From: Parvularculaceae bacterium
GTDB lineage: Bacteria; Pseudomonadota; Alphaproteobacteria; Caulobacterales; Parvularculaceae
Direction of reading: 5' to 3'
DNA length: 64,000 nucleotides
Assembly (NCBI GenBank): GCA_021776475.1
Contig: JAJFFV010000005.1
Location: forward strand, 1,426,001-1,490,000
Part shown: piece by piece, positions 1-64,000 of the stretch
How the letters are laid out: each line of letters begins with the position of its first letter
Numbering within the stretch: position 1 is the stretch's first letter
Translations under genes and position numbers: made by a program
The notes under the pieces: model-generated
Told to the model about the DNA's origin: nothing
Databases searched by the model: none
Seen by the model: the letters and a program-made list of their open reading frames with translations, nothing else

Positions 1-278
1 ACGACAACAACCGGTGCCATCTCAACATCACCGATCAACCGGTCGAGCCGCTCCGGCAGATTTTCACCAAAATTCTTCCAGTTGGCGTGAGCAGGACCGC
101 CAGCGGTAAACCCGACAAGATCGACCAACAGCGGCAGATCACGCCCGTCCTGCCCGGCCGGTACATAGACCGCAATGTCTCTCCGGGCCGGGTCGCCGAG
201 CAGATTGGCCACCAAAACATCAGAGTCGATCTGCAAGCGGTGGACGGTCCCTCTCAAGCTCTCACGATTTGTACGCAT
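1..278 (-). CDS. alpha/beta-hydrolase esterase, N-terminal part (cut by window edge)
   Basis: The reading frame begins at an ATG at 278 and stays open to base 1, so only the first 92 codons or so are present. A purine-rich AAAGG lies just upstream of the ATG. The stretch DIAVYVPAGQDGRDLPLLVD, followed by a Gly-rich turn and ending in a run of valines, resembles the first strands of the esterase D / enterochelin-esterase type of alpha/beta hydrolase, where this segment leads to the nucleophile elbow. The catalytic serine, acid and histidine would lie outside the window, so substrate and activity cannot be judged. It could also be another esterase-fold protein. Its start lies 59 bases beyond the stop of the serine protease gene on the same strand, so the two may be co-transcribed. 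Confidence 0.55.
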   Translation of the reverse strand, partial: MRTNRESLRGTVHRLQIDSDVLVANLLGDPARRDIAVYVPAGQDGRDLPLLVDLVGFTAGGPAHANWKNFGENLPERLDRLIGDVEMAPVVV

Positions 279-337
279 GGATGCCTTTCCCGAATCACCT
301 GGTCCCGCGCAAGCGTATCATCAATCGCCATTTGAAG

Positions 338-1411
338 TCATATCCCGCGCCGGGCTTCCCAACCCACGGCGTAAGCGGGCATCGGCTGCGCCGGCATTGG
401 TGCATCATCTGCTGGCGCGCCGATGGGCGGTATTTCGTCCCAATGGCGATGCCCGTAAGCGACATAAGCAGCGTTGCTCTCGTACAGGCTTTCAATCATG
501 ATAATCGGGGTCTCAGACGCATGTTCACCATAGGCATCATAATCTGTCGCATCCCCTGCGCGCCGCTCACCTGTGGTTGCGCGTACAAACGGCGAATTCA
601 GCTTCATAATATCCGCATAATGATTGAATAGAGCCACGACATTGGTCTCAATACCGCTTGTCTCTATATCGCTCAGGGTTGTCACGCCGTTCTTGCGAGC
701 CTCGCGCCGCCGGACGGACTGACTGTGTAAGCCGATTTCATAGAGAAAAAATTCGACCAGGCGCTGGCGGTCAGCCTTCGAGGGCGACTTTAGCCGCGTA
801 TCGATAATGTTCTCCAGAATACGCCGGTTCTCGCGCATCGTCCGGTATGCTTCACCGAGCGCCAGCGCGTCGGTGTGGCGCGTCAACCAATCGGCCATAC
901 TATCCTGCACGTGCTTTTCCTTGAGCCCCGTACTTGCGATCAGGTCCATAAAACCTTTCAGCGCGCTGGTGCTGTTGCGCCCGTCAAACCAGTAAAAGCT
1001 CTCCCAGCCGGAAGTGCTGTCCACCGGACCAAACCTGGTGCTCGGTCCAGCGACAATCTCATCTGCGCCAAGAGCGATCATCGTCCCGGCGCTGTAGGCT
1101 GCACTAGGCAGGATCACACCGATCCGGTCATCGGGGAAATAATCACGGACCATCGCGATGAAATCCCATGGTGCAACAGTTGCCCCGCCATGGGTGTAAA
1201 CCAGAAAATCAAGACCCCTCGCGCCGTCGGCTTTTGCCTGGCGCACATGTTTCTCGATGATCTCAATATCGCCGGTACGGATCGAGCCGGAAAGGCCGGG
1301 CCTTGTGCTTGTCAGATAGGCAATAAGATGATTGCCGCGGCGCGCGCTGATTGCCCCTAACAGGTCAAGCCGCGTGGCTTCGCTGCTGGCGAGAATTTCC
1401 CTTGATTTCAT
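338..1411 (-). CDS. ClpP/crotonase-fold serine protease of the SDH (serine dehydrogenase proteinase) type
   Basis: This 357-residue protein has no signal peptide, so it is probably cytoplasmic. The N-terminal third carries the ClpP/SppA-like fold signature: YTHGG at about residues 72-76, which would form the oxyanion region, and the nucleophile motif AYSAGT with Ser107, followed by the typical ALGADEIVAGP segment. The family (PF01972-like) is related to SppA and ClpP and degrades or processes proteins without an attached ATPase. The C-terminal part, from about 230, is charged and ends in a Pro/Ala-rich tail that is probably disordered. The family assignment is good from motif order and length; the substrate is unknown. 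The gene ends 59 bases before the start of the downstream esterase on the same strand. Confidence 0.75.
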   Translation of the reverse strand: MKSREILASSEATRLDLLGAISARRGNHLIAYLTSTRPGLSGSIRTGDIEIIEKHVRQAKADGARGLDFLVYTHGGATVAPWDFIAMVRDYFPDDRIGVILPSAAYSAGTMIALGADEIVAGPSTRFGPVDSTSGWESFYWFDGRNSTSALKGFMDLIASTGLKEKHVQDSMADWLTRHTDALALGEAYRTMRENRRILENIIDTRLKSPSKADRQRLVEFFLYEIGLHSQSVRRREARKNGVTTLSDIETSGIETNVVALFNHYADIMKLNSPFVRATTGERRAGDATDYDAYGEHASETPIIMIESLYESNAAYVAYGHRHWDEIPPIGAPADDAPMPAQPMPAYAVGWEARRGI

Positions 1412-1519
1412 ATTTCCCCTCGAACTACTTCAAAAAGACTTCCATAAAAAGAAAGCTCTCGCAAGGGCAGAAGCCGGAAGGAGGCTGGCCGGCCGCGCAA
1501 AGCTGCGCTATGGAAAGAC

Positions 1520-1846
1520 ATGATCCGTCTCAAAACAGAAATATTTGTGAAGGCTTGGCTAAGGCGCTGCATGGCGGCTGGGGCATTTGCCGCAATCGCC
1601 CGTAAAGGGCACCCAGAGGCCGGCATTCTTATCGTCAAAGTCGTTGCAGGCGACGGATCAGCACTGGCCTATATTGAAACGTTCAGCGACAAGGCCGACA
1701 TCGCCTGGAGAGCGCTCGCGGACGAGTTTAAGCCGGAGATGGAGATTGATACACTGATTAAACGGGAGTCAAATTTCGATCCCGATTTGTGGATTGTGGA
1801 AGTTCAGGACCGCGAAGGGCGGCCTTTTCTGGACGGCATTGCCTGA
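1520..1846 (+). CDS. DUF1491 family protein
   Basis: This 108-residue protein matches the small alphaproteobacterial DUF1491 family. The family hallmarks are a beta-rich core with 'GILIVKVV' near residue 40 and the closing segment 'LWIVEVQDREGRPFLDG' near the end. No function is established for the family. There is no membrane segment or signal peptide. The gene stands alone on the plus strand between two leftward genes and its stop is only four bases from the stop of the DUF2336 gene, so the two are convergent with no room for a separate terminator. Confidence 0.75.
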   Translation: MIRLKTEIFVKAWLRRCMAAGAFAAIARKGHPEAGILIVKVVAGDGSALAYIETFSDKADIAWRALADEFKPEMEIDTLIKRESNFDPDLWIVEVQDREGRPFLDGIA

Positions 1847-1849
1847 CGC

Positions 1850-2911
1850 TCAACCGGTGCCGAACAGTACTTTTCGTTCTGCGGCGTCAAAATTATGGCT
1901 CTGGTTGCCGGTTACGCTGTTGCTGTTACTTTGAGGAATTTCACCAGCCTGTACCGCATCGGTAAGCGCCGCAGCACGCACCTGCCAAAACCGCATAACC
2001 CGCTCGGCAGCTTCCTCTGGAATGGAATTGTAGAGGCTGATAATGCGCATCGAATTCGCATGGTCGGACTTGCGTCGGTTCATGCTGTTAACAAAATTGG
2101 CGAAAGTCGGACGGCCGACCTTGGCAGCGCGGCAGGCCAGCGCCAGCGATTCCCACGTCGCATCGTTCAAGATCCGCTGCATGGATGCACTGTCGACGTT
2201 GAGTAGCGAAGATATTGCAAGAATGAACTCGGTTGTGTTCTCCGTCATCAATAGTTCCGAGACATAGTCCTCGGTCAATTCACCGTGGCGTTCCCGGCGC
2301 CCAACTTCCTTGCGTGATTCAAGCAATTCCGTGCGCACATTTGAGAGGCTTTCATCAACGATCCGGGAGCGGAATCTCTTAGCAGTCCGATCTAGCAGGT
2401 CGAGCAGTTGTTCATGGGCAAACTCGACGACGATCTGACGCTGTGAAAAATATGTAAACCGGAAAGTTTCTTCAACCAATAGCCGTGGGAGGATGAAACG
2501 GCCACCGTCCGCAAGCTCATCCGGGTCAAGGCCTTCACGTCTCGGCGCACTATATAATGCAGTTGTTCGCTCGCGGATTACATTGACCAAGTTCGGCACA
2601 GTTTGCGTCGTGGAGCGGCGCAAGATCAGACTGATTGCCTTGTCCTTCCCGCTCAAAAGTGCCTTGACGTATTCCTTGTCGACATTTGATTTTGTCATGG
2701 CCATAGCCAAACAGCGGCGCAGGCGTTTATCAATCAATAGAGCAACGCGCGAAAACATAAGGTCAACAAATTCTTTATCGCGCGCGCCATACCGGTCCAC
2801 CGCCGTGATCAACGGATCCGTATTTAGTCGGAGAAGTTCACGACGGGCATCGCCCTTACCATCTTTCGGGAATTCGATCAGCGCTTCCAACGGTGATTTT
2901 TTTGCAGACAT
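1850..2911 (-). CDS. DUF2336 domain protein
   Basis: This roughly 353-residue, mostly helical, soluble protein belongs to the alphaproteobacterial DUF2336 family. Visible features are an Arg/Lys/Glu-rich all-helical core, a central 'RRERHGELTEDYVSELLM' helix pair near residues 200-225, and a polar, Asn/Ser-rich C-terminal tail. The fold appears HEAT-like or alpha-solenoid. In some alphaproteobacteria proteins of this family sit near chemotaxis or cell-cycle genes, but no biochemical activity is settled. I place the start at the ATG at 2911 because GAGAGTG precedes it; an in-frame ATG at 2941 has no ribosome-binding site. It lies just downstream of the penicillin-binding protein gene on the same strand. 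Confidence 0.7.
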   Translation of the reverse strand: MSAKKSPLEALIEFPKDGKGDARRELLRLNTDPLITAVDRYGARDKEFVDLMFSRVALLIDKRLRRCLAMAMTKSNVDKEYVKALLSGKDKAISLILRRSTTQTVPNLVNVIRERTTALYSAPRREGLDPDELADGGRFILPRLLVEETFRFTYFSQRQIVVEFAHEQLLDLLDRTAKRFRSRIVDESLSNVRTELLESRKEVGRRERHGELTEDYVSELLMTENTTEFILAISSLLNVDSASMQRILNDATWESLALACRAAKVGRPTFANFVNSMNRRKSDHANSMRIISLYNSIPEEAAERVMRFWQVRAAALTDAVQAGEIPQSNSNSVTGNQSHNFDAAERKVLFGTG

Positions 2912-3014
2912 CACTCTCGTCCCCTTATGGGGAAGTATCATATCGGCACTAGGTAAAAAAAAGACTTAATTTGCAAAGCGAAATTTGGCCAAAATCCAGC
3001 GGCAAATTAACAGC

Positions 3015-5207
3015 TTATTCACGTTTGCGGCCAAGCCCCCACCAGCGTCGGCGCGGCTTTTTCTGATCTTCTGATGCAGCGGCGTCGGCTTCATCGTCAA
3101 TTGGATAAGTATCAGCGATGGCAAGTTGATCAATGTCGCCAGCCTCAGCATACCCCACCTGCGAGGATGTGTAAGTTGCTTCAAGAAAATCATCGCCAAG
3201 GCCATTGTAATATTCAACGAGTCGCATGGTTTCTGATCCCGCCTCCGCCGCAAAGGCGCCGGGCAGGGAAACGGGTTTGATACCATCGTGAGCTGACAGC
3301 ATGAAATTGCGCCAGATCCGCGCGGGCAAGGTGCCGCCGGTCACTTCGTCCATCGACCGGGCTTCGTCATTACCAACCCAGCTGCCGGCCGTAATTTGTG
3401 CCGTGTACCCAACAAACCACGCATCTTTCCAGTCATTCGTCGTACCGGTCTTACCAGCGGCATCGCGCCGCCCTAGACTGGCCCGTCGGCCGGTGCCACT
3501 CAGCATTACCTGATGCAGAAGGTGGGTCATGTCCCGGGCAACTGACTTCTTAAACAACTGGGTCTGCGGTTGCGGTGTGTGCTCATAAAGCAATTCACCC
3601 TGGCGGTTTTCTATCCGCAAAATTGCATAGGGTGTCGCTGAGAGGCCCTCACGAGCAAAAGGGAGGTAGGCAGAGGTTATCTCGTCAAGCGTCACTTCCA
3701 TCGAGCCAAGAGCGACCGATGGATGTGCTTTGAGTTCATGCGTGATGCCAAGTCGCCTCGCTGTTTCAATTACTTTGCCCCGCCCCACGGCTTCCGAGGC
3801 CTGCACAGCAACTGAATTGATAGATTGAGCCAGCGCCTCCGTCATGCGCATCGGGCCCTTGTATTCCTTTGTATAGTTTCGCGGGCGCCATTCCTCGACT
3901 TCCGTCGGCTGATCAAAAAACAGGGTTCTGAGGCTCATGCCGTTTTCCAGCGCTGCCAGATAAACAAACGGCTTAAACACGGAACCAGGTTGCCGAACGG
4001 CTTGGGTCGCGCGGTTGAACTGGCTCTCTTGATAGGATCGCCCGCCGACCAGGGCGACGACATTGCCGTCATTCTCAAAAGCGATAAGTGCGGCCTGTTC
4101 AGCGCCAATCGCATCACTTTCTGCATTCAACGCCTCGGCGACTGCCGCAACCGCTTTTTGCTGCAGATCAGTATCGATCGTTGTGGTAATGACGATATCG
4201 GTTTTGATCCCGCCCAGGATATTCGCCGTCTCGATCAGCGCATGATCGACAAAATAACCAAACTCCGCATTGAGATCGGTCATCTTTAATGTCGGTGGTG
4301 CCATTTTGGCGATCGCCGCTGTCGTCCGATTGATCTTTTTGGTCTCGACCAGATTATCGATCACTTCATTTGCCCGCCGGGCAGCGCCGTCAAAATTTAC
4401 CATCGGTGACAGTGTCGATGGGGCTTTCGGGAGGCCGGCGAGTAATGCCGCTTCTGGCAGTGTCAGGTCGCGCGCAGATTTATCGAAATAGAGATTGGAT
4501 GCCGCCTCGATCCCGTAAGCGCCGGAGCCGAGATAAGTCCGATTTAAATACAAGGAGAGGATTTCATCCTTGGAATACCGCGTCTCCAGCCAAACGGCGA
4601 GATGAAGTTCAGTCAACTTCCGGTTCAGCGTTCGATCAGTTGATAAAAACAGGCTGCGGGCCAGTTGCTGTGTGATCGTCGATGCGCCCTCACGCATCTG
4701 CCCGCGCCGGATATTGGTGACCATCGCCCGGATGAACCCGCGCAGGTCAAATCCATGATGCCGGTAAAACCGCCGATCCTCGGTTGAGATGAAGGTCGAG
4801 ACGACATAGTCGGGCAATTCATTGATCGGCACCGGATCGCCATAGTGGCTGCCGCGATTGCCAATCGTATCACCTTCGCGATCAAGCAGGGCGACACTTG
4901 GCGGTCGATTGATCGTCCACAAATCCACATCCGGGTCTGGTGTATAACCACGGGTCAGACTGAAGAGCCCAAAAAACAAAGCGATGCCCACCACAAAACC
5001 GACCGATGACCCGTGCAGAAAAACCCGTTTCCAGAGCGGCCAATGCGACAGGCCGCGCCATGAAAGGCGACCAAGCGGCTTCAACATTTGCCAAAAAACC
5101 CAGCCAACCGTCTGCACGCCTGCCCACATATCCAGCATGATGGGCTTGGCGGCGTTCGCTGCTCTGCGCGCCTTGTCGCTCGATTTTGCTCGTGGTTTCT
5201 TACTCAA
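3015..5207 (-). CDS. class A penicillin-binding protein (bifunctional transglycosylase/transpeptidase, PBP1A type)
   Basis: At 730 residues this has the normal length and architecture of PBP1-type enzymes. A basic cytoplasmic N-terminus is followed by one membrane anchor at about 64-83. The GT51 glycosyltransferase domain shows STEDRRFYRHHG (catalytic Glu143) and EGASTITQQLAR (173-184). The transpeptidase domain has all three active-site motifs: SVFK with nucleophile Ser409, SIN at 462-464 and KTGTT at 586-590. The enzyme polymerises lipid II into glycan strands and cross-links the stem peptides on the outer face of the inner membrane. A Glu/Lys/Arg-rich tail of about 30 residues closes the protein. 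It is divergent from the YcgN-like gene. The exact orthologue (1A, 1B or other) cannot be set without a tree. Confidence 0.93.
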   Translation of the reverse strand: MSKKPRAKSSDKARRAANAAKPIMLDMWAGVQTVGWVFWQMLKPLGRLSWRGLSHWPLWKRVFLHGSSVGFVVGIALFFGLFSLTRGYTPDPDVDLWTINRPPSVALLDREGDTIGNRGSHYGDPVPINELPDYVVSTFISTEDRRFYRHHGFDLRGFIRAMVTNIRRGQMREGASTITQQLARSLFLSTDRTLNRKLTELHLAVWLETRYSKDEILSLYLNRTYLGSGAYGIEAASNLYFDKSARDLTLPEAALLAGLPKAPSTLSPMVNFDGAARRANEVIDNLVETKKINRTTAAIAKMAPPTLKMTDLNAEFGYFVDHALIETANILGGIKTDIVITTTIDTDLQQKAVAAVAEALNAESDAIGAEQAALIAFENDGNVVALVGGRSYQESQFNRATQAVRQPGSVFKPFVYLAALENGMSLRTLFFDQPTEVEEWRPRNYTKEYKGPMRMTEALAQSINSVAVQASEAVGRGKVIETARRLGITHELKAHPSVALGSMEVTLDEITSAYLPFAREGLSATPYAILRIENRQGELLYEHTPQPQTQLFKKSVARDMTHLLHQVMLSGTGRRASLGRRDAAGKTGTTNDWKDAWFVGYTAQITAGSWVGNDEARSMDEVTGGTLPARIWRNFMLSAHDGIKPVSLPGAFAAEAGSETMRLVEYYNGLGDDFLEATYTSSQVGYAEAGDIDQLAIADTYPIDDEADAAASEDQKKPRRRWWGLGRKRE

Positions 5208-5228
5208 CGATCCGTTCCAACTGTGCCA

Positions 5229-5243
5229 TTAACCGTCATTTAG
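5229..5243. promoter_or_regulatory. near-match CtrA box
   Basis: TTAA, seven bases, then TTAG (consensus TTAA-N7-TTAA, one mismatch) lies in the region between the divergent PBP and YcgN-like genes, 22 bases upstream of the PBP start. CtrA control of a peptidoglycan synthase would make sense in the cell cycle, but a single imperfect match is weak evidence. Confidence 0.25.
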
Positions 5244-5310
5244 CATGAAACAGGCGGTAATCGGTACAAAAGCTGGTAATTTTCGGGCAAGTGTTTCAAG
5301 CCTGTGGTTA

Positions 5311-5772
5311 ATGGATAACACCCGCAAAAACCCGTTCTGGGAGGCCAAATCCCTCACTGAAATGAGCCCGGAAGAGTGGGAGTCTGTGTGTGATGGCTGC
5401 GGCAAATGCTGTGTTGTCCTGTTTGACGATGATGAGACTGACGAGGTCTGGGAAACGGACGTCGCTTGCAAATTGTTCGACTGCAAAACCCGCCGCTGCC
5501 GTGACTATAACAACCGCCACGCGATTGTTCCCGGCTGCATCAGCCTGACCCCAGGCAATGTCAGCACGTTGCACTGGATGCCTGAGAGTTGTGCCTACAA
5601 ACGCCTCGCTGCCGGCCAGGGCCTGGCCGACTGGCATCCGCTTGTCTCGGGCCGCCGTGACAGCGTTGTTGAGGCCGGGATCGCGGTCGAAAATGACATG
5701 CCGTCGGAAGACAATGTTTCCGACGAAGACCAGGAGGAGCGCATTATTGGCCGCCGCTGGCCGCCGCCGTAG
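5311..5772 (+). CDS. YcgN/UPF0260 family cysteine-cluster protein
   Basis: From the ATG at 5311 the protein is 153 residues. It starts 'MDNTRKNPFWEAKSLTEM' and has the family signature 'WESVCDGCGKCC' followed by further Cys residues in ACKLFDC, RRCRDY and PGCISLTP. The family is annotated as a YkgJ-like putative iron-sulfur or zinc cysteine cluster protein; its biochemical role is unknown. An in-frame ATG at 5245 would add 22 residues not found in typical members, and for that reason I prefer 5311. The acidic tail (EDNVSDEDQEE) is ordinary for alphaproteobacterial members. Confidence 0.85.
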   Translation: MDNTRKNPFWEAKSLTEMSPEEWESVCDGCGKCCVVLFDDDETDEVWETDVACKLFDCKTRRCRDYNNRHAIVPGCISLTPGNVSTLHWMPESCAYKRLAAGQGLADWHPLVSGRRDSVVEAGIAVENDMPSEDNVSDEDQEERIIGRRWPPP

Positions 5773-5803
5773 TTAAAGTACGGAGCTTCCGCAACAACGA
5801 TCA

Positions 5804-6433
5804 TCAGGGCACCGGGCACCCCGTGGCCGCAAGTGCAGCCGCCGCCGCGAGCTTGTGTTTGGCTTGCCAGGGCGGCCCGACTGATCGACCCATCGCCAAT
5901 AAAAACGCGTTGATGTCATTGCAGTCGAGCACTGTTGCTGCATCGTTAAACACGCGCGCACGGTCGTACCAGGAAACCGACCAGCCGTGCGCTTCCGCGG
6001 CGCTGGCGAGAGCCTCGCGATACATGACAGTGTCGGCAACGCTCTGTGCACGATTGTCCCTGATACGTTCTTCAACTGTCGGCGGAAGTTCCGGGCATGC
6101 GCGGATCGCGATTCTGGTAATCGCTGTAGGCACCTCGGCGGCCAGCGCGTTCAGGCAGGCGCGCGCGCCGCGCTCTGCTGCAACGCGCACGCATTCGACA
6201 AGTTCGATCGCCGCGGCCAGCGAAATCTCGCGGGCCCAGGGGCTGTTTTTGTAGCGACCCACCGCCCATGACCCTTCATGGTGATGCGGGTGCGTTGGCA
6301 ACCGGCTGTCTGTCAAGTCGATGCAACGGCGATCAACAAGCTCGCCGTTGGAGGCAACCGTCACCAGCAGCGCCGAGTTACCATGCTCGGTGACACCAAC
6401 GCTTGCCGTTCTATGCAGTCGTTCTTCCGCCAC
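5804..6433 (-). CDS. conserved hypothetical protein with His-rich motif
   Basis: I do not assign this 209-residue protein to a named family. It is soluble, Ala/Arg-rich, with no signal peptide. The N-terminal half contains a beta-strand-like 'GNSALLVTVASNGELVDRRC' and a striking 'LPTHPHHHEGSW' at about residues 45-56, which could bind a metal. The C-terminal half is helical. Codon use matches the neighbours, and the even, unbroken frame supports a real gene. It is convergent with the YcgN-like gene, with a gap of about 30 bases, and divergent from the DUF885 gene. The His cluster is what I see; metal binding is inference. Confidence 0.6.
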   Translation of the reverse strand: MAEERLHRTASVGVTEHGNSALLVTVASNGELVDRRCIDLTDSRLPTHPHHHEGSWAVGRYKNSPWAREISLAAAIELVECVRVAAERGARACLNALAAEVPTAITRIAIRACPELPPTVEERIRDNRAQSVADTVMYREALASAAEAHGWSVSWYDRARVFNDAATVLDCNDINAFLLAMGRSVGPPWQAKHKLAAAAALAATGCPVP

Positions 6434-6655
6434 GCCTTGCCCTTTAATGGATCATGTCGTTACGTGCGCCTTGGAATTTAGCACGGGCGAAGTTGCATAG
6501 AAAACCCTCTGTTCGGGAGGTCTGCGCACAAGCAGATCGGGCGGGAACCGGCCTATGATGACCCCGGGAGGCGCTTTATCCCGCCTATCGGATTTGTATT
6601 AGAGGCCATATCGTGACACTTTGCGGGTTTGCATTACTTCAAGGGGATACAGCCC

Positions 6656-8494
6656 ATGACTATATCGCGCCGCGCTCTCCTTCAAACGTCTGCCGCCGCA
6701 GCACTGACAACCGTCATGCCCGTCACCGCGTGTTCCAAGGGACAGTCAGGGGGACAGGTGCAGTCTGCGGACGGTCTGCTCGCTGAGGCCACGGAGCTGA
6801 TTTTGAATGCCTACCCTGAAAGCGCCTCCAGCTCGGGCATCGACCATGGTAAATACCAGTCTCTCAAATCGCAGTTGACAGACCGCTCACAGGCCGGACA
6901 GTCGAGCATCGAACGCAATGTCCGTGCGATGCTTGCCCGGTTGAACAACGTCGATACGGAAACCCTGACGCCGGACCAGGCGCTCAATGTTGATGTTGTG
7001 CGCACCGTGTTCGAGACGACCACTGAGGGCTTTGACTTCCCTTACGGTGAAGTTGCATTGCTCAATTCCAATTGGTCCTATCGCAATAGTCCGTATGCGG
7101 TGGCGCAAAATACCGGCGCCTTTGTTGAGATCCCGAGTTTTCTGGATTCATCCCACACCATTGAGACCAGAGCCGACGCCGATGATTATCTCTTGCGCAT
7201 GGCAGCCTATGCCGGACAGCTGGACGGCGAGACTGAGCGCACCCAGATTGCTGGAGAGCAGGGCGTCATTTTGCCCGATTTCTTGATGAAAAAGACACTG
7301 GGGCAACTGCGCGGCGCACGTGCGCGCGCTATTGACAGTTGGGGAATAGTTGCCTCCGTTGCCACGCGCGCAGAACCGTTTGAAGGCGGATACGGAGAAA
7401 AAGCCAAAGACATAGCGGAGCAGAAAATCCTTCCGGCTCTCGATCGTCAAATCGAGGCACTGGAAGCGCTGGCCCCTCGTGCCACCAGCAATGCTGGCGT
7501 TTGGGCTTTGCCCTCCGGTGACGCCTATTATGACTGGGCCTTGCGGGCAGGGACCACAACGACCTTATCGCCCGATGAAGTACACCAGATGGGCATTGAT
7601 GAACTTGCGAGCATCCATGCGCGCATGGACCCGATCCTTCGCTCCATTGGCTACACAGAAGGGTCAGTCGGCGATCGCATGACCGCACTTGGCCAGGACC
7701 CGCGCTATCAATTCGCCGACGGCGATGCGGGCCGCGCCGAGATTATGGCATTCATCAACACGACGCTCGAAGACATCCGTGCGCGGATGCCGCTTGCGTT
7801 CGAGACGCTAGTTCCCGGATTTCTCGAAGTCACCCGCATTGCCCCCGAAGTTGAAGCGGGCGCGCCCGGAGCCTATGGCGGTGCGGGCTCTATTGACGGC
7901 AAACAACCAGGGCATTTCTGGATCAATTTGCGCACGCCGGCACTGCACAGCAAATACAGCCTGATGGATCTCACCTATCATGAGGCTATTCCCGGTCATG
8001 TCTGGCAAGGCGAATACACTTTCAGGCAACCGCTGATCCGATCACTCCTTGCCTTCAACGCCTATTCTGAAGGTTGGGCATTGTATGCTGAGCAACTGGC
8101 CGATGAGTTGGGCGTTTACGACGAGTTCCCCGTCGGGCAGCTTGGCTACCTTCAGTCCCTTGCCTTCCGCGCCTGCCGGCTGGTCGTTGATACCGGCCTT
8201 CATGCCAAACGCTGGACACGCGAAGAAGCGATCGACTGGTTTGTGACAAATAATGGATCAAACCCTGAAGAGGTGCGCGGCGAAGTTGATCGCTATTGCG
8301 CCTGGCCCGGGCAGGCCTGCGGCTATAAAGTTGGACACACAGCGATCGTCCGACTGCGCGAAAACGCCAAAGCCATAATGGGCGCTAATTTCGATTTTCG
8401 CCGTTTCAACGATGCACTGGTTCTCGGCGGTAATCTGCCGATGACAGTGCTTGGTCGTGTGATTGATGACTTTGTGCTTTCGCAAAATGGCTAG
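6656..8494 (+). CDS. DUF885 family putative peptidase, exported Tat lipoprotein
   Basis: The protein is 612 residues from the ATG at 6656, preceded by a GGGGA Shine-Dalgarno. An N-terminal Tat-like signal (SRRALLQTSAAAALT) ends in a probable lipobox, VTAC, placing it at the periplasmic side of the membrane. The DUF885 signature HEAIPGH, resembling the HExxH zinc-peptidase motif with an insertion, occurs at about residue 440 and is followed by the conserved 'AYSEGWALYAEQLADELG'. Family members are widely annotated as putative metallopeptidases or dipeptidases, although direct biochemistry is sparse. The amidohydrolase lipoprotein follows 49 bases downstream and may be co-expressed. An upstream in-frame ATG at 6629 would place extra residues before the twin-arginine region. 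Confidence 0.85.
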   Translation: MTISRRALLQTSAAAALTTVMPVTACSKGQSGGQVQSADGLLAEATELILNAYPESASSSGIDHGKYQSLKSQLTDRSQAGQSSIERNVRAMLARLNNVDTETLTPDQALNVDVVRTVFETTTEGFDFPYGEVALLNSNWSYRNSPYAVAQNTGAFVEIPSFLDSSHTIETRADADDYLLRMAAYAGQLDGETERTQIAGEQGVILPDFLMKKTLGQLRGARARAIDSWGIVASVATRAEPFEGGYGEKAKDIAEQKILPALDRQIEALEALAPRATSNAGVWALPSGDAYYDWALRAGTTTTLSPDEVHQMGIDELASIHARMDPILRSIGYTEGSVGDRMTALGQDPRYQFADGDAGRAEIMAFINTTLEDIRARMPLAFETLVPGFLEVTRIAPEVEAGAPGAYGGAGSIDGKQPGHFWINLRTPALHSKYSLMDLTYHEAIPGHVWQGEYTFRQPLIRSLLAFNAYSEGWALYAEQLADELGVYDEFPVGQLGYLQSLAFRACRLVVDTGLHAKRWTREEAIDWFVTNNGSNPEEVRGEVDRYCAWPGQACGYKVGHTAIVRLRENAKAIMGANFDFRRFNDALVLGGNLPMTVLGRVIDDFVLSQNG

Positions 8495-8543
8495 TCTACT
8501 TCAATGCCATACTGACCTCTCCGAATTGAACGAAGGACAAAAT

Positions 8544-10298
8544 ATGAGATCAGTACTCATTGCATGTTTCTCCCTCATACTCGTCGCCTGTTCTGGTAAA
8601 ACGAGTGATCAACCGGCGACAAGCGAGAAAAACATTGCCGATCTCATCTTGGTCAATGGCCGCATCTATACACTTCGTTGGGAAGCGCCGTCAGCGGAGG
8701 GCGTCATCAGAGCAGATGCGCCATATGATGCTCAAGGGTGGCATCCTGACGCCAGTGCCGTGGCGATTGCTGACGGCAAAATCATATTCGTTGGCGATAC
8801 CATGTCCGCGCTCTCCTATAAGGGCGCTGACGGCGATGTAGTGGATCTGCAGGGTGCAACCCTGGTGCCGGGTCTGATTGATTCGCATACGCATATTTTT
8901 GAGCTGGGGGCAAAGCTTCAGCGCGTTAATTTGACAGATATCAAGACCGAGGAAGAAGCCGTTGCGCTGGTTGCCGCGCAGGCGCGAGCGACCACAAAGG
9001 GGGAGTGGGTTCTTGGCGCCGGATGGGACGAAGGCGCCTGGGCAAGCCGTTATCCTGACAAGACCTTGTTAAGCCAGTCGGTGCCGGATCACCCGGTTGC
9101 GCTTGACAGCCTTCACGGGTTTGCGGCGTGGGTAAATCAAGCGGCGCTCGACGCCGGAAAGATCTCGGCGCGTTCAGATGTTCCAGTTGGCGGCGAAATG
9201 CGGCTTGGCGAAGATGGCGAGCCCAATGGTTTGTTCCTTAACAACGCGGTCGGCATGGTCGACCAGATCGTGCCGTTGCCGACGACTGCAAAATTGACGG
9301 ACCAGTTGTTAGGTGGGCTTCGGCAAATGGCTGAAGACGGCTATGTCGCGGTTCATGAGGCTGGCGTAGATGCAGGCGCGATGGCTGTGTTGGAGAAATT
9401 GGAGAGTGAAAACAAACTGCCACTTCGTGTTTATGCGCTTTTATCCTTGAGGGATGAAGATCTGATCAGAGAATGGATCGCAAGAGGTCCGGATACTGAT
9501 AATAACAGCAAACTGGTCACACGAAGCGTGAAGGCCTATTACGACGGTGCTCTGGGGTCTCGCGGCGCCCGTCTGTTGGCTGACTATTCGGATATGCCGG
9601 GCCATCGTGGCCTGAGCGGTGACAACTATGGTTTCAACCAGCAGCTGAATGCAGATGCAATGCGGGCCGGTTTTCAAGTCGGCATTCACGCAATCGGTGA
9701 TGCCGGCAATCGCGAGGCGCTGGATATTTTGGAAGCTGTCATGACCGAAGACCCCGAAACCCGGGCCAACCGGCATCGTGTCGAACATGCGCAGCTGGTT
9801 CATCCCGATGACATGCCCCGGTTTGCGAATTTGGACGTTATTGCCTCGATGGAACCACCCCATGCGATGGAGGACAAAGCATGGGCCGAAGATCGACTGG
9901 GTCTCGGGCGCATCCGCGGGGCCTATGCCTGGCGCACATTGCGGCGCGCCGGCGCGCGTCTCACGTTTAATTCTGACAACCCTGGATCAGATCACAGTAT
10001 TTTTTATGGGCTGCATTCAGCCATCACGCGGCAGGACAAAGATCTGCACCCGGATGGCGGTTGGTACCCGGACGAACGAGTGAACATTGATGAAGCGCTT
10101 CGCGCTTATACCAGTTGGTCTGCGTATGCGAGCTTCCGCGAGAAAGACACCGGTGTGATTGATGTCGGGTACTGGGCCGATATGACGGTCATGGATATCG
10201 ATCCATTTGTGTTATCTGAGAATGATCCAAACAAACTGCTTGAGGGCAGAATATTGATGACCGTCGTTGACGGTGACATCATTTACCAGGCTCCATGA
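8544..10298 (+). CDS. YtcJ-like amidohydrolase family lipoprotein
   Basis: This 584-residue protein is read from the ATG at 8544, which has GAAGGA just upstream. It has a lipoprotein signal ending LILVACSG, so it is likely periplasmic. The metal-dependent amidohydrolase (amidohydrolase_3) barrel is recognisable from GLIDSHTHIFE (HxH metal ligands), a long central domain, AIGDAGNREALD and RHRVEHAQLVHP, and the late 'FNSDNPGSD' Asp ligand. Homologues hydrolyse N-formyl, amide or related bonds; the substrate here cannot be told. The stop touches the stop of the convergent DUF2161 gene. Following the DUF885 gene by 49 bases, it may form a two-gene unit of exported hydrolases. Confidence 0.85.
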   Translation: MRSVLIACFSLILVACSGKTSDQPATSEKNIADLILVNGRIYTLRWEAPSAEGVIRADAPYDAQGWHPDASAVAIADGKIIFVGDTMSALSYKGADGDVVDLQGATLVPGLIDSHTHIFELGAKLQRVNLTDIKTEEEAVALVAAQARATTKGEWVLGAGWDEGAWASRYPDKTLLSQSVPDHPVALDSLHGFAAWVNQAALDAGKISARSDVPVGGEMRLGEDGEPNGLFLNNAVGMVDQIVPLPTTAKLTDQLLGGLRQMAEDGYVAVHEAGVDAGAMAVLEKLESENKLPLRVYALLSLRDEDLIREWIARGPDTDNNSKLVTRSVKAYYDGALGSRGARLLADYSDMPGHRGLSGDNYGFNQQLNADAMRAGFQVGIHAIGDAGNREALDILEAVMTEDPETRANRHRVEHAQLVHPDDMPRFANLDVIASMEPPHAMEDKAWAEDRLGLGRIRGAYAWRTLRRAGARLTFNSDNPGSDHSIFYGLHSAITRQDKDLHPDGGWYPDERVNIDEALRAYTSWSAYASFREKDTGVIDVGYWADMTVMDIDPFVLSENDPNKLLEGRILMTVVDGDIIYQAP

Positions 10299-11030
10299 TC
10301 ATCCGTTGTCAGTCGGGTTAGTCGGACTAAAGCCAGGCATCTTCCTCAGTTGATCCAAATCATCTTGATAATGAGTAATAGCGTCCAATCCCTTTGGGCT
10401 AATCGCGTAGATACCGGTGCTGACCCGCTCAAACCAGCCATAATGATCATCCGCCATCAATCGTCGCGCTGATTCAACTCCTGTCGCGCGCGCCACGAGG
10501 GCGGCCTTTGTCGGGCCATTCTGCTTGAGGACACTAAGGCAGCGCAGCGCATCTTGCCGGTAGGCCGTCATCAACCCCTCTCGTGTTGCGCCACCGGTGT
10601 TCGGATCACCCACCCGGTTGGCAAACTCACGCAGCATGCGCGCTTTCTTTTGCGCTGATTGTCGAGGCTTGTAGGGTAGAGGATCGAGATGAATTTCGAC
10701 AAAACCGTCTTTCAGTCTGACGGAGATCAGGCCAAGACCGAGCCGGCGGCAGAGAGCCTTGTTGCTCCTCAGAGATTTGGAAAATACTTTTCCGCTACCC
10801 CGTGGCACGGCGATATAGACCAGATCGCTGACAGCCTGGCGCTCAATCGCCTGATGAAACAGCGAAAGAGAAAAACCGGTTTTTAACTCGACGATGACCG
10901 GGTTTTCTGTCCCGCGCAGGCCGACGACATCTGCCGCCCCGATCTCCCCCTTGACTTCATAGCCTTGCCCTTCAAGCAAGGCTTTGATCGGTGGATAGAG
11001 GTCAGTCTCGCGCATCCCGGGTTTTTTCAT
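10299..11030 (-). CDS. DUF2161 family PD-(D/E)XK-fold protein
   Basis: The protein is about 243 residues from the ATG at 11030; the next ATG at 11015 is an equally reasonable start, because family members begin near 'MRETDLYPPIKALLEGQGY'. The N-terminal domain shows the nuclease-like core: Glu in the first helix, then AADVVGLR, then VIVELKTGFS, matching the D-x(n)-ExK pattern of PD-(D/E)XK enzymes. The C-terminal region (about 150-243) looks like a winged helix, with GPTKAALVARATGVESARRLM. The family is annotated as a putative phosphodiesterase. The combination suggests a DNA- or nucleotide-acting protein, which is inference from fold only. It ends immediately beside the convergent amidohydrolase stop. 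Confidence 0.75.
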   Translation of the reverse strand: MKKPGMRETDLYPPIKALLEGQGYEVKGEIGAADVVGLRGTENPVIVELKTGFSLSLFHQAIERQAVSDLVYIAVPRGSGKVFSKSLRSNKALCRRLGLGLISVRLKDGFVEIHLDPLPYKPRQSAQKKARMLREFANRVGDPNTGGATREGLMTAYRQDALRCLSVLKQNGPTKAALVARATGVESARRLMADDHYGWFERVSTGIYAISPKGLDAITHYQDDLDQLRKMPGFSPTNPTDNG

Positions 11031-11295
11031 GGTTCTCACGATAAGCTGTATTTGCGATTCTGAACAAAGCCTCAAACAGCAGGTCAAAAAAAATGACCTG
11101 CCCATCTGAGAGGTCAGCTAATCGAGGTGGTTGGTGCCCGGGCGCGGCACTCCGGCGATCTGCGCCAGACCCCAAAAAAAGCGGCCCGCAGCAGTCTCGC
11201 AAAAAAATTCCGGGGTGAGACAGACTTCTTTGACGGCTGGCGCTGAAATGGTTAGTTTGTCGCGGAGAGTTTCAGAAAAAAAAGGGGAGTGGGAC

Positions 11296-12021
11296 ATGTC
11301 CGTTGGAAAATTCACGCTGGGCGCGAGCGTGCTGGCCTTGGCCGCAATGCCAGGGATCGCGGCAGCGGCAGGCGGCGGTGCAGAGCCGACAGCTTATTTT
11401 AGCGTCGGTGCCGGCGTCACTGTGCCCGATGATGTATCGCAGGGCACCACGATCACGCCGTTTTCTGGCTCAAATACGTTCACCCTGCCATCGGGTTTCG
11501 ACACCTCCTTCGATACCGGCTTCAATGTTGGCGGCACCATTGGCTACAAATTTAATTCCACCTGGCGGGTTGAAGGCGAGTACCGCTACTCAACGGCCGA
11601 CAACCTCATGACGACCGTGCGCGGCGGGTTCAACGTCCCGACGGCGACCAATCCCAGCGGCAGCTTGACCCCCAACAGCGGCGATATCAGCGTCAACGCG
11701 CTGTTCGCCAACGCGGTCCTCGATATCAATATGCCGGGCAGGCTGTTGCCCTATATCGGGGCAGGTCTCGGTTACGCCGATATTGATATCTCGGCCCTTG
11801 GCAGTGACGCGGGGGAGGGTGTCTTTGCGTATCAGGTGTTTCTCGGCGGCGACGTTTCGCTGGATGATCATTCCTGGGTCGGTGCCCGCTTCAATTTCAT
11901 GAACACCGACAATTTTGCCTATGACCCCGTCGGCCCAGCCGCGGCTGGCGCGTTCACCACCGGCAAGGCCCAATACAGCGCTTTTGACCTCACCTTTTCC
12001 TATCGCCGGGATTTCAAATAA
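11296..12021 (+). CDS. outer-membrane beta-barrel protein
   Basis: The 241-residue protein starts at the ATG at 11296, with AGGGGAG-like ribosome-binding sequence directly upstream. A signal peptide (MSVGKFTLGASVLALAAMPG, cleavage after AAAA) precedes a mature chain with alternating hydrophobic and polar strands, Gly/aromatic-rich turns and 'WRVEGEYRYST', as in small 8-stranded OmpA/opacity-type barrels. It ends FSYRRDFK rather than the usual terminal Phe, so the outer-membrane sorting signal is slightly atypical. A structural or adhesion role is likely; no pore or ligand can be inferred. It is monocistronic. Confidence 0.75.
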   Translation: MSVGKFTLGASVLALAAMPGIAAAAGGGAEPTAYFSVGAGVTVPDDVSQGTTITPFSGSNTFTLPSGFDTSFDTGFNVGGTIGYKFNSTWRVEGEYRYSTADNLMTTVRGGFNVPTATNPSGSLTPNSGDISVNALFANAVLDINMPGRLLPYIGAGLGYADIDISALGSDAGEGVFAYQVFLGGDVSLDDHSWVGARFNFMNTDNFAYDPVGPAAAGAFTTGKAQYSAFDLTFSYRRDFK

Positions 12022-12094
12022 CCCGTCGCGGCCTGATAGCTGCATGACAGATGACGCGGGCGCAGCTATGCTCCGCGGGTCCGGGTAGTGAGTA

Positions 12095-13207
12095 ATGTTT
12101 GTAACGCAACCAGAACGCCAGCCGCTTGGGGGCTTTTTCAGCTTCGTTTTGCCGATGTGCGTTTTCGGCATTCTGGCGGTGCTGGTGAAGGCACCGGATT
12201 TTACAGAGGCTAATTTCCCCGCTGCCGCGTTTTTAAGGACACTGCCCGCTCTCGTCAGCACAAGCGTTTTTGCTCTTGCCCTCAGCCTTTTGTATCTGTG
12301 GCATCCTGCCCGGATCGCAGCAACATCGCTGGCAGCGCTTGCGGTGGCACTCTTGGCAACGGCGGTCCTTCATCACGGCGAGGGCGGCGCCAGGCTCCTC
12401 AGTTGGGCTGCCTTCCTAGTGCTCGCAGGTGCGGCAACAGATGACACCGAATCGGGGCTTGAGTTGCCGCCTGCTTACAGGTTTGTTTTTCCGCGGCTTG
12501 TCAGCCTGCCGTTAATGATCATTGTTGTGACGATTTTTGCAACCTTGTTCAGTGTGATGCTGGCTGCGGCATTTCAGGCAACGATGTCCATCCGGTCGCC
12601 AGACGCCGGTCCAGCTTTGCTGCTGCCGGATATCAATGGCAGCCCAGCGCTGGTTGGGTTACTGCTCTTTGGCACCTTTCTTGGCATCGTCGTTGCCTTA
12701 ATCCGCTATCAGCGGGCGCTAATTGGCTCTTTCCGCTATGCGCTGCTAGTGGCCAGCCGCTATCTGCTGCCGGTTATCTGTGTGGTCGCCATGACATTTT
12801 TACTTACCTCAGTGGGCAACGCAAACGAGGAGCGCGGCGCATATTTTGTCATGACTGTGATCTTGTTGATCACCGTCAATCTCGTTTATGTTGATGGAAC
12901 TCTGGCAAAACCACCAGCTTGGATACGCGTTTCGGTTTTTGTGGCCGCTATTGTGTTACTGTTATTGCTCTGGTCACAATTTGGAATGGCTAAGGCGATG
13001 GCTGATGCCAGTAGAGTGACATCAGACTACGGAAGTATTTTCTACCAACTTATTTTGACCATCTTCGCCACATTCGCGCTTGTTGTTGGTGTCATTTCCG
13101 ATTCTATCGGCAAATCTGACAGGTGGATGCCGGCACTTGCTCCACTGAATATCGCGGTGATCGGATTGATCGGTTTTGCACCGCTGTTTCTGCGCCTGGT
13201 GCCATGA
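12095..13207 (+). CDS. polytopic membrane protein of unknown function
   Basis: This 370-residue protein has roughly ten hydrophobic segments, spread from residue 13 to the C-terminus, with short Arg-containing loops (IRYQRALIGSFRYALLVASR near 205). No transporter or enzyme signature stands out. It could be a DUF4153-like or other integral inner-membrane protein, but I do not recognise it with confidence. It is convergent with the small HTH gene, the two stops being 11 bases apart. Confidence 0.7.
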   Translation: MFVTQPERQPLGGFFSFVLPMCVFGILAVLVKAPDFTEANFPAAAFLRTLPALVSTSVFALALSLLYLWHPARIAATSLAALAVALLATAVLHHGEGGARLLSWAAFLVLAGAATDDTESGLELPPAYRFVFPRLVSLPLMIIVVTIFATLFSVMLAAAFQATMSIRSPDAGPALLLPDINGSPALVGLLLFGTFLGIVVALIRYQRALIGSFRYALLVASRYLLPVICVVAMTFLLTSVGNANEERGAYFVMTVILLITVNLVYVDGTLAKPPAWIRVSVFVAAIVLLLLLWSQFGMAKAMADASRVTSDYGSIFYQLILTIFATFALVVGVISDSIGKSDRWMPALAPLNIAVIGLIGFAPLFLRLVP

Positions 13208-13218
13208 AGGACAGCCGC

Positions 13219-13467
13219 TTAGGACGGATCTTTTTTCTTGCTCTCAGTCATAACGGTTTTACGGTTCGGCCCGCGATAATCGGCCACGCCCTCGGTCACG
13301 GCATAACAGGCAAGTCGGACCGTCAGCGGGATCTCAACCTTGTCGCCGTCACGCTCGCCTTTCTCGTAATACTGGATCATGCGGCGTTTCAGACCAAGCG
13401 CGTGCGCTGCATCCTTCTGGGAGAGCCCCATGGCCTTACGCCATTTCTTGAAATCACCCGGTTCCAT
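13219..13467 (-). CDS. small HTH (XRE-like) transcriptional regulator
   Basis: From the ATG at 13467 the protein is 82 residues. A Cro/CI-type helix-turn-helix occupies about residues 5-40: 'FKKWRKAMGLSQKDAAHALG' then 'RRMIQYYEKGERDG'. The remainder is short and ends in a Lys-rich tail. It would bind DNA as a dimer; the target is unknown. The frame extends to 13563 but the extra 32 residues look like translated leader, so 13467 is preferred. It points away from the tmRNA gene, which begins about 190 bases further right. Confidence 0.7.
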   Translation of the reverse strand: MEPGDFKKWRKAMGLSQKDAAHALGLKRRMIQYYEKGERDGDKVEIPLTVRLACYAVTEGVADYRGPNRKTVMTESKKKDPS

Positions 13468-13626
13468 CTCATTCCCGCCCTTGTCTGCGTGATCGCCCTT
13501 AGCCTGAATTTGTTGCGGTTTTGTTGCAATAACACAACTGGTGCGGCTTCTGACCAGGGTCAACCCCGGTTTTGCCCCTTAAATCCATGTGTTTTGGGGA
13601 ACGTTCGCAATTAGCCGCACTAACTG

Positions 13627-13657
13627 CCTTTAATTGTTAGGCAATTCGCCCTATATA
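13627..13657 (+). promoter_or_regulatory. probable ssrA promoter
   Basis: A TATATA at 13652-13657 lies a few bases before the first tmRNA hairpin. A clear TTGACA is absent; TTTAAT at 13629-13634 gives a spacer close to 17. The placement is set by the RNA start rather than by strong hexamers. Confidence 0.3.
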
Positions 13658-13995
13658 GGAGAGGCCGGTTCGCCGGCTATAGCGATAAATGGCGCTCATA
13701 ATAAGCGGCTTGGACCCGGGGGCGGTACCCGGCGGCTCCACCAGAAAGCCTGGTCCGATCTCTCAGATCGGGCCTTGTGGCGGGGCCGAAATAGGATCGA
13801 CAAACGTGTAAAGGTTCTGCTTTCGCTCGGATGATCTCCGTTATTGGATCACAATTATAGTTGCAAATGACAACTACAAGGAAGAGTTCGCTCTCGCAGC
13901 TTAGGCAGCGCGAGTAACTCACTCAAAACTCCTAGGTCCTTTCCAGGTCTAGGCGGGGCTTCCGGGAGCCTGGCAACAGAATCCCGGGCTTTATT
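13658..13995 (+). ncRNA. ssrA: circularly permuted two-piece tmRNA
   Basis: The acceptor piece comes first. It begins with a UUCG-capped hairpin (GCCGG/CCGGC, near 13663-13677) and ends with a T-arm and the acceptor strand CGGCTCC plus ACCA at 13733-13743. After a removed spacer the coding piece starts at 13782 with GGGGCCG, which pairs with CGGCTCC (six Watson-Crick pairs and one G-U), closing the tRNA-like domain. It is followed by the conserved AATAGGATCGACAAACG. The resume codon GCA at 13863 opens a 13-codon tag, ANDNYKEEFALAA, with a TAG stop at 13902-13904. The tail carries a CCTAG/CTAGG hairpin (13931-13953) and a CCGGGA/TCCCGG hairpin (13962-13987). The RNA rescues stalled ribosomes with SmpB and tags peptides for ClpXP. 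The outer ends are approximate. Confidence 0.93.
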
Positions 13996-14133
13996 TCCTC
14001 GTTTTCAGCCGCCACTTGGGCTTCCCTTGTCGCACCTGCCGCAGCATTAATTGCGACCTGGCAATTGGTTTGGAGTAGATTCGCGGTTCTGATGAAACGC
14101 TGCTTGTCTGGATGGCGCGCAAGAGCGGCTTTG

Positions 14134-14784
14134 TCACCGACTGAACAATTTTCCTAAATGCGCGAAATCATCCGGCAGCAGATCGACCGGCGTTTTGCCT
14201 TCGTCATTCTGGATATCTCGTTTCGCACCAGCGGAAATCAATGTTCGAATGATCGCTTCATCGCCATGCAGGGCTGCCGCGTGCAAAGCCGTGTGACCAC
14301 CATCTTGCCGATGGTCCGGGTCAGCACCGGCAGCAAGCAGTATCCGGACTAATCCGGCATGCTTTGCTGCGCAGGCACTGTGGATGGGTCGGAGGTTGGC
14401 GGCGTTGTTGGTGATCGCGTCCGGGTCAGCACCGTGCGCCAACAAGAATCTCGCGGCAGCCGGCTGGCGAAAATAAGCGGCAAGATGGAGGGGAGTAAAC
14501 CCATCTGCAGCATGTTGCTGGGAAAAATCCGGCGCGGATCCGAACAGGTCGCGCAATACCTCGACTTCCCCAAGAGCCGCGGCCTCGAACCCGTCAACGG
14601 TGTCGACCTGTGTTCTTAGCGCCTGTGAGATCTCTGCTCGTTGATAATACAACGCCAGCAGGATCAATGAAACACCGTTTTCATCCCCCCCTTTGGCCAA
14701 TGCCGGATGCGCCGCCAGAATGGATTTCGCCGTCTCAAGCTCGCCTTCTTTGATGGCGCTGATCAACTGATCCTTGTCGCTCAT
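14134..14784 (-). CDS. ankyrin-repeat protein
   Basis: The protein is 216 residues from the ATG at 14784, which has GGAG eight bases upstream; the frame extends further but only through non-coding-looking sequence. At least four ankyrin repeats are visible, the clearest being 'DGFTPLHLAAYFRQPAAARF', then LRPIHSACAAKHAGLVRILLAAGAD and HTALHAAALHGDEAIIRTLI. Each contains the TPLHLAA-like turn and the GAD beta-hairpin. There is no signal peptide, so it is cytosolic. Such proteins mediate protein-protein contacts, and the partner is unknown. The gene lies downstream of the fpr gene on the same strand, with 143 bases between. Confidence 0.85.
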   Translation of the reverse strand: MSDKDQLISAIKEGELETAKSILAAHPALAKGGDENGVSLILLALYYQRAEISQALRTQVDTVDGFEAAALGEVEVLRDLFGSAPDFSQQHAADGFTPLHLAAYFRQPAAARFLLAHGADPDAITNNAANLRPIHSACAAKHAGLVRILLAAGADPDHRQDGGHTALHAAALHGDEAIIRTLISAGAKRDIQNDEGKTPVDLLPDDFAHLGKLFSR

Positions 14785-14927
14785 GATTTCTCCGGCTTTG
14801 CAGGCTGGGCAGACAATTACATTGGGTATTACAGGACAAAAAGGATCTGCGTAAATATGTTTTGTATATGATCCAGGATCTAAAGCCGCCGGTATTATGG
14901 GGCAACTGATCGCCAAGGCAAGAGTAC

Positions 14928-15743
14928 CTAACCGACAAACGCCTTTTCGACGACAAACGAGGCCGGCTTGGAATTGGCGCCCTCGATCAGGCCAGCCTTT
15001 TCGACAAGCGCTTTGGTATCTGCGATCATCTCAAGCGATCCGCAAATCATCACACGATCCGTCTCCGGATTAAGTGGGGCTACCCCCAGTTGTTCGAACA
15101 GGTTGCCGGTCTCGATCAAACTTGTGATCCGGCCCATCCTGTCAAACTGTTCCTGCGTCGTTGACGAAAAGTATTTTAGCTTTTGGCCGACCAGTTCGCC
15201 GATCAGCGGATCGTCCGGCAGGCTCTCGATCAGGTCTTTGGAATAGGCAAGTTCGGCAACGTCGCGGCAGGTATGTGTGACAATCACTTCGTCGAATTTC
15301 TCATAGGTCTCAGGGTCACGCACCAGGCTGGCAAAAGGCGCAAAGCCAGTGCCGGTTGAGAACATGTAAAGCCGCTTGCCTTGGGTCAAGGCATCCAGCA
15401 CCAGGGTCCCTGTTGGCTTCTTGCCCAGCAAGATCTCATCATTCGGCTGGATCTTCTGCAGTTTTGACGTGAGAGGGCCCTGTTCAACTTTGATCGAGAA
15501 GAATTCCAGTTCCTCATCCCAGGCCGGACTTGCCAGCGAATAAGCGCGCAGGATCGGCTTACCATTATCACCCGGCAGGCCAATCATCACAAATTCGCCT
15601 GAGCGAAAGCGGAAGCTTTGCGGTCTTGTTGTCCGGAAGGCAAACAACCGGTCCGTGTAATGCGTCACCGAAAGCACCTTTTCCAAGGTCGGCGCATTGG
15701 GATTAACTTTGGGTTTTTGCTCTACCGCTACAGCTTCCGACAT
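14928..15743 (-). CDS. fpr: ferredoxin--NADP+ reductase
   Basis: This 271-residue flavoprotein transfers electrons between NADPH and ferredoxin or flavodoxin in the cytosol. The FAD-binding motif is RAYSLASPAWDEELEF, near residue 75-90. The NADP-binding domain begins with FSTGTGFAPFASLVRDPETY, and the C-terminus ends with ASFVVEKAFVG, where an aromatic residue normally stacks on the flavin; here the last aromatic is the Phe of KAFVG, as in bacterial subclass I/II enzymes. I chose the ATG at 15743; an upstream in-frame GTG at 15764 adds seven residues, and the AAGGTG could serve either. Length is normal. Confidence 0.92.
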   Translation of the reverse strand: MSEAVAVEQKPKVNPNAPTLEKVLSVTHYTDRLFAFRTTRPQSFRFRSGEFVMIGLPGDNGKPILRAYSLASPAWDEELEFFSIKVEQGPLTSKLQKIQPNDEILLGKKPTGTLVLDALTQGKRLYMFSTGTGFAPFASLVRDPETYEKFDEVIVTHTCRDVAELAYSKDLIESLPDDPLIGELVGQKLKYFSSTTQEQFDRMGRITSLIETGNLFEQLGVAPLNPETDRVMICGSLEMIADTKALVEKAGLIEGANSKPASFVVEKAFVG

Positions 15744-15905
15744 GATTTGCTGATTCACCTTCACTAGACAACAATCTGATATTTGCCCTCGCGCAGCATA
15801 TAATTGCCCGAGTTTGGCATTACAATGGCGTATTGCGTGCCTCTTTGTGAAGCCAGATGATTATTCATAACGCGGTTGTCAGGAAAGCTGAAGAAACCAT
15901 TCAGA

Positions 15906-17018
15906 CTATAGTAAATCATCAGCATCCTTGAATTTCATTCCGAGGTCTTCTGCGACGGCAGCGTATGTAATCCAGCCGTTGGCAACGTTAAGGCCGCGCT
16001 TCAAGTGGTGGTCGGCCAAAAGAGCGCCTTTGCTACCAAGATTTGCTAGATTAATCACATGCGGCAGCGTGCGGTTGTTGAGAGCCAGGGTCGATGTGCG
16101 GGCAACAGCACCCGGCATGTTGGCAACGCAGTAATGCACAATACCATCGACTTCGTAATAGGGATCTTCATGGGTCGTCGCTTTTGAGGTTTCAAAGCAG
16201 CCACCCTGATCAATCGAAATATCGACCAGAACGGAACCCTTCCTCATCGTCCCGAGCATCTCGCGGGTGATCAGTTTTGGTGCCGCAGCTCCGGGCACAA
16301 GTACTGCGCCAACAACCAGATCAGCGCTTTTGATTGCTTCAGCTAACGCGCCAGAAGTGGAGAAAACCGTCTGTACACGGTTGCCAAATATCGTGTCCAG
16401 TTCTTCCAGTTTGTTAATTGAGCGGTCAAAAATCGTCACGTCGGCGTGCATGCCAACAGCCATCTGCGCTGCATTATACCCTGAAACGCCGCCGCCGATG
16501 ATCACAACCTTCGCGGCCTCCACGCCAGGGACGCCGCCGAGCAAGACGCCGCGCCCGCCTGCTGCCATTTGCAGGCAAGCCGCACCAACCTGAATTGACA
16601 TCCGGCCAGCGACTTCACTCATCGGCCGCAACAATGGCAGCCCGCCGAGATCACCGGTCACTGTTTCATAGGCGACAGCCCAGCAGTTAGAAGCTGCCAA
16701 AGCTTCCGCCTGCGGCTTGTCGGCCGCGAGGTGCAAATAGGTGAACAGGGTCTGGCCATCGCGCAACATTGCACATTCATGCAGCTGCGGCTCTTTTACT
16801 TTCACCAGCAAATCAGCCTGTGCAAATACTTCTTGCGGTGTATTAACGATCGTTGCGCCGGATGTCCTGTACTGATCATCGGAGAAGTCAATTGCTGCAC
16901 CAGCATTGCTTTCAACAACCACTTCATGTCCGGCACGCGTCAGCTCAAGGACGCTGTCAGGGGTAAGGCCAACTCGAAACTCAAGGGTTTTGATTTCTTT
17001 TGGGCAGCCAACGCGCAT
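15906..17018 (-). CDS. ald: alanine dehydrogenase
   Basis: This 370-residue enzyme interconverts L-alanine and pyruvate plus ammonia using NAD. The start is the ATG at 17018, preceded by GGAGGAAACA; the protein begins MRVGCPKEIKTLEFRVGLTP as is canonical. A conserved lysine (VKVKEPQ) and RPMSEVAGRMS lie in the N-terminal domain, and the NAD-binding GGGVSGYNAAQMA at about 170-182. The C-terminal 'MPGAVARTSTLALNNRTLPH' segment completes the family pattern. The divergently transcribed Lrp/AsnC gene 141 bases away is the expected alanine-responsive activator, an arrangement known for AldR/ald in other bacteria. Confidence 0.95.
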   Translation of the reverse strand: MRVGCPKEIKTLEFRVGLTPDSVLELTRAGHEVVVESNAGAAIDFSDDQYRTSGATIVNTPQEVFAQADLLVKVKEPQLHECAMLRDGQTLFTYLHLAADKPQAEALAASNCWAVAYETVTGDLGGLPLLRPMSEVAGRMSIQVGAACLQMAAGGRGVLLGGVPGVEAAKVVIIGGGVSGYNAAQMAVGMHADVTIFDRSINKLEELDTIFGNRVQTVFSTSGALAEAIKSADLVVGAVLVPGAAAPKLITREMLGTMRKGSVLVDISIDQGGCFETSKATTHEDPYYEVDGIVHYCVANMPGAVARTSTLALNNRTLPHVINLANLGSKGALLADHHLKRGLNVANGWITYAAVAEDLGMKFKDADDLL

Positions 17019-17159
17019 TGTTTCCTCCATCCATCTGCTTATCTGGCGCGGAGTATATGTCTCGCAGACACGAATTATTTCGACTTATGTTCGTCAAATG
17101 GTTCAAAGGGGTGAATATAGTTCTTTATTGGATCAGTTTTAAAACATATAATTCTAAAC
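17019..17159. promoter_or_regulatory. divergent ald / Lrp-family control region
   Basis: The 141-base region between the two divergent starts is A+T-rich and contains short dyads such as CGAA-TTAT-TTCG near 17081. Lrp/AsnC proteins bind degenerate A+T-rich palindromes, so this is the probable operator, but no exact consensus can be claimed. Confidence 0.4.
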
Positions 17160-17612
17160 ATGGACAAATTCGATTCACATATTCTGAGCCTTCTGCAAGA
17201 GGACGGCCAGACACCATTTACCGCCCTTGGTGACAAGGTCGGACTGTCCCCATCAGCCTGTCACAAGCGGGTCAAGGAGATGGAAAAGTCAGGGTTGATC
17301 GCGCGGCACGTCGCGATTGTCGACGAACACAGTGCCGGCCTAAAAACCAGCGCCTTTGTCCAAGCGACGCTGAAAGACCAGACGGAGGAGACCCTGACCG
17401 CCTTCGAAAAAGCCGTTCGAAACCACCGCGAGATCATGGAGTGCTACTTGATGTCAGGAGAATCGGATTATCTCTTGCGCATCCTGTGTGAGGACGGGAC
17501 CGACTATGAGCGCATCCATAAGGAAATCTTGACCCGCCTGCCGGGCGTAGAGCGGGTCATCACCAATTTTGCAATCCGAAAAGTTTTTCGTCGTACCGCC
17601 GTACCATTGTAA
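17160..17612 (+). CDS. Lrp/AsnC family transcriptional regulator (likely of ald)
   Basis: The 150-residue protein has the standard two-domain layout. The N-terminal winged HTH spans about 1-60 (DSHILSLLQEDGQTPFTALG then SPSACHKRVKEMEKSGLI). The C-terminal RAM ligand-binding domain spans about 65-150 and contains 'VMECYLMSGESDYLLRI'-type sequence (here IMECYLMSGESDYLLRILCE). It probably forms octamers around DNA and senses an amino acid, most likely alanine. Its position opposite ald supports AldR-like control. It is followed 105 bases later by malate synthase, which may share its transcript. Confidence 0.9.
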   Translation: MDKFDSHILSLLQEDGQTPFTALGDKVGLSPSACHKRVKEMEKSGLIARHVAIVDEHSAGLKTSAFVQATLKDQTEETLTAFEKAVRNHREIMECYLMSGESDYLLRILCEDGTDYERIHKEILTRLPGVERVITNFAIRKVFRRTAVPL

Positions 17613-17717
17613 CTGCGGGCTCCCTGCAGTTCGCGCTTGCACAAAATGCCAATTCCGCCTTTTCTCCGGGCAAATATTAAATTGAGACGGCCCGGCGGCT
17701 GTTCTGGAGATGACGAC

Positions 17718-19307
17718 ATGGAAAAAGCGGGCTTTGAACTTACCGGTGAGTGGCGCGACGGCGACGAGCACATTCTCTCGCAAGATGCGCTGACGTTCCT
17801 CGCGGCGCTGGTCGATAATTTTGCCGGTGAGCGGCAGCAGTTGTTGGCTGCCCGGCGTGAGTGGTCTGCGCGGATCGACGATGGGGCGTTGCCGGATTTC
17901 CGGGCGGATACGAAAAATATTCGCGAGAGTGACTGGCGTGTCGGAGTGCTGCCGCCAGCTCTTCTCGATCGGCGCACTGAAATTACCGGACCGGTTGAAC
18001 GCAAAATGGTCATCAATGCGTTGAACGCGGACGTGAAAGTTTTCATGGCCGATTTTGAGGATGCATTGTCACCAACCTGGCGCAATGTCGTTGAGGGACA
18101 ACAAAACCTGTATGATGCGATCCGGCGAGACATCAGCTACACTGACCCAAAGTCGGGAAAATACTATGAACTAAAAAGCGATCCGGCGATCTTGCTGGCC
18201 AGGGTGCGCGGCCTTCATCTCGACGAAAAACACATCAAGCGTGGTGGCGCAAACGTGCCCGGTGCACTTGTGGATTTTGGCCTGTACTTTTTTCACAACT
18301 GGCAGGCGCTGCTTGATCTCGGCCATGGACCATATTTCTACGTTCCAAAACTGGAACACGCGGAGGAAGCAAGGTGGTGGAACGACGTCTTTGTTTTTGC
18401 GCAGGAAAAAGTTGGCCTGCCGATTGGCTCCATCAAAGCAACGATGCTGATCGAAACGCTGCCGGCTGTTTTCGAGATGGACGAAATCCTCTTTGAGCTG
18501 AAGGATCATGCGGCGGCGCTCAACTGTGGCCGCTGGGACTATATTTTCAGTTATATCAAAACGCTGAAGAACCACCCCGACAGAATGCTGCCTGACCGGA
18601 CGGATGTCACGATGGGACAGCCATTCCTAGACGCCTATTCCCGTTTGCTGGTCAAAACCTGTCACAGGCGCGGCGCGCTCGCGATGGGCGGTATGTCCGC
18701 GTTCATTCCAAGCAAGTCCGAAGAAGAAAACCGGGTGGTTTTTGAAAAAGTCCGTGCCGACAAACAGAAAGAAGCTGACAATGGCCATGATGGCTCGTGG
18801 GTGGCGCATCCTGGTCTCGCCTCGGTGGTCAACGAAGTCTATGGCGCCGCGTTTGATGCAGGTGAGACGAACCAAACGCGCATCCTGAGAGACGGCGACG
18901 CACCCATACTGGCTGAACACCTGCTTGCGCCATGTGAAGGGGCCTATACGGATGAAGGGCTGCGTCACAACATTCGCGTTGCGGTCCAGTATATAGAAGC
19001 CTGGTTGCAGGGATTTGGTGCGGTCGCCATCTATGGCCTTATGGAAGATGCGGCTACAGCAGAGATTTCGCGAGCATCTACGTGGCAATGGATCAGGAAT
19101 GGGCCTGTTCTCGATAACGGAGAAACCATGACGGCTGATTATTTCAGTCATGTTATGGCGCAGGAAATCGAGACAGTTAAAAATCAATTTTCTGCTGAGC
19201 GCTGGGCATCCGGGCGGTTTGATGAGGCAATCAGTTTACTGGAAGATCTTTGTTTGCAGAAAGATTTTGCGGAGTTCCTGACGCTGGGGGCCTACGAAAA
19301 ACTCTAG
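17718..19307 (+). CDS. aceB: malate synthase A
   Basis: The 529-residue protein condenses glyoxylate and acetyl-CoA to malate in the glyoxylate bypass. The start at the ATG at 17718 has CTGGAGATGACGAC upstream; an earlier in-frame ATG adds non-conserved sequence. Family motifs are 'FMADFEDALSPTWRNVVEGQ' (about 112-131), 'LIETLPAVFEMDEILFELK' and the C-terminal 'YGLMEDAATAEISRASTWQW' that bears the catalytic region. Length matches malate synthase A rather than the longer G form. Isocitrate lyase (aceA) is not in the window. Confidence 0.95.
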   Translation: MEKAGFELTGEWRDGDEHILSQDALTFLAALVDNFAGERQQLLAARREWSARIDDGALPDFRADTKNIRESDWRVGVLPPALLDRRTEITGPVERKMVINALNADVKVFMADFEDALSPTWRNVVEGQQNLYDAIRRDISYTDPKSGKYYELKSDPAILLARVRGLHLDEKHIKRGGANVPGALVDFGLYFFHNWQALLDLGHGPYFYVPKLEHAEEARWWNDVFVFAQEKVGLPIGSIKATMLIETLPAVFEMDEILFELKDHAAALNCGRWDYIFSYIKTLKNHPDRMLPDRTDVTMGQPFLDAYSRLLVKTCHRRGALAMGGMSAFIPSKSEEENRVVFEKVRADKQKEADNGHDGSWVAHPGLASVVNEVYGAAFDAGETNQTRILRDGDAPILAEHLLAPCEGAYTDEGLRHNIRVAVQYIEAWLQGFGAVAIYGLMEDAATAEISRASTWQWIRNGPVLDNGETMTADYFSHVMAQEIETVKNQFSAERWASGRFDEAISLLEDLCLQKDFAEFLTLGAYEKL

Positions 19308-19402
19308 TCTGGACAGAGTTTAACCAAACTTGCGCTCTACACTATTAATTTCCCGGCACTGAGGTAGTCTGCTCCGGTTAAGCGCAGGCAAGGGGATCGG
19401 TT

Positions 19403-20023
19403 GTGAATAAGGGGATGCTTCAACTCGGTCCGCTTGGACAAAAAACATCGTCGGCTTTGCTCGCCATCGCATTGCTTGGCACGGGCTGCACAACGCCGCC
19501 AGCGGCGTGTAGCTGCAACCCGGAAACAGCTCTGCTTGAACCAGGTATAGCGCCGCCGCCTGTTGTCGCGCGCCAGGATAAAGAATTCTCGTCAGCTATT
19601 CTCCGTGCTGAACATTGGGCACCGGCCAGTCGCCTTGAAATGAAGCAGGCCCTTGTCCTGATCAATGATTTTCGCGAACAAAATGGTCTGATGCCTGTTA
19701 TGCCAGATGGCCAGCTTGCGAATATCGCGAAGGCTCACGCCAGAGATCTGGCGCAACAGGATCGAGTGTCACATACTGGAAGCGACGGCGCGTCTCTTGC
19801 TGCCCGCCTCGCGCGCGGTGGTTATGACCCTATCGTCGCTACGGAGAATATCAGTGCCGGTCAAAGGAATTTCGGCGAGGCGTTTGTGGCGTGGCAGGGA
19901 AGTGCGCTACATCGATCAAAACTGTTGGCAAAGGAAGTTAGCCAGATCGGGATTGCGTATATATATGATCCCACTACAGAATATAAAACATTCTGGACGA
20001 TGATTATGGCTGAACCGTTTTAG
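19403..20023 (+). CDS. CAP/SCP-domain lipoprotein
   Basis: The protein is 206 residues from a GTG at 19403, with AAGGGGATCGG upstream; an ATG at 19415 is an alternative. The signal sequence ends in a lipobox LLGTGC, so it should be lipid-anchored. The CAP (SCP/PR-1-like) domain covers about 75-200: 'NDFREQNGLMPVMPDGQLAN', then HARDLAQQDRVSHTGSDG with the conserved His, then TENISAGQRNFGEAFVAW. Bacterial CAP proteins are secreted and of unsettled function. The last 20 bases overlap the end of the convergent gtrA-like gene. Confidence 0.85.
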   Translation: MNKGMLQLGPLGQKTSSALLAIALLGTGCTTPPAACSCNPETALLEPGIAPPPVVARQDKEFSSAILRAEHWAPASRLEMKQALVLINDFREQNGLMPVMPDGQLANIAKAHARDLAQQDRVSHTGSDGASLAARLARGGYDPIVATENISAGQRNFGEAFVAWQGSALHRSKLLAKEVSQIGIAYIYDPTTEYKTFWTMIMAEPF

Positions 20024-20603
20024 TACATTTCGACTGGAAAACGACAAAACGGTTCCAGCAATAGGTTAGGACCGCCGCAACGCCGCTGGCGATAAAAAAC
20101 GCAGCTGTCGTTGACATGCTGAGAGGTGTCTGTCCCACCAGGTTCTGCGCCACAAACTCTGGCAGAACAGCAAGCACGCCGCGCCACAAATCGATCAGGA
20201 CCTGGCCACCCAGGGCGCTCATGGGACCACCGAGGAAGGTGAATACCTGCCCTTCGGTAAGACCGACAAGCAACCCTGTATGAATGCCTGCCGCCGTGAG
20301 CGCACCGGCAGCAAGAGCAATAAACCCGCTCAAATGTCCGTGCTTGCCGTCGAAGACAAAAAACCGATTCCCGGCGTAGGAGACGAAGATCGCACTACAA
20401 AATCCTAGCATATTGGCAACAACAAGAGATTGAATGACATTGCCTGATATCAGCAAGATCAAAACCAGATAGTGGACGATTGTTGCAACAATCCCGACCA
20501 GCGCGAAATTGCGGAAAGAGCGCAATGTCTCGATGATTTCCCGTGCGATCGACCGGGAAAGTACATCACTGCCTGGGTCTGCAATCTCTGCGGTTACGGT
20601 CAT
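20004..20603 (-). CDS. GtrA-family membrane protein
   Basis: The 199-residue protein has four hydrophobic segments and the GtrA-family hallmarks FALVGIVATIVHYLVL near the start and 'FVSYAGNRFFVFDGKHGH' in the middle, repeated as YCWNRFVVFQSK at the end. GtrA-type proteins are thought to flip or hand over undecaprenyl-linked sugars for cell-surface polysaccharide modification. It follows murD2 by 34 bases on the same strand, so it is probably the last gene of the murL-murD2 unit. That suggests, but does not prove, a role in envelope precursor handling. Confidence 0.8.
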   Translation of the reverse strand: MTVTAEIADPGSDVLSRSIAREIIETLRSFRNFALVGIVATIVHYLVLILLISGNVIQSLVVANMLGFCSAIFVSYAGNRFFVFDGKHGHLSGFIALAAGALTAAGIHTGLLVGLTEGQVFTFLGGPMSALGGQVLIDLWRGVLAVLPEFVAQNLVGQTPLSMSTTAAFFIASGVAAVLTYCWNRFVVFQSKCTKTVQP

Positions 20604-20637
20604 GCCTTAAATGTTCGGCAAAGAGGCAAACAAGGGG

Positions 20638-21987
20638 TTAATTTTTGGGCACGAAAGAGGTAAAAATTGCCGATCGTTCGGCGAAATTTGCATGCGGCGG
20701 GGCTGATGGAGCAGCGGGTGAGAAAAGGATCACTTCTCCTTGTTGGGCACCACTTTTTGCCGCGCCGACCATTTCTTCAAATGTTTCAAATGTCTGACAC
20801 CTACTGGCGGCGGCTGATTTTCTTACTTGTGAGGCAATCCGCGGGGCGGTTTGGCTAAACGCGTAAAGCCGGATGTGAGCGTTTGCGGCGCACAAATTGA
20901 TCAAATGGGTAAAATCCTGTCCCCTGTCGTTACCGCCCAAAAGCAAATGGATTGGGCTGCCCTGCCAGCGTGTTAAAGCCGAAATCGTCGCTTCGGGAAC
21001 GGTTGCGAGGGCATCGTCGACCCAAATGATGCCATCAGTGGAGGAAACGATGGTTTGCCGCGATGGCAAGCCCGGCCATTTCCCGAGATTGCCTTTGACC
21101 GCATTGACAGTTTCCTCAGGACAAAGAAGACCGCTCGCCAGACAAATCGCTATTGCCGCGCGCAGGGCGAGGACCATAGAGGGGGCAATAAAAGCATCAT
21201 TGAGTAATCCAGCGTTGATCGAAATTTCGTTATTCTTGATCTTGATGTTACTGTCCACGACACATGCGATGTCTTCGTAATACTGTAGTTTTGGTGAATC
21301 GTTCAGTATTGCTCCTTCTTGCGCTCTTGGCACAATGCCTGGCGCCGGTTGGTATTGGTTGAAAGGCCGTAGCTTATCCTTGTGATAAGCGGTGATGGAT
21401 CCATGCCAGTCTGTATGCTCTTTATAAAGATTGGTAACAGCATGAAAATGCGCGCTCGGAGGCAAGTCATGCATCATATAAGAAGACACTTCGACGATGC
21501 AGATTGTTTGGTCATCGACTTTAACCTCAAAGGGTGTGCGACCGATGTTACCAAGTTCAAGAGCCTTTTTGCCCGCCCAGCGAAGAATATGGGCTATCAG
21601 GCTCGTCGTCGTGCTTTTGCCCTTTGTGCCCGTGACGGTGATTGTATGCACCGGCGCAAGCTCGCAAATCCAGTACCCCGTCGGCGTTGTGTGCAAAATG
21701 CCTTGCCGCTTGATCTCCTCGAACACAGCGTTCGACGGCGAAATACCGGGGGAGCGCAAATAAAGCGTCTGGGAATGATCGGCCAAGCCGCAATCAAAAT
21801 CTTCTTCGGTTGAATGTTTCAGGCGGCTGTCCCGGGTCAGCGCATCCGGAAGCAGAGAGAATTTCTGTGCTGTGTCGATAACAGTGATCGCCGCTATCTC
21901 GGTCTCTACAAACCAGGTCAGTGCCGCCCGGCCTTCAACACCAAGGCCGTGAATGATCAGATGCTTGATGTTTTTCCTAGAGATCAT
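20638..21987 (-). CDS. murD2: MurD2: UDP-MurNAc-L-Ala--L-Glu ligase
   Basis: This 449-residue Mur ligase resembles MurD but sits beside murL, the arrangement described in Xanthomonas, where MurD2 adds L-Glu (not D-Glu) to UDP-MurNAc-L-Ala. The N-terminal Rossmann-like domain carries HGLGVEGRAAL; the central ATPase domain has VTGTKGKSTTT (about 118-128) and NLYKEHTDWHGS, where the family lysine and His ligand fall; the C-terminal domain contains LLLGGNDRGQDFTHL, as in MurD-like ligases. Its start overlaps the end of murL by 11 bases, which implies translational coupling. L-Glu specificity is inferred from the pairing, not from residues I can identify. Confidence 0.82.
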   Translation of the reverse strand: MISRKNIKHLIIHGLGVEGRAALTWFVETEIAAITVIDTAQKFSLLPDALTRDSRLKHSTEEDFDCGLADHSQTLYLRSPGISPSNAVFEEIKRQGILHTTPTGYWICELAPVHTITVTGTKGKSTTTSLIAHILRWAGKKALELGNIGRTPFEVKVDDQTICIVEVSSYMMHDLPPSAHFHAVTNLYKEHTDWHGSITAYHKDKLRPFNQYQPAPGIVPRAQEGAILNDSPKLQYYEDIACVVDSNIKIKNNEISINAGLLNDAFIAPSMVLALRAAIAICLASGLLCPEETVNAVKGNLGKWPGLPSRQTIVSSTDGIIWVDDALATVPEATISALTRWQGSPIHLLLGGNDRGQDFTHLINLCAANAHIRLYAFSQTAPRIASQVRKSAAASRCQTFETFEEMVGAAKSGAQQGEVILFSPAAPSAPPHANFAERSAIFTSFVPKN

Positions 21988-23341
21988 GGGCCGCGCTCAG
22001 GAAGACTTCCGGCACAAAATGCTTGCCCGCGGCGGCGAGGCCATCTTGCCAGAACTTGCTGAGCTGTTCTTCGCCGTTTTCATTCAGGACCAGGGGCAGC
22101 AAAGTGCGTACAATGAAACTGTCTTGCCAGGCGGCCATTTGGCCGAGGCGGAAAATGACAGCGCGGCATTCATTGATCGTGCCGACACAATCCCATGGTT
22201 TATTATCCGTCAACCCGCACAGTTCACGATAGATGGGCAATAACGCTTGTTTTTCCAGAAAATTGTCAGGGAAAATTCTGGTTGTTTCCTCGCGATCGAG
22301 AAACGGCGCCAGCAATAGCGACGTGAACGCGCATTTGGCACATGCGCCGCACCAGCGGGGTACGTCTTCTCCCGCTATCTGAAAATTGCGGTTGCAGCTG
22401 GTGAAACGTCCGAACGGCTGTTTCAGATTGGCAAAGGCGCGGGCAATCCAGATTTCCGAGAACGGACGGAGAATGGAGAAATATTCTGGTGCCCTTGGGT
22501 CTGCTGCGGCAATTGCATCGCGCAAATATGCTTCAAACTCGCTCGATTTGGAATATTGATGATTGGCGGCAACATCACCCAGATCAATTGTTGGCTCGTC
22601 AGCGGATCGCTCATTAGCAAAAATCACGAATTGTGCACTGGTCAGGCGGCCGAGAATAACCAGCATCAGTGAATTGATCGCCGTAATCGGAACATGCCCA
22701 TTATAGGCGCCTGCAGCGTTGACCTGACGCAGTTTCGGGTCAAGCTGGCGCTGCATAAATATCACCGGTTCACTGGCGCTTCGCTGGATGGCATCCCTTA
22801 CCTTATCTGACATCACAGCTGAACAAAGGCGTGATTTGATGCCTGCTTTTTTGACGATGGCGTCCGCTACATAGGAATCTTTGCCGCCGCCATAGGCAAC
22901 TAGGGCCTGCCGGGCATGCGCATCTGACTGTTCGCTGTGATCAGAGGCGCGGGCGTCGTTGCTGCTGCTTGTGCGAAAATTGATTTTGGGCGGGTAGGGC
23001 AAGCCGGCTCGAACGTAAAACTCCGCTAAGCCGTCTTGATAAAGACGAGAAGCAACACTCTTTGATGCATTGAGCTCTGCCCCGGCGGGCAATATGACTT
23101 CCCCTGCCGCTGCGCATTTGTAGTAGCTCACACCCAGGGCGACTTGCAAAAGGGAGAGCAAGCTGGCGAGCCCCTCGTCAACCCGATCCGCAAAACTCGC
23201 GCTCAATGATGGGAAGCTGACGGTTTCGCTGAACCGGCCAAATAGACTGCAATCGTATGAAAAACTGACGGCGGGCATCTCGGCCGATGCTTGCCAGCCG
23301 ACCATCTTAAAACACTCTGCCTGTTGTTCGGTTTGCGCCAT
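21977..23341 (-). CDS. murL: MurL: UDP-MurNAc-L-Ala-L-Glu epimerase
   Basis: The 454-residue protein matches MurL, which uses ATP to invert the terminal L-Glu of UDP-MurNAc-L-Ala-L-Glu to D-Glu and so bypasses glutamate racemase. Visible features are AYGGGKDSYV (151-156 the Gly-rich KDS, similar to a PP-loop), 'ANERSADEPTIDLGDVAANH' around 242-261, 'CNRNFQ' with Cys316, and the cysteine cluster WCGACAKCAF (Cys331, 334, 337), probably a structural metal site. Pairing and overlap with murD2 give independent support. No murI is in the window. The HTH regulator ends upstream on the same strand, 88 bases away. Confidence 0.85.
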   Translation of the reverse strand: MAQTEQQAECFKMVGWQASAEMPAVSFSYDCSLFGRFSETVSFPSLSASFADRVDEGLASLLSLLQVALGVSYYKCAAAGEVILPAGAELNASKSVASRLYQDGLAEFYVRAGLPYPPKINFRTSSSNDARASDHSEQSDAHARQALVAYGGGKDSYVADAIVKKAGIKSRLCSAVMSDKVRDAIQRSASEPVIFMQRQLDPKLRQVNAAGAYNGHVPITAINSLMLVILGRLTSAQFVIFANERSADEPTIDLGDVAANHQYSKSSEFEAYLRDAIAAADPRAPEYFSILRPFSEIWIARAFANLKQPFGRFTSCNRNFQIAGEDVPRWCGACAKCAFTSLLLAPFLDREETTRIFPDNFLEKQALLPIYRELCGLTDNKPWDCVGTINECRAVIFRLGQMAAWQDSFIVRTLLPLVLNENGEEQLSKFWQDGLAAAGKHFVPEVFLSAAHDL

Positions 23342-23430
23342 ACCGTCTTTCTATGCCGGCTTGTAGACTACGAGATAGAGCGAAATCGCCTCGCACGACA
23401 ATATGGCGCAATCATGGATGTGAAAAACGA

Positions 23431-24129
23431 TCAGTGAAACCGGATTGAGACCGATACTGTGCCGATAATGCCCGCCAGCTCATCAATATAAATTGCTTCA
23501 TGACTTGGGTCGCTGGAAAAGGGCTCAAGCCGAGACGGATTACGGCGCCAGCGTCGCAGGAGCGGGCCGCCGGATGGCAGTTTCAACAGGACGATATCGC
23601 CATTGACGGGTACGCGGTGACTGTAATCAACCACGGCTAGCGTGTTGCCTGGAAAAGCGAGGTTCATCGCCTCGTCGGTCACAAAAAAACCGAACAGCGA
23701 GTCGCTGCCTGAAGTTACGGGTATATAGTCCGTCGCCATTTCATGCAGGTCGTGAGCATGCTGATCGATCATCAGCATCGCATCCTCTAGCGTTACAATC
23801 GGCACATGAAAAAGGCCGCGGCGGATATAGGCGGCGGTTGGATGCTTGTCGCGTTCAGACGGGGAGCGCTCCCCACCAGCAAGCCATCCGAGCTGAACGT
23901 TCAGGGCCTCAGAAGTCTTTGCCAGCATCACCTGCCGTGGATCGTGAACACCGGATTCCCAGTTCGCCACAGTCGGCTGAGAGACCCCAAGCCGGGTGGC
24001 CAATTCCGCCTGGTTGAACCCTCTTTTTTTTCGCGCTTGCCGAATGCGCGAGCCAATCGAGCTGCTGTGATTCGAGATCGGATCAGTGGCACTCTCAGAT
24101 ACCGTTATTTGATTATCCAAATCGCTCAT
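23431..24129 (-). CDS. XRE-type repressor with LexA-like (S24) domain lacking the catalytic dyad
   Basis: This 232-residue protein has an N-terminal Cro/CI helix-turn-helix (about 28-85: RIRQARKKRGFNQAELATRL and 'SQPTVANWESGVHDPRQ') and a C-terminal S24/LexA-like beta domain (about 120-230). In self-cleaving members the Ser lies in G-D-S-M and the Lys in a V-K-R-L motif. Here the corresponding stretches read TDEAM and LLRRW, so the nucleophile is Ala and the base Arg. It should therefore regulate without autoproteolysis. It precedes murL-murD2-gtrA on the same strand and could be in that transcript. The upstream region is very A+T-rich. Confidence 0.85.
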   Translation of the reverse strand: MSDLDNQITVSESATDPISNHSSSIGSRIRQARKKRGFNQAELATRLGVSQPTVANWESGVHDPRQVMLAKTSEALNVQLGWLAGGERSPSERDKHPTAAYIRRGLFHVPIVTLEDAMLMIDQHAHDLHEMATDYIPVTSGSDSLFGFFVTDEAMNLAFPGNTLAVVDYSHRVPVNGDIVLLKLPSGGPLLRRWRRNPSRLEPFSSDPSHEAIYIDELAGIIGTVSVSIRFH

Positions 24130-24170
24130 ATTATTAGCTTGTCTTATATTTTATTAAAACTCAATATGAG
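24125..24170. promoter_or_regulatory. inverted repeat overlapping the regulator start codon
   Basis: CTCATATT at 24125-24132 and AATATGAG at 24163-24170 are exact 8-base inverted copies flanking 30 A+T-rich bases; the left arm covers the start codon of the leftward XRE/S24 gene. It may be an autoregulatory operator. The chance of such a repeat in A+T-rich DNA is not negligible. Confidence 0.3.
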
Positions 24171-24333
24171 TCGAACTTATAAACTGTATAAAAACCGGAA
24201 AATGATACAAAATCACAAATTTTTACCTATAATGTTATCAGAAAATATAGTTTTGTGCTGGACTCGCGGCGCCAAATTTGATTGCATACTTTCACAGGCA
24301 ACGAAGGCTTAAGCCGCAGCACGGAGGATCAAG

Positions 24334-24531
24334 ATGTCCGATTACTGTAACAAAGATGGTGCATCGCGTTTGAGAAACACAATCGTTGAGTTTTGGAAGA
24401 AAAAGGGTTTTGCGGTTGATATAGAGATGGTCAATGAGGGCTTTGTCTCAACCATGCGCTCGGCGCGGACAGATTTGCGCAGCAATATGGTGAACGGTAT
24501 GCCTCAGCACACCCAAATGGAATGCGTGTAG
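24334..24531 (+). CDS. small conserved hypothetical protein
   Basis: The 65-residue protein begins MSDYCNKDGASRLRNTIVEF, with GGAGGATCAAG directly before the ATG, a strong ribosome-binding site. The pattern 'FWKKKGFAV' then 'RSARTDLRSNMVNGMP' looks like a small protein found in other alphaproteobacteria, often annotated as hypothetical. It is soluble, basic and has no cysteine cluster beyond one Cys. An intrinsic terminator lies 29 bases after the stop. The gene is convergent with gph, with no base between the two stops. Confidence 0.7.
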   Translation: MSDYCNKDGASRLRNTIVEFWKKKGFAVDIEMVNEGFVSTMRSARTDLRSNMVNGMPQHTQMECV

Positions 24532-25221
24532 TCAAGCAACCGCTAATATTTCTGAGATTAGGCTCGGTAACTCCTCAAATTTCTGGAATTGCCGAGCCTT
24601 TTTTATGTCTGCTTCGTCAAACGAGCCATAACCAAAAGTCGCAATCAAACAAGGCATCTCAGCGGCAAGCGCAGCGTTAAGATCGGTGATCGTATCTCCG
24701 ATCATAATGCCCCGATGCATGCCGGTGCGCCTCAGGCAGCAGAGCAAAGGCGCCGGGTCGGGCTTACATACTGGTAAGGTATCCCTGCAGATGATGCAGT
24801 CAAAACAGCCCTCAAGGTCCAGTGCCTGCAGCAATGGATAAGTCAGTTCTTCGCTCTTGTTGGTGCAAACGGCAAGACTGGCGCCAGACTTTTTGAGCTG
24901 CGCGAGGGTGCGGGTGCAACCTGAAAACGGGCGGCTTTGATCGGCGAGATGTATTTTGTAGTAGTCGATAAATTGATCAACATGGGTCTGGAGCTGTTGT
25001 TCGGGCAGATCGGTGATGCCATGGGCAGCAAAGCCGTCTACAAGAAGTGCCCTTGCACCATGTCCCACGAGCTGGCGGACCTCTGCGGCAGGCAGAGGGC
25101 CATATCCTTCTGATTGCAGAACAACATTCATCGCTGCCGCAAGATCGGGGGCGCTGTCCACGAGGGTGCCGTCGAGATCGAAAATGACGACGGTGTCGCT
25201 GAACGGGAAGGGTTCAGGCAT
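24532..25221 (-). CDS. gph: phosphoglycolate phosphatase
   Basis: This 229-residue HAD-superfamily hydrolase dephosphorylates 2-phosphoglycolate. Motif I is VIFDLDGTLVDSAPD (nucleophile Asp and the second Asp), motif II falls in LAVCTNKSEE, the loop Lys in CKPDPAPLL, and motif IV in MIGDTITDLNAA. The start is the ATG at 25221, with AAGGAG upstream. The last 25 codons overlap, on the other strand, an intrinsic terminator for the small convergent gene. Other HAD phosphatases of this size exist, but the motif set fits Gph best. Confidence 0.87.
   Translation of the reverse strand: MPEPFPFSDTVVIFDLDGTLVDSAPDLAAAMNVVLQSEGYGPLPAAEVRQLVGHGARALLVDGFAAHGITDLPEQQLQTHVDQFIDYYKIHLADQSRPFSGCTRTLAQLKKSGASLAVCTNKSEELTYPLLQALDLEGCFDCIICRDTLPVCKPDPAPLLCCLRRTGMHRGIMIGDTITDLNAALAAEMPCLIATFGYGSFDEADIKKARQFQKFEELPSLISEILAVA
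24560..24604 (+). terminator. intrinsic terminator inside the gph 3' coding end
   Basis: AGGCTCGGTAA at 24560-24570 pairs with TTGCCGAGCCT at 24589-24599, an 11-pair stem with a single G-T, an 18-base loop and then six T's at 24599-24604. It would end plus-strand transcripts of the small gene that stops at 24531, while also encoding gph residues on the other strand. Confidence 0.8.
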
Positions 25222-25339
25222 CAAACAAAGCTCCTTGTTGGCGCAGCTTTTGTAAGATGACCTGTTCGAAAGAAAAAGAAACGAATCGTCATTTCGCCGC
25301 CCTATTAATGTCGGTTATTGCACGCATAACAGGAAGTTG

Positions 25340-26680
25340 ATGAGTACATTTACAAACACAGCAGTGGTTATTCTTGCCGCCGGTCACGGCACGCGGATGA
25401 AATCCGCTATGCCGAAGGTGCTGCATCCGGTTGGTGGCCTGCCGATGCTCGGGCACGTAATCGCAGTTGCCCGGGCTGTCTGCCCAAAACGACTATGCGT
25501 GGTCATCGGAGATCAGGCACCGGAAGTGGGTGATGCTGCGAAGGCTTTTCATTCAGACACACAGATTTTTGTGCAATCTCCACCACGCGGTACTGGGGAT
25601 GCTGTCATTTGCGCGCTGCCAGGGTTGGATAGTTTTGCTGGTGTGATTTTTATTCTGTATGCTGATACTCCATTGATAACAACGAAGACCCTGGAGCAGA
25701 TGGCAGCGGCGGTGTCGGGCGATATCGGTGTTGCTGTACTTGGCTTCACCCCGGAAGACCCGGGCGCCTACGGACGCCTGATTTTGGCGGAAGATGGCAG
25801 TCTCGAAAAAATTGTTGAAGCAAAGGATGCGAGCAGCGATGAGCTGGCGGTGTCCTTGTGCAATTCTGGTGTGATGGCGATCCGCTCGGATATACTCTCT
25901 AAACAACTTCCCCGGATGACGAATGACAATGCCAAGGGTGAATACTATCTCACCGATCTGGTCGGGCTCGCGCGCGCGGCGGGGGACCGGGCCTGCGTCA
26001 TTCGAGGAGATGAAGCGGAAGTCCTTGGTGTCAACTCCCGTGTTGAGCTTGCTGAAGCTGAGGCTCTGTTTCAGGACCGGATGCGCCAAAAGGCGATGTT
26101 GTCAGGCGTTACCCTGAACAATCCTGAGACCGTGTATTTTTCGCACGACACAAAGATTTCGCAGGACGTGACCATTGCGCCGAATGTTGTTTTCGGTCCG
26201 GGAGTGACACTGGAACAAGGCGCGCAGATCAAGGCGTTCAGCCATCTGGAAGGTGTGCAGGTGAAGGCCAACGCCGCGATCGGGCCGTTCGCCAGATTGC
26301 GACCTGGTACAATTGTCGGCGAAGAAGCCAAAATCGGCAACTTTGTTGAAATTAAGAAAACCAGCCTTGGCAAAAGGGCAAAGATCAGCCATCTGAGCTA
26401 TGTTGGTGATGCTGAGATCGGGGCGGATGCCAATATTGGTGCTGGCACGATCACCTGTAATTACGACGGGTATAAAAAATACCAGACGATCATTGGCGAT
26501 GGGGCCTTTATTGGCTCCAACTCGGCCTTGGTTGCGCCGGTCACGGTGGGCCCTGGTGCTTATGTTGGTTCTGGCTCGGTGATCACCAAGAATGTCGAAA
26601 AAGATGCACTTGCCGTCGCGCGAGGACGGCAGATTCACAAACTGGGCTGGGCCCTCAGTTTCCGGAAAAAAATGTCTTAG
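25340..26680 (+). CDS. glmU: bifunctional UDP-GlcNAc pyrophosphorylase / glucosamine-1-phosphate acetyltransferase
   Basis: The 446-residue enzyme makes UDP-GlcNAc, the precursor of peptidoglycan and lipid A. The N-terminal uridylyltransferase shows LAAGHGTRMKSAMPKVLHP (about 12-30) and GTGDAVICALPGL. The C-terminal left-handed beta-helix, with hexapeptide repeats from about 255 and 'GAGTITCNYDGYKKYQTIIG' late, is the acetyltransferase. The start at the ATG at 25340 has AGGAAGTTG upstream. The glmS gene begins 28 bases after the stop, forming a glmU-glmS pair. Confidence 0.97.
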   Translation: MSTFTNTAVVILAAGHGTRMKSAMPKVLHPVGGLPMLGHVIAVARAVCPKRLCVVIGDQAPEVGDAAKAFHSDTQIFVQSPPRGTGDAVICALPGLDSFAGVIFILYADTPLITTKTLEQMAAAVSGDIGVAVLGFTPEDPGAYGRLILAEDGSLEKIVEAKDASSDELAVSLCNSGVMAIRSDILSKQLPRMTNDNAKGEYYLTDLVGLARAAGDRACVIRGDEAEVLGVNSRVELAEAEALFQDRMRQKAMLSGVTLNNPETVYFSHDTKISQDVTIAPNVVFGPGVTLEQGAQIKAFSHLEGVQVKANAAIGPFARLRPGTIVGEEAKIGNFVEIKKTSLGKRAKISHLSYVGDAEIGADANIGAGTITCNYDGYKKYQTIIGDGAFIGSNSALVAPVTVGPGAYVGSGSVITKNVEKDALAVARGRQIHKLGWALSFRKKMS

Positions 26681-26708
26681 CCCTCTGGTGAGGGAAGGAG
26701 TACGACTT

Positions 26709-28535
26709 ATGTGTGGCATAATCGGGATCATCAGCAAACAAAGTGTCGCCGGTCCAATTCTGGAAGGCCTGACCCGGCTTGAGTATCGCGGCTACGATTC
26801 CGCCGGCATCGCGACATTCGTTGATGGTGAGATCAAGCGCCGCCGGGCAGTCGGCAAGCTTTCCGCCCTGAAGGAGGTTCTTGCAAAAGACCCCTTATCG
26901 GGTCTGGTTGGAATTGGTCACACAAGGTGGGCAACGCACGGGGCACCGACCGTCATCAACGCCCACCCACACGCCACGCCTGACGTTGCTGTTGTTCACA
27001 ACGGCATCATAGAAAATTTTGCGGATTTGCGTGATGAGTTGATGGCGGCCGGGCGGACATTTGAAACAGAAACCGATACGGAAACCATCGCCCAGCTGGT
27101 CAGCCATTATCTTGGTAGGGGTAACAAGCCGGAGGCAGCTTTTGCTAAAGCGGTCGCCCGCCTCAAAGGGGCATTTGCCATCGCGGTACTGATCAAAAAT
27201 TGCTCCGACCAGGTTTTTGCAGCCCGTATGGGAAGCCCTCTGGCTATTGGCTGTAGTGATGGCGCGATGTTTCTCGGGTCTGACGCTTATGCACTGGCAC
27301 CTTTCACCAACCGCGTCACCTATCTTCTTGACGGTGACCGGGCGGTACTCACTCAAAACGAATTTACTATCCACGACGGTACCGGCAACGTTGTTCAGCG
27401 TGAGGAACAGATTTCTGATGTGTCGGCGACATTGGTGGACAAAGGTGGTCACCGGCATTTCATGGCCAAGGAAATTCATGAGCAATCCGAAGTTGTCGGC
27501 CATACGCTCTCTGCCTATGTCGATCCGATCCGGCGAGAAATACGCCTACCCGAAGGGCTGGATTTTTCTGGTGTCACGCGCCTCACAATATCAGCATGCG
27601 GCACCGCGTATTTCGCCGGGCTCATCGCTAAATACTGGTTTGAAGAGTGGGCTGGCCTTTCTGTTGAAGTCGATATTGCTTCGGAACTGCGCTACCGGCA
27701 TGTGCCGTATCCGGAAAAAGGCGTAGCGCTTTACATTTCGCAATCTGGTGAGACCGCAGATACGCTTGCGGCCTTGCGCGATGCCAAGGCGCAAAAACAA
27801 CAGATTGTGGCAATCGTCAATGTACCGGAGTCGACCATTTCCAGGGAAGCCGATGTTCTGTGTCCGACCCATGCCGGTCCGGAAATAGGTGTCGCATCGA
27901 CGAAGGCCTTCACCTGTCAGCTTGCTGCACTGGCTTGTATCGCCATCGCGGCCGGGCGCCAGCGCAACAAACTGACAGCCAAAAAAGAACAAGCCCTGGT
28001 TGCAGCGCTGCTAGAGGTGCCGCGGCAGATAGCTGAGGCGATTGGTCAGTCAGAGGCGATCGAGAAAATTACCCATGAAATCTCCAAAGCGCAGGATGTC
28101 CTTTATCTGGGGCGCGGCGTCAGTTTCCCGGTTGCCCTTGAAGGCGCATTGAAACTGAAAGAAATCTCCTACATTCACGCCGAAGGCTATGCTGCCGGCG
28201 AGTTGAAACACGGGCCGATCGCGTTGATTGACGAAAACGTACCTGTGATTGTCGTGGCGCCCGACGATCGTTTATTTGAGAAAACCGTTTCAAACATGCA
28301 CGAGGTTATGGCCCGAGGCGGAAAATGCTTGCTGATTTCCTCGAAAAAGGGAATTGCACTGGCATCACGGGGCGGTACGCTATGGGAATCAGTACCGGTG
28401 CCTGACGTTGAACCGCTTCTTGCGCCACTTGTTTATGCCGTGCCGATTCAGCTTTTGGCTTATTATACAGCTGTCGCGAAAGGTACGGACGTCGATCAGC
28501 CCCGCAATCTCGCCAAATCAGTGACTGTTGAATAA
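26709..28535 (+). CDS. glmS: glutamine--fructose-6-phosphate aminotransferase (isomerizing)
   Basis: The 608-residue enzyme converts fructose-6-phosphate and glutamine to glucosamine-6-phosphate. The mature protein begins MCGIIGIISKQSVAGPIL, the catalytic Cys becoming residue 1, which fixes the start at 26709 (GGAGTACGACTT upstream). The glutaminase domain is followed by two SIS domains with ISACGTAYFAGL, 'ISQSGETADTLAALRDAK' and 'GRGVSFPVALEGALKLKEI', and the C-terminal QLLAYYTAVAKGTDVDQPRNLAKSVTVE. No ribozyme is present in its leader. It is in the operon started by glmU. Confidence 0.97.
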   Translation: MCGIIGIISKQSVAGPILEGLTRLEYRGYDSAGIATFVDGEIKRRRAVGKLSALKEVLAKDPLSGLVGIGHTRWATHGAPTVINAHPHATPDVAVVHNGIIENFADLRDELMAAGRTFETETDTETIAQLVSHYLGRGNKPEAAFAKAVARLKGAFAIAVLIKNCSDQVFAARMGSPLAIGCSDGAMFLGSDAYALAPFTNRVTYLLDGDRAVLTQNEFTIHDGTGNVVQREEQISDVSATLVDKGGHRHFMAKEIHEQSEVVGHTLSAYVDPIRREIRLPEGLDFSGVTRLTISACGTAYFAGLIAKYWFEEWAGLSVEVDIASELRYRHVPYPEKGVALYISQSGETADTLAALRDAKAQKQQIVAIVNVPESTISREADVLCPTHAGPEIGVASTKAFTCQLAALACIAIAAGRQRNKLTAKKEQALVAALLEVPRQIAEAIGQSEAIEKITHEISKAQDVLYLGRGVSFPVALEGALKLKEISYIHAEGYAAGELKHGPIALIDENVPVIVVAPDDRLFEKTVSNMHEVMARGGKCLLISSKKGIALASRGGTLWESVPVPDVEPLLAPLVYAVPIQLLAYYTAVAKGTDVDQPRNLAKSVTVE

Positions 28536-28586
28536 TAAACGAACACTGATACTCTTTCCCGGCTTTTTAGAGGAAGAGGGAACGTC

Positions 28587-28943
28587 ATGCAGTTCATGGA
28601 TGCAGTTAAATCAGTTTACACGAATTACGTTAATTTCAAGGATCGATCGGGCCGCGGTGAGTATTGGTGGTTCATCCTGTTTTATTTTATCGCGATCATT
28701 GTTTTGAGCCTAGTCGAGGGTTTGCTTGGCATGACAGGTATTTTGAGCAATTTGTTCGGCTTGGCTTCCCTTATACCATCGCTCGCAGTCTCCGTTCGGC
28801 GATTGCACGATACAGGTCATAGCGGCTGGTGGGTTTTGTTGAATTTAATTCCGCTTATTGGATTCATCATTCTCATCATCATGTCATACGCCAAACCCGG
28901 CGAAGGCCCCAACAAATATGGTGAGGCAGCCCTTACTGCCTGA
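28587..28943 (+). CDS. DUF805 family membrane protein
   Basis: The 118-residue protein has three to four hydrophobic segments. The DUF805 signature is 'NFKDRSGRGEYWWFILFYFI' near residues 14-35 and 'SVRRLHDTGHSGWWVLLNLI' near 73-92. The family's function is unknown; it is a small inner-membrane protein. GAAGAGGGAACGTC precedes the ATG. A hairpin terminator follows the stop. It is separate from glmS by 51 bases and could read through from it. Confidence 0.88.
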   Translation: MQFMDAVKSVYTNYVNFKDRSGRGEYWWFILFYFIAIIVLSLVEGLLGMTGILSNLFGLASLIPSLAVSVRRLHDTGHSGWWVLLNLIPLIGFIILIIMSYAKPGEGPNKYGEAALTA

Positions 28944-28965
28944 GCATAAATTCGCCAATAAAAGC

Positions 28966-28999
28966 AACGCGCTGGACAGAGATGGCCAGCGCGTTTGTT
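28966..28999. terminator. intrinsic terminator, possibly bidirectional
   Basis: AACGCGCTGG (28966-28975) and CCAGCGCGTT (28986-28995) form a perfect 10-base stem with a 10-base loop, then TTTGTTT downstream; upstream is AATAAAAG, giving a T-rich tail on the minus strand as well. It separates the DUF805 gene from rpiA. Confidence 0.7.
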
Positions 29000-29037
29000 T
29001 GTGCTAGAGTGGTGTCCAAACGAAAGACAAAACTCCT

Positions 29038-29745
29038 ATGTCCACTGATGATCAAAAACGCCGCGCCGCTGAAGCTGCAGCGGCGTATGTGAAAGATGGC
29101 ATGCTTCTCGGGCTGGGCACCGGCTCGACGGCCGCGCATCTGGTCAACAGGATTGGCGAGAGGGTCAGGGCCGGCCTCTCCGTTCGCGCTATCCCCACGT
29201 CGGAAGAAACGCGCAAGCAAGCTCAGAGTGAAGGCATCGAACTTGTCGAACCTGATGAAAGCTCAAGGATTGATTTGGTTATAGATGGCGCCGATGAAGT
29301 GGACCCATCTAAACAGCTGATCAAAGGAGGTGGCGGAGCACTGCTCCGTGAAAAGATCATTGCCTCGGCGGGTGCTAAAATGATCGTGATCGCGGATATC
29401 GGCAAACGGGTTTCTCAGCTCGGCAAATTCCCGTTGCCGGTTGAACTGGAGAGATTTTCCTGGCCTCTGACCGTACAAAAGATCCGCGCAACATTGGATA
29501 AGAACGGACTAGAAGGTGTCGCTTTGAAACTGCGCCCCGGGCCGCGCGATGCCGGCGGCGGCGTCTTTCGGAGCGATGGCGGCAACTACATTGTTGATAT
29601 CAATTGCAGCCGCATCCCGGATGCCCGCGCACTCGATCTCGGGTTAAGGGCAATCCCGGGCGTGATCGAAACCGGCTTGTTCATTGACATGGCGGATATC
29701 ATCATTTTTGGTACTGATGAAGGCATAGAGACCATAGGCGTCTAG
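29038..29745 (+). CDS. rpiA: ribose-5-phosphate isomerase A
   Basis: The 235-residue protein interconverts ribose-5-phosphate and ribulose-5-phosphate in the pentose phosphate pathway. The motifs GLGTGSTAAHLV (about 23-34), 'IDGADEVDPSKQLIKGGGGA' with the catalytic Asp/Glu, and 'LPVELERFSWP' (PVEV-type) are all in place. It ends 13 bases before the start of the next unknown protein, which has an AGGGAGTACCTCC leader, so the two are likely co-transcribed. Confidence 0.96.
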   Translation: MSTDDQKRRAAEAAAAYVKDGMLLGLGTGSTAAHLVNRIGERVRAGLSVRAIPTSEETRKQAQSEGIELVEPDESSRIDLVIDGADEVDPSKQLIKGGGGALLREKIIASAGAKMIVIADIGKRVSQLGKFPLPVELERFSWPLTVQKIRATLDKNGLEGVALKLRPGPRDAGGGVFRSDGGNYIVDINCSRIPDARALDLGLRAIPGVIETGLFIDMADIIIFGTDEGIETIGV

Positions 29746-29758
29746 GGAGTACCTCCAA

Positions 29759-30268
29759 ATGACCACAAAATATGATGAGCTCAAAGATGCGATCAAGGAT
29801 TACGGCGACGCGGCTCTGGCAAACCTGGTGCGCTGCAAGGGCTTTGGTGAAGCCGTTGTGGAAGGTCTTGCCGACTGGCTCGGCTGTCCGCCGGAGAAAG
29901 TAGCTGCGGTTCCGCCAGGCGGGCAGTTTGATCCGCGCCATGATTATGGTGAGGCAGCATTCAGCTATCATGGTCAGCCGGTGATCCGGCTTGAGCCGAT
30001 TGTCTTTGGTATTTGTGTCGCTGTTGAAAATGTCGAGGATTCCGGTTCATTGTGGCTGAGGACGGCCATCCGTGTAGAGGTGACCGGTGAAACCTTTGAT
30101 GTGTTTGTCGCCAATCAGGCGATGCTCCATGTGCCGTTGGAATTCTCTGGTATGCTTGAACCTGTCTATGAGGCCATCCATAAGGAGCTGATGGCAGTGT
30201 TCAAAACTGAACTCGCAGATTTCCACGATAACCGCTACGAACAGGGCATCGGTTTTTTCGTTGGTTAA
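29759..30268 (+). CDS. conserved hypothetical protein downstream of rpiA
   Basis: I do not recognise this 169-residue soluble protein. It is acidic, with alternating strand-helix segments: 'LADWLGCPPEKVAAVPPGGQ' (about 37-57), 'PIVFGICVAVENVEDSGSLW' as a beta-hairpin region, and a C-terminal helix 'AIHKELMAVFKTELADFHDN' before the closing GIGFFVG. There is no signal peptide, metal motif or repeat. Tight spacing after rpiA and a GGGAG ribosome-binding site support a real gene. A small-molecule or metabolic role is possible; nothing specific can be claimed. Confidence 0.65.
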   Translation: MTTKYDELKDAIKDYGDAALANLVRCKGFGEAVVEGLADWLGCPPEKVAAVPPGGQFDPRHDYGEAAFSYHGQPVIRLEPIVFGICVAVENVEDSGSLWLRTAIRVEVTGETFDVFVANQAMLHVPLEFSGMLEPVYEAIHKELMAVFKTELADFHDNRYEQGIGFFVG

Positions 30269-30364
30269 GGCCCCTTACGCGGGCAGGACATCACACAACA
30301 TCATATCAATGTGATCGACTGAGATTGGCTTTGCATGCCCGCATGTTTCGGTCATAAGGGCCGC

Positions 30365-31720
30365 ATGGCTTATGATTATGATTTGTTCACAATAGGTGCG
30401 GGGTCTGGCGGTGTGCGGGCGTCTCGGCTGGCTTCTCAATACGGCGCAAAAGTTGCCATCGCTGAAGAAAGCAGAGTGGGGGGCACCTGTGTCGTCCGCG
30501 GCTGCGTTCCCAAAAAGCTATTCGTTTATGCCAGCGAATTCTCGCACGCGTTTCACGATGCCAAAGGCTTTGGCTGGACCCCGGGGAAGGCCTCATTCGA
30601 CTGGCAGACACTTGTCGCCAATAAGGACGCTGAAATCGACCGCCTCAACGGTATATATATCAGCAATCTCGAAAAGGCCGGCGTCGAAATTCACCATTCG
30701 CGCGCTGTTTTCAAGGATCAGCACACGGTTTATCTGGTTGAAGAAGATCGAAATGTGACAGCGGAAACGATCCTGATTTCCGCCGGTGGCTCACCTTGGG
30801 TTGATGAAAATGTGGCAGGCCATGAGCTCGGGTTTACATCCAACGAAGCCTTCCATCTCGACAAACTGCCGAGCCGGATCGCGGTTGTCGGCGGCGGGTA
30901 TATCGCGGTGGAGTTTGCCTGCATCTTCGCTGGGCTCGGCGTTGAGACATCCCTGATTTATCGTGGGCCGAAGCTTTTGAAAAACTTCGATAGTGACATT
31001 TCCGCCCAGTTGCACAAGGAGTTGCAGGCAAAGAATATCAAGCTTGTTCTTGAAACGACCTGCAAAAAAATTGAGCAGGTTGGTAGTGAAAAACACATCT
31101 TGCTCGACAATGGGGAAACGCTGGTCACAGAAGAGTTGATGTGGGCGGTTGGCCGGCGTCCAAAGACGCAAGGGATGGGCCTCGAGAATGCCGGGGTCGA
31201 GACGGGCCGGGGCGGCGCGATCATTACCGACAACCAGCATCGCACCAGCCAAGAAAATATCTACGCCCTTGGGGATGTGACTGATCGGGTCAACCTGACG
31301 CCTGTTGCGATTCGCGAAGGCATTGCTTTTGCCGAGACTAAATATAACAACAACCCGACCCAAATTGACTATGATGCAATCCCGAAAGCCGTTTTTAGTC
31401 AGCCGCCTGTTGGTACAGTCGGTATGACGGAGGAAGAGGCAGGTGAAGCGGGTATCGAGGTTGATGTTTATAAATCCGACTTTCGCCCGATGAAGAACAT
31501 CCTGTCCGGAAACACTGAGCGTATGCTGATGAAGCTGATTGTGGATCGCCAGTCAGACAAGGTGCTGGGTTGTCACCTGATCGGGCACGAGGTGCCGGAA
31601 ATGATTCAGTGTCTCGCAATCCCGATCAAGCACGGCATCACTAAAGCTGAGTTTGACGAAACTTGCGCACTGCATCCCTCAGCGGCCGAAGAGCTGGTGA
31701 TGTTGCAAAAGGCTAGCTAA
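30365..31720 (+). CDS. gor: glutathione-disulfide reductase
   Basis: The 451-residue flavoprotein reduces glutathione disulfide with NADPH. The FAD motif GAGSGGVRASR opens the protein; the redox centre is GGTCVVRGCVPKKL, with a CxxxxC disulfide, and CVVRGC is the form seen in alphaproteobacterial and plant enzymes. NADPH-binding GGGYIAVEFACIFAGLG lies in the middle, the second FAD motif YALGDVTDRVNLTPVA further on, and the catalytic His motif CALHPSAAEELV closes the C-terminus. The ATG at 30365 is preferred to the earlier one at 30335. Confidence 0.95.
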   Translation: MAYDYDLFTIGAGSGGVRASRLASQYGAKVAIAEESRVGGTCVVRGCVPKKLFVYASEFSHAFHDAKGFGWTPGKASFDWQTLVANKDAEIDRLNGIYISNLEKAGVEIHHSRAVFKDQHTVYLVEEDRNVTAETILISAGGSPWVDENVAGHELGFTSNEAFHLDKLPSRIAVVGGGYIAVEFACIFAGLGVETSLIYRGPKLLKNFDSDISAQLHKELQAKNIKLVLETTCKKIEQVGSEKHILLDNGETLVTEELMWAVGRRPKTQGMGLENAGVETGRGGAIITDNQHRTSQENIYALGDVTDRVNLTPVAIREGIAFAETKYNNNPTQIDYDAIPKAVFSQPPVGTVGMTEEEAGEAGIEVDVYKSDFRPMKNILSGNTERMLMKLIVDRQSDKVLGCHLIGHEVPEMIQCLAIPIKHGITKAEFDETCALHPSAAEELVMLQKAS

Positions 31721-31819
31721 CGTGTTTGGGCTGCTTTTGGTATCGGTACGCCCGCCGGCAAACGGCACAATGCCCGCAATACTTTCCTAACGGTTTCTTG
31801 AGGCTAAGCGTGTGGCTGA

Positions 31820-32662
31820 TCAGCCCTCACGTCGAGCAAGAAACGCCAAGCGTTCGAACAAGTGCACGTCCTGTTCATTCTTCAACAGCGCTCCATGAAG
31901 CGGCGGGATCGCCTTGCGCGGGTCGCGCTCGCGCAACACATTGTCGTCGACATCTTCCGACAGCAGAAGTTTCAGCCAGTCCAGCAATTCCGAGGTCGAT
32001 GGCTTTTTCTTGAGTCCCGGCGTTTCGCGCAGTTCATAAAATATCTTCAAAGCGTCGCCCACGAGACGTTTTTTGATACCCGGGAAATGTACTTCGATGA
32101 TCCGTTCCATCGTCTCATTGTCCGGAAACTTGATGTAGTGAAAGAAGCAGCGGCGCAAGAAGGCGTCCGGCAGTTCTTTTTCATTGTTAGATGTAATAAC
32201 GACAATCGGGCGTTGTTTTGCGCGCACAGTTTCGCCAGTCTCGTAGACAAAGAACTCCATCCGGTCGAGTTCCTGCAGCAGGTCGTTCGGAAATTCGATA
32301 TCGGCCTTGTCGATCTCATCGATCAAGAGGATCGGGCGCTCCTTGGCCGTGAACGCCTCCCATAGTTTACCGCGTTTGATGTAGTTTTTAACGTCGGTTG
32401 CGCGTTGTTCGCCCAACTGGCTGTCGCGCAACCGTGCGACAGCATCATATTCGTAAAGCCCTTGCTGGGCTTTGGTGGTGGATTTGATATGCCATTCGAG
32501 CAGGTTGGCTTTCAGGGCTTTCGCCATTTCCTGCGCCAGAACCGTTTTGCCGGTGCCAGGTTCCCCCTTGATGAGCAGCGGACGCTCCAGGGTAACAGCG
32601 GCGTTAACCGCTATTTTGAGATCGTCCGTTGCAACGTAATCCTTGGTGCCTTCAAACTTCAT
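31820..32662 (-). CDS. MoxR-family AAA+ ATPase
   Basis: The 280-residue protein starts MKFEGTKDYVATDDLK. The Walker A is IKGEPGTGKTVLAQEM (about 32-47), Walker B is ILLIDEIDKAD, and sensor 1 is VVITSNNEKELPDAFLRRCF. MoxR ATPases are chaperone-like and are usually encoded next to a von Willebrand factor A (CoxE-like) partner that they help to activate a metalloenzyme. Here the gene downstream on this strand is absent; the convergent gor gene follows. It is therefore an orphan or its partner lies elsewhere. An in-frame ATG at 32671 is also possible. Confidence 0.9.
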   Translation of the reverse strand: MKFEGTKDYVATDDLKIAVNAAVTLERPLLIKGEPGTGKTVLAQEMAKALKANLLEWHIKSTTKAQQGLYEYDAVARLRDSQLGEQRATDVKNYIKRGKLWEAFTAKERPILLIDEIDKADIEFPNDLLQELDRMEFFVYETGETVRAKQRPIVVITSNNEKELPDAFLRRCFFHYIKFPDNETMERIIEVHFPGIKKRLVGDALKIFYELRETPGLKKKPSTSELLDWLKLLLSEDVDDNVLRERDPRKAIPPLHGALLKNEQDVHLFERLAFLARREG

Positions 32663-32812
32663 ATGCCACACTCACAAACTGAATCGGCGCAAGATAGCAG
32701 CGTCCAACAACAGGGCAAGCGGCCAGCGCAGCCATATTCTACGCCGATTATGCAAACGGCTTGAATTGTGGCAGGATTTAGGCAAATTTGAAACCGTGCA
32801 GGGTATGAGTAT

Positions 32813-33301
32813 ATGAAAGATTATGCAGTTATTTTCCTGGGCGCCTGGCGGGCCCGAAAAGAACTCACTGTAGATGAGTTGGCGCAGTGCACCGGGCTTG
32901 ATGCCAAAACCATCACAGCGATCGAAAAAAGTTCCAGAGACTACAATCCGGAGATTATTGCGCGGCTGACAAAGGGACTAGGGATCGAACCCTTCCGCCT
33001 TTTTGTTCATCCAGCTGTGCAGTTTGACGAACGACCAAATGTTAACGGCGTAACGGCGGCTACAATGGCGACCCTGCTACAGCTTTATATCCCTGACGCC
33101 ATCAGCAAACTGCAAAGCGAAGATTTGCTTGAGCGCATGATGAAAGACGGTCTGCCAGAGGATTACTGGATTGTGCAGGGAGAAAAAGTAATTGAGCTTA
33201 TCGAGTTTTTGAAGTCGTGTCGGGAGGATCAGCCGGCAGCTCTTCGGGCTCTTTTTGCAACCCTAGAGACTGATTCTCTGCCGCCTCATACGTCCGGTTA
33301 A
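32813..33301 (+). CDS. XRE-family HTH regulator
   Basis: The 162-residue protein has a Cro/CI-type HTH at about 8-62: AWRARKELTVDELAQCTGLD, 'AKTITAIEKSSRDYNPEIIA' and LTKGLGIEPFRLF. The remaining hundred residues are helical and acidic, 'MMKDGLPEDYWIVQGEKVIE', and could be a dimerisation or sensor region. No ligand motif is visible. It opens an A+T-richer stretch that contains two CtrA boxes and two unknown genes. There is no clear ribosome-binding site upstream of the ATG, which is unusual among the neighbours. Confidence 0.7.
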   Translation: MKDYAVIFLGAWRARKELTVDELAQCTGLDAKTITAIEKSSRDYNPEIIARLTKGLGIEPFRLFVHPAVQFDERPNVNGVTAATMATLLQLYIPDAISKLQSEDLLERMMKDGLPEDYWIVQGEKVIELIEFLKSCREDQPAALRALFATLETDSLPPHTSG

Positions 33302-33557
33302 CGCGGTTGAGATACTCCCGCAACGCACGATAAATAATACTCTGCTCAGGCTTGATTTCCCTGCCTGAGGTCAGCCATTTCGGCAAATAAGATACGTTAT
33401 CGTTTTTGTCTTTGTTCTTTTTCAACGCCGTTCTCGCAAAATACATCCCATAATACTCAGTTCTTCGACGGATTACTACCCGTGCTTCCACGACAGATAC
33501 AACAAAAAAAGCGTTAACGACTGCTATTTTGGGGCGCTGTATAATACTAACCGGCAA
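33198..33557 (-). CDS. doubtful ORF antisense to the XRE gene 3' end
   Basis: An open frame of 119 codons overlaps the last 104 bases of the XRE gene on the opposite strand. The middle (about 37-90), with 'NKDKNDNVSYLPKWLTSGRE' and REYLNRVNRTYEAAE, looks protein-like, but the end is Pro/Glu-rich as expected for an antisense shadow. No ribosome-binding site is obvious at either of the possible starts. It is listed so that the 500-base gap is not read as certainly empty; I would not treat it as a gene without support. Confidence 0.2.
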   Translation of the reverse strand: MPVSIIQRPKIAVVNAFFVVSVVEARVVIRRRTEYYGMYFARTALKKNKDKNDNVSYLPKWLTSGREIKPEQSIIYRALREYLNRVNRTYEAAENQSLGLQKEPEELPADPPDTTSKTR

Positions 33558-33664
33558 TCCGTTGACGCAGCTTTTTGAGAATTTAACGCCGCGAACTTAA
33601 CGAGTTTACGCACTAATCATTGTCGAAGACGTTGATGACGTCATTTTACGGCAGCTATTATCTA

Positions 33665-33679
33665 TTAACCATTTCTTAA
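33665..33679 (+). promoter_or_regulatory. CtrA box 1 (TTAA-N7-TTAA)
   Basis: TTAA, CCATTTC, TTAA is an exact match to the CtrA consensus of alphaproteobacteria. It lies 154 bases upstream of the 33833 gene and exactly 40 bases before a second exact match, which strengthens the case for a cell-cycle-controlled promoter. Confidence 0.65.
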
Positions 33680-33704
33680 ATTAACTTTTCATTTACTTGC
33701 GGAA

Positions 33705-33720
33705 TTAACAATGTATTAAC
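33705..33720 (+). promoter_or_regulatory. CtrA box 2 (TTAAC-N6-TTAAC)
   Basis: TTAA, CAATGTA, TTAA followed by C gives both half sites as TTAAC, the ideal CtrA sequence. Immediately downstream ATTAGT (33721-33726) and ACTAAT (33739-33744) form an inverted repeat. CtrA normally activates promoters with the box near -35, so the 33833 gene is the probable target; the short leader of about 110 bases fits. Confidence 0.7.
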
Positions 33721-33832
33721 ATTAGTTACTTTTTCATTACTAATCCACTTAAGTCTTTTTTTAGAGATTTCCTCTTCAATGTTTGAGCTGTCGGCGACTG
33801 AGCTGCCGGTCAATCGAAATAGGAGATCTCTC

Positions 33833-34252
33833 ATGGACGAAAAAGGTCTGACAAAGAGGCTGCACCAGTTTGAACGCAAGGTTTATCTGGGTGTGACCGG
33901 ACTGGCCGGGGCCGGGGCTGTGGCCGTTGTATCAAAATGGCAAAGTGCCTGGGCCGGCATGGACGACGCGCGCTCCCAGTTCGGCGAGCTCACAGGCAGC
34001 GAGGATGTTACCAATTCGGTTTACACCAACATCAACAATGCGCTGGCCAATCTGAGCGACGCAGTGGCGACAGGCAGCAAGGAAGTTGTTCATGAAGCGG
34101 GTGTTAACTTTTATCATGTCCTCGCGGATAATCACGCGCGCTTGTATGAGCTTTTGGACAATGTACGCGGCAGTGAAGGCGGTAACAATCCGACTGTGCA
34201 GGCCACTGTCAAAGTGACCGCATTGTTAGGGAATGCCCTGGGTGTGCATTAA
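33833..34252 (+). CDS. unknown protein behind paired CtrA boxes
   Basis: The 139-residue protein starts MDEKGLTKRLHQFERKVYLG, with AGGAGATCTCTC directly upstream, an excellent ribosome-binding site. A weakly hydrophobic Gly/Ala/Val-rich stretch at about 18-34 could be a membrane anchor or an internal helix. The rest is helical and polar, 'NNALANLSDAVATGSKEVVH', with Asn/Thr-rich linkers. It has no cysteine and no known motif, and I do not recognise a family. Two exact CtrA boxes lie upstream, so a cell-cycle or cell-pole role is plausible but inferred. The next gene starts 51 bases after the stop and may be co-transcribed. Confidence 0.6.
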   Translation: MDEKGLTKRLHQFERKVYLGVTGLAGAGAVAVVSKWQSAWAGMDDARSQFGELTGSEDVTNSVYTNINNALANLSDAVATGSKEVVHEAGVNFYHVLADNHARLYELLDNVRGSEGGNNPTVQATVKVTALLGNALGVH

Positions 34253-34302
34253 AACTTGACATGGGGCCTCTTGGGCTAATGATCTAGGAGAAGGGGCTTC
34301 CC

Positions 34303-34743
34303 ATGCTCGACACGTGGCAAGACTTTACGTTTCTTGGATTGGTCAGTGCTGCGTTAGTATTGGCAACATTCGCCCTAGATTGGCGTGTACGTGCGGGTTG
34401 CGTAACTTTGCTTGGGGCTTGGGTCGCGAGCCAACTCCTTAGTGCGCTTGCTATCTTCCCTTGGATAGCTTCTGAAATCGCGATTAATATAGTCGTCTTT
34501 TACGTTTTCCTGCAGTTGCATTTTCGCAGGGAAGGTGAAGAGCGAGAGCCGTTATGGCCACTTTTTGTTATGTTTATGGAGTTCCTGATATTCTCTTCTC
34601 ACATCGGGTATTGGTTTTTTGGTCTCGTTTACTACGCAACTACGGTTAATGTGCTTTTCGGTGCTGAATTGTTGTGCCTTATTTTTATCGGGATTTGGCG
34701 GGTTAAGAGCAGATTTTTTTTTAGTCCGCAGCGGGACGGTTAA
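34303..34743 (+). CDS. small polytopic membrane protein of unknown function
   Basis: The 146-residue protein has four to five hydrophobic segments separated by short charged loops: LGLVSAALVLATFALD, VTLLGAWVASQLLSALAIF, an internal 'IVVFYVFLQLHFRREGEERE' junction, then 'LWPLFVMFMEFLIFSSHIGY' and a final segment. The C-terminus is basic. AGGAGAAGGGGC lies a few bases before the ATG. Third positions are less G+C-rich than in the housekeeping genes nearby. It lies directly downstream of the CtrA-box gene and ends two bases from the convergent oxygenase stop. No family recognised. Confidence 0.6.
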   Translation: MLDTWQDFTFLGLVSAALVLATFALDWRVRAGCVTLLGAWVASQLLSALAIFPWIASEIAINIVVFYVFLQLHFRREGEEREPLWPLFVMFMEFLIFSSHIGYWFFGLVYYATTVNVLFGAELLCLIFIGIWRVKSRFFFSPQRDG

Positions 34744-34745
34744 CC

Positions 34746-35690
34746 TCACCCCGCCAGCCCAATCTCATCCAGCCGCTGTTTCAAAAAATCATCCGCTTTG
34801 ATGTCCGGCTGCTCCGTGCCGTCGCGGCATTGTTCGATGCAAGAAAGCACCGCGTCGGACCGAGGGTGCATAAAAAACGGCATCGAGTAGCGCGAGACGT
34901 TCGGCCCGCCAAGTGGATTGACCACCCGATGCGTCGTAGCAGGGATATGGTCATTGCAGATCCGAGCCAGCATATCTCCAGCATCGACGATCACGGCGTT
35001 GCGGCTGCCTTCAACTGGCAGCCACTTACCATCGCAATCAAGCAGTTCCAGACCGGATGAGGACGCGGCCACCAGCAGGGTGATCAGATTGATATCTTCA
35101 TGTGCCGCTGCGCGCATGACGCTCGGCTCAACGCCGTCCGGCACTGGTGGGTAATGTAACAACCGCAAGATTGAGTTGCCGTTGACGGCCAGTGCGTGGA
35201 AGTAACCCTCGTTCAGGCCCAGGGACGGAGCGAGCGCCTCCAGCATCACCTGTCCGGCCTCTTCCAGCGCATGATAAAGAGCAAGGAATGTCGTGCGGAA
35301 TTCCGCCGGCCTGTCCGGCCACCTGTTGGCCGGATAGATCTTGCCCAGCGGGTCGCCCGCCGCAAACTCACGGCCCACATGCCAAAATTCTTTCAGGTCT
35401 GCGTGCGTGCTGTCTTTGGCGTGTTCACGGCCAAACGCGGTATACCCGCGCTGACCACCATCGCCTGAATCGCATTTCAGTTTTTCTTCATCAGGTAGCG
35501 CAAAATAAGTCTCGCTTAAGCTATAGGCTTGTTCCAGCAGATCCTCACTGATCCCATGGTCGCGCAAGATGATAAAACCAAAATACTTGAAGCCTTCGTA
35601 TAACGCGTCTTGAAATTCTTTGCGCTTGGCAGCGTCGCCATGAACGTAATCGGAAAGGGATAATTCCGGCACCTGCGTAAATTTGACCAT
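34746..35690 (-). CDS. 2-oxoglutarate/Fe(II) oxygenase of the isopenicillin N synthase family
   Basis: The 314-residue protein has the DIOX-like N-terminal segment (GFKYFGFIILRDHGISEDLL) and the double-stranded beta-helix with iron ligands AAHEDINLITLL (H-x-D) and IPATTHRVVN (distal His), followed by the RYSMPFFMHPRSD motif, whose Arg binds 2-oxoglutarate. GAGGAG sits seven bases upstream of the ATG. Such enzymes hydroxylate or desaturate small molecules; the substrate is unknown. The gene is divergent from gabT with 213 bases between, and its products could be linked to amine or keto-acid metabolism by that position, which is inference. Confidence 0.88.
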   Translation of the reverse strand: MVKFTQVPELSLSDYVHGDAAKRKEFQDALYEGFKYFGFIILRDHGISEDLLEQAYSLSETYFALPDEEKLKCDSGDGGQRGYTAFGREHAKDSTHADLKEFWHVGREFAAGDPLGKIYPANRWPDRPAEFRTTFLALYHALEEAGQVMLEALAPSLGLNEGYFHALAVNGNSILRLLHYPPVPDGVEPSVMRAAAHEDINLITLLVAASSSGLELLDCDGKWLPVEGSRNAVIVDAGDMLARICNDHIPATTHRVVNPLGGPNVSRYSMPFFMHPRSDAVLSCIEQCRDGTEQPDIKADDFLKQRLDEIGLAG

Positions 35691-35903
35691 TTCGAGCTCC
35701 TCTGGCGTTTCGGGTCAGCTACGGCCCGTCTCCTGCCTTGCTGAGGGCAAAAACTCAAGTCCCGCTAATTAATAACCCGGGCAATAACTTTTGCCAGCGC
35801 TACCCTTGCCGTTCTTGCTGCAACGGTGCATTTATTTCTGCAAGGCCAGCTGGTCCTGTGGGAGGAGCGGCGCCAATAATTATAGTCTAAAGGCCGTTAG
35901 AAC

Positions 35904-37220
35904 ATGACCGTAACAAACGAATTTCCAACCAACGAGCTTATGGTTGCCCGCCGGATGGAAGCCTGCCCGAAGGGTCTGCCCTCCAAATCGGGCATTTATG
36001 CTGCGCACGCGCAAGGCGCCGAGCTGTGGGACATTGAAGACAAACGGTACATCGATTTTATCGCCGGGATCGGGGTCTTAAACGTTGGCCACCGGCACCC
36101 GAAGGTGCAAGCAGCGATAAAGGACCAACTCGACAAAGTGGTGCACACCTGTTTCGGTGTCGCTCAGTATGAGCCCTATGTGGCGCTCGCGGAGAAACTG
36201 AATGCGCTGGTTGGCCACACCGGCAACGGTGCTGCCTATAAGACCATGTTCATGAACACCGGTTCTGAGGCAACCGAGCATGTATGCAAGTTTGCCCGCC
36301 GCGTTACCGGCAGGCCAGGACTGATCTCCTTTGAAGGCTCGTTCCATGGGCGCACGCTTCTCGCAACAGCGCTGACAGGGAAGGCACAACCCTACAAAAC
36401 CGGATTTGACCCGTTGCCAGGATATGTTTTTCATGCCCCGTATCCGGATGAGTACAAAGGTATCTCGACTGAATATGCTCTCAGCCGGATTCAAGAGATT
36501 TTCAGCAACACAATCCGGCCGGAAGATGTCGCCGGTGTCATTATTGAACCGGTGCAGGGTGAGGGCGGGTTTGTTCAGGCTCCGAAAGAATTTCTGCAAG
36601 GCCTGCGGAAAATCTGCACCGAGCACGGCATCATGTTCATTGCCGATGAAGTGCAAACCGGCTTCGCCCGGACCGGCAAGATGTTCGCGATCGAACATTC
36701 AGGTGTCGAACCGGATTTCCTGGTTTGCGCCAAGTCAATTGCCGGTGGTCTGCCGCTGTCTGCCATCATCGGCAAGGCCGAACTGTTTGATTCAATCCCT
36801 GATGGCGGCATGGGGTCCACCTATGGCGGGAACCCAGTTGCCTGTGCGGCAGCGCTCGCTGTGCTTGACCTGATTGAAGAAGACGGCCTGATCGCGCGGG
36901 CTGAACAAATCGGTGCAAGGCTTGAAGCGCGCTGGAAAAACCTTCAGGCGGGGATCGGCAAGGATGTGTTCGGCGATGTGCGCCGCGTTGGTGCCATGGC
37001 AGGCATCGAAATGGTTGTTGATGGTGACCCGGCAAAACCGAATGCAGAAATTGCTGGCGCAATCCAGAAGGTCGCGCGCGACAAGGGGCTGATCATGCTG
37101 ACCGCGGGTAAAAAGGCGCATGTTATTCGAACACATGTACCGCTGGTGATTTCGGATGAGCTTCTGGATGAAGGTCTCGATATTTTTGAAGAAGCGACGC
37201 GAGAAGTTCTGGCAAAGTGA
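35904..37220 (+). CDS. gabT: 4-aminobutyrate aminotransferase (class III)
   Basis: This 438-residue class III PLP enzyme matches GabT: it opens 'NEFPTNELMVARRMEACPKG', has GSEATEHVCKFARR and FEGSFHGRTLLATALTGK, IIEPVQGEGGFVQAP, and the PLP-lysine region IADEVQTGFARTGKMFAIEH then CAKSIAGGLPLSAIIGK. It transfers the amino group of GABA (or a related omega-amino acid) to 2-oxoglutarate. It starts a tight run: the next gene begins with a GTGA overlap. The downstream FAA hydrolases suggest use of amine or aromatic-derived carbon, but other omega-amino substrates are possible. Confidence 0.92.
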   Translation: MTVTNEFPTNELMVARRMEACPKGLPSKSGIYAAHAQGAELWDIEDKRYIDFIAGIGVLNVGHRHPKVQAAIKDQLDKVVHTCFGVAQYEPYVALAEKLNALVGHTGNGAAYKTMFMNTGSEATEHVCKFARRVTGRPGLISFEGSFHGRTLLATALTGKAQPYKTGFDPLPGYVFHAPYPDEYKGISTEYALSRIQEIFSNTIRPEDVAGVIIEPVQGEGGFVQAPKEFLQGLRKICTEHGIMFIADEVQTGFARTGKMFAIEHSGVEPDFLVCAKSIAGGLPLSAIIGKAELFDSIPDGGMGSTYGGNPVACAAALAVLDLIEEDGLIARAEQIGARLEARWKNLQAGIGKDVFGDVRRVGAMAGIEMVVDGDPAKPNAEIAGAIQKVARDKGLIMLTAGKKAHVIRTHVPLVISDELLDEGLDIFEEATREVLAK

Positions 37221-37930
37221 CCAAATATGTAATCCCCGCACCAAAACAACCGGCCGTGCCAGTTGTGGGCGGCGGATTATTCCCTGTGCGCCGCATCTTT
37301 TGCATCGGCCAGAATTATCTGGCCGATGTGAAAGAGATGATCGGTGACCATGTCAAGGAAACCGACGACGAGGAGAAAAACGCCATTCCCGTGGTTTTTA
37401 ACAAACCGGCTGACTCAATTTGTACCGGCGGCAACATCGCCCTGCCACTGGCGACCGACAACCTCCACTATGAAGGTGAGCTCGTCGTTGCCATGAAGGG
37501 CGGTGGTAGTAACTTGTCACCGTATGCGGCAGAGGAGATGATTTTCGGCTTCGCGGTCGGCTGCGACCTGACCAGGCGCGACCTGCAGGAAGTTGCCAAG
37601 GAACTATCCGGCCCATGGGAAATGGCAAAAGCAATCGACAATGGAGCGGTCGTTGGCGGCATTCTCCCTGAGCGGGATTTCTGGGCGCTTGAAAAGGCGC
37701 ATCTGATACTGTCGGTGAACGGCGAAGTGCGTCAGTCGGAGAATTTAAAGGAAATGATCAAACCTGTCTGGAATATCGTGGCTGATATTTCCCGCTATTT
37801 CGAGGTCAAACCCGGTGACCTCATCTTTACCGGAACCCCGGCGGGCGTCGGTCAGCTTCTGCCCGGTGACAGGGTCCGTGTCGGGATTAATGACCTTGCG
37901 CCAGTCGAATTCAGGGTTACAAACCGATGA
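37217..37930 (+). CDS. fumarylacetoacetate hydrolase family protein, paralogue 1 (missing lid histidine)
   Basis: The 237-residue protein starts at a GTG overlapping the gabT stop (GTGA). It has the FAH fold signature: PVRRIFCIGQNY (24-34), TDNLHYEGELVVAM with two metal-binding Glu residues, GCDLTRRDLQ with the metal Asp, and IFTGTPAGVGQLLPGD. In the FAHD1-type lid the catalytic dyad is His/Glu; the neighbouring paralogue shows His37 and Glu40, while this one has Asp37 and Glu40. It also has an insertion after the lid (HVKETDDEEKN). Activity is therefore uncertain. It could act with paralogue 2 as a heteromer, or on a different substrate. Confidence 0.85.
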   Translation: MTKYVIPAPKQPAVPVVGGGLFPVRRIFCIGQNYLADVKEMIGDHVKETDDEEKNAIPVVFNKPADSICTGGNIALPLATDNLHYEGELVVAMKGGGSNLSPYAAEEMIFGFAVGCDLTRRDLQEVAKELSGPWEMAKAIDNGAVVGGILPERDFWALEKAHLILSVNGEVRQSENLKEMIKPVWNIVADISRYFEVKPGDLIFTGTPAGVGQLLPGDRVRVGINDLAPVEFRVTNR

Positions 37931-38619
37931 GCGACTTTGTTATCAAGGCGCCTGCGATACCATCGGTACCAGTCAACGGCGGCGGTCGGTTCCCGGTGCG
38001 CCGGATTTTCTGTGTTGGCAAGAACTATGCGGACCACGTGAAGGAGATGGGCGGCGATCCGAAAAAAACGCCGCCGGTATTTTTCACTAAACCCGCCGAC
38101 GCGGTGCACACCGGCGGCGCGTTGATTTATCCACTGGCAACCGACAACCTCCACTATGAAGGTGAAATGGTCGTTGCGCTGAAAAGCGGCGGCATGAACA
38201 TTCCGGCGGGCACAGCCGGTGAGCATATTTTCGGCTATGCAGCAGGCTGCGATCTGACGCGTCGGGATTTGCAGGCAGCAGCGAAGAGCGAGGGTGCCCC
38301 ATGGGATGCTGCCAAGGGGCTCGATAATGGAGCTGTCGTTGGCGCAATTACAGTGGCTGAAGACATCGACACCCTTGACGCCGGCATTCTTTCGTTATCG
38401 GTCAATGATGAAATCCGTCAGCAGGCGGATCTGTCCACGATGATCTGGTCGGTGCCGGAAATTATCAACAGGCTGTCACAGCTGTTCGAACTGAAAGCCG
38501 GCGATCTGATTTATACCGGAACACCGGAAGGTGTCGGTCCGCTGGTTTTGGGAGATACCTGCCGCATTGAAATCGACGGGTTGCAGCGCGTCGAATTCAC
38601 CGTAACCCAGGCCGCGTGA
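37927..38619 (+). CDS. fumarylacetoacetate hydrolase family protein, paralogue 2
   Basis: The 230-residue protein overlaps the previous gene by an ATGA. It carries the same FAH fold and is clearly a tandem duplicate: GGRFPVRRIFCVGKNYADHV with the lid dyad His37/Glu40 intact, 'TDNLHYEGEMVVALKSGGMN', GCDLTRRDLQ, and IYTGTPEGVGPLVLGD. Family members cleave C-C bonds in acylpyruvates or fumarylacetoacetate, or act as oxaloacetate decarboxylases. It is probably the active copy. It belongs to the gabT transcript. Confidence 0.9.
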   Translation: MSDFVIKAPAIPSVPVNGGGRFPVRRIFCVGKNYADHVKEMGGDPKKTPPVFFTKPADAVHTGGALIYPLATDNLHYEGEMVVALKSGGMNIPAGTAGEHIFGYAAGCDLTRRDLQAAAKSEGAPWDAAKGLDNGAVVGAITVAEDIDTLDAGILSLSVNDEIRQQADLSTMIWSVPEIINRLSQLFELKAGDLIYTGTPEGVGPLVLGDTCRIEIDGLQRVEFTVTQAA

Positions 38620-38625
38620 TCACTC

Positions 38626-39174
38626 GTGTCCGCTGCACCGGTAAAAATCCGCATTGTCCAAAAGACTGATCTTGCCGAGATCACCGAGATCTACGCAGAA
38701 GCAGTGGAGACCAGCAATGCGTCGTGGGAGTGGTCACCGCCCCCGGTAACCGAGATGAGGCGCCGCTGCGATGCGCTTCTTGAGGAGGGCTATCCCTATC
38801 TGGTCGCGGAGATCGCGAGCGTCGTCGTCGGGTTCGCCTATGCTGGACGGTTCCGGGCGCGCGCAGCCTATCAGTGGACGGTTGAAAACTCGGTTTATGT
38901 GATGCCTGATATGGGCGGCCGGGGCATCGGTTACGGTCTGCTCAAGACGCTTATTGATGAGTGCACGAGCAGAAATTTCCGCCAGATGGTTGCGGTGATC
39001 GCGAGCAGCGACAATATGATTTCAGTCAAGCTGCATGAGAAACTTGGATTTCGTGAAGTCGGAAAATTGCCTGGCCTCGGCTGGAAAAACCAGGCCTGGC
39101 ATGATTGGATCCTCATGGCACGGGCATTGGGCGATGGAAACAATACCCCGCCGGAAGGAACAGGTGCGAAATGA
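38626..39174 (+). CDS. GNAT N-acetyltransferase (phosphinothricin/methionine sulfone acetyltransferase-like)
   Basis: The 182-residue protein starts at a GTG. The GNAT acetyl-CoA binding signature is VMPDMGGRGIGYGLLKTLID (Q/RxxGxG/A), with the Pat/MddA-like 'ITEIYAEAVETSNASWEW' near the N-terminus and 'VKLHEKLGFREVGKLPGLGW' near the end. Enzymes of this type acetylate methionine sulfone, methionine sulfoximine or phosphinothricin. It overlaps the start of msrC by ATGA, which links it to oxidised methionine handling, an inference. The GTG start is the only one close to the preceding stop. Confidence 0.88.
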   Translation: MSAAPVKIRIVQKTDLAEITEIYAEAVETSNASWEWSPPPVTEMRRRCDALLEEGYPYLVAEIASVVVGFAYAGRFRARAAYQWTVENSVYVMPDMGGRGIGYGLLKTLIDECTSRNFRQMVAVIASSDNMISVKLHEKLGFREVGKLPGLGWKNQAWHDWILMARALGDGNNTPPEGTGAK

Positions 39175-39650
39175 AAGCCGCCAACATTGAAGCAAAAGCA
39201 GTAACCTATAACCGGATCACGAAAGAAATCCTCGCGGTGCTTGAGGGCGAAACCAACGACATCGCCCGTATGGCAACTATTTCCTGTCTCCTGCACGAAG
39301 CTTTTGCTAGTCGCATCTGGACTGGTTTTTATATTCTCGATCCTGAAAAACCTGACGAGCTGGTTGTCGGTCCATATCAAGGAACGCTTGGTTGTTTGCG
39401 GATACCCTTCGGAAAAGGTGTTTGCGGTGTCGCGGCTGAAACCCAAGCAACGCAGGTCGTTGATGATGTTCACACGTTTCCAGGCCACATCGCCTGCGAT
39501 GGCCGCTCCGTTAGCGAAATCGTTGTGCCGGTGCGCAGCAAAAGTGGGGAACTCATCGCTGTTCTCGATATCGATTCCGACAGGGCTGCGATGTTTGACG
39601 AAACGGATAAAGCCGCACTTGAGCAACTAATTGCTGTCGTTTTTTCGTGA
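39171..39650 (+). CDS. msrC: free methionine-(R)-sulfoxide reductase (GAF domain)
   Basis: The 159-residue GAF-domain protein matches the fRMsr/YebR family. Hallmark cysteines fall in 'GTLGCLRIPFGKGVCGVAAE' and GHIACDGRSVSEIVVP, the three Cys residues that carry out sulfoxide reduction and disulfide cycling, and 'VVDDVHTFPGHIACD' is diagnostic. It reduces free L-methionine (R)-S-oxide in the cytosol. The start is the ATG at 39171, overlapping the acetyltransferase stop, so the two genes are translationally coupled. Confidence 0.9.
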   Translation: MKAANIEAKAVTYNRITKEILAVLEGETNDIARMATISCLLHEAFASRIWTGFYILDPEKPDELVVGPYQGTLGCLRIPFGKGVCGVAAETQATQVVDDVHTFPGHIACDGRSVSEIVVPVRSKSGELIAVLDIDSDRAAMFDETDKAALEQLIAVVFS

Positions 39651-39693
39651 CGGCATTCGCTGGACGCGTTGCACAATGATACGCACTAGCAAT

Positions 39694-40401
39694 CTACTTT
39701 TGTCCGCGTTTTGCCGCCTTGTCCTTCGTGACGGCTTCTTTCAACACGTCAAAGACGCCAGCTGATCTTTGTCGTTCGCGTAGAGCAGCCTGCTCTTCGT
39801 CAGTCGGCTCGGATTGCAGCGCTTGCGTTTCAACCCCGCTGGCAGTGGCAGCAAGTGCTGCTGCCGTGGGCTCTGCCTGTTGATTTGACATGGATCTGCG
39901 CTCGTTTTGCCGCCTTTGTGATCTCGCATCTTCAATCGTCCGGCGCACGTCGATGGGATTATCGATGTTCGGTAACTCAATCACACCGACACCGGTGCCA
40001 CGCAGAATTATCTTACCATAGCCAAATATTCGTCCCCAGACTGATTGATGCAGGTTGACCTCTTCAATATTGTTGAGGCTGACTTCCTTGGTGTCGCGGG
40101 AGACCAACCCGGTTTTGTAGATAAACCGATACGTCGTCACGACGATTTCTGTCGTCCATAGTTCAACCAAGTGGGAGAGCAGAATCAAACAACCAATAAG
40201 GGCCGAAAATCCCGAAACGTAATATCCGATCGCTAACTCCGAGAAACTCTGGCCTGTGGTCGTTTGGCCCCAAATGAACACAGCAAGGGGTGCGAAACCG
40301 AGAATGAAAAAGAACACATGCCAGAACGAATAGGTCCAGTTAAATCTGGCCCGAAGCGTGATTGCTTCATCCGATGCGAGTGTCTGGGAAACGTAACTCA
40401 T
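39694..40401 (-). CDS. PH-domain membrane protein (bPH2 type)
   Basis: The 235-residue protein has two hydrophobic segments (about 27-50 and 60-82), then a bacterial PH-like domain beginning with TTYRFIYKTGLVSRDTKEVS and 'NNIEEVNLHQSVWGRIFGYG', and a charged C-terminal tail. The topology and sequence match YdbS/YdbT-like bPH_2 proteins; the function is unknown. It is divergent from ettA, with 222 bases between the starts. Transcription by read-through from the msrC side is impossible because the strands are opposite. Confidence 0.85.
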   Translation of the reverse strand: MSYVSQTLASDEAITLRARFNWTYSFWHVFFFILGFAPLAVFIWGQTTTGQSFSELAIGYYVSGFSALIGCLILLSHLVELWTTEIVVTTYRFIYKTGLVSRDTKEVSLNNIEEVNLHQSVWGRIFGYGKIILRGTGVGVIELPNIDNPIDVRRTIEDARSQRRQNERRSMSNQQAEPTAAALAATASGVETQALQSEPTDEEQAALRERQRSAGVFDVLKEAVTKDKAAKRGQK

Positions 40402-40622
40402 ATTTTGGCCCCCGCCATAAACCTCATTTGTACAACACTATATAGAACTTTTCCCATCTGGCAAAAGAAGCCGATAGCATTGATTTGCCTCAGAAGGCAG
40501 TTGAATTGTCACCAAGGCGCCCGTAAACGGTGAAATTCGGAGGCCTTATCCCCGCAAGCCCCCGTTATTGGTGCCTTCGGGCAGCGTTGAGGCACCATCC
40601 ACCGAGTTTGAAAGTACCTGAC

Positions 40623-42308
40623 ATGGCAAACTACCAGTATATTTATTTCATGCAGGGCCTGACCAAGGCCTATGGCGCCAAGAAAATCCTCGAAGATGTC
40701 CATCTGCAGTTCTATCCGGACGCCAAGATCGGCGTAGTCGGCGTCAACGGAGCAGGTAAATCGACACTTCTGAAAATCATGGCTGGCATTGATCAGGAAT
40801 TTAACGGCGAGGCCTACGCCGCCGATGGTGCCAAGATCGGCTATCTGCCTCAGGAACCGGAGCTCGATCCCGCCAAAACGGTGTTTGAGAACGCTATGGA
40901 GGGGGTCGGCGAAATCAAGGCCAAGGTCGAAGAATTCAACACCGTTTCGATGGAAATGGCTGAAAATTATTCAGATGAACTGATGGAAAAAATGTCGGCC
41001 TTGCAAGAACAGATCGACGCGCTTGATGCCTGGGATATCGACTCCAAGGTAGAAATGGCGATGGATGCGCTGCGCTGCCCGCCAGGCGACTGGTCTGTCG
41101 ACAAGCTTTCTGGCGGCGAAAAGCGCCGCGTTGCGCTTGCGCGCTTGCTGCTTTCCAAACCGGACTTGCTTCTGCTTGATGAACCAACCAACCATCTTGA
41201 CGCAGAGAGTGTCGCCTGGCTTGAAAATTATCTGCGCAATTTCCCCGGCGCGGTCGTGCTCGTCACTCACGACCGGTATTTCCTCGATAATGTCACCGGC
41301 TGGATCCTCGAACTCGATCGGGCGAGGGGCATTCCCTATGAGGGCAATTATTCTTCCTGGCTCGAGCAGAAACAAAAACGCCTTCAGCAGGAACAGCGTG
41401 AAGAAAAATCCCGCCAGCACTCGCTTTCCGCTGAACTCGACTGGATCAGGTCTAGCCCCAAGGCGCGGCAGGCAAAATCGAAGGCGCGGATCACGGCTTA
41501 TGATGATCTCGCCAACAAGGCCGCAAAAGCCGAGATCAATCAGGCGCAAATCCAGATACCGCCCGGTCCGCGTCTTGGCGGTATCGTGATTGAGGCGGAA
41601 AATCTCAAAAAAGGTTTTGATGATAAACTGTTGATTGACGGGCTCTCCTTTAAGCTGCCACCGGGCGGCATTGTCGGCGTTGTCGGCCCGAACGGTGCCG
41701 GTAAGACAACCCTGTTCAAAATGCTGACCGGCAAGGATTCGCCCGACGAAGGTACGCTGAGGGTCGGCGAGACAGTCTCCCTCGGTTACATGGACCAGAC
41801 ACGCGACGCGCTGGAGCCCACAAAATCCGTCTGGGAACAGATTTCTGACGGGCTCGATATCATCACGCTTGGAAAATCAGAACCTGGCACCAAGCCAAGG
41901 GAAGTGCCGTCGCGCGCTTATGTCTCCTGGTTCAATTTTAAAGGGGCTGATCAACAAAAGAAAGTCGGCGACCTGTCTGGTGGTGAGCGCAATCGCGTGC
42001 AGCTCGCAATTATGCTGAAAGAGGGGGCGAATCTGCTCCTCCTCGACGAACCAACCAACGATCTCGATGTTGATACACTGCGTGAGCTTGAAGGCGCGCT
42101 CGGTGATTTCCCCGGTTGTGCCGTGATCATATCGCACGATCGCTGGTTCCTCGACCGGATCGCCACACACATCCTGGCGTTTGAAGGCGACAGTCACGTC
42201 GAGTGGTTCGAAGGAAATTTTGAAGCCTATATAGAAGATAAAAAACGTCGGCTCGGTCCGGATGCAGACATTCCAAAACGCATTCAGTATCGCAAGATGG
42301 AGCGGTAA
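40623..42308 (+). CDS. ettA: energy-dependent translational throttle protein EttA (ABC-F)
   Basis: The 561-residue ABC-F protein binds ribosomes and couples ATP level to elongation. It begins MANYQYIYFMQGLTKAYGAK at the ATG at 40623. The first ATPase has Walker A VGVNGAGKST and LSGGEKRRVALARLLL; the second VGPNGAGKTT and LSGGERNRVQLAIMLK. Two 'LLLDEPTNHLDAES' / LLLDEPTNDLD Walker B motifs are present, and the arm plus linker (about 90-120 and 240-310) match EttA. No membrane segments occur. A strong SD is not obvious; the start is fixed by homology. Confidence 0.95.
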   Translation: MANYQYIYFMQGLTKAYGAKKILEDVHLQFYPDAKIGVVGVNGAGKSTLLKIMAGIDQEFNGEAYAADGAKIGYLPQEPELDPAKTVFENAMEGVGEIKAKVEEFNTVSMEMAENYSDELMEKMSALQEQIDALDAWDIDSKVEMAMDALRCPPGDWSVDKLSGGEKRRVALARLLLSKPDLLLLDEPTNHLDAESVAWLENYLRNFPGAVVLVTHDRYFLDNVTGWILELDRARGIPYEGNYSSWLEQKQKRLQQEQREEKSRQHSLSAELDWIRSSPKARQAKSKARITAYDDLANKAAKAEINQAQIQIPPGPRLGGIVIEAENLKKGFDDKLLIDGLSFKLPPGGIVGVVGPNGAGKTTLFKMLTGKDSPDEGTLRVGETVSLGYMDQTRDALEPTKSVWEQISDGLDIITLGKSEPGTKPREVPSRAYVSWFNFKGADQQKKVGDLSGGERNRVQLAIMLKEGANLLLLDEPTNDLDVDTLRELEGALGDFPGCAVIISHDRWFLDRIATHILAFEGDSHVEWFEGNFEAYIEDKKRRLGPDADIPKRIQYRKMER

Positions 42309-42763
42309 GGCGCTCTGGAATAAAGACAGGCCGCGGCTCTAAAAATCTGCTTTTGGTTGATTTGGACTAGCCTCTATTTTCCTCGTAAGTAATGGTACCG
42401 TCCTCGATAATATCGTTTTGCCGCGTATACCTTGTTGTCGCGGTAGGCAAGTTGCCACATTGCCGGCGTCCGCGAGAGCCTCAATGCGCCCCTCCCTCGG
42501 GTGAAGAAAAATTGGTCTGCCGGTAGTCTTACAAAAATGCTCCGTAGACGGTTCATTATCCAATTAAGATTGGCGCGATCTGAGCAAATTGATCATGGGT
42601 TCCATCAAACAAGCAGACACGCTGTCAGGCCAGTGCGCAAGTCGGTTGAGATTCGTTGTCTTGCCAGTCAGAAAAAGAACAGGCGGCGCCTTCAATCAGG
42701 ATGCAAGATATCAACTGGTTCCGTATTCTGATCATCCATTGCGGCTGGACCGCCAATCCCTAT
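42309..42763. other. 455-base stretch with no convincing gene
   Basis: Between the ettA stop and the NTF2-like lipoprotein I see only short frames. The best is a 60-codon leftward frame at 42374-42556 (ending RYYRGRYHYLRGK) with no clear ribosome-binding site, and an overlapping 74-codon one from a TTG at 42563. No family is recognisable and the frames interrupt each other, so the stretch could be a decayed gene or a long untranslated region. Confidence 0.4.
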
Positions 42764-43240
42764 TCATTTACCAAGATCGTCTTGCACGGCGACAGCTTCC
42801 GTGTGCCCACCAGCGATACGCCAGCCATCTTCACGCTTGACCATCCCCACGGTCATCCAGCCGCCGAGGCCAAAAGATTTGCCGTCAGGTTGCGCGAAAG
42901 TTGTCTCAAAGAGGCCTGACGCAAAAGCTGTCGATGAGCTCAACGGTGCGACTTTCACGTCAGTCATCATGATCGTTACATCGAAGTCGCTGTCCGCGAG
43001 GTTCTTCATGGATTCCCTTGCTTCGTCCGCATTTTTATACTGAACCCGGCCGCGCTCGACCCAGTAGAAATCTCCTTCATCATCATAAAATGCGCCGGCA
43101 GCGGCCGCGTCTCCAGCGTTAATTGCCGCGCTGTAAGCAACGAGTGTGGCTCGTACCTCCTCCTCGACACTGCTTGTATCTGTTGCAGCGGTACAACCCG
43201 TAAGGCACAGCGCGACCAACAAAAACACAACTTTCCTCAT
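42764..43240 (-). CDS. NTF2-like (SnoaL/DUF4440-type) lipoprotein
   Basis: The 158-residue protein has a lipoprotein signal (MRKVVFLLVALCLTGC). The mature part is an NTF2-like cone: a helix 'VRATLVAYSAAINAGDAAAA', GAFYDDEGDFYWVERGRV and 'FAQPDGKSFGLGGWMTVGMV' strands. Such domains bind small ligands or serve as scaffold; no catalytic residues are evident. It is periplasmic or outer-membrane anchored. It is divergent from the M20 peptidase, and 142 bases separate the starts. Confidence 0.8.
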   Translation of the reverse strand: MRKVVFLLVALCLTGCTAATDTSSVEEEVRATLVAYSAAINAGDAAAAGAFYDDEGDFYWVERGRVQYKNADEARESMKNLADSDFDVTIMMTDVKVAPLSSSTAFASGLFETTFAQPDGKSFGLGGWMTVGMVKREDGWRIAGGHTEAVAVQDDLGK

Positions 43241-43382
43241 GACTTAGATTCCTCTCAATTTGCGCCAACCTTATCATATTTTTGCAACCTGTCGCCGGTC
43301 GAAATTAATGGCATCGCGGGTAATTTGACCGCAAACCAACGGTTGATTATATGTCGTCCGGCTTAACCAAGGATCTATCCAT

Positions 43383-44801
43383 ATGCGCCCTATACTATCA
43401 GCCGCCATTTCGTTTTCGGTCTTCGCCGCTGTTCTATCCGGCGTTGCCCTGGCTGAGGACAGCGCCTCTGAAGCTGATCAAGCCAAAGCGCTCGAGATCT
43501 ATCGCAGCATCATTGGAATGCGTACTGCAGCCGGGCAGGGGAAGGTGCCGGAAATGGCAGCGTTCCTGGCGCGCGAACTAAAGGCGGCCGGATTTCCTGA
43601 TGAGGACATTCACATCCTCCCTTCCGGCGAAGCAGCCTCTCTCGTCGTCAGATATCGCGGCGACGGTTCGGCAAAGGCGAAGCCAATCCTGTTTCTTGGC
43701 CATATGGATGTTGTCGATGCCAACCGGGAAGACTGGGAACTTGATCCGTTCACCCTCACCGAAAAGGATGGATATTTTTTTGGTCGAGGCACCACTGACA
43801 ACAAATACGGCATTATGAATTTAACGCAGACCTTCATCCGGTTGAAGCACCAAGGCTTCGTGCCGACAAGAGATCTGGTGCTCGCATTTTCGGGTGATGA
43901 AGAAACCGGTATGGTGACGACAAGAATGCTGGCCTACGACCGTAAAGATCTAACCGACGCAGAATTCGCGCTTAATTCGGATGCTGGTGGCGGCTCTTTG
44001 ACGAAGGACGGGCGGGCGCTTGGCTACGGCGTGCAGGCAGCTGAAAAAATCTACGCAACTTTTCATGTGACCACGCGCAACGCCGGCGGCCATTCATCAC
44101 GCCCGCGACCTGACAATGCGATCTATGAGCTGGCCGATGCTTTGAAAGCAATCCAGGGATACGAATTTCCTGTGATGTCGAATTCAATCACCCTGGCGTC
44201 GTTTGCAAGCCTTGGCCCCTCCATTGGAGGTGATCTTGGCAAAGCAATGCAGGATTTTGCAAACAACCCCAAAAACAGGAAAGCAGCCCGGCGCATCGCG
44301 CAGGAGGCGTCTATGGTCGGGACAATCCGGACCACCTGCATAGCGACAATGCTGTCAGCAGGGCATGCCGAGAACGCTCTGCCGCAAAGCGCAACCGCGA
44401 CCGTCAATTGCCGGATATTTCCAGGTAGTTCGGTTGCCGCGGTCGAGGCCAAACTGACCGACGTGATCGACAATGAGGCGATTGAAATTGAAGTGCAGGG
44501 CGAGCCCACAGAAAGCCCGGCAAGCGAAATGCGCGCGGACGTTACGGCCGCGCTCTCAAAAGCGGTTCATGCAAGATACCCGGATTTGTCGATTGGCGCT
44601 TACATGGAATCGGGCGGCACGGACGGCATGCACTTTCGTAATGCTGGTGTCCCAACCCTGGCAATCTCCGGCATCTTCATGAATGAAGCTGATATGTTCG
44701 CACACGGACTAAATGAGCGGGTGCCGGTTTCTTCATTTTATGCAGGGCTCGATCACTGGATGATCATCATGAAGGAGCTGGCGGGGCCGGCGGCAGAGTG
44801 A
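43383..44801 (+). CDS. secreted M20 family metallopeptidase
   Basis: The 472-residue protein has a Sec signal peptide (MRPILSAAISFSVFAAVLSG, cleavage after VALA). The catalytic motifs of M20 dizinc peptidases are complete: LFLGHMDVVDA, GRGTTDNKYGIMNL, FSGDEETGMV and NSDAGGG, plus the late GGTDGMHFRNAGVP and FAHGLNER. The dimerisation lid lies between. It is likely a periplasmic exo- or dipeptidase; the substrate is not predictable. The C-terminus is near a hairpin shared with the convergent HExxH gene. Confidence 0.93.
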   Translation: MRPILSAAISFSVFAAVLSGVALAEDSASEADQAKALEIYRSIIGMRTAAGQGKVPEMAAFLARELKAAGFPDEDIHILPSGEAASLVVRYRGDGSAKAKPILFLGHMDVVDANREDWELDPFTLTEKDGYFFGRGTTDNKYGIMNLTQTFIRLKHQGFVPTRDLVLAFSGDEETGMVTTRMLAYDRKDLTDAEFALNSDAGGGSLTKDGRALGYGVQAAEKIYATFHVTTRNAGGHSSRPRPDNAIYELADALKAIQGYEFPVMSNSITLASFASLGPSIGGDLGKAMQDFANNPKNRKAARRIAQEASMVGTIRTTCIATMLSAGHAENALPQSATATVNCRIFPGSSVAAVEAKLTDVIDNEAIEIEVQGEPTESPASEMRADVTAALSKAVHARYPDLSIGAYMESGGTDGMHFRNAGVPTLAISGIFMNEADMFAHGLNERVPVSSFYAGLDHWMIIMKELAGPAAE

Positions 44802-44813
44802 GCCGTCAAGCTG

Positions 44814-44829
44814 ACCGGGGGGACCCGGT
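44814..44829. terminator. short hairpin between convergent genes
   Basis: ACCGGG (44814-44819) and CCCGGT (44824-44829) with a four-base loop lie between the stops of the M20 peptidase and the leftward HExxH gene. The downstream T's are interrupted, so it is a weak terminator at most. Confidence 0.35.
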
Positions 44830-44837
44830 ACTGGTTT

Positions 44838-45593
44838 CTAGGAGCCGGCGCTTCGATAGAAATCGTCAATAGCCTGTAGAATGTCAGGAGGTGCTTGGTA
44901 TGCCGGTGACAAGATCGTTGCAGATACTGTTTCGGCCAGCGCCTCTTGGGTGCTGAATAAACTATATTTTGTCGGCAGGCCAAGATCGTGGACAATATCC
45001 ACATTGACTCGATCTGTACTTAATTTATACGTGTCAAGATTGATTTTCTGTTGGTACAGCTTGTACTGCGCCTTGCTGATCCTGGTCTCGAAGGTGAGAT
45101 ACAAGACGTGATCGGGGTTGAGAGTGGGGGCTGTTGTATCTTTTTCTGGTAATGAGCGAAACTCGGCAAGATGCACCATTTCATGAACAAAAAACCAAAG
45201 GCTGTAATTGCCGCCGTCGTAGCCTACCGATTCATGGGTAACATCATAAGCTTTGAAGAACATATCGGTTAAGATGAGATAGGTTTCTCCGGTTGAAGTA
45301 TCTCGCTTGGCGAAGCCTATAGATCGCTTTGCAACGTCCACCCGGACAATCTTAATCGGCCCGAGAGCATTTTCGTGGCTCGCCAGTAGCACCAGCTCTG
45401 GAGCAATTGTGCGAAGCGTCTCAAAATATTTCTCAACTTTTTGTTTTTCATCCGCCGTCCACAATTTTGTTGTTTGAGCGTTGCCCTCTAGTGTTATCGA
45501 GGCATTGTCGAGAAAACGATAGAGCTCATCGGCTCCGGCGTCGGTTAAGAACACGACCGTTAGTGACAAAATAGCAAATAGAACTTTTAGCAT
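44838..45593 (-). CDS. exported HExxH protein, possible zinc metallopeptidase
   Basis: The 251-residue protein has a signal peptide (MLKVLFAILSLTVVFLTDAG, cleavage near DAGA). The motif HEMVH at residues 137-141 (WFFVHEMVHLAEFRSL) with Glu138 resembles the zincin HExxH, and a downstream TQEALAETVSA (Glu217/Glu221) could supply a third ligand as in gluzincins. Otherwise it matches no family I recognise. The hydrophobic residues before HExxH are typical of zincins. It is exported, monocistronic and convergent with the M20 peptidase. The motif is visible; the activity is inferred. Confidence 0.7.
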   Translation of the reverse strand: MLKVLFAILSLTVVFLTDAGADELYRFLDNASITLEGNAQTTKLWTADEKQKVEKYFETLRTIAPELVLLASHENALGPIKIVRVDVAKRSIGFAKRDTSTGETYLILTDMFFKAYDVTHESVGYDGGNYSLWFFVHEMVHLAEFRSLPEKDTTAPTLNPDHVLYLTFETRISKAQYKLYQQKINLDTYKLSTDRVNVDIVHDLGLPTKYSLFSTQEALAETVSATILSPAYQAPPDILQAIDDFYRSAGS

Positions 45594-45690
45594 AACAGCC
45601 CCGAATCTTTCTCACCTTATGAGTGAAAAGAGCTTAAGACAATCTGGTCGTTGTTAGATGAGAGCCGTACTGGTCGACACAAACCAGTCC

Positions 45691-45719
45691 TTGACCATAT
45701 AAAGAAATCTTTATATCTC
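45691..45719 (+). promoter_or_regulatory. promoter of the ArsR-methyltransferase / metF / metH operon
   Basis: TTGACC at 45691-45696 followed by a 17-base spacer and TATCTC at 45714-45719 (TATATC, two bases upstream, is an alternative) forms a plausible sigma70-type promoter ahead of the ArsR-methyltransferase start at 45733. The spacer is the palindromic operator. Confidence 0.6.
45697..45716. promoter_or_regulatory. palindromic operator between -35 and -10
   Basis: ATATAAAG at 45697-45704 and CTTTATAT at 45709-45716 are perfect 8-base inverted arms around AAAT. ArsR proteins bind such palindromes as dimers, and this one occupies the core promoter spacer of the gene encoding an ArsR-methyltransferase fusion. 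Autorepression is therefore likely; the site resembles those described for SahR-type regulators of the SAM cycle, though I cite that from memory. Confidence 0.75.
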
Positions 45720-45732
45720 TATATTTAGAGAA

Positions 45733-46740
45733 ATGACAAAAACCACTCTAGATCATACTTTACGCGTTTTCCGTGCTGTCGGGGAAGAAACCCGGCTGCG
45801 GATCATGGTGCTGCTGTCGCGTGGCGAGCTGACGGTAACCGAGTTGACGCAGATCCTTGGTCAGAGCCAGCCACGGGTGAGCCGTCATATCAAGATCCTG
45901 GCCGATGCTGGGGTTGTCGAGCGCTATCCGGAAGGCGCCTGGGTGTTCTACCGGTTGCGAGAAGGTCCGGCCGATGTTCCAGCGCTGAGCGATACACTCA
46001 CGGTTCTGAAACAGTTGCCTGACCTGATCTTGGCCCGTGACACTGAGCGTCTTGAACAGGTGCGCCGTGCCCGATCCGAAATAGCGACCACTTATTTTCA
46101 GGAAAATGCCGCCGAGTGGGATACTTTGCGCCGATTGCATTTGCCAGAATCTGATGTTGAACAGGCGATGCGAGACATCATCGGCGATGCGAAAGTAGAC
46201 AGTTTTGTCGATCTTGGTACCGGGACCGGTCGTATGTTGATTGTCTTCCGGGACCTCTATGCGCAAGGCCTGGGCTATGATCTCTCGCGCGAAATGCTAG
46301 CGGTGGCTCGGGCGGAACTGGAAGGGGCAGGGATTACTCATGCCCAGATCCGTCAGGGCGATCTGTTTACCCTGCCGTTGGAAAAACAGACAGCGGATAT
46401 CGTCTGCATTCATCAGGTTTTGCACTACCTTTCTGATCCAGCAACAGCCGTCAGCAGCGCGACGTCTGTATTGAAGCGCGGCGGGCGTATGTTAATCGTT
46501 GACTTTGCGTCGCATGAACTGGAATTCCTGCGGGACAACCACGCCCATCGTCGCCTCGGTTTTTCCGATGAGGAAGTCAAAGGCTGGGCTGGGCTGTGCG
46601 GCCTTGATCTGGTGCGCACTGAAACTCTGGCGCCGGGCAAGTCTGAAAAAGACAAGCTGACTGTCAAATTATGGCTGCTGAATAATCCGGTTAAGGAAAA
46701 AGCTGGTGCTGGCCGGAAGAAAGAAACGGCGCATGGCTGA
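45733..46740 (+). CDS. ArsR-family regulator fused to a SAM-dependent methyltransferase domain (SahR-like)
   Basis: The 335-residue protein has an ArsR winged HTH at about 8-90 (EETRLRIMVLLSRGELTVTE, then GQSQPRVSRHIKILADAGVV) and a class I methyltransferase at about 140-310, with motif I VDLGTGTGRMLI and HQVLHYLSDP. In alphaproteobacteria such fusions sit next to metF. The methyltransferase fold could serve as a sensor for S-adenosylhomocysteine or SAM rather than as an enzyme. It overlaps metF by eight bases, so it is the first gene of the operon, and the palindrome in its promoter suggests autoregulation. Ligand is inferred. Confidence 0.85.
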   Translation: MTKTTLDHTLRVFRAVGEETRLRIMVLLSRGELTVTELTQILGQSQPRVSRHIKILADAGVVERYPEGAWVFYRLREGPADVPALSDTLTVLKQLPDLILARDTERLEQVRRARSEIATTYFQENAAEWDTLRRLHLPESDVEQAMRDIIGDAKVDSFVDLGTGTGRMLIVFRDLYAQGLGYDLSREMLAVARAELEGAGITHAQIRQGDLFTLPLEKQTADIVCIHQVLHYLSDPATAVSSATSVLKRGGRMLIVDFASHELEFLRDNHAHRRLGFSDEEVKGWAGLCGLDLVRTETLAPGKSEKDKLTVKLWLLNNPVKEKAGAGRKKETAHG

Positions 46741-47608
46741 GCCCAGCAATCTCAATGTCAGTTTCGAGTTCTTCCCACCGAAATCTGAAAAAATGCAAAC
46801 CCAATTATGGCAGGCGGTCGAGCGCTTGGCGCCGTTACAGCCGTCGTTTGTTTCGGTCACCTACGGCGCGGGTGGCTCGACGCGGGGTCGTACCCATGAA
46901 ACTGTGAAGCGGATACTCCGGGATACCAGCCTGCAGGTAGCTGCGCACCTCACCTGCGTTGACGCTACCAAAGATGATGTCAACGCGGTGTTGGAAGACT
47001 ACTGGCAGGCGGGTGTGCGTCATATAGTAGCCTTGCGCGGTGATCCACCGGACGGCGTTGGTGCGAAATACACTCAAACCGAAAACGGCTATCGCAACGC
47101 CGCTGACTTAGCGACGGGCGCAAGGCGTCTGCATGATTTTGAAATCACAGTTGGCTGCTATCCGGAAAAACACCCTGAAAGCCCGGATTTTCAACTCGAT
47201 ATTGAACTTTTGAAACAAAAGATCGATGGCGGCGCCAGGCGCGCCGTCACGCAGTTCTTTTATGATAACAGCGTCTATTTTCGCTTCCTCGAAAAAGCCC
47301 GTGCCGCCGGGATTAGCGTGCCCATCGTGCCCGGCATTATGCCGGTGTTGAATTTCGCATCCCTGCAGAAAATGGCCCAAACATGTGGCACAACCATCCC
47401 ACAAAAGCTTTTGCGAATGTTCGAGAACCTCGACAATGACACGGAGACCAGACAAATGGTCGCAGCGACGCTCGCGGCCGAACAGTGTCTCGATCTTGCC
47501 AGCCAAGGCATCAACCATTTTCATTTTTATACTTTAAATCGCGCGGAGATGGCATTCGCCCTCTGCCATATGTTGGGCGTCAGGCCTGAAGAAAAGTCGG
47601 CAGACTGA
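46733..47608 (+). CDS. metF: methylenetetrahydrofolate reductase
   Basis: The 291-residue flavoprotein reduces 5,10-methylene-THF to 5-methyl-THF. It begins [20 protein letters not shown], with the ATG at 46733 eight bases inside the previous gene. FFPPKS is the family signature, followed by '[20 protein letters not shown]' and [15 protein letters not shown]-terminally '[20 protein letters not shown]' is conserved. The stop TGA overlaps the metH start (TGATG), so metF and metH are translationally coupled. Confidence 0.96.
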
Positions 47609-50253
47609 TGCGACAGCCCGTTTTCGTCAATATTGGGGAGCGCACCAATGTCACTGGCTCGGCCAAATTTCGCAAATTGATTCAGGCGGGAGACTACGAG
47701 GCCGGGCTTGCTGTTGCCCGTCAGCAGGTGGCAAACGGTGCGCAGATTATTGATATTAATATGGATGAGGGCATGCTTGACGGTGTCGAGGCGATGACGA
47801 CCTTTCTGCGCCTGATCGCCACTGAGCCCGATATCTGCCGTGTACCAATCATGATCGACTCATCAAAATGGGAAGTGATTGAAGCTGGTCTCAAGAACGT
47901 CCAGGGCAAGGCGGTCGTCAATTCGATCTCCCTGAAAGAAGGCGAGGCGCCTTTCATCGAGCAAGCCCGCAAGGTCAGGCGTTACGGCGCAGCGACGGTG
48001 GTGATGGCGTTCGATGAGGATGGGCAGGCCGATACCGCGGACAGAAAATTTGAAATCTGCCAGCGGTCATATAAGGTCCTGACGGAAAAAGTCGGTTTCC
48101 CACCACAGGACATTATCTTCGATCCAAATATCTTCGCTGTCGCAACCGGCATCGAAGAACACAATAACTATGCCGTGGATTTTATCGAGGCGACGCGGCG
48201 CATCCGCGACAACCTGCCGCATGTTCATGTTTCCGGCGGCGTTTCCAACATCTCGTTCTCGTTTCGCGGCAACGATACCGTGCGCGAAGCCATGCACTCG
48301 GTGTTCTTGTACCACGCGATCAAAGCCGGCATGACGATGGGCATCGTCAATGCCGGGCAGCTCGCGATTTATGACGAAATCCCGCTGAGCTTGCGCGCGC
48401 CTGTGGAAGACGTCATCCTCAACCGCAGGGAGGATGCCACCGATCGCCTTCTTGAAGTTGCTGAACAATATCGCGGCGTTGCCGGTAAAAAGCAGGAGGA
48501 AGATCTTTCCTGGCGTGATCAACCAGTCGAAAAGCGTCTGCAGCATGCCCTGGTCAAGGGTATCACAGAATATATTACCGAGGATACCGAAGAGGCACGC
48601 TTGAAACTCGGCCGCCCTCTGCACGTCATTGAAGGGCCGTTGATGGACGGGATGAACATCGTCGGGGACCTGTTCGGCGACGGCAAAATGTTCTTGCCCC
48701 AGGTCGTGAAATCTGCCCGCGTGATGAAAAAGTCTGTCGGGTATCTGACCCCTTTCATGGAACAAGAAAAACGCGAGCTTGGGCTTGAGCAGCAAAAAGC
48801 CAATGGCAAGATACTACTCGCCACGGTCAAGGGAGACGTACACGACATCGGCAAAAACATCGTTGGTGTCGTTCTTCAGTGTAACAACTATGAAGTGATT
48901 GATCTTGGCGTCATGGTCCCGGCGGAGCGGATACTGACGCAAGCGATCGCAAACGACGTGGATATCATCGGCCTTTCTGGCTTGATCACGCCAAGCCTAG
49001 AAGAAATGCAGCATGTCGCAGCAGAAATGAAACGGCAGGGGCATAGCAAACCGCTTCTGATCGGCGGTGCCACGACCTCTCGTACCCACACAGCTGTCAA
49101 AATTTCACCTAAATACGACAAGGGCGTCATTTATGTCCAGGATGCGAGCCGGGCGGTCGGCGTAGTAGGCACGTTGATCTCTGAAGACAGGCGCGAGGAC
49201 TACATCTCAAAAACCGCCGCTGACTATGATCGCGTGCGTGAAAATTATGCAAAAAAGCAGCAAAAAGATGACCGTGTGAAACTCACGGCCGCCCGCGCTA
49301 ATCCGGTGCCGATTGACTGGTCAAGCTATGTCCCGCCCAAACCGGCCTTCACCGGCGTTAAAACGTTTCGTGACTATGATCTTAAAACATTGGCCGAACA
49401 TATCGACTGGACGCCCTTCTTCGCATCGTGGGAGTTGCACGGCCGCTACCCGGCGATCCTGTCGGATAAAGTTGTCGGGGACGCCGCAACCAGTCTTTTC
49501 AAAGATGCGCAAGAGATGCTCGCCCGCATCGTCGAAGAAGACTGGTTTACGGCCCACGGCGTTGTCGGCTTCTGGCCGGCGCGTGCCGTCGGTGACGACA
49601 TCAGGCTTTATGAAGATGAGACCTGTACAGACGAACTCGCCACCTTCCATGGCCTGCGCCAGCAAATGAAAAAGCGTTCGGGTCAGCCGAATTTCTGCCT
49701 GTCAGATTTCGTCGCACCACACGATACCGGCAAAACCGATTACCTCGGCGCGTTTGCGGTGACCGCCGGCCATGGCGAGAATGACGCGGCAGAACGCTTT
49801 GAAAAAGACAGCGACAATTATTCAGCGATCATGGCGAAATCTCTCGCTGATCGTCTCGCAGAAGCTTTCGCTGAGCACCTCCATAAACGCGTTCGGCGCG
49901 AATTTTGGGGCTATGCTCCCAATGAGGCGCTCACAACAGAAGCGCTGATCGCCGAGAAATATCAGGGCATCCGCCCGGCACCCGGTTATCCAGCGCAGCC
50001 CGATCACACGGAAAAGAAAGCCTTGTTCGATCTTCTTGGCGCGCCTGAAAACGCCGGCATGGAACTCACCGAAAGTTATGCCATGCAACCCGGCGCATCG
50101 GTCTCGGGGCTCTATCTCAGCCACCCGCAATCGGTCTATTTTGGCGTTGGAAAAATTTCAAGAGACCAGATCGAGGACTATGCCGAGCGCAAGGGATTGT
50201 CGGTTGCAGTAACCGAAAGATGGCTGGCGCCAATCCTCGGCTACAGCCCGTGA
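47608..50253 (+). CDS. metH: cobalamin-dependent methionine synthase lacking the homocysteine-binding module
   Basis: The 881-residue protein begins at the folate-binding domain, [20 protein letters not shown], which in E. coli MetH follows the first ~350 residues (homocysteine domain). The B12-binding region has [14 protein letters not shown], where D-x-H-x-x-G falls at about 410-415. The C-terminal activation domain has [19 protein letters not shown] (near 789) and '[20 protein letters not shown]'. The length equals full MetH minus its homocysteine module. In related bacteria a separate homocysteine-domain gene lies between metF and metH; here the start overlaps the metF stop by one base, leaving no room. 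It must act with a partner elsewhere. Confidence 0.95.
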
Positions 50254-50255
50254 AC

Positions 50256-50345
50256 TCACATGCCGCCGGTGATCGCCAGGGCGGCCAGCATCACGATTGC
50301 CCCAAAGACGGCGCCTCCCAAAAGACAACTAAGCTCGGTGATCAT
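50256..50345 (-). CDS. candidate 29-residue membrane peptide
   Basis: A leftward frame from the ATG at 50345 encodes MITELSCLLGGAVFGAIVML plus a further nine residues, one hydrophobic segment with a Gly-rich pattern. GAGGGA lies six bases upstream of the ATG, a good ribosome-binding site. It is convergent with metH, with the stops three bases apart. The size and composition resemble known small membrane proteins. No family can be named at this length. Confidence 0.4.
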   Translation of the reverse strand: MITELSCLLGGAVFGAIVMLAALAITGGM

Positions 50346-50458
50346 TCCCGGTCCCTCAGCAAGATTTGATAGACTGATTCAACAGACCTACTGACCTAAT
50401 CAGGAAAGTATCGGGATGGAAATACGTGACATTATCGCGCGGGCGCATCCGTTGCGCT

Positions 50459-50485
50459 AACAGCAGCTAAGCTGTTGTATTATTT
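50459..50485 (+). terminator. weak stem-loop downstream of metH
   Basis: AACAGC (50459-50464) and GCTGTT (50471-50476) form a six-base stem with a six-base loop, followed by GTATTATTTT. It could be the operon terminator. The stem is short and the T's are interrupted. A 14-codon frame (50416-50460) precedes it; nothing shows that it is translated. Confidence 0.35.
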
Positions 50486-50633
50486 TGATGATAAAAATTT
50501 GCACCGGTGTGGAAAACCTGCCGCAGCCTTGTTTTAGCTGCCTCAGGCGACCCCACAAGAATGTTCTGCCGAACAGATTTACTGTCTTGAATCTTTCGCT
50601 AGCTCCGATCTCCCCACTTCGTTAAGGATGCGC

Positions 50634-51323
50634 ATGACATTATGGGAACGTATCCAGGTCTTTCTTGAGGCCGCAGGGGAGCGCACGCTGGGTGCCCTGA
50701 TGGAGGCCATGCGTGAGCGCCGAGAGCGGCGAGACGCAGCGATCTTCTCGATTGCCCTCATCGCCCTGTCAGCCAAAATGGCCAAAGCTGATGGTATTGT
50801 CACTGATGACGAGGTCGAGGCGTTCAGCGATTTCTTTACCTACCCGCCGGAAGAAGCCAGCAAGGTTCAAATGATTTATTCCCTGGCACAAGAGGACGTG
50901 GCCGGGTTTGACATGTATGCCCGCCAGGTCGGCGACCTGTTCCGCGACGAACCGGTTGTTCTCGAAGATGTGCTGGATTGCATGTTCTATGTCGCGCTTG
51001 CCGACGGGGTCTTGCACCCGAACGAGATGGATTTGCTGCGCCAAGCTGCAGCAGCGTTTCACCTAAGCAAGGCTGTCTGGCGTCGGGTCAAGGCGTCCCA
51101 TATTGGCGCCGACAAGGAAGACCCCTATGCCGTTCTTGGATTGCCAGATGATGTTTCCGAGGAGGAGTTGAAAAATGCCTTTCGCGGTCTGGTCAAGGAA
51201 AATCACCCTGACACATTGATTGCCCGCGGTGTCCCGGAAAATCTGGTTAAGATCTCCGAGCGCCGGATGGCGGCAATCAACGCGGCCTATGAAATGGTCA
51301 AAGCGGAGCGCGCCACAGACTAA
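50634..51323 (+). CDS. TerB-like and DnaJ-domain protein (DjlA-like)
   Basis: The 229-residue protein combines a helical TerB-like N-terminal region (about 40-140, with AKMAKADGIVTDDEVEAFSD and 'ALADGVLHPNEMDLLRQAAA') and a C-terminal J domain (about 160-229: DPYAVLGLPDDVSEEELKNA, with the HPD triad in KENHPDTL). It lacks the transmembrane segment of true DjlA, so it is probably cytosolic. J domains stimulate DnaK ATPase. The start at the ATG at 50634 has AAGG seven bases upstream; the first in-frame ATG at 50628 lies too close to it. Confidence 0.87.
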   Translation: MTLWERIQVFLEAAGERTLGALMEAMRERRERRDAAIFSIALIALSAKMAKADGIVTDDEVEAFSDFFTYPPEEASKVQMIYSLAQEDVAGFDMYARQVGDLFRDEPVVLEDVLDCMFYVALADGVLHPNEMDLLRQAAAAFHLSKAVWRRVKASHIGADKEDPYAVLGLPDDVSEEELKNAFRGLVKENHPDTLIARGVPENLVKISERRMAAINAAYEMVKAERATD

Positions 51324-51420
51324 CGGGGCCCGAGATGCTTGGCCGCTTGCCAAAGCGTAATCACGCGCGATGTCATAGGTACTGGATTGTTGGTGTATTA
51401 TTTGCTTATATCGAAGGGTC

Positions 51421-51642
51421 ATGAGTAACACGCCTGTACAAACACGCAGAACAGCCGATTCGCTTTTCCGGAAATCAGTGAGCGGTCTGACCGATATTTT
51501 CCTTTTTGTGATTATTCTTTGCTTCACTGGCGTGACCGTCATTGCGGTGGCCATCGCAGCGCCCCTGGCGCTGGGCATTTCCGCGATTATCGGCAACCGC
51601 CGCAACACCAGGCCAGGCTGGCGACCAGCCAAAGCCGGTTAG
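51421..51642 (+). CDS. small membrane protein
   Basis: The 73-residue protein has one long hydrophobic region (about 25-60: IFLFVIILCFTGVTVIAVAI then APLALGISAIIG) that could span once or form a hairpin, with Arg-rich ends. GAAGG lies upstream of the ATG. It has no recognisable family. It follows the TerB-J gene by 97 bases and precedes the DMT transporter by 60 bases, so it could share a transcript with either. Confidence 0.55.
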   Translation: MSNTPVQTRRTADSLFRKSVSGLTDIFLFVIILCFTGVTVIAVAIAAPLALGISAIIGNRRNTRPGWRPAKAG

Positions 51643-51702
51643 CGAACGCCTCAAAATCACCGAATTCTTGACTGGTCTCGCCTGGCGGACTGGCTTAGCT
51701 TT

Positions 51703-52653
51703 TTGTCAGCTGTAGATACCGAAAAGCGAAAGTCCCGCTCTTTGTCGTTCCGCGAATTGTTCATGCTTGTTTTGATGGCGCTCGTCTGGGGCGGTCATTT
51801 TGCAGTACTCAAGGCAAGCTTTGGCGGCGCCATCGATCCTATCTTTTATGCCGCTATGCGCATGACCATCGTAGCGATTATTCTCTCTCCTTTATTGCGC
51901 ATTCACAAAAACCAGATGCGCCGTATACTGATTGCTGGCATCTGTCTTGGCGGACTTAACTATGCCTTCATGTTCTCCGGGATCAGCTACACCAACGCGT
52001 CCGTTTCGGCTGTTACGATGCAGCTCTATGCGCCGATTGTTATGGTGTTCTCTGTGATCTTCCTGCAAGAAAGGGTCGGACTGCCGCGGATCCTAAGCTT
52101 CGCGCTGGCCTTTTTTGGTATTGTCATCATCTATTCTGCAAAAGAGACCGACGGCATGGGCAAGGCGCCGCTGTTTGGTATGATGCTTCTAATTGCGGCG
52201 GCGATAACAGAAGCGGTCGGCTCGGTTGTCATTAAAGGTATTCACGGGGTCAAACCGTTCCAGTTACTCGCCTGGTTTGCACTTGCCGGCAGTGTCGTTT
52301 TGTGGACCGCGACACTCCTGTTTGAAGTCAATCAGCTTGCGGCTCTGGACCGCGGCCGCATCTGGCGGTTCCTGCCGGCGTTGGTCTATTCCATCGTCTT
52401 TGCCTCGCTGTTTAGTCAGGCAACATACTACTGGTTGTTGTCGCGATTGCCGGTAAATCTTGTTGCCTGCTCGACCTTGCTGGTTGCGCTTTTTGCGGTT
52501 CTCTTCGGCGCCCTGTTCTTGTCAGAGCCGATCACCTGGCAACTGTTGCTCGGTGGGGCGCTGACACTCGGCGGCGTTGGCACTATCCTGGTGCGCACTG
52601 GCGGGCCCGAATCGGCGTCTGATACACCCGTGATCGCGAAGGAGCGTTGGTAA
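51703..52653 (+). CDS. DMT (EamA) family transporter
   Basis: The 316-residue protein has about ten membrane segments and two EamA-type halves: 'LMALVWGGHFAVLKASFGGA' begins the first, ITEAVGSVVIKGIHGVKPFQ the second. The typical SYTNASVSAVTMQLYAPIVM fold is present, and LLGGALTLGGVGTILVRTGG closes it. Such proteins export metabolites or amino acids. The start is a TTG at 51703; the first in-frame ATG is at the 21st residue, within the first membrane segment. The amidase follows immediately, three bases after the stop. Confidence 0.87.
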   Translation: MSAVDTEKRKSRSLSFRELFMLVLMALVWGGHFAVLKASFGGAIDPIFYAAMRMTIVAIILSPLLRIHKNQMRRILIAGICLGGLNYAFMFSGISYTNASVSAVTMQLYAPIVMVFSVIFLQERVGLPRILSFALAFFGIVIIYSAKETDGMGKAPLFGMMLLIAAAITEAVGSVVIKGIHGVKPFQLLAWFALAGSVVLWTATLLFEVNQLAALDRGRIWRFLPALVYSIVFASLFSQATYYWLLSRLPVNLVACSTLLVALFAVLFGALFLSEPITWQLLLGGALTLGGVGTILVRTGGPESASDTPVIAKERW

Positions 52654-52656
52654 AGA

Positions 52657-53355
52657 ATGACTGAATTTATTGACCAGCCGTCGCCCAATCATGATGAACG
52701 CCGCTCAGCGATAGACATGCTCGTCCTGCATTACACAGGCATGCAAACCGGGGCGGCGGCGATTGCGCGTCTCTGCGATCCTGCTTCCAAGGTCAGTGCC
52801 CATTATGTTGTTGAGGACGATGGTCGGATTTTCCGGTTGGTGCCGGAACAGCGGCGCGCCTGGCATGCCGGGGTTTCCCATTGGCAAGGGCAGAACGGGG
52901 TCAATGATGTCTCCATCGGCATCGAAATCGTCAATCCGGGACATGAATGGGGCTACAGGCCGTTTCCAGACCTGCAGATCAATGCGCTGTTACTGCTGGT
53001 GCAGGAAATTTGTCGCCGCTGGAATATCCAGAAAACCCGTGTCATAGGTCACGCCGATGTTGCACCAGGACGCAAAGACGATCCAGGCGAGCTTTTTCCG
53101 TGGCAGCGTTTGGCTGACAAAGGCTTAAGCATCGCCCCGGCGGACCCGCGTAAGATAGCCAGTAATCCGGTCCCCGACCATCAGGCTTGTCTTCGGATGT
53201 TGCGTGAAATTGGCTATGCCCTGGATAGTAATCAGCATACCGCAGCAACGCTGGCATTTCAGCGCCACTTCTTTCCACCGGCACTCGGCCGGGGCCTTGA
53301 CCGGGCTACCCGTCAGGCCCTTGTTGAGGTACACGCCCGGTTTACAAACCCCTAA
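52657..53355 (+). CDS. N-acetylmuramoyl-L-alanine amidase (AmpD/AmiD type)
   Basis: The 232-residue Amidase_2 protein has the zinc His in MLVLHYTGMQTG, the second metal ligand region IGHADVAPGRKDDPGELFPW (His, Asp; catalytic Lys), and VSAHYVVEDDGRIFRLVPEQ and HAGVSHWQGQNGVNDVSIGI in between. A C-terminal peptidoglycan-binding segment (about 165-225) follows. AmpD and AmiD cleave the MurNAc-L-Ala bond in muropeptide recycling. No signal peptide is present, which favours the cytosolic AmpD role. The gene follows the DMT transporter with a three-base gap. Confidence 0.9.
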   Translation: MTEFIDQPSPNHDERRSAIDMLVLHYTGMQTGAAAIARLCDPASKVSAHYVVEDDGRIFRLVPEQRRAWHAGVSHWQGQNGVNDVSIGIEIVNPGHEWGYRPFPDLQINALLLLVQEICRRWNIQKTRVIGHADVAPGRKDDPGELFPWQRLADKGLSIAPADPRKIASNPVPDHQACLRMLREIGYALDSNQHTAATLAFQRHFFPPALGRGLDRATRQALVEVHARFTNP

Positions 53356-53452
53356 CAGCATCCCTCAAATCCTGACTGGCGCCCGCACGGCATTTTAACG
53401 AAGTTTGTTTACCTTAACGGATATTAGCCGTGTTGAGTTGAGGTTAGTAAAG

Positions 53453-53968
53453 ATGCGTACAGGACTGATTTTTTGTGTGTCGGCGGTAACACTATTGTCT
53501 GCTTGCACGGTAGGTCCCAAACCTTTTGGGAAAAATGAAATTTACAACGGCGTAGAAACCGAGAGCACAAGCTCGATCCAGATCGCCGCACCCGATCAGT
53601 GCTTTGAACCAGAGGCACAGACAGGCGCCCCTTCGGCTTTTCATCGTGAATCAATTATCGATCAACCAGTTTTGGTGCAGCGTAAATCGATGAAAGTGCC
53701 ATCGGCGCCGATCGCCAACCGGAATTTTTACTGCGCCGCCTTCCATTATTCGGTTGATGAAAAAGGCCGGGTAAAAGATATCCTCACCCTTTATGATTCT
53801 CATCCGGGCCTCGGCGGCATCAACTTTGCAAAAGCTGCAGAACAGACATTGAAAGACTGGCGCTATCAGCCGGGCCTGGTCGACAAGGCACCGGCCAAGT
53901 ATACCGGCCTGAAAACAGTCTTTTATTACGCTTTCGATGGGGCTGAGACAGTCGGCATGATCAGGTAG
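53453..53968 (+). CDS. TonB C-terminal-domain lipoprotein
   Basis: The 171-residue protein has a lipoprotein signal (MRTGLIFCVSAVTLLSAC). The C-terminal half, 'NFYCAAFHYSVDEKGRVKDI' and 'LKDWRYQPGLVDKAPAKYTG', resembles the TonB-C-like fold found in periplasmic energy-transducing or scaffold proteins. The start at the ATG at 53453 has GAGGTTAGTAAAG upstream. A strong intrinsic terminator follows. It has no TonB-type Pro-rich linker, so it is unlikely to be TonB itself. Confidence 0.75.
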   Translation: MRTGLIFCVSAVTLLSACTVGPKPFGKNEIYNGVETESTSSIQIAAPDQCFEPEAQTGAPSAFHRESIIDQPVLVQRKSMKVPSAPIANRNFYCAAFHYSVDEKGRVKDILTLYDSHPGLGGINFAKAAEQTLKDWRYQPGLVDKAPAKYTGLKTVFYYAFDGAETVGMIR

Positions 53969-54044
53969 GCCATTTTGACTGTCTACGCGCTGTGTTGGGG
54001 ATGCAGCGTATGAACGAGCGGGGGCTCGTGGTGGGTGTGAGAAG

Positions 54045-54076
54045 TCCGCTGGTGTTTGGGGCACCGGCGGATTTTT
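54045..54076 (+). terminator. strong intrinsic terminator
   Basis: TCCGCTGGTG (54045-54054) pairs with CACCGGCGGA (54062-54071), 10 pairs with one G-T, around a TTTGGGG loop, then TTTTTCATTTTT. It terminates the lipoprotein transcript. Confidence 0.85.
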
Positions 54077-54205
54077 CATTTTTGAGCCGCAATAATTATC
54101 CAAAACGCCGCCACTTTAGCACCTCAGCTATGCCGCTCTACCGGCCGCTGACATAGGCCCAAAATGGGCGCTTGATAATCGTCAACGATACCCGGATCGG
54201 AACAT

Positions 54206-54484
54206 TTACGTCCCTGCCCACGGTGTCCCAAAGATACCAACGGCAAATTCCATCCAAACTAACACTAACCCTATGCCAATGCCGGCAACCAACGCGATAC
54301 GGTAAAAGCGCCCACGCACCCTCAGCATTACGAAATTGATCAAGATGCCAACGCCAAACAGTAGCACGCCAGCAAGGATGAAGTCCCCAAGTGCCCACTG
54401 CACCTGCTCAATGAACTGCATGGCGAGCAATGGAATCAATAACACAAAAGCAACAATGAGCGCGATGATGACGATTCTTTTCAT
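54206..54484 (-). CDS. small membrane protein
   Basis: The 92-residue protein from the ATG at 54484 (GGGAG upstream) has three hydrophobic segments: 'MKRIVIIALIVAFVLLIPLL', FILAGVLLFGVGILINFVML and the last, 'IALVAGIGIGLVLVWMEFAV'. An upstream ATG at 54550 adds polar residues. I do not recognise a family. It lies 96 bases downstream of the next gene on the same strand and probably shares its transcript. Confidence 0.65.
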   Translation of the reverse strand: MKRIVIIALIVAFVLLIPLLAMQFIEQVQWALGDFILAGVLLFGVGILINFVMLRVRGRFYRIALVAGIGIGLVLVWMEFAVGIFGTPWAGT

Positions 54485-54580
54485 GAGGCTCCCTTGATCG
54501 TTCATTGGGTGAACGAACGCAGATTGGCAACAAATCGGTACGGACATCAACCCGTTTCAAGCACGTCGGCATTTCACCAT

Positions 54581-54889
54581 TTACAACATTTCCGACGGTA
54601 TCAGAGCTGGTCCGACAATAATAAGCCCTAACGGCCACCATTCCAGATGCCCATTGTCGCGCCGCGGTAACCCGAGACGATACATCTGCGCCAGAAAACC
54701 GAGGCCCAGCCCGAAAATCGATACCGTAAACAAGAGGTTGCCGGTCTGATCAACGGCACCAGCATGAAGCCGGATTAACGGATATATGGACAGGACAAGC
54801 CAGGCCGCGACCCACCAGAACCGGGACACGATCAGGGTTCCGCCGAAGAAAACAACATAAAGCATAATTGGCGCGGCCGCTGACATCAT
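54581..54889 (-). CDS. polytopic membrane protein
   Basis: The 102-residue protein has three to four membrane segments ('IMLYVVFFGGTLIVSRFWWV', AAWLVLSIYPLIRLH, LFTVSIFGLGLGFLAQMYRL, 'WWPLGLIIVGPALIPSEML'). GGAAACGCTC precedes the ATG. No motif identifies it. Together with the next gene it forms a two-gene membrane-protein unit opposite the TonB-domain lipoprotein. Confidence 0.65.
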   Translation of the reverse strand: MMSAAAPIMLYVVFFGGTLIVSRFWWVAAWLVLSIYPLIRLHAGAVDQTGNLLFTVSIFGLGLGFLAQMYRLGLPRRDNGHLEWWPLGLIIVGPALIPSEML

Positions 54890-55000
54890 GAGCGTTTCCT
54901 ATCGCGAAATTGACGCAAATGACAATGCCATGGATGTACTCTGTCGAATAGCTTTGGCCGCCGTGCTTTGGATGAATCTTTCAAAACCGGGCGGGAACAC

Positions 55001-55032
55001 AAAATAGAGAATGATCCGGCGGATCATTCTCT
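55001..55032 (-). terminator. perfect 13-bp inverted repeat, minus-strand terminator candidate
   Basis: AGAGAATGATCCG (55006-55018), one G, then CGGATCATTCTCT (55020-55032). On the minus strand it is followed by ATTTTG, so it could terminate a leftward transcript such as that of the small 55080-55145 frame. It could equally be a protein-binding palindrome. Confidence 0.5.
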
Positions 55033-55079
55033 TGTGGACCGCTCCAGGCAGCCAACGAGGCGCGCAACAATAACACCGC

Positions 55080-55145
55080 TCAGCTTGTCAGCCGATAGAT
55101 AACTGCAGCAACGCTGGCCAGTAGCAGCAGACCGTGGCGCCCCAA
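55080..55145 (-). CDS. candidate 21-residue leftward peptide with TTG start
   Basis: A leftward frame from a TTG at 55145 reads MGRHGLLLLASVAAVIYRLT plus Ser. GAGGT lies eight bases upstream. It is hydrophobic with a basic start and end, as in small membrane peptides, and the palindromic terminator follows 47 bases later. The start codon is weak and no homologue can be named. Confidence 0.25.
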   Translation of the reverse strand: MGRHGLLLLASVAAVIYRLTS

Positions 55146-55213
55146 TTTGTATTACCTCACGTTAAAATTCCAGCCTCTCGCCTTTTTCCACCGAGGCCGC
55201 TAAGATTATCTCC

Positions 55214-55459
55214 ATGAACCCGTTAGACTCGATCACCGGCGGCAAGGCCGTCCTTGAATATCTCGATGGCGAGTTCGCCATTATCGAGCATGGCGGCTAT
55301 GTGCTGTGTGCGATTACCGGCAAACGCATTGCGCTGGAATCTCTGCGCTATTGGAGCGTCGACAGGCAGGAAGCCTATCTGAATGCCCATATCGCTGTCA
55401 GGGCCATGTATCCGGAAGCAGCAACCGGGGCGGGCAAAGCGCTGCCCGAAAACGCGTAA
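55214..55459 (+). CDS. DUF2093 domain protein
   Basis: The 81-residue protein is full-length for the alphaproteobacterial DUF2093 family: 'KAVLEYLDGEFAIIEHGGYV' (about 11-31), then 'CAITGKRIALESLRYWSVDR' and AYLNAHIAVRAMYP. The function is unknown. In related genomes it lies near cell-envelope genes, as here: the M23 peptidase gene starts 17 bases after its stop. A good ribosome-binding site is not obvious. Confidence 0.9.
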   Translation: MNPLDSITGGKAVLEYLDGEFAIIEHGGYVLCAITGKRIALESLRYWSVDRQEAYLNAHIAVRAMYPEAATGAGKALPENA

Positions 55460-55476
55460 TCATGAGGAGCGACCAG

Positions 55477-56475
55477 ATGCCAATTAACCCAAGCTCAGCC
55501 TTTGCGGCCGTGGTCTTCTCCGCCGTTTTTGTCTGCGGTACAGCGCTGGCACTGCCCCAAAATGATGACAACAAAATCAGCAACCATCCGTCAGATCTGA
55601 AAGCAGCGCTGAAAGCGGCGGGCATGACCAGTACGACATCAGACCTGCCGTCGGCAATGGCAAATACGAAAATTGCCGCCCTCGATACGACTGAACTCAA
55701 AGCTGACGCCGTTCAACCAACCCTTGCTGGTGACATGGCGCAGGGCGGCTTAGTGATTGGGCAAACCCGTCCAGGTTCGATCGTGAAACTTGATGACATC
55801 AGAGTTGATGTTGATGACGAAGGCCGATTCATCTTCGGTTTTGGCCGCGATCATCCTGATACGGCGGTCCTCAACATAACCTATGGTGACGGCACCATCC
55901 TGCCACCCAAAGTTCTGAAAATCGCTTCGCGGGAATTCAAAGAGCAACGGATCGACAATCTTCCAAGCAACAAGGTTGATGAGTTTACACCAGAAGAACT
56001 CAAAAAAATAACAGAAGGGACGGCCAAGAAAAATGCGGCCCGCGCCAATATGCAGCAAAAAGCCGACTGGGTGAGCGGATTTGACTGGCCGGTGACTGGG
56101 ACGATCACTGGTTTGTTTGGCTCGCGACGGATTTTGAACGGTGTGCCACGCCGGCCTCACTCAGGTGTCGATGTTGGCGCGGTTGAAGGTACTGATGTGC
56201 GTGCACCAGCAGACGGCGTTATTACGCTGGCAGATCCCGACATGTATTTTGAAGGCGGACTTGTTTTTATTGACCACGGACAGGGTTTAGAGAGCGCGCT
56301 GATGCACATGTCCCGGCTTGACGTCGTGGCTGGGCAGCGCGTGACCCGCGGTGATATTATCGGCGCTGTTGGGGCGACCGGGCGCGCCACCGGTCCGCAT
56401 ATGCACTGGAGCCTTAAATGGAAAAGCCGGCTTCTCGATGCACAATTGGTCGCACCGGAAATGCCGGAGACATGA
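55477..56475 (+). CDS. secreted M23 family metalloendopeptidase (LytM type)
   Basis: The 332-residue protein is read from the ATG at 55477, which has AGGAG seven bases upstream; an ATG at 55462 is also in frame. The signal peptide ends CGTALA. The C-terminal LytM domain carries HSGVDVGAVEG (H-x(3)-D) and GPHMHWSLKW (H-x-H), and GLVFIDHGQGLESALMHMSR. A linker, with many Lys and an EELKKITEGTAKKNAARAN helix, may form a coiled coil. It should cleave peptidoglycan cross-bridges in the periplasm. The Kazal lipoprotein overlaps its stop by ATGA. Confidence 0.92.
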   Translation: MPINPSSAFAAVVFSAVFVCGTALALPQNDDNKISNHPSDLKAALKAAGMTSTTSDLPSAMANTKIAALDTTELKADAVQPTLAGDMAQGGLVIGQTRPGSIVKLDDIRVDVDDEGRFIFGFGRDHPDTAVLNITYGDGTILPPKVLKIASREFKEQRIDNLPSNKVDEFTPEELKKITEGTAKKNAARANMQQKADWVSGFDWPVTGTITGLFGSRRILNGVPRRPHSGVDVGAVEGTDVRAPADGVITLADPDMYFEGGLVFIDHGQGLESALMHMSRLDVVAGQRVTRGDIIGAVGATGRATGPHMHWSLKWKSRLLDAQLVAPEMPET

Positions 56476-56819
56476 GACCGGCATACCCATTTGTTTTAAT
56501 CCTTATACTGCTTATAAGTGCCTGTGTGAAAATTGACAACAGCGCGCGGCAATCTAAGGCCAACAAAGATCGGGCCACTGGCGAAATGTGTGGCGGCATC
56601 GCCGGGTTGCAGTGTGGCAGCGAGAAAGATTATTGTGCCATGCAAATCGCACAGTGCCGCGAGATCGCTGACGCCGCTGGTGTCTGCGCTGTGAAGCCAC
56701 AATTCTGCACACGGGATTATCGACCGGTTTGCGGCTGCGATGGCAACACATATAGCAACGCCTGCGGCGCGGCTTCACAAGGTGTCAGTATTCAGTACGC
56801 GGGCGCTTGCCGCGAATAG
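56472..56819 (+). CDS. Kazal-type protease-inhibitor lipoprotein
   Basis: The 115-residue protein has a lipobox (LLISAC, Cys18) and two Cys-rich parts. The first, MCGGIAGLQCGSEKDYC, is a Cys-rich segment commonly seen before bacterial Kazal domains. The second, CTRDYRPVCGCDGNTYSNAC and the closing YAGACRE, is a Kazal_1 domain with six cysteines and the PVCG-DG-TY-N-C pattern. It should sit on the periplasmic face and inhibit serine proteases. Its start overlaps the M23 peptidase stop by ATGA, so the two are translationally coupled. The target protease is unknown. Confidence 0.87.
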   Translation: MRPAYPFVLILILLISACVKIDNSARQSKANKDRATGEMCGGIAGLQCGSEKDYCAMQIAQCREIADAAGVCAVKPQFCTRDYRPVCGCDGNTYSNACGAASQGVSIQYAGACRE

Positions 56820-56826
56820 GTTTGCA

Positions 56827-58716
56827 TCAGGCGTCTTCCGTAAACTGCAGCGTCGCCAACCGGGCATAAATACCGCCCTGTGCTTTCAGTTCCTCATGCG
56901 TCCCGAGTTCCACAATACGCCCGCGGTCCATGACGCCAATTACATCGGCACGGCGAACGGTTGAAAGACGGTGGGCGATCACCAGTGTTGTGCGGTCGGC
57001 GGCAAGCCGCTCCAGCGCTTCTTGCACCTTGCGCTCAGATTCTGCATCAAGTGCCGAGGTCGCCTCATCAAGCAACAGGAGCGGCGCGTCTTTCAAGAAT
57101 GCCCGTGCAAGGGCGATCCGCTGGCGCTGCCCGCCGGACAAATTGCCGCCAGCGTCACCGACATTGGTCTGATATCCATCAGCGAATTCGGTGATAAATT
57201 CATCTGCGGCGGCTGCTTTAGCCGCAGCGATCACTTGATCATCGGTCGCAGTTTCATTGCCAAAACGAATATTCGTCATGATTGTATCATCAAACAGAAC
57301 GGCATCCTGGCTCACTACGGCGATGTGTTCTCGCAATGAAGAAAGCGTCAGACTGCGGATATCCTGCCCGTTGATCAGGATTTCGCCCTCGCGCCAGTCA
57401 TACAGCCGAGGCAGTAGATTGAAGACTGTGGACTTTCCGGCGCCGGATTCACCTACAAGCGCGACAGTTTGTCCGGCCTTGATGTCCAGCGAGAATTCGT
57501 TCAGGGCCGGCTCGTTTGCCGCATACGAAAAACTGACATTGCGAAAAGAAATCGGCACCGCTTTTTTCCCTGCATCAATCACCAGCTGTTCAGCATCGGG
57601 AGCGTCGACAATTTCAGGTTGCCGGTCAATCACCCAGAAAATCCTCTCCAGCGCGGCAAACCCTTCCTGCAGAACCGCGTTGATTGTGCCCACGCTTCGG
57701 GCTGGTGCCGAGAGCAGGGTCAGCGTGATGATGAAGGCGATCAGGCTTTCGGTATCAAGCTCCCCAATAGAGATGCGCCATGCGGCAATCCCGACAATAA
57801 CGGCCACCGCGATTGAGCCAATGACAGTGATCAGCGGTTCGTTGGCCGAACGCGTACGGACGACTTTCATCAAAAGGTCGCGGCGTTCATCAAAAGACTG
57901 ATCTGCCCGATCCCGTTCGTAAGATTCCAGATTATAGGTTTTGACCATCCGGGCACCGCGCATGCTTTCCGTCAACTGGCTGGTCATATCGCCGATCTGT
58001 TCCTGCACACCTGCAGCAAGACGGCGCAGATATTTGCCCAGGATGGTCACCGGCAGTCCGATGCTGGGATAAATCAGGAGAACCACCAGAAACAGAACCC
58101 AGTCGATATAAACCATCACGCCGCAATAGGTGACAAGCAACAGAAGATCGCGCACCGCGTTCGGGGCGCGGGTCAGACTTTCACGCAGGATCGTGGTGTC
58201 GTTGGTAAAACGTGACACGAGTTGCCCGGCACCGTCTTCGCGCGTTTGCGCGTAATCATAATTGAGAAAATTGCCGAACATGGCTTTTTGCAAATCCCGC
58301 AATGTGCCAACTGCCGCAGCCTGGCTCATGATCGCATAGATATAGGAGGTGCCAGCCATCACCAGCCCAACCGCCAGCATCAGCAATGGACCATAGATCA
58401 TAACCGTTTGCAGGCTGGGCGCTGTGCCTACATTTTCCGGCCGCATCTCAAACGCCGAAAAGATCCACCGCGTCAGCAACGGAAAAGCAGCGCTTGCGGC
58501 GGCCAGAAAAACCATAAAGACAAGTGCCCCGGCAAGCTGGCGTGTATACTTTGACATAAAGCCGCGCCACAAACGGCGGGCCAGTTGGGTCGTCGTTGTT
58601 TTGGTGTCGTCGGGTTTGAGCAAATCGCCCTGCCTCCGCGTCCATGCGGTTGATTTCATTGCACTTTGTGCTGCCCCGCGCGGGATTGCAATTAAACCTT
58701 CTGACATCCAGATCAT
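56827..58716 (-). CDS. msbA: MsbA-like lipid A/lipid-exporter ABC transporter (fused TMD-NBD)
   Basis: The 629-residue half-transporter has six membrane segments in about 60-380 and a nucleotide-binding domain after about 385: Walker A LVGESGAGKSTVFNLLPR, signature LSGGQRQRIALARAF, Walker B LLLDEATSALDAES and the H-loop VIAHRLSTVRRADV. Homodimers flip lipid A core across the inner membrane. Its position opposite the lipid A gene block supports this role. The start is uncertain: ATGs at 58716 and 58707, and a later one at 58659, are all possible. Confidence 0.88.
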   Translation of the reverse strand: MIWMSEGLIAIPRGAAQSAMKSTAWTRRQGDLLKPDDTKTTTTQLARRLWRGFMSKYTRQLAGALVFMVFLAAASAAFPLLTRWIFSAFEMRPENVGTAPSLQTVMIYGPLLMLAVGLVMAGTSYIYAIMSQAAAVGTLRDLQKAMFGNFLNYDYAQTREDGAGQLVSRFTNDTTILRESLTRAPNAVRDLLLLVTYCGVMVYIDWVLFLVVLLIYPSIGLPVTILGKYLRRLAAGVQEQIGDMTSQLTESMRGARMVKTYNLESYERDRADQSFDERRDLLMKVVRTRSANEPLITVIGSIAVAVIVGIAAWRISIGELDTESLIAFIITLTLLSAPARSVGTINAVLQEGFAALERIFWVIDRQPEIVDAPDAEQLVIDAGKKAVPISFRNVSFSYAANEPALNEFSLDIKAGQTVALVGESGAGKSTVFNLLPRLYDWREGEILINGQDIRSLTLSSLREHIAVVSQDAVLFDDTIMTNIRFGNETATDDQVIAAAKAAAADEFITEFADGYQTNVGDAGGNLSGGQRQRIALARAFLKDAPLLLLDEATSALDAESERKVQEALERLAADRTTLVIAHRLSTVRRADVIGVMDRGRIVELGTHEELKAQGGIYARLATLQFTEDA

Positions 58717-58768
58717 GCTTTGTCACCCGGCTTGCAAGTGGTTATAAGCCAGCATTCAGTGAAGGATC

Positions 58769-59530
58769 ATGACGTCGCGTATGGCCGCCAGAAAGTCAAA
58801 ACCCAACCCGATTCTCGTCTGGTTTCTTAGTCTGGTCGTGCCCGCCTATATCAGGCTGATTGGCGCGACAACTAAATGGGAAATCATCGGCCAGAAAAAC
58901 TTCGAGGCGGCGCGCGATGCCAATCACGGGATGATTGTTGCTTTTTGGCACAGCCGCATCTTGATGATGGTGAACAAGCGCCGGCATTTTCCAAAAAAAT
59001 TCTGGTTTATGGTGTCCGAACACCGGGACGGTGAACTGATTGTGCAGGCGGTGAAAAGTTTCGACATTTCCTTTGCCCGCGGGTCAGCCAAAAATCCGCG
59101 GAAAAAAGCAGAACAGAAAAGCGGCTCTAACGCTTTTCGAATCCTGCTCAAGGCGCTGAAGGATGGCGATGGCGTCGGCCTGACACCTGACGGTCCGCGC
59201 GGTCCGCGGGAGAAATGTCATGCCGGTGTTGTCCAGCTGGCCAAGATTTCCGGCGTCCCGGTTTATCCTGTGGCGTATGCGACAAAACGGGCTAAATTCT
59301 TCACGACCTGGGACCGGTTTCATTTGCCGCTGCCATTTTCCAAAGGCTGTTATGTTTACGGCGATCCTATCTTTGTAACGGCCGAGACCGAAGAGCAGCT
59401 GGAACAGTCCCGCCAGGATGTTGAGGCGGCAATAAAGCGCGTGACCTGGGAGGCCGACAAGCGCATGGGTCACGCACGAGAGCCACTTGCAGCGAATACG
59501 GAAAAAACCGAAACGGTGCCGTCATTATGA
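58769..59530 (+). CDS. DUF374 family lysophospholipid acyltransferase
   Basis: The 253-residue protein matches the DUF374 (LPLAT) family: 'ANHGMIVAFWHSRILMMVNK' holds the catalytic His with D/S/x, and 'GVGLTPDGPRGPREKCHAGV' is the diagnostic motif, followed by VVQLAKISGVPVYPVAYATK. Members acylate lipid or Kdo-lipid A precursors. It heads the four-gene lipid A unit and overlaps the waaA start by ATGA. No membrane anchor is needed beyond one N-terminal hydrophobic stretch. Confidence 0.88.
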   Translation: MTSRMAARKSKPNPILVWFLSLVVPAYIRLIGATTKWEIIGQKNFEAARDANHGMIVAFWHSRILMMVNKRRHFPKKFWFMVSEHRDGELIVQAVKSFDISFARGSAKNPRKKAEQKSGSNAFRILLKALKDGDGVGLTPDGPRGPREKCHAGVVQLAKISGVPVYPVAYATKRAKFFTTWDRFHLPLPFSKGCYVYGDPIFVTAETEEQLEQSRQDVEAAIKRVTWEADKRMGHAREPLAANTEKTETVPSL

Positions 59531-60846
59531 CCGAAGAGGATAAACCAAGGGACGCCTTGTCTTTGAAAGCCTATCGGGCTGCCTCTGGAATGTTAGGTCC
59601 GGTCACCGATTTTGCGCTCACACAAAGACTGAAGCGCGGCAAAGAGGATCCCGATCGCGTTGAAGAGCGGCGAGGCATTCCTGGCCGGGAGCGCCCGGAC
59701 GGGCCGCTCGTCTGGATCCATGGCGCCAGCGTCGGTGAAAGCCTGTCCATTCTGCCGCTCGTCGAGCGCTTGGCGCATTTGCAATCCGAGTATCGGTTTC
59801 TGGTCACGTCAGGCACGGTTACCTCCGCCCGGTTGATGACCAGTCGCTTGCCGGAGACGGCCATCCACCAATTCGCACCGGTCGACCAGCCCACCTATGT
59901 GAAGAGATTTCTTGATCACTGGCGCCCGGACGCCTCGATTTTTGTTGAATCGGAGCTTTGGCCAAATTTCATTCACTCCACTGCCGAGCGATCCATCCCG
60001 ATGGCTCTGGTCAATGGCCGTATTTCACCCAAGTCTTACAAAAGCTGGAAGCAGCGGCCTGATGCGATTTGTTCCTTGTTGTCATCTTTCAGTATACTGA
60101 TGGCACAGGACAACCAAAACCGAGAGCGCCTAGCTGCGCTCTCCAGGCGTGACGTCGAGATGTTCGGCAATCTCAAAATGGCGGCGCCTGCGCTGCCCGC
60201 CGCGGAGGGCTCCCTTGCCCCACTCCAGGAAATGATCGGCGACCGGCCTATTTGGCTCGCCGCCAGTACCCACCCGGGTGAAGAAGAGGTCGTTCTTGAA
60301 GCGCATAGAAGTGTCAAACAGAAATTTCCCAACCTGCTGACCATCATCGCACCGCGCCATCCAGACCGAGGCGATCAACTGGATCACTTGATCTCCAACA
60401 ACGAACTTGTTCACGCGCGCCGGTCATTGGGAGAGAAAATCGAACCGAGTACGGAAATCTATCTCGCCGACACACTGGGTGAACTGGGTATTTTCTACCG
60501 CATCAGCGATATTGCCTTTGTCGGCGGCAGCATCAGTGAAATCGGTGGCCATAATCCTCTGGAACCGGCGCGGCTGCGCTGTGCTATCCTGTACGGGCCA
60601 CAAATATTCAACTTCATCGAAACCTACCGCGATATGCGTGCCTCCGGCGGTACCGCCCTTGTCAGGAACGAGCGCGATCTGGCTGCCTCCTTGATCCGGT
60701 TGTTGACCGACGATCTGACGCGTGAGGCAATGGCAGAGCGGGCGCAACATTGGGCTAACGACAGCGCCGAAGAGATTCTGGCGAATATCGTTGGAGCGCT
60801 GGATCCGGTACTGCCCCAACCAGGCGTCAGCGCGGACAACGGATAA
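59527..60846 (+). CDS. waaA: 3-deoxy-D-manno-octulosonic acid transferase
   Basis: The 439-residue GT30 enzyme adds Kdo to lipid IVA at the inner membrane. The start overlaps the previous stop (ATGA). Signature regions are 'VWIHGASVGESLSILPLVER' (about 58-78), 'SELWPNFIHSTAERSIPMAL' and the NDP-sugar region IWLAASTHPGEEEVV, FVGGSISEIGGHNPLEPARL. The gene order DUF374-waaA-lpxK-lpxL is typical for alphaproteobacteria. Whether it adds one or two Kdo residues cannot be told. Confidence 0.94.
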   Translation: MTEEDKPRDALSLKAYRAASGMLGPVTDFALTQRLKRGKEDPDRVEERRGIPGRERPDGPLVWIHGASVGESLSILPLVERLAHLQSEYRFLVTSGTVTSARLMTSRLPETAIHQFAPVDQPTYVKRFLDHWRPDASIFVESELWPNFIHSTAERSIPMALVNGRISPKSYKSWKQRPDAICSLLSSFSILMAQDNQNRERLAALSRRDVEMFGNLKMAAPALPAAEGSLAPLQEMIGDRPIWLAASTHPGEEEVVLEAHRSVKQKFPNLLTIIAPRHPDRGDQLDHLISNNELVHARRSLGEKIEPSTEIYLADTLGELGIFYRISDIAFVGGSISEIGGHNPLEPARLRCAILYGPQIFNFIETYRDMRASGGTALVRNERDLAASLIRLLTDDLTREAMAERAQHWANDSAEEILANIVGALDPVLPQPGVSADNG

Positions 60847-60861
60847 AACGGCGTCTTAAGC

Positions 60862-61866
60862 ATGATCAGCCCACCAGCATTCTGGCAAGACAAGGACGGG
60901 GCCGCCCACCCGGCGGCAAGGATATTACGACCCTTTGCATCCATCTATGGCTGGGCCGGCAGGCGCCGGCACCAACAGGCACGCCCTCATCTCGCTGCCG
61001 GGCCAGTCATCTGCGTCGGCAATGTTAGCATGGGCGGTGTGGGCAAAACGCCGTTTGCGATCATGCTGGCGGAGATTTCTAAATCCAACAATTTGATCCC
61101 GGCATTCCTGACCCGCGGTTATGGCGGAAGTGCAAACGGACCCCTCCTTGTGTCAGCTAAGCAGACGCCAGATATAACAGGAGATGAGGCATTGCTACTC
61201 GCTCGGCACGCCAGCACCTGTATTTCGGCCGACAGGGTGGCTGGCGCAAAAATGATCTTTGCCGGGACGAATGCAGGTGTTTTGATCATGGATGACGGCT
61301 TTCAGAACCCGTCCCTTAAAAAAAATCTGTCGTTTGTTTTAGTTGATGCAGAGACCGGTTTTGGCAATGGCCTGGTTTTTCCGGCCGGTCCGTTGCGCGA
61401 AACGCCAGCTGCCGCCTTCGAGAGAGCCGATGCGATAGTTCTGGTTTTGCCGCATAAGGATTTTGAGGTTCCGCCGGAGTTGCTAAGCCAGGCAACAACC
61501 AAACCAGTCTTTAGGGCTTGGTTGGAACCGCTTAACCGTACCGAACAATCAACCCCTGTTGTGGCATTTTGTGGCATTGGCCGACCCCAGAAATTCTATC
61601 AAACCGCGGCAGCTACCGGGTATGATATCCGTGCGACAAGAGATTTTGCTGATCACTATCAGTTCACGGAGCAGGACCTGACAAGCCTGGCAGCGCTTGC
61701 TGCGCAACATGATGCATCTCTTCTTACAACCGAGAAAGATTTTGTCCGGTTGCCGACCCGCTACCGGGAGAATGTACACGCATTGCCTGTTCGGATGCGG
61801 GTTGATAAGGAACAAGATCTTAAAAACCTATTGCTGACCCAGATACAGAAAGACTCTTCGGCATGA
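60862..61866 (+). CDS. lpxK: tetraacyldisaccharide 4'-kinase
   Basis: The 334-residue enzyme phosphorylates the 4' position of lipid A disaccharide. It has the Walker A VGNVSMGGVGKTPFAIMLAE (about 52-71), the LTRGYGGSANGPLLV segment and DDGFQNPSLKKNLSFVLVDA, all diagnostic. The C-terminal 'FADHYQFTEQDLTSLAALAA' is conserved. It starts 16 bases after the waaA stop and overlaps the next gene by ATGA. Confidence 0.95.
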   Translation: MISPPAFWQDKDGAAHPAARILRPFASIYGWAGRRRHQQARPHLAAGPVICVGNVSMGGVGKTPFAIMLAEISKSNNLIPAFLTRGYGGSANGPLLVSAKQTPDITGDEALLLARHASTCISADRVAGAKMIFAGTNAGVLIMDDGFQNPSLKKNLSFVLVDAETGFGNGLVFPAGPLRETPAAAFERADAIVLVLPHKDFEVPPELLSQATTKPVFRAWLEPLNRTEQSTPVVAFCGIGRPQKFYQTAAATGYDIRATRDFADHYQFTEQDLTSLAALAAQHDASLLTTEKDFVRLPTRYRENVHALPVRMRVDKEQDLKNLLLTQIQKDSSA

Positions 61867-62852
61867 ACGATAGGCCTGCAGATATGGTCACGGACCAGAA
61901 CGGCGCCCCGCGCTGGGATGCTGAGGTGGTATTGCCGGCACGCCGCTCAAATATGAAACTAACAATTTCTCATCGGCTCGAATCAGCGCTGGCTGGATTT
62001 TCGTTTATCTTGTTCAAGGCGCTGGGTGTTGATCGCGCTTCCGCCTTTATGGGCGGTTTCTTGCGCAGGACCGGGCCGCTTCTATGGTCAATTCAGAAGC
62101 GCGGCCTCGCCAACCTTTCCCTTGTCTACCCAGAGAATTCCGCCAAGCAGAACAAAAAAATCCTTGCTGATGTATGGGAAAATCTCGGACGGACCGTGGC
62201 GGAATATGCTCACCTCGACAAGTTTGCTCCCTTCACGGAGAAGGCCCGCATTGACATTGAGAATGAAGAGGCTTTGCGTAAACTGATTGCGGATGGAACA
62301 CAGTGTATTTTTGTTTCGGGTCATATCGCCAACTGGGAATTGATGGCGGTCACCCTTTTTCAGGCGGGCTTGAGATCTGCCACTGTATATCGGGCGGCGA
62401 ACAATCCGATTGTGGATGAAAAGATCATTGAGCTGCGCGCGAATGTCATGTCCCGCTACCTTATTCCAAAAAGCAAACGCAGCAGCCGCGGCTTAATCCG
62501 ATCACTGAACAATGGTCTGTCTGTGTGTATGCTCGTGGATCAAAAACAGGGAGATGGCATTGCGGTGCCGTTTATGGGCCATCCCGCAATGACAGGGCCG
62601 GGAACCGCACGAATGGCCTTGAAATTCGGCATCCCAATCGTGCCGCTCAGCATCAAACGGCGTGGCAAATCAGCGCGCTTCACGTTCAAAGTGCACGAGC
62701 CGATCAGGTTTGAAGCAACCGGCAACGCAGAAGAAGACACCGCGCGCCTAACCGCGAAGATCAATGATGCACTCAGCAGCATCATCCACGCCAATCCTGG
62801 CCAGTGGTTATGGCTTCATCGGCGCTGGCCGCGAGAGCTGACACCCAATTAA
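61863..62852 (+). CDS. LpxL/HtrB-family lipid A acyltransferase
   Basis: The 329-residue protein starts at an ATGA overlap with lpxK. The acyltransferase core shows FVSGHIANWELMAVTLFQAG (catalytic His with Glu) and 'VDQKQGDGIAVPFMGHPAMT' plus 'IPIVPLSIKRRGKSARFTFK', as in lauroyl/myristoyl transferases acting on Kdo-lipid A. Which acyl chain it transfers cannot be decided. It ends the lipid A unit; the convergent repeat protein lies two bases away. Confidence 0.9.
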   Translation: MNDRPADMVTDQNGAPRWDAEVVLPARRSNMKLTISHRLESALAGFSFILFKALGVDRASAFMGGFLRRTGPLLWSIQKRGLANLSLVYPENSAKQNKKILADVWENLGRTVAEYAHLDKFAPFTEKARIDIENEEALRKLIADGTQCIFVSGHIANWELMAVTLFQAGLRSATVYRAANNPIVDEKIIELRANVMSRYLIPKSKRSSRGLIRSLNNGLSVCMLVDQKQGDGIAVPFMGHPAMTGPGTARMALKFGIPIVPLSIKRRGKSARFTFKVHEPIRFEATGNAEEDTARLTAKINDALSSIIHANPGQWLWLHRRWPRELTPN

Positions 62853-62854
62853 CC

Positions 62855-64000
62855 TCATTTAAGCCGTTCTAAGGCTTTCTCACGCTCGCGGTCAGAACCG
62901 ATTGTGTTGGCGGCACTGCGGTAGCGCGCGGCGAGGGAGGAGGTGTCTGGCATATGCTCGGCGATCGTCTCCAGTGTTTTGCGTTTCTCATTGTCAGAGC
63001 TGATATCGGCAGCAACACCGATTAACGCTGACCAGCGCGATGAGCGCTCCGGCAACGCTTCAGCAAGAGTTTCGATCACCCTGCGCCGTTCATTATCTGA
63101 TCCGATCTCGCCGGCAGCCTCGATCGCGGCGCCAGCCACATCCTCATTTGTGCTGACGCGGTCCGCAGCAGTTTCGATAATCTTGCGCTTCTCGTGATCA
63201 CTGCCGATATTGGCCGCGATGAGGGCCAGAAGATCAGCCGCCGCCTGGTCGGAAAATGACGCATTCGCTAGCAGGACTTCGGCGCCCTTTCTGGTTTCGT
63301 GATCGCCGGAAATGCGCCTCAACAAATCGAGCGAGGTTGCGGTTGCGCCCCGCGTCAATTCGCCCGCTGCTGCTGCTTCCATCAGCTTACGGATTTCATG
63401 ATCACCCTCGATGCCCTCAGCTGCTTTCAGCAGCACCGCGCGGGCCTCGGGCGAAAGGTTTGATTGGTGATCAAAGATCGCGCTGATCGCCTTGCGCGTT
63501 TCGTGATCAGCGTCAAGGCGCGCTACGGTTTTGGCGTAGCGCGCGATGGCAGAACCGGACAATGGTGCGGTTTTTGCGAGGGCGACCAGATATTTCCGGG
63601 CTGAATGATGACCCTGGATTTTATTAATCTCGGCGAACACTGCGTCGGCGCCGCCGGCGCTGAAAAGGACAGCAACACGTCTTTCCGCGTCGATAGCGGA
63701 TTCCAGCACAAATAAATGAGTCATTTCGGCAATGCGCCGCGCCGCTGCATCATCAATTTCTCGGGACCGGTCGTTAATCGAATAAAGCGCCTCAATCGCG
63801 TCGCCGTCGCTGATGAAGACGACCCGCTGGCGTTCCCGGCCAACGCGTTGCTCAACTTCGATGCGCCCATCAAGCTCGCTGAACCCGTCACCGGCTTGAT
63901 TAATTACAAACGCGCCTTCCCAATTCGCGCGCAAATCAATGTCATCAGACTTGATCCAGAAATTGCCGTTACCTTTGTCATCGGTGATGTGATTAACGGA
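62855..64000 (-). CDS. HEAT-like alpha-solenoid repeat protein (cut by right edge)
   Basis: The frame is open from the window edge to its stop at 62855, so at least 382 codons are seen and the start lies outside; a TTG at 63934 is only an internal option. The C-terminal half contains about seven tandem repeats of 33-35 residues, each with a D-H/N/R-E-x-R-K turn (DHETRK, DHEIRK, DHETRK, DHEKRK, DNERRR, DNEKRK, DREREK), forming a helical solenoid. The N-terminal part, GNFWIKSDDIDLRANWEGA, looks beta-rich. Function unknown; protein-protein contact is likely. The frame gives no signal peptide within the window. Confidence 0.75.
   Translation of the reverse strand, partial: SVNHITDDKGNGNFWIKSDDIDLRANWEGAFVINQAGDGFSELDGRIEVEQRVGRERQRVVFISDGDAIEALYSINDRSREIDDAAARRIAEMTHLFVLESAIDAERRVAVLFSAGGADAVFAEINKIQGHHSARKYLVALAKTAPLSGSAIARYAKTVARLDADHETRKAISAIFDHQSNLSPEARAVLLKAAEGIEGDHEIRKLMEAAAAGELTRGATATSLDLLRRISGDHETRKGAEVLLANASFSDQAAADLLALIAANIGSDHEKRKIIETAADRVSTNEDVAGAAIEAAGEIGSDNERRRVIETLAEALPERSSRWSALIGVAADISSDNEKRKTLETIAEHMPDTSSLAARYRSAANTIGSDREREKALERLK

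Follow-up and report, generated by a model that had tools for sequence, protein, structure and literature searches.

The murL locus

The window analysed is a stretch of 64,000 nucleotides from the genome of a Parvularculaceae bacterium, below referred to as the source genome. On its reverse strand, murL and murD2 share 11 bases (21977-21987), and a gtrA-like gene follows murD2 on the same strand after a gap of 34 bases (Table 1). This arrangement is exactly as given in the initial annotation, and all three frames are open. Moreover, the identities that had been assigned from motifs were upheld by profile matches: MurL matched NF041275 over positions 4-441 of 447 (312 bits, E 3.7e-93), MurD2 scored 231 bits against TIGR01087, which is above the cut-off, and GtrA, which contains the GtrA/DPMS transmembrane domain, scored 58.7 bits against PF04138 (cut-off 26.1). 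NF041275 is an equivalog model named for the Xanthomonadales with a cut-off of 700 bits, and all 20 Parvularculaceae MurL matches lie below this value.

Table 1. Genes and sequence features at the murL locus (positions in the window).
Feature	Position	Strand	Description
murL	21977-23341	-	454 aa open frame
murD2	20638-21987	-	449 aa open frame
gtrA-like, probable small membrane protein, lineage-restricted accessory	20004-20603	-	199 aa; PF04138
PP-loop-like motif GGGKDS, MurL residues 151-156	22874-22891	-	conservation across MurLs
MurL cysteine cluster C316, C331, C334, C337 (C-x14-C-x2-C-x2-C), predicted zinc site	22331-22396	-	
MurD2 E190 (E. coli D182, X. oryzae E197; L-Glu specificity)	21418-21420	-	
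MurD2 R355 (E. coli K348, X. oryzae R358; L-Glu specificity)	20923-20925	-	
HTH and S24 repressor-like gene, upstream of murL, same strand	23431-24129	-	HTH_3, Peptidase_S24
CAP-domain (DalA-like) gene, convergent with gtrA, 20-base overlap with gtrA end	19403-20023	+	PF00188

murL adjoins murD2 in 19 of the 20 MurL-bearing Parvularculaceae genomes, while in G016 the contig ends inside murL; therefore, the pairing is not a matter of chance. The locus shares the adjacency of the two genes and the E/R pair of MurD2 with the Xanthomonas oryzae system (XOO_1319/XOO_1320), and likewise lies in a genome without MurI or D-amino-acid transaminase (Dat) above cut-off. By contrast, its MurL matches the Xanthomonadales model over nearly the full length but at only 312 bits, and the 11-base overlap, the following gtrA and a retained degenerate MurD in the dcw cluster set it apart; the portions of the published review consulted mention no such MurD. 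The initial annotation had remarked on the pair in an alphaproteobacterium; its occurrence in Alphaproteobacteria, including Parvularcula, is already in print (PMC8788868).

MurD2 has the residues of an L-Glu ligase

In X. oryzae MurD2, changing the E/R pair to D/K switches the specificity from L-Glu to D-Glu (PMC8788868). In our alignment, MurD2 of the source genome carries both residues of this pair, E190 and R355, and keeps the catalytic residues, with equivalents of N138, E157, S159, H183, K198 and T321 (E. coli numbering). At the position of E. coli D182, all but one of the 14 MurD2s have E (13/14; G049 has D) and all 30 canonical MurDs aligned have D, while the K348 position is R in 14/14 MurD2s and K in 30/30 canonical MurDs. 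The canonical proteins are those with fetched loci, a subset of the MurL-less genomes, and for the over-long MurD2 frame of G050 only the last 470 residues were used.

The pair has probably displaced Dat and a working MurD

In the source genome, which is 99.5% complete, no protein scored above the MurI cut-off (TIGR00067; best match 27 bits, cut-off 147). The same was true for all 62 Parvularculaceae genomes, 15 of which have weaker matches; in the control for this search, 8 of 14 genomes had a match above cut-off. Dat, on the other hand, was detected above cut-off in 38 of 42 MurL-less versus 0 of 20 MurL-bearing Parvularculaceae genomes, and thus also not in the source genome. Outside the family, Dat is also present in 2 of 26 MurL genomes. 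One Parvularcula-branch genome (G056, a MAG of 89% completeness) has Dat and a degenerate MurD and no MurL match, a gene set for which contamination is a possible source.

These data bear on the question raised in the initial annotation, i.e. whether the cell uses the pair instead of or beside MurI. That the pair replaces the usual route apparently holds; the lost partner, however, is not MurI. We rejected the idea that MurL replaces MurI in the Parvularculaceae, given that no genome of the family has MurI above cut-off and that it is Dat that disappears. We conclude that in this family the pair displaced Dat together with a working MurD. An intact murI and a canonical murD had been named as findings that would weaken the idea of a sole pathway; MurI is missing above cut-off, and the MurD of the dcw cluster lacks key catalytic residues. 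Because of these two observations and the lack of Dat above cut-off, MurL-MurD2 looks like the only route to D-Glu in the source cell.

It is very unlikely that a second route operates alongside the pair. Two Asp/Glu-superfamily racemases are encoded in the source genome (asp_race above cut-off) and could supply a certain amount of free D-Glu; in addition, a class IV aminotransferase scores 163 bits against the Dat model (cut-off 320). The aminotransferase is probably not a Dat, since in 21 of the 38 relatives with Dat a protein of similar score (152-170 bits) exists alongside it. Moreover, the would-be user of free D-Glu, the dcw MurD, is without key residues, MurD2 carries the L-Glu residue pair, and the best MurI score is far below cut-off.

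The MurD of the dcw cluster is degenerate and conserved

The dcw MurD of the source genome is encoded between mraY and ftsW and scored 195 bits against TIGR01087, below the cut-off of 212. At the positions of E. coli D182, H183, K198, K319 and K348 it has A, D, A, A and G, respectively, and thus none of these residues of a canonical MurD, while E157, S159, N271 and T321 are retained. Its predicted structure has the MurD fold (E. coli MurD 8v8w, query TM 0.74), although the alignment used for this model includes one live MurD.

Of the 20 MurL-bearing Parvularculaceae genomes, 17 have a MurD-like frame after mraY (one live, one cut by a contig end), and in 15 of the 20 we found a degenerate MurD open frame with an intact P-loop at this place (one cut by a contig end). 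Like E. coli MurD, the degenerate proteins lie between mraY and ftsW, are similar in size and predicted fold, and retain the P-loop (G114 and K115 in 16/16), as well as D317 (16/16) and R302 (14/16). By contrast, D182, H183, K319 and K348 are lost in all 16 and K198 in 14 (present in 2/16), while each of the five is present in all 30 canonical MurDs of the family, and the S415/F422 region is rewritten. Here, only the last 480 residues of the over-long G055 frame were used, and the G061 frame ends at the contig end.

In two close pairs of degenerate dcw MurDs, dN/dS was 0.063 and 0.075, which is within the ranges of MurD2 and of live MurDs (0.059-0.138 in six pairs, i.e. those with dS < 1 among the 91 pairs of 14 canonical MurDs). 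MraY, FtsW and MurC are under tighter constraint in the same close pair (0.019, 0.042 and 0.038, respectively), and a third, more divergent pair of dcw MurDs gave 0.291 with dS > 1. Since its dN/dS resembles that of live MurDs, the degenerate dcw MurD is under constraint and looks like a conserved pseudoenzyme, which appears to be new.

These values, together with the presence of a frame in 17/20 genomes, argue against the notion that the gene is merely in decay or serves only as a spacer that couples the translation of mraY and ftsW. We regard this explanation as quite unlikely, although in several members the stop codon and the start of ftsW overlap, and although G014 has no such gene after mraY and none was found in G012 and G013; one branch can thus do without the pseudoenzyme. 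A comparison with other MurL bacteria points in the same direction. The related loci were the best 80 of 211 relatives; the genomes of 26 of the 67 loci outside the Parvularculaceae were included, 25 had a match to mraY, and 23 dcw clusters were read (G070 and G087 were left out). In 22 of the 23, mraY is followed by ftsW without a MurD-like frame in between, and hence a spacer is not needed in general. In the remaining one, Woodsholea maritima, the MurD after mraY keeps the listed residues. The idea that MurL bacteria retain a degenerate MurD as a rule was therefore rejected.

Similarly, we consider it unlikely that the dcw MurD has been neofunctionalised to act on a new substrate and is not a pseudoenzyme. 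The intact P-loop, D317, R302 and E157 (12/16) would fit such an enzyme. So would 46 alignment columns with conservation in 13 or more of 15 members (G061 not counted), some of which hold residues that live MurDs do not usually have (e.g. G331, D346 and G448, source-protein numbering). However, the catalytic and substrate positions do not converge on a new set: the position of D182 shows nine different residues, that of H183 eight and that of K198 seven (K in two). We find it somewhat more probable than otherwise that the dcw MurD is a nucleotide-binding pseudoenzyme with its own task in the cytoplasmic wall-synthesis complex, e.g. gating MraY, MurG or FtsW.

MurL is a predicted PP-loop ATPase

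According to its discoverers, MurL has no known conserved domains and an unclear mechanism. A sequence search against solved structures returned nothing at E up to 1, and Pfam gave nothing convincing for 12 MurLs (MR_MLE_C in 1/12, 0.0074; DUF7411 in 3/12, best 0.16; three others in 1/12 each). A PADLOC match in 1/12 MurLs (E 0.011) was set aside. Nevertheless, two motifs stand out: G-x-GKDS is present in 86/86 MurLs examined and WCxxCxKC in 85/86, and G151, G153, K154, D155 and S156 as well as C316, C331, C334 and C337 are invariant in 12/12. The zinc cysteines of QatC (334, 354, 357 and 360) have an identical C-x2-C-x2-C end in the part of the QatC report consulted (PMC13279940).

The AF2 model of MurL (pLDDT 87.8, pTM 0.90) had only four Foldseek matches in the PDB with E < 0.001, all of them QatC or QueC (QatC best, 5e-6; QueC 1.6e-4, target TM 0.72); TM-scores normalised to MurL were low (QueC 0.34, QatC 0.40). 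We disregarded a UDP-glucose 4-epimerase at rank 6 (E 4.4e-3), which we took for a generic Rossmann-type similarity. Using hhalign, MurL aligned to E. coli QueC at the cysteine motif with E 0.0013 (two controls, 0.075 and 0.72), at 18% probability and with the PP-loop outside the aligned part. MurL thus has the PP-loop motif and, in the predicted model, a HUP-type core.

In total, MurL resembles the PP-loop ATPases QueC, QatC and Cap9 in predicted fold, in its SGGxDS-like motif and in the cysteine end; it differs from them by its length of ~450 aa with extra parts, the lack of a Pfam match above cut-off, its substrate UDP-muramoyl-dipeptide, and epimerisation as the outcome. We predict that MurL is a PP-loop ATPase of the QueC type whose cysteines also follow a QueC-like pattern, an assignment that appears to be new. 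QueC activates a carboxylate in an AMP-forming reaction, and a PP-loop ATPase would explain the AMP-forming, one-way chemistry of MurL.

GtrA is probably a dispensable local accessory

The linkage of gtrA to murD2 described in the initial annotation is real at the source locus but patchy beyond it: gtrA adjoins murD2 in only 7 of 18 readable Parvularculaceae loci, and we therefore regard GtrA as a probably dispensable local accessory. The suggestion of a pathway extended by GtrA was weakened by the same survey, with gtrA missing beside murD2 in the other 11 loci, among them those of 2/6 genomes of the source's own genus. It is highly improbable that GtrA functions in the pathway as a third component, e.g. 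one that moves a lipid carrier or intermediate. The 34-base gap on the same strand and the recurrence of the linkage in genera g1 and g9 and in one Parvularcula speak for such a role; however, none of the 67 loci from outside the family (part of them truncated) yielded a gtrA, and the published MurL and MurD2 use a UDP-linked substrate with no membrane step (PMC8788868).

A model for the takeover of D-Glu synthesis

For the Xanthomonas enzymes, the ligase reaction and an AMP-forming, one-way epimerisation have been shown in print, and an adenylate intermediate of MurL is the hypothesis of the authors of that work. We consider it likely that the pair is the only D-Glu route, that MurL is a PP-loop ATPase, that the dcw MurD is retained as a non-catalytic protein and that GtrA is an accessory. 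Cell wall D-Glu would then be made only by addition of L-Glu and its subsequent inversion. MurL would adenylate the alpha-carboxylate of that L-Glu, converting ATP to AMP and PPi, and the alpha-proton would be easier to remove because of this adenylation. The ancestor probably had Dat and a dcw MurD; upon takeover, Dat would have been lost, and the dcw MurD would have given up the residues for Mg and the carbamate lysine, for UDP-MurNAc and for D-Glu. Kept under constraint and with its P-loop, it would most likely act as a non-catalytic subunit of a complex of Mur ligases, MraY, MurG and FtsW.

It has been proposed that the Mur ligases form a large complex in the cytoplasm together with MraY, MurG and MreB, as set out in the part of that work consulted (PMC4929429). 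Essential catalysis keeps the structural role of a ligase inseparable from its role as an enzyme, and the Parvularculaceae seem to provide a natural separation in which MurD2 took over catalysis and the former MurD stayed under constraint without its active site. If so, MurD has a useful non-catalytic role that is normally hidden by its essential catalysis and was exposed by the MurL-MurD2 takeover. Isolates such as Parvularcula lutaonensis and Aquisalinus flavus would allow a direct test of this role, and the PP-loop reading offers a concrete, checkable mechanism for the MurL epimerase.

Neighbouring genes

A scan for promoters and terminators across 19300-24700 was uninformative, with fewer sites than in shuffled sequences (2 versus 4.5 and 4 versus 6.1, respectively). 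The CAP-domain gene scored 78.7 bits against NF052539, below the cut-off of 200, and has a homologue in 10 of the 20 Parvularculaceae MurL loci as fetched. The HTH and S24 gene is a conserved neighbour, with a homologue in 15 of these 20 loci.

The MurL-MurD2 pair of the window

The initial annotation placed a MurL-MurD2 route to D-glutamate, followed by a gtrA-like gene, in the window. The open frames bear out this arrangement: the three genes lie on the same strand at the positions claimed, murL and murD2 overlap by 11 bases, and 34 bases separate murD2 from gtrA. The identity of the pair is likewise borne out by profile matches; MurD2 scores above the TIGR01087 cut-off, and MurL matches NF041275 near end-to-end (312 bits, E 3.7e-93), below the model cut-off of 700.

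Genes of the murL locus in the window and the MurD homologue of the main cell-wall (dcw) cluster
Gene	Position	Strand	Remarks
murL	21977-23341	-	NF041275 match
murD2	20638-21987	-	TIGR01087 match
gtrA	20004-20603	-	PF04138 match
HTH + S24-peptidase-like repressor gene	23431-24129		upstream of murL
CAP-domain gene	19403-20023		DalA-like (below cut-off); convergent with gtrA
dcw murD homologue	G000:C6:256152-257576 (L035:10152-11576)		474 aa, no internal stop; TIGR01087 195 bits, below cut-off

The pair is an already known system. In published work, MurL carries out a one-way epimerisation in which ATP is consumed and AMP is released (PMC8788868, PMC5808125), and the L-Glu specificity of X. oryzae MurD2 is assigned to E197 and R358, which correspond to D182 and K348 of E. 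coli MurD (PMC8788868). Aligned to E. coli MurD, the window MurD2 has E190 and R355 at these sites and retains the catalytic residues. Among 14 family MurD2s, the first site is E in 13 (D in G049) and the second is R in all, while the 30 aligned canonical family MurDs all have D and K.

Two D-Glu routes substitute for each other in Parvularculaceae

The initial annotation left open whether this cell uses the pair instead of, or beside, the glutamate racemase MurI. The only TIGR00067 match in its genome scores 27 bits where the cut-off is 147, so that no MurI lies above the cut-off; the matching protein is an asp_race-type racemase, as is one other. Moreover, none of the 62 family genomes encodes a MurI above the cut-off (weaker matches in 15). 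By profile search, MurL is present in 20 of the 62 genomes. The D-amino-acid transaminase Dat (NF005209) is above cut-off in 38 of the 42 genomes without MurL, the four others (G002, G039, G041, G045) all being <90% complete, and in none of the 20 MurL-bearing genomes, the window's own included. The class IV aminotransferase of the latter reaches 163 bits to NF005209 (cut-off 320), and of the 38 relatives with Dat, 21 additionally encode a similar protein (152-170 bits). Because Dat is above cut-off in 38/42 versus 0/20 genomes, we conclude that Dat+MurD and MurL+MurD2 substitute for each other in this family. Most likely, the cell depends on the MurL-MurD2 pair. Thus, the proposed check for murI and a canonical murD supports "instead of", with no MurI above cut-off and a dcw MurD without key catalytic residues; however, the partner exchanged in the family is Dat+MurD and not MurI.

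The replaced MurD is degenerate but constrained

While the pair was already known, the surprise is the fate of the replaced enzyme. In the window's genome, the dcw order is murE, murF, mraY, murD homologue, ftsW, murG, murC, murB, ddl, ftsQ, ftsA (mraY and the Mur ligases also named by profile or sequence search, the rest judged by eye from translations). We fetched the region after mraY for all 20 family MurL genomes and G056; it is truncated by a contig end in G013 and in G061. Of the 20 genomes, 17 have a MurD-like frame behind mraY, and in G014 ftsW follows directly. In G012:C79 (L083) and G013:C308 (L084), mraY lies near the contig start and is followed by frames other than murD or ftsW; the cluster therefore appears to be interrupted in these two genomes. 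A search for a second MurD in G012, G013 and G014 at E up to 1e-40 gave none; the same limit also failed to pick up the degenerate MurDs of Parvularcula.

In the numbering of E. coli MurD, N138, E157, S159, D182, H183, K198, N271, K319, T321, K348 and S415 are kept in 30/30 canonical family MurDs. In the 16 degenerate MurDs (15 family MurL genomes and G056), D182, H183, K319 and K348 are never kept, K198, N271 and T321 are each kept in two, S159, N138 and S415 in one each, and E157 in 12; G114, K115 and D317 are present in all 16, and R302 and H267 in 14 each. The protein of the window's genome retains E157, S159, N271 and T321 and is without R302. A 17th, milder case is G017 (E157K, D182V, K198M, K319S, K348Q).

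The degenerate MurD has a dN/dS (Nei-Gojobori) of 0.063 between Aquisalinus flavus and A. luteolus and of 0.075 between G059 and G060, within the range of live canonical MurDs (0.059 to 0.138; the six pairs with dS <1 out of 91 among 14 proteins), which argues against simple decay. In the Aquisalinus pair, the values are 0.061 for MurD2, 0.097 for MurL, 0.125 for MurG, and 0.019 to 0.042 for MraY, MurC and FtsW. In the divergent pair G051/G054, they are 0.291 for the degenerate MurD, 0.160 for FtsW and 0.172 for MurC, with dS >1 for the degenerate MurD and FtsW. Judged by these ratios, the degenerate MurD is under purifying selection in the relatives. An AlphaFold2 model (pLDDT 86, pTM 0.75), built from 14 aligned sequences, the G017 and live G031 proteins among them, has MurD crystal structures as top matches (E. 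coli 8v8w, E 2e-23, query TM 0.74).

Outside the family, ftsW follows mraY without a MurD-like frame in 22 of 23 MurL-genome stretches read, ruling out retention as a general MurL trait. The exception, Woodsholea maritima (L265), combines MurL and MurD2 with a dcw MurD in which every listed residue is kept; no Dat was found in it at E up to 1e-50. These observations make retention of a degenerate MurD a Parvularculaceae trait within the genomes examined.

In PMC4929429, MreB, MraY and MurG are reported as recognised by Mur enzymes, and a higher-order complex, possibly including RodA and FtsW, is proposed. The simplest reading is that a dcw MurD that has lost its chemistry and kept its fold, P-loop and place would be a non-catalytic part of a Mur/MraY/MurG complex. 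Among the matches listed for open-licence PubMed Central papers, there was no earlier report of a degenerate MurD.

Exceptions to the exchange

A quick tree of MraY from 50 genomes places 28 of its 29 MurL-less members in a single clade, which also contains G017 and G031. The remaining one, G056 (L266, G056:C302), a Parvularcula-branch MAG placed inside Parvularcula, has Dat and a degenerate dcw MurD with no MurL match. Its Dat shares 45-51% identity with 12 family Dats, and G+C is 57% in the Dat contig stretch versus 62% in the dcw stretch, so that G056 may reflect contamination or may be a real exception.

G031 (L108, G031:C229:6000-20196), a Marinicaulis MAG, encodes MurL, its dcw MurD retains the catalytic residues, and none of its proteins scores above the Dat cut-off. 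Its MurL groups among Rhizobiales and Sphingomonas MurLs in a comparison of 86 and, on this sequence grouping, is a separate acquisition. Since, in addition, its dcw MurD keeps every listed residue except S415 (P), G031 resembles the state before replacement, possibly a recent takeover by MurL-MurD2; a mixed MAG, at 4% contamination, is also possible.

Dat occurs beside MurL in 2 of 26 MurL genomes outside the family, both titled Geminicoccaceae. In these (G080, G084; L160, L194), Dat is above cut-off and the mraY-ftsW interval holds no MurD; the two D-Glu routes may be present side by side.

The predicted MurL model resembles QueC-like PP-loop enzymes

The cysteine cluster of MurL, which the initial annotation proposed to compare with characterised MurLs, is indeed conserved: in an alignment of 12, the residues of G-x-GKDS and C-x14-C-x2-C-x2-C are invariant, and among 86 MurLs (19 from the family and 67 from the best 80 of 211 relatives' loci) G-x-GKDS is present in all and WCxxCxKC in 85. 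A MurL model (pLDDT 87.8, pTM 0.90) matched QatC 9y01 (E 5e-6), QueC 3bl5 (E 1.6e-4, target TM 0.72, query TM 0.34) and Cap9 9nto (E 1.7e-3) in Foldseek; UDP-glucose 4-epimerase ranked sixth (E 4.4e-3), and ThiI, argininosuccinate synthase and TtuA were among weaker matches at E >0.01. A profile alignment to E. coli QueC (E 0.0013, 18% probability) covered 41 columns at the cysteine motif, with the PP-loop outside; two control alignments gave E 0.72 and 0.075. The MurL cysteines share the end pattern C-x2-C-x2-C with the QatC zinc site, given as C334, C354, C357 and C360 in PMC13279940.

On the structural model, MurL would be a QueC-like PP-loop ATPase. PP-loop enzymes cleave ATP into AMP and PPi, and in QueC the activated group is a carboxylate. 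This chemistry would account for the AMP released by MurL and fits the adenylate intermediate hypothesised by MurL's authors. Among the matches listed for open-licence PubMed Central papers, none tied MurL to QueC or PP-loop; the one entry listed for both MurL and PP-loop, PMC2922099, has only "Mur_ligase".

Gene neighbourhood

The gtrA linkage claimed for the window recurs in relatives and is not general. Among 18 family loci with some sequence beyond murD2 (only 343 bases in G031), gtrA follows murD2 in seven (G000, G012, G013, G014, G055, G060, G061) and is missing in 11, including A. flavus and A. luteolus of the same genus. All five relatives' GtrA proteins checked match PF04138. No gtrA was seen beside murD2 in 67 loci outside the family, some of them incomplete. 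We conclude that the linkage is a local tradition outside the definition of the MurL-MurD2 pathway.

The neighbourhood order in the family is glmS-glmU-gph-HTH/S24-murL-murD2-(gtrA)-CAP. The HTH/S24 gene, a common upstream neighbour of murL with homologues in 15 of 20 family MurL loci as fetched, may regulate the pair. A CAP gene lies near murD2 in 10 of these 20 loci, a possible link to wall or division.
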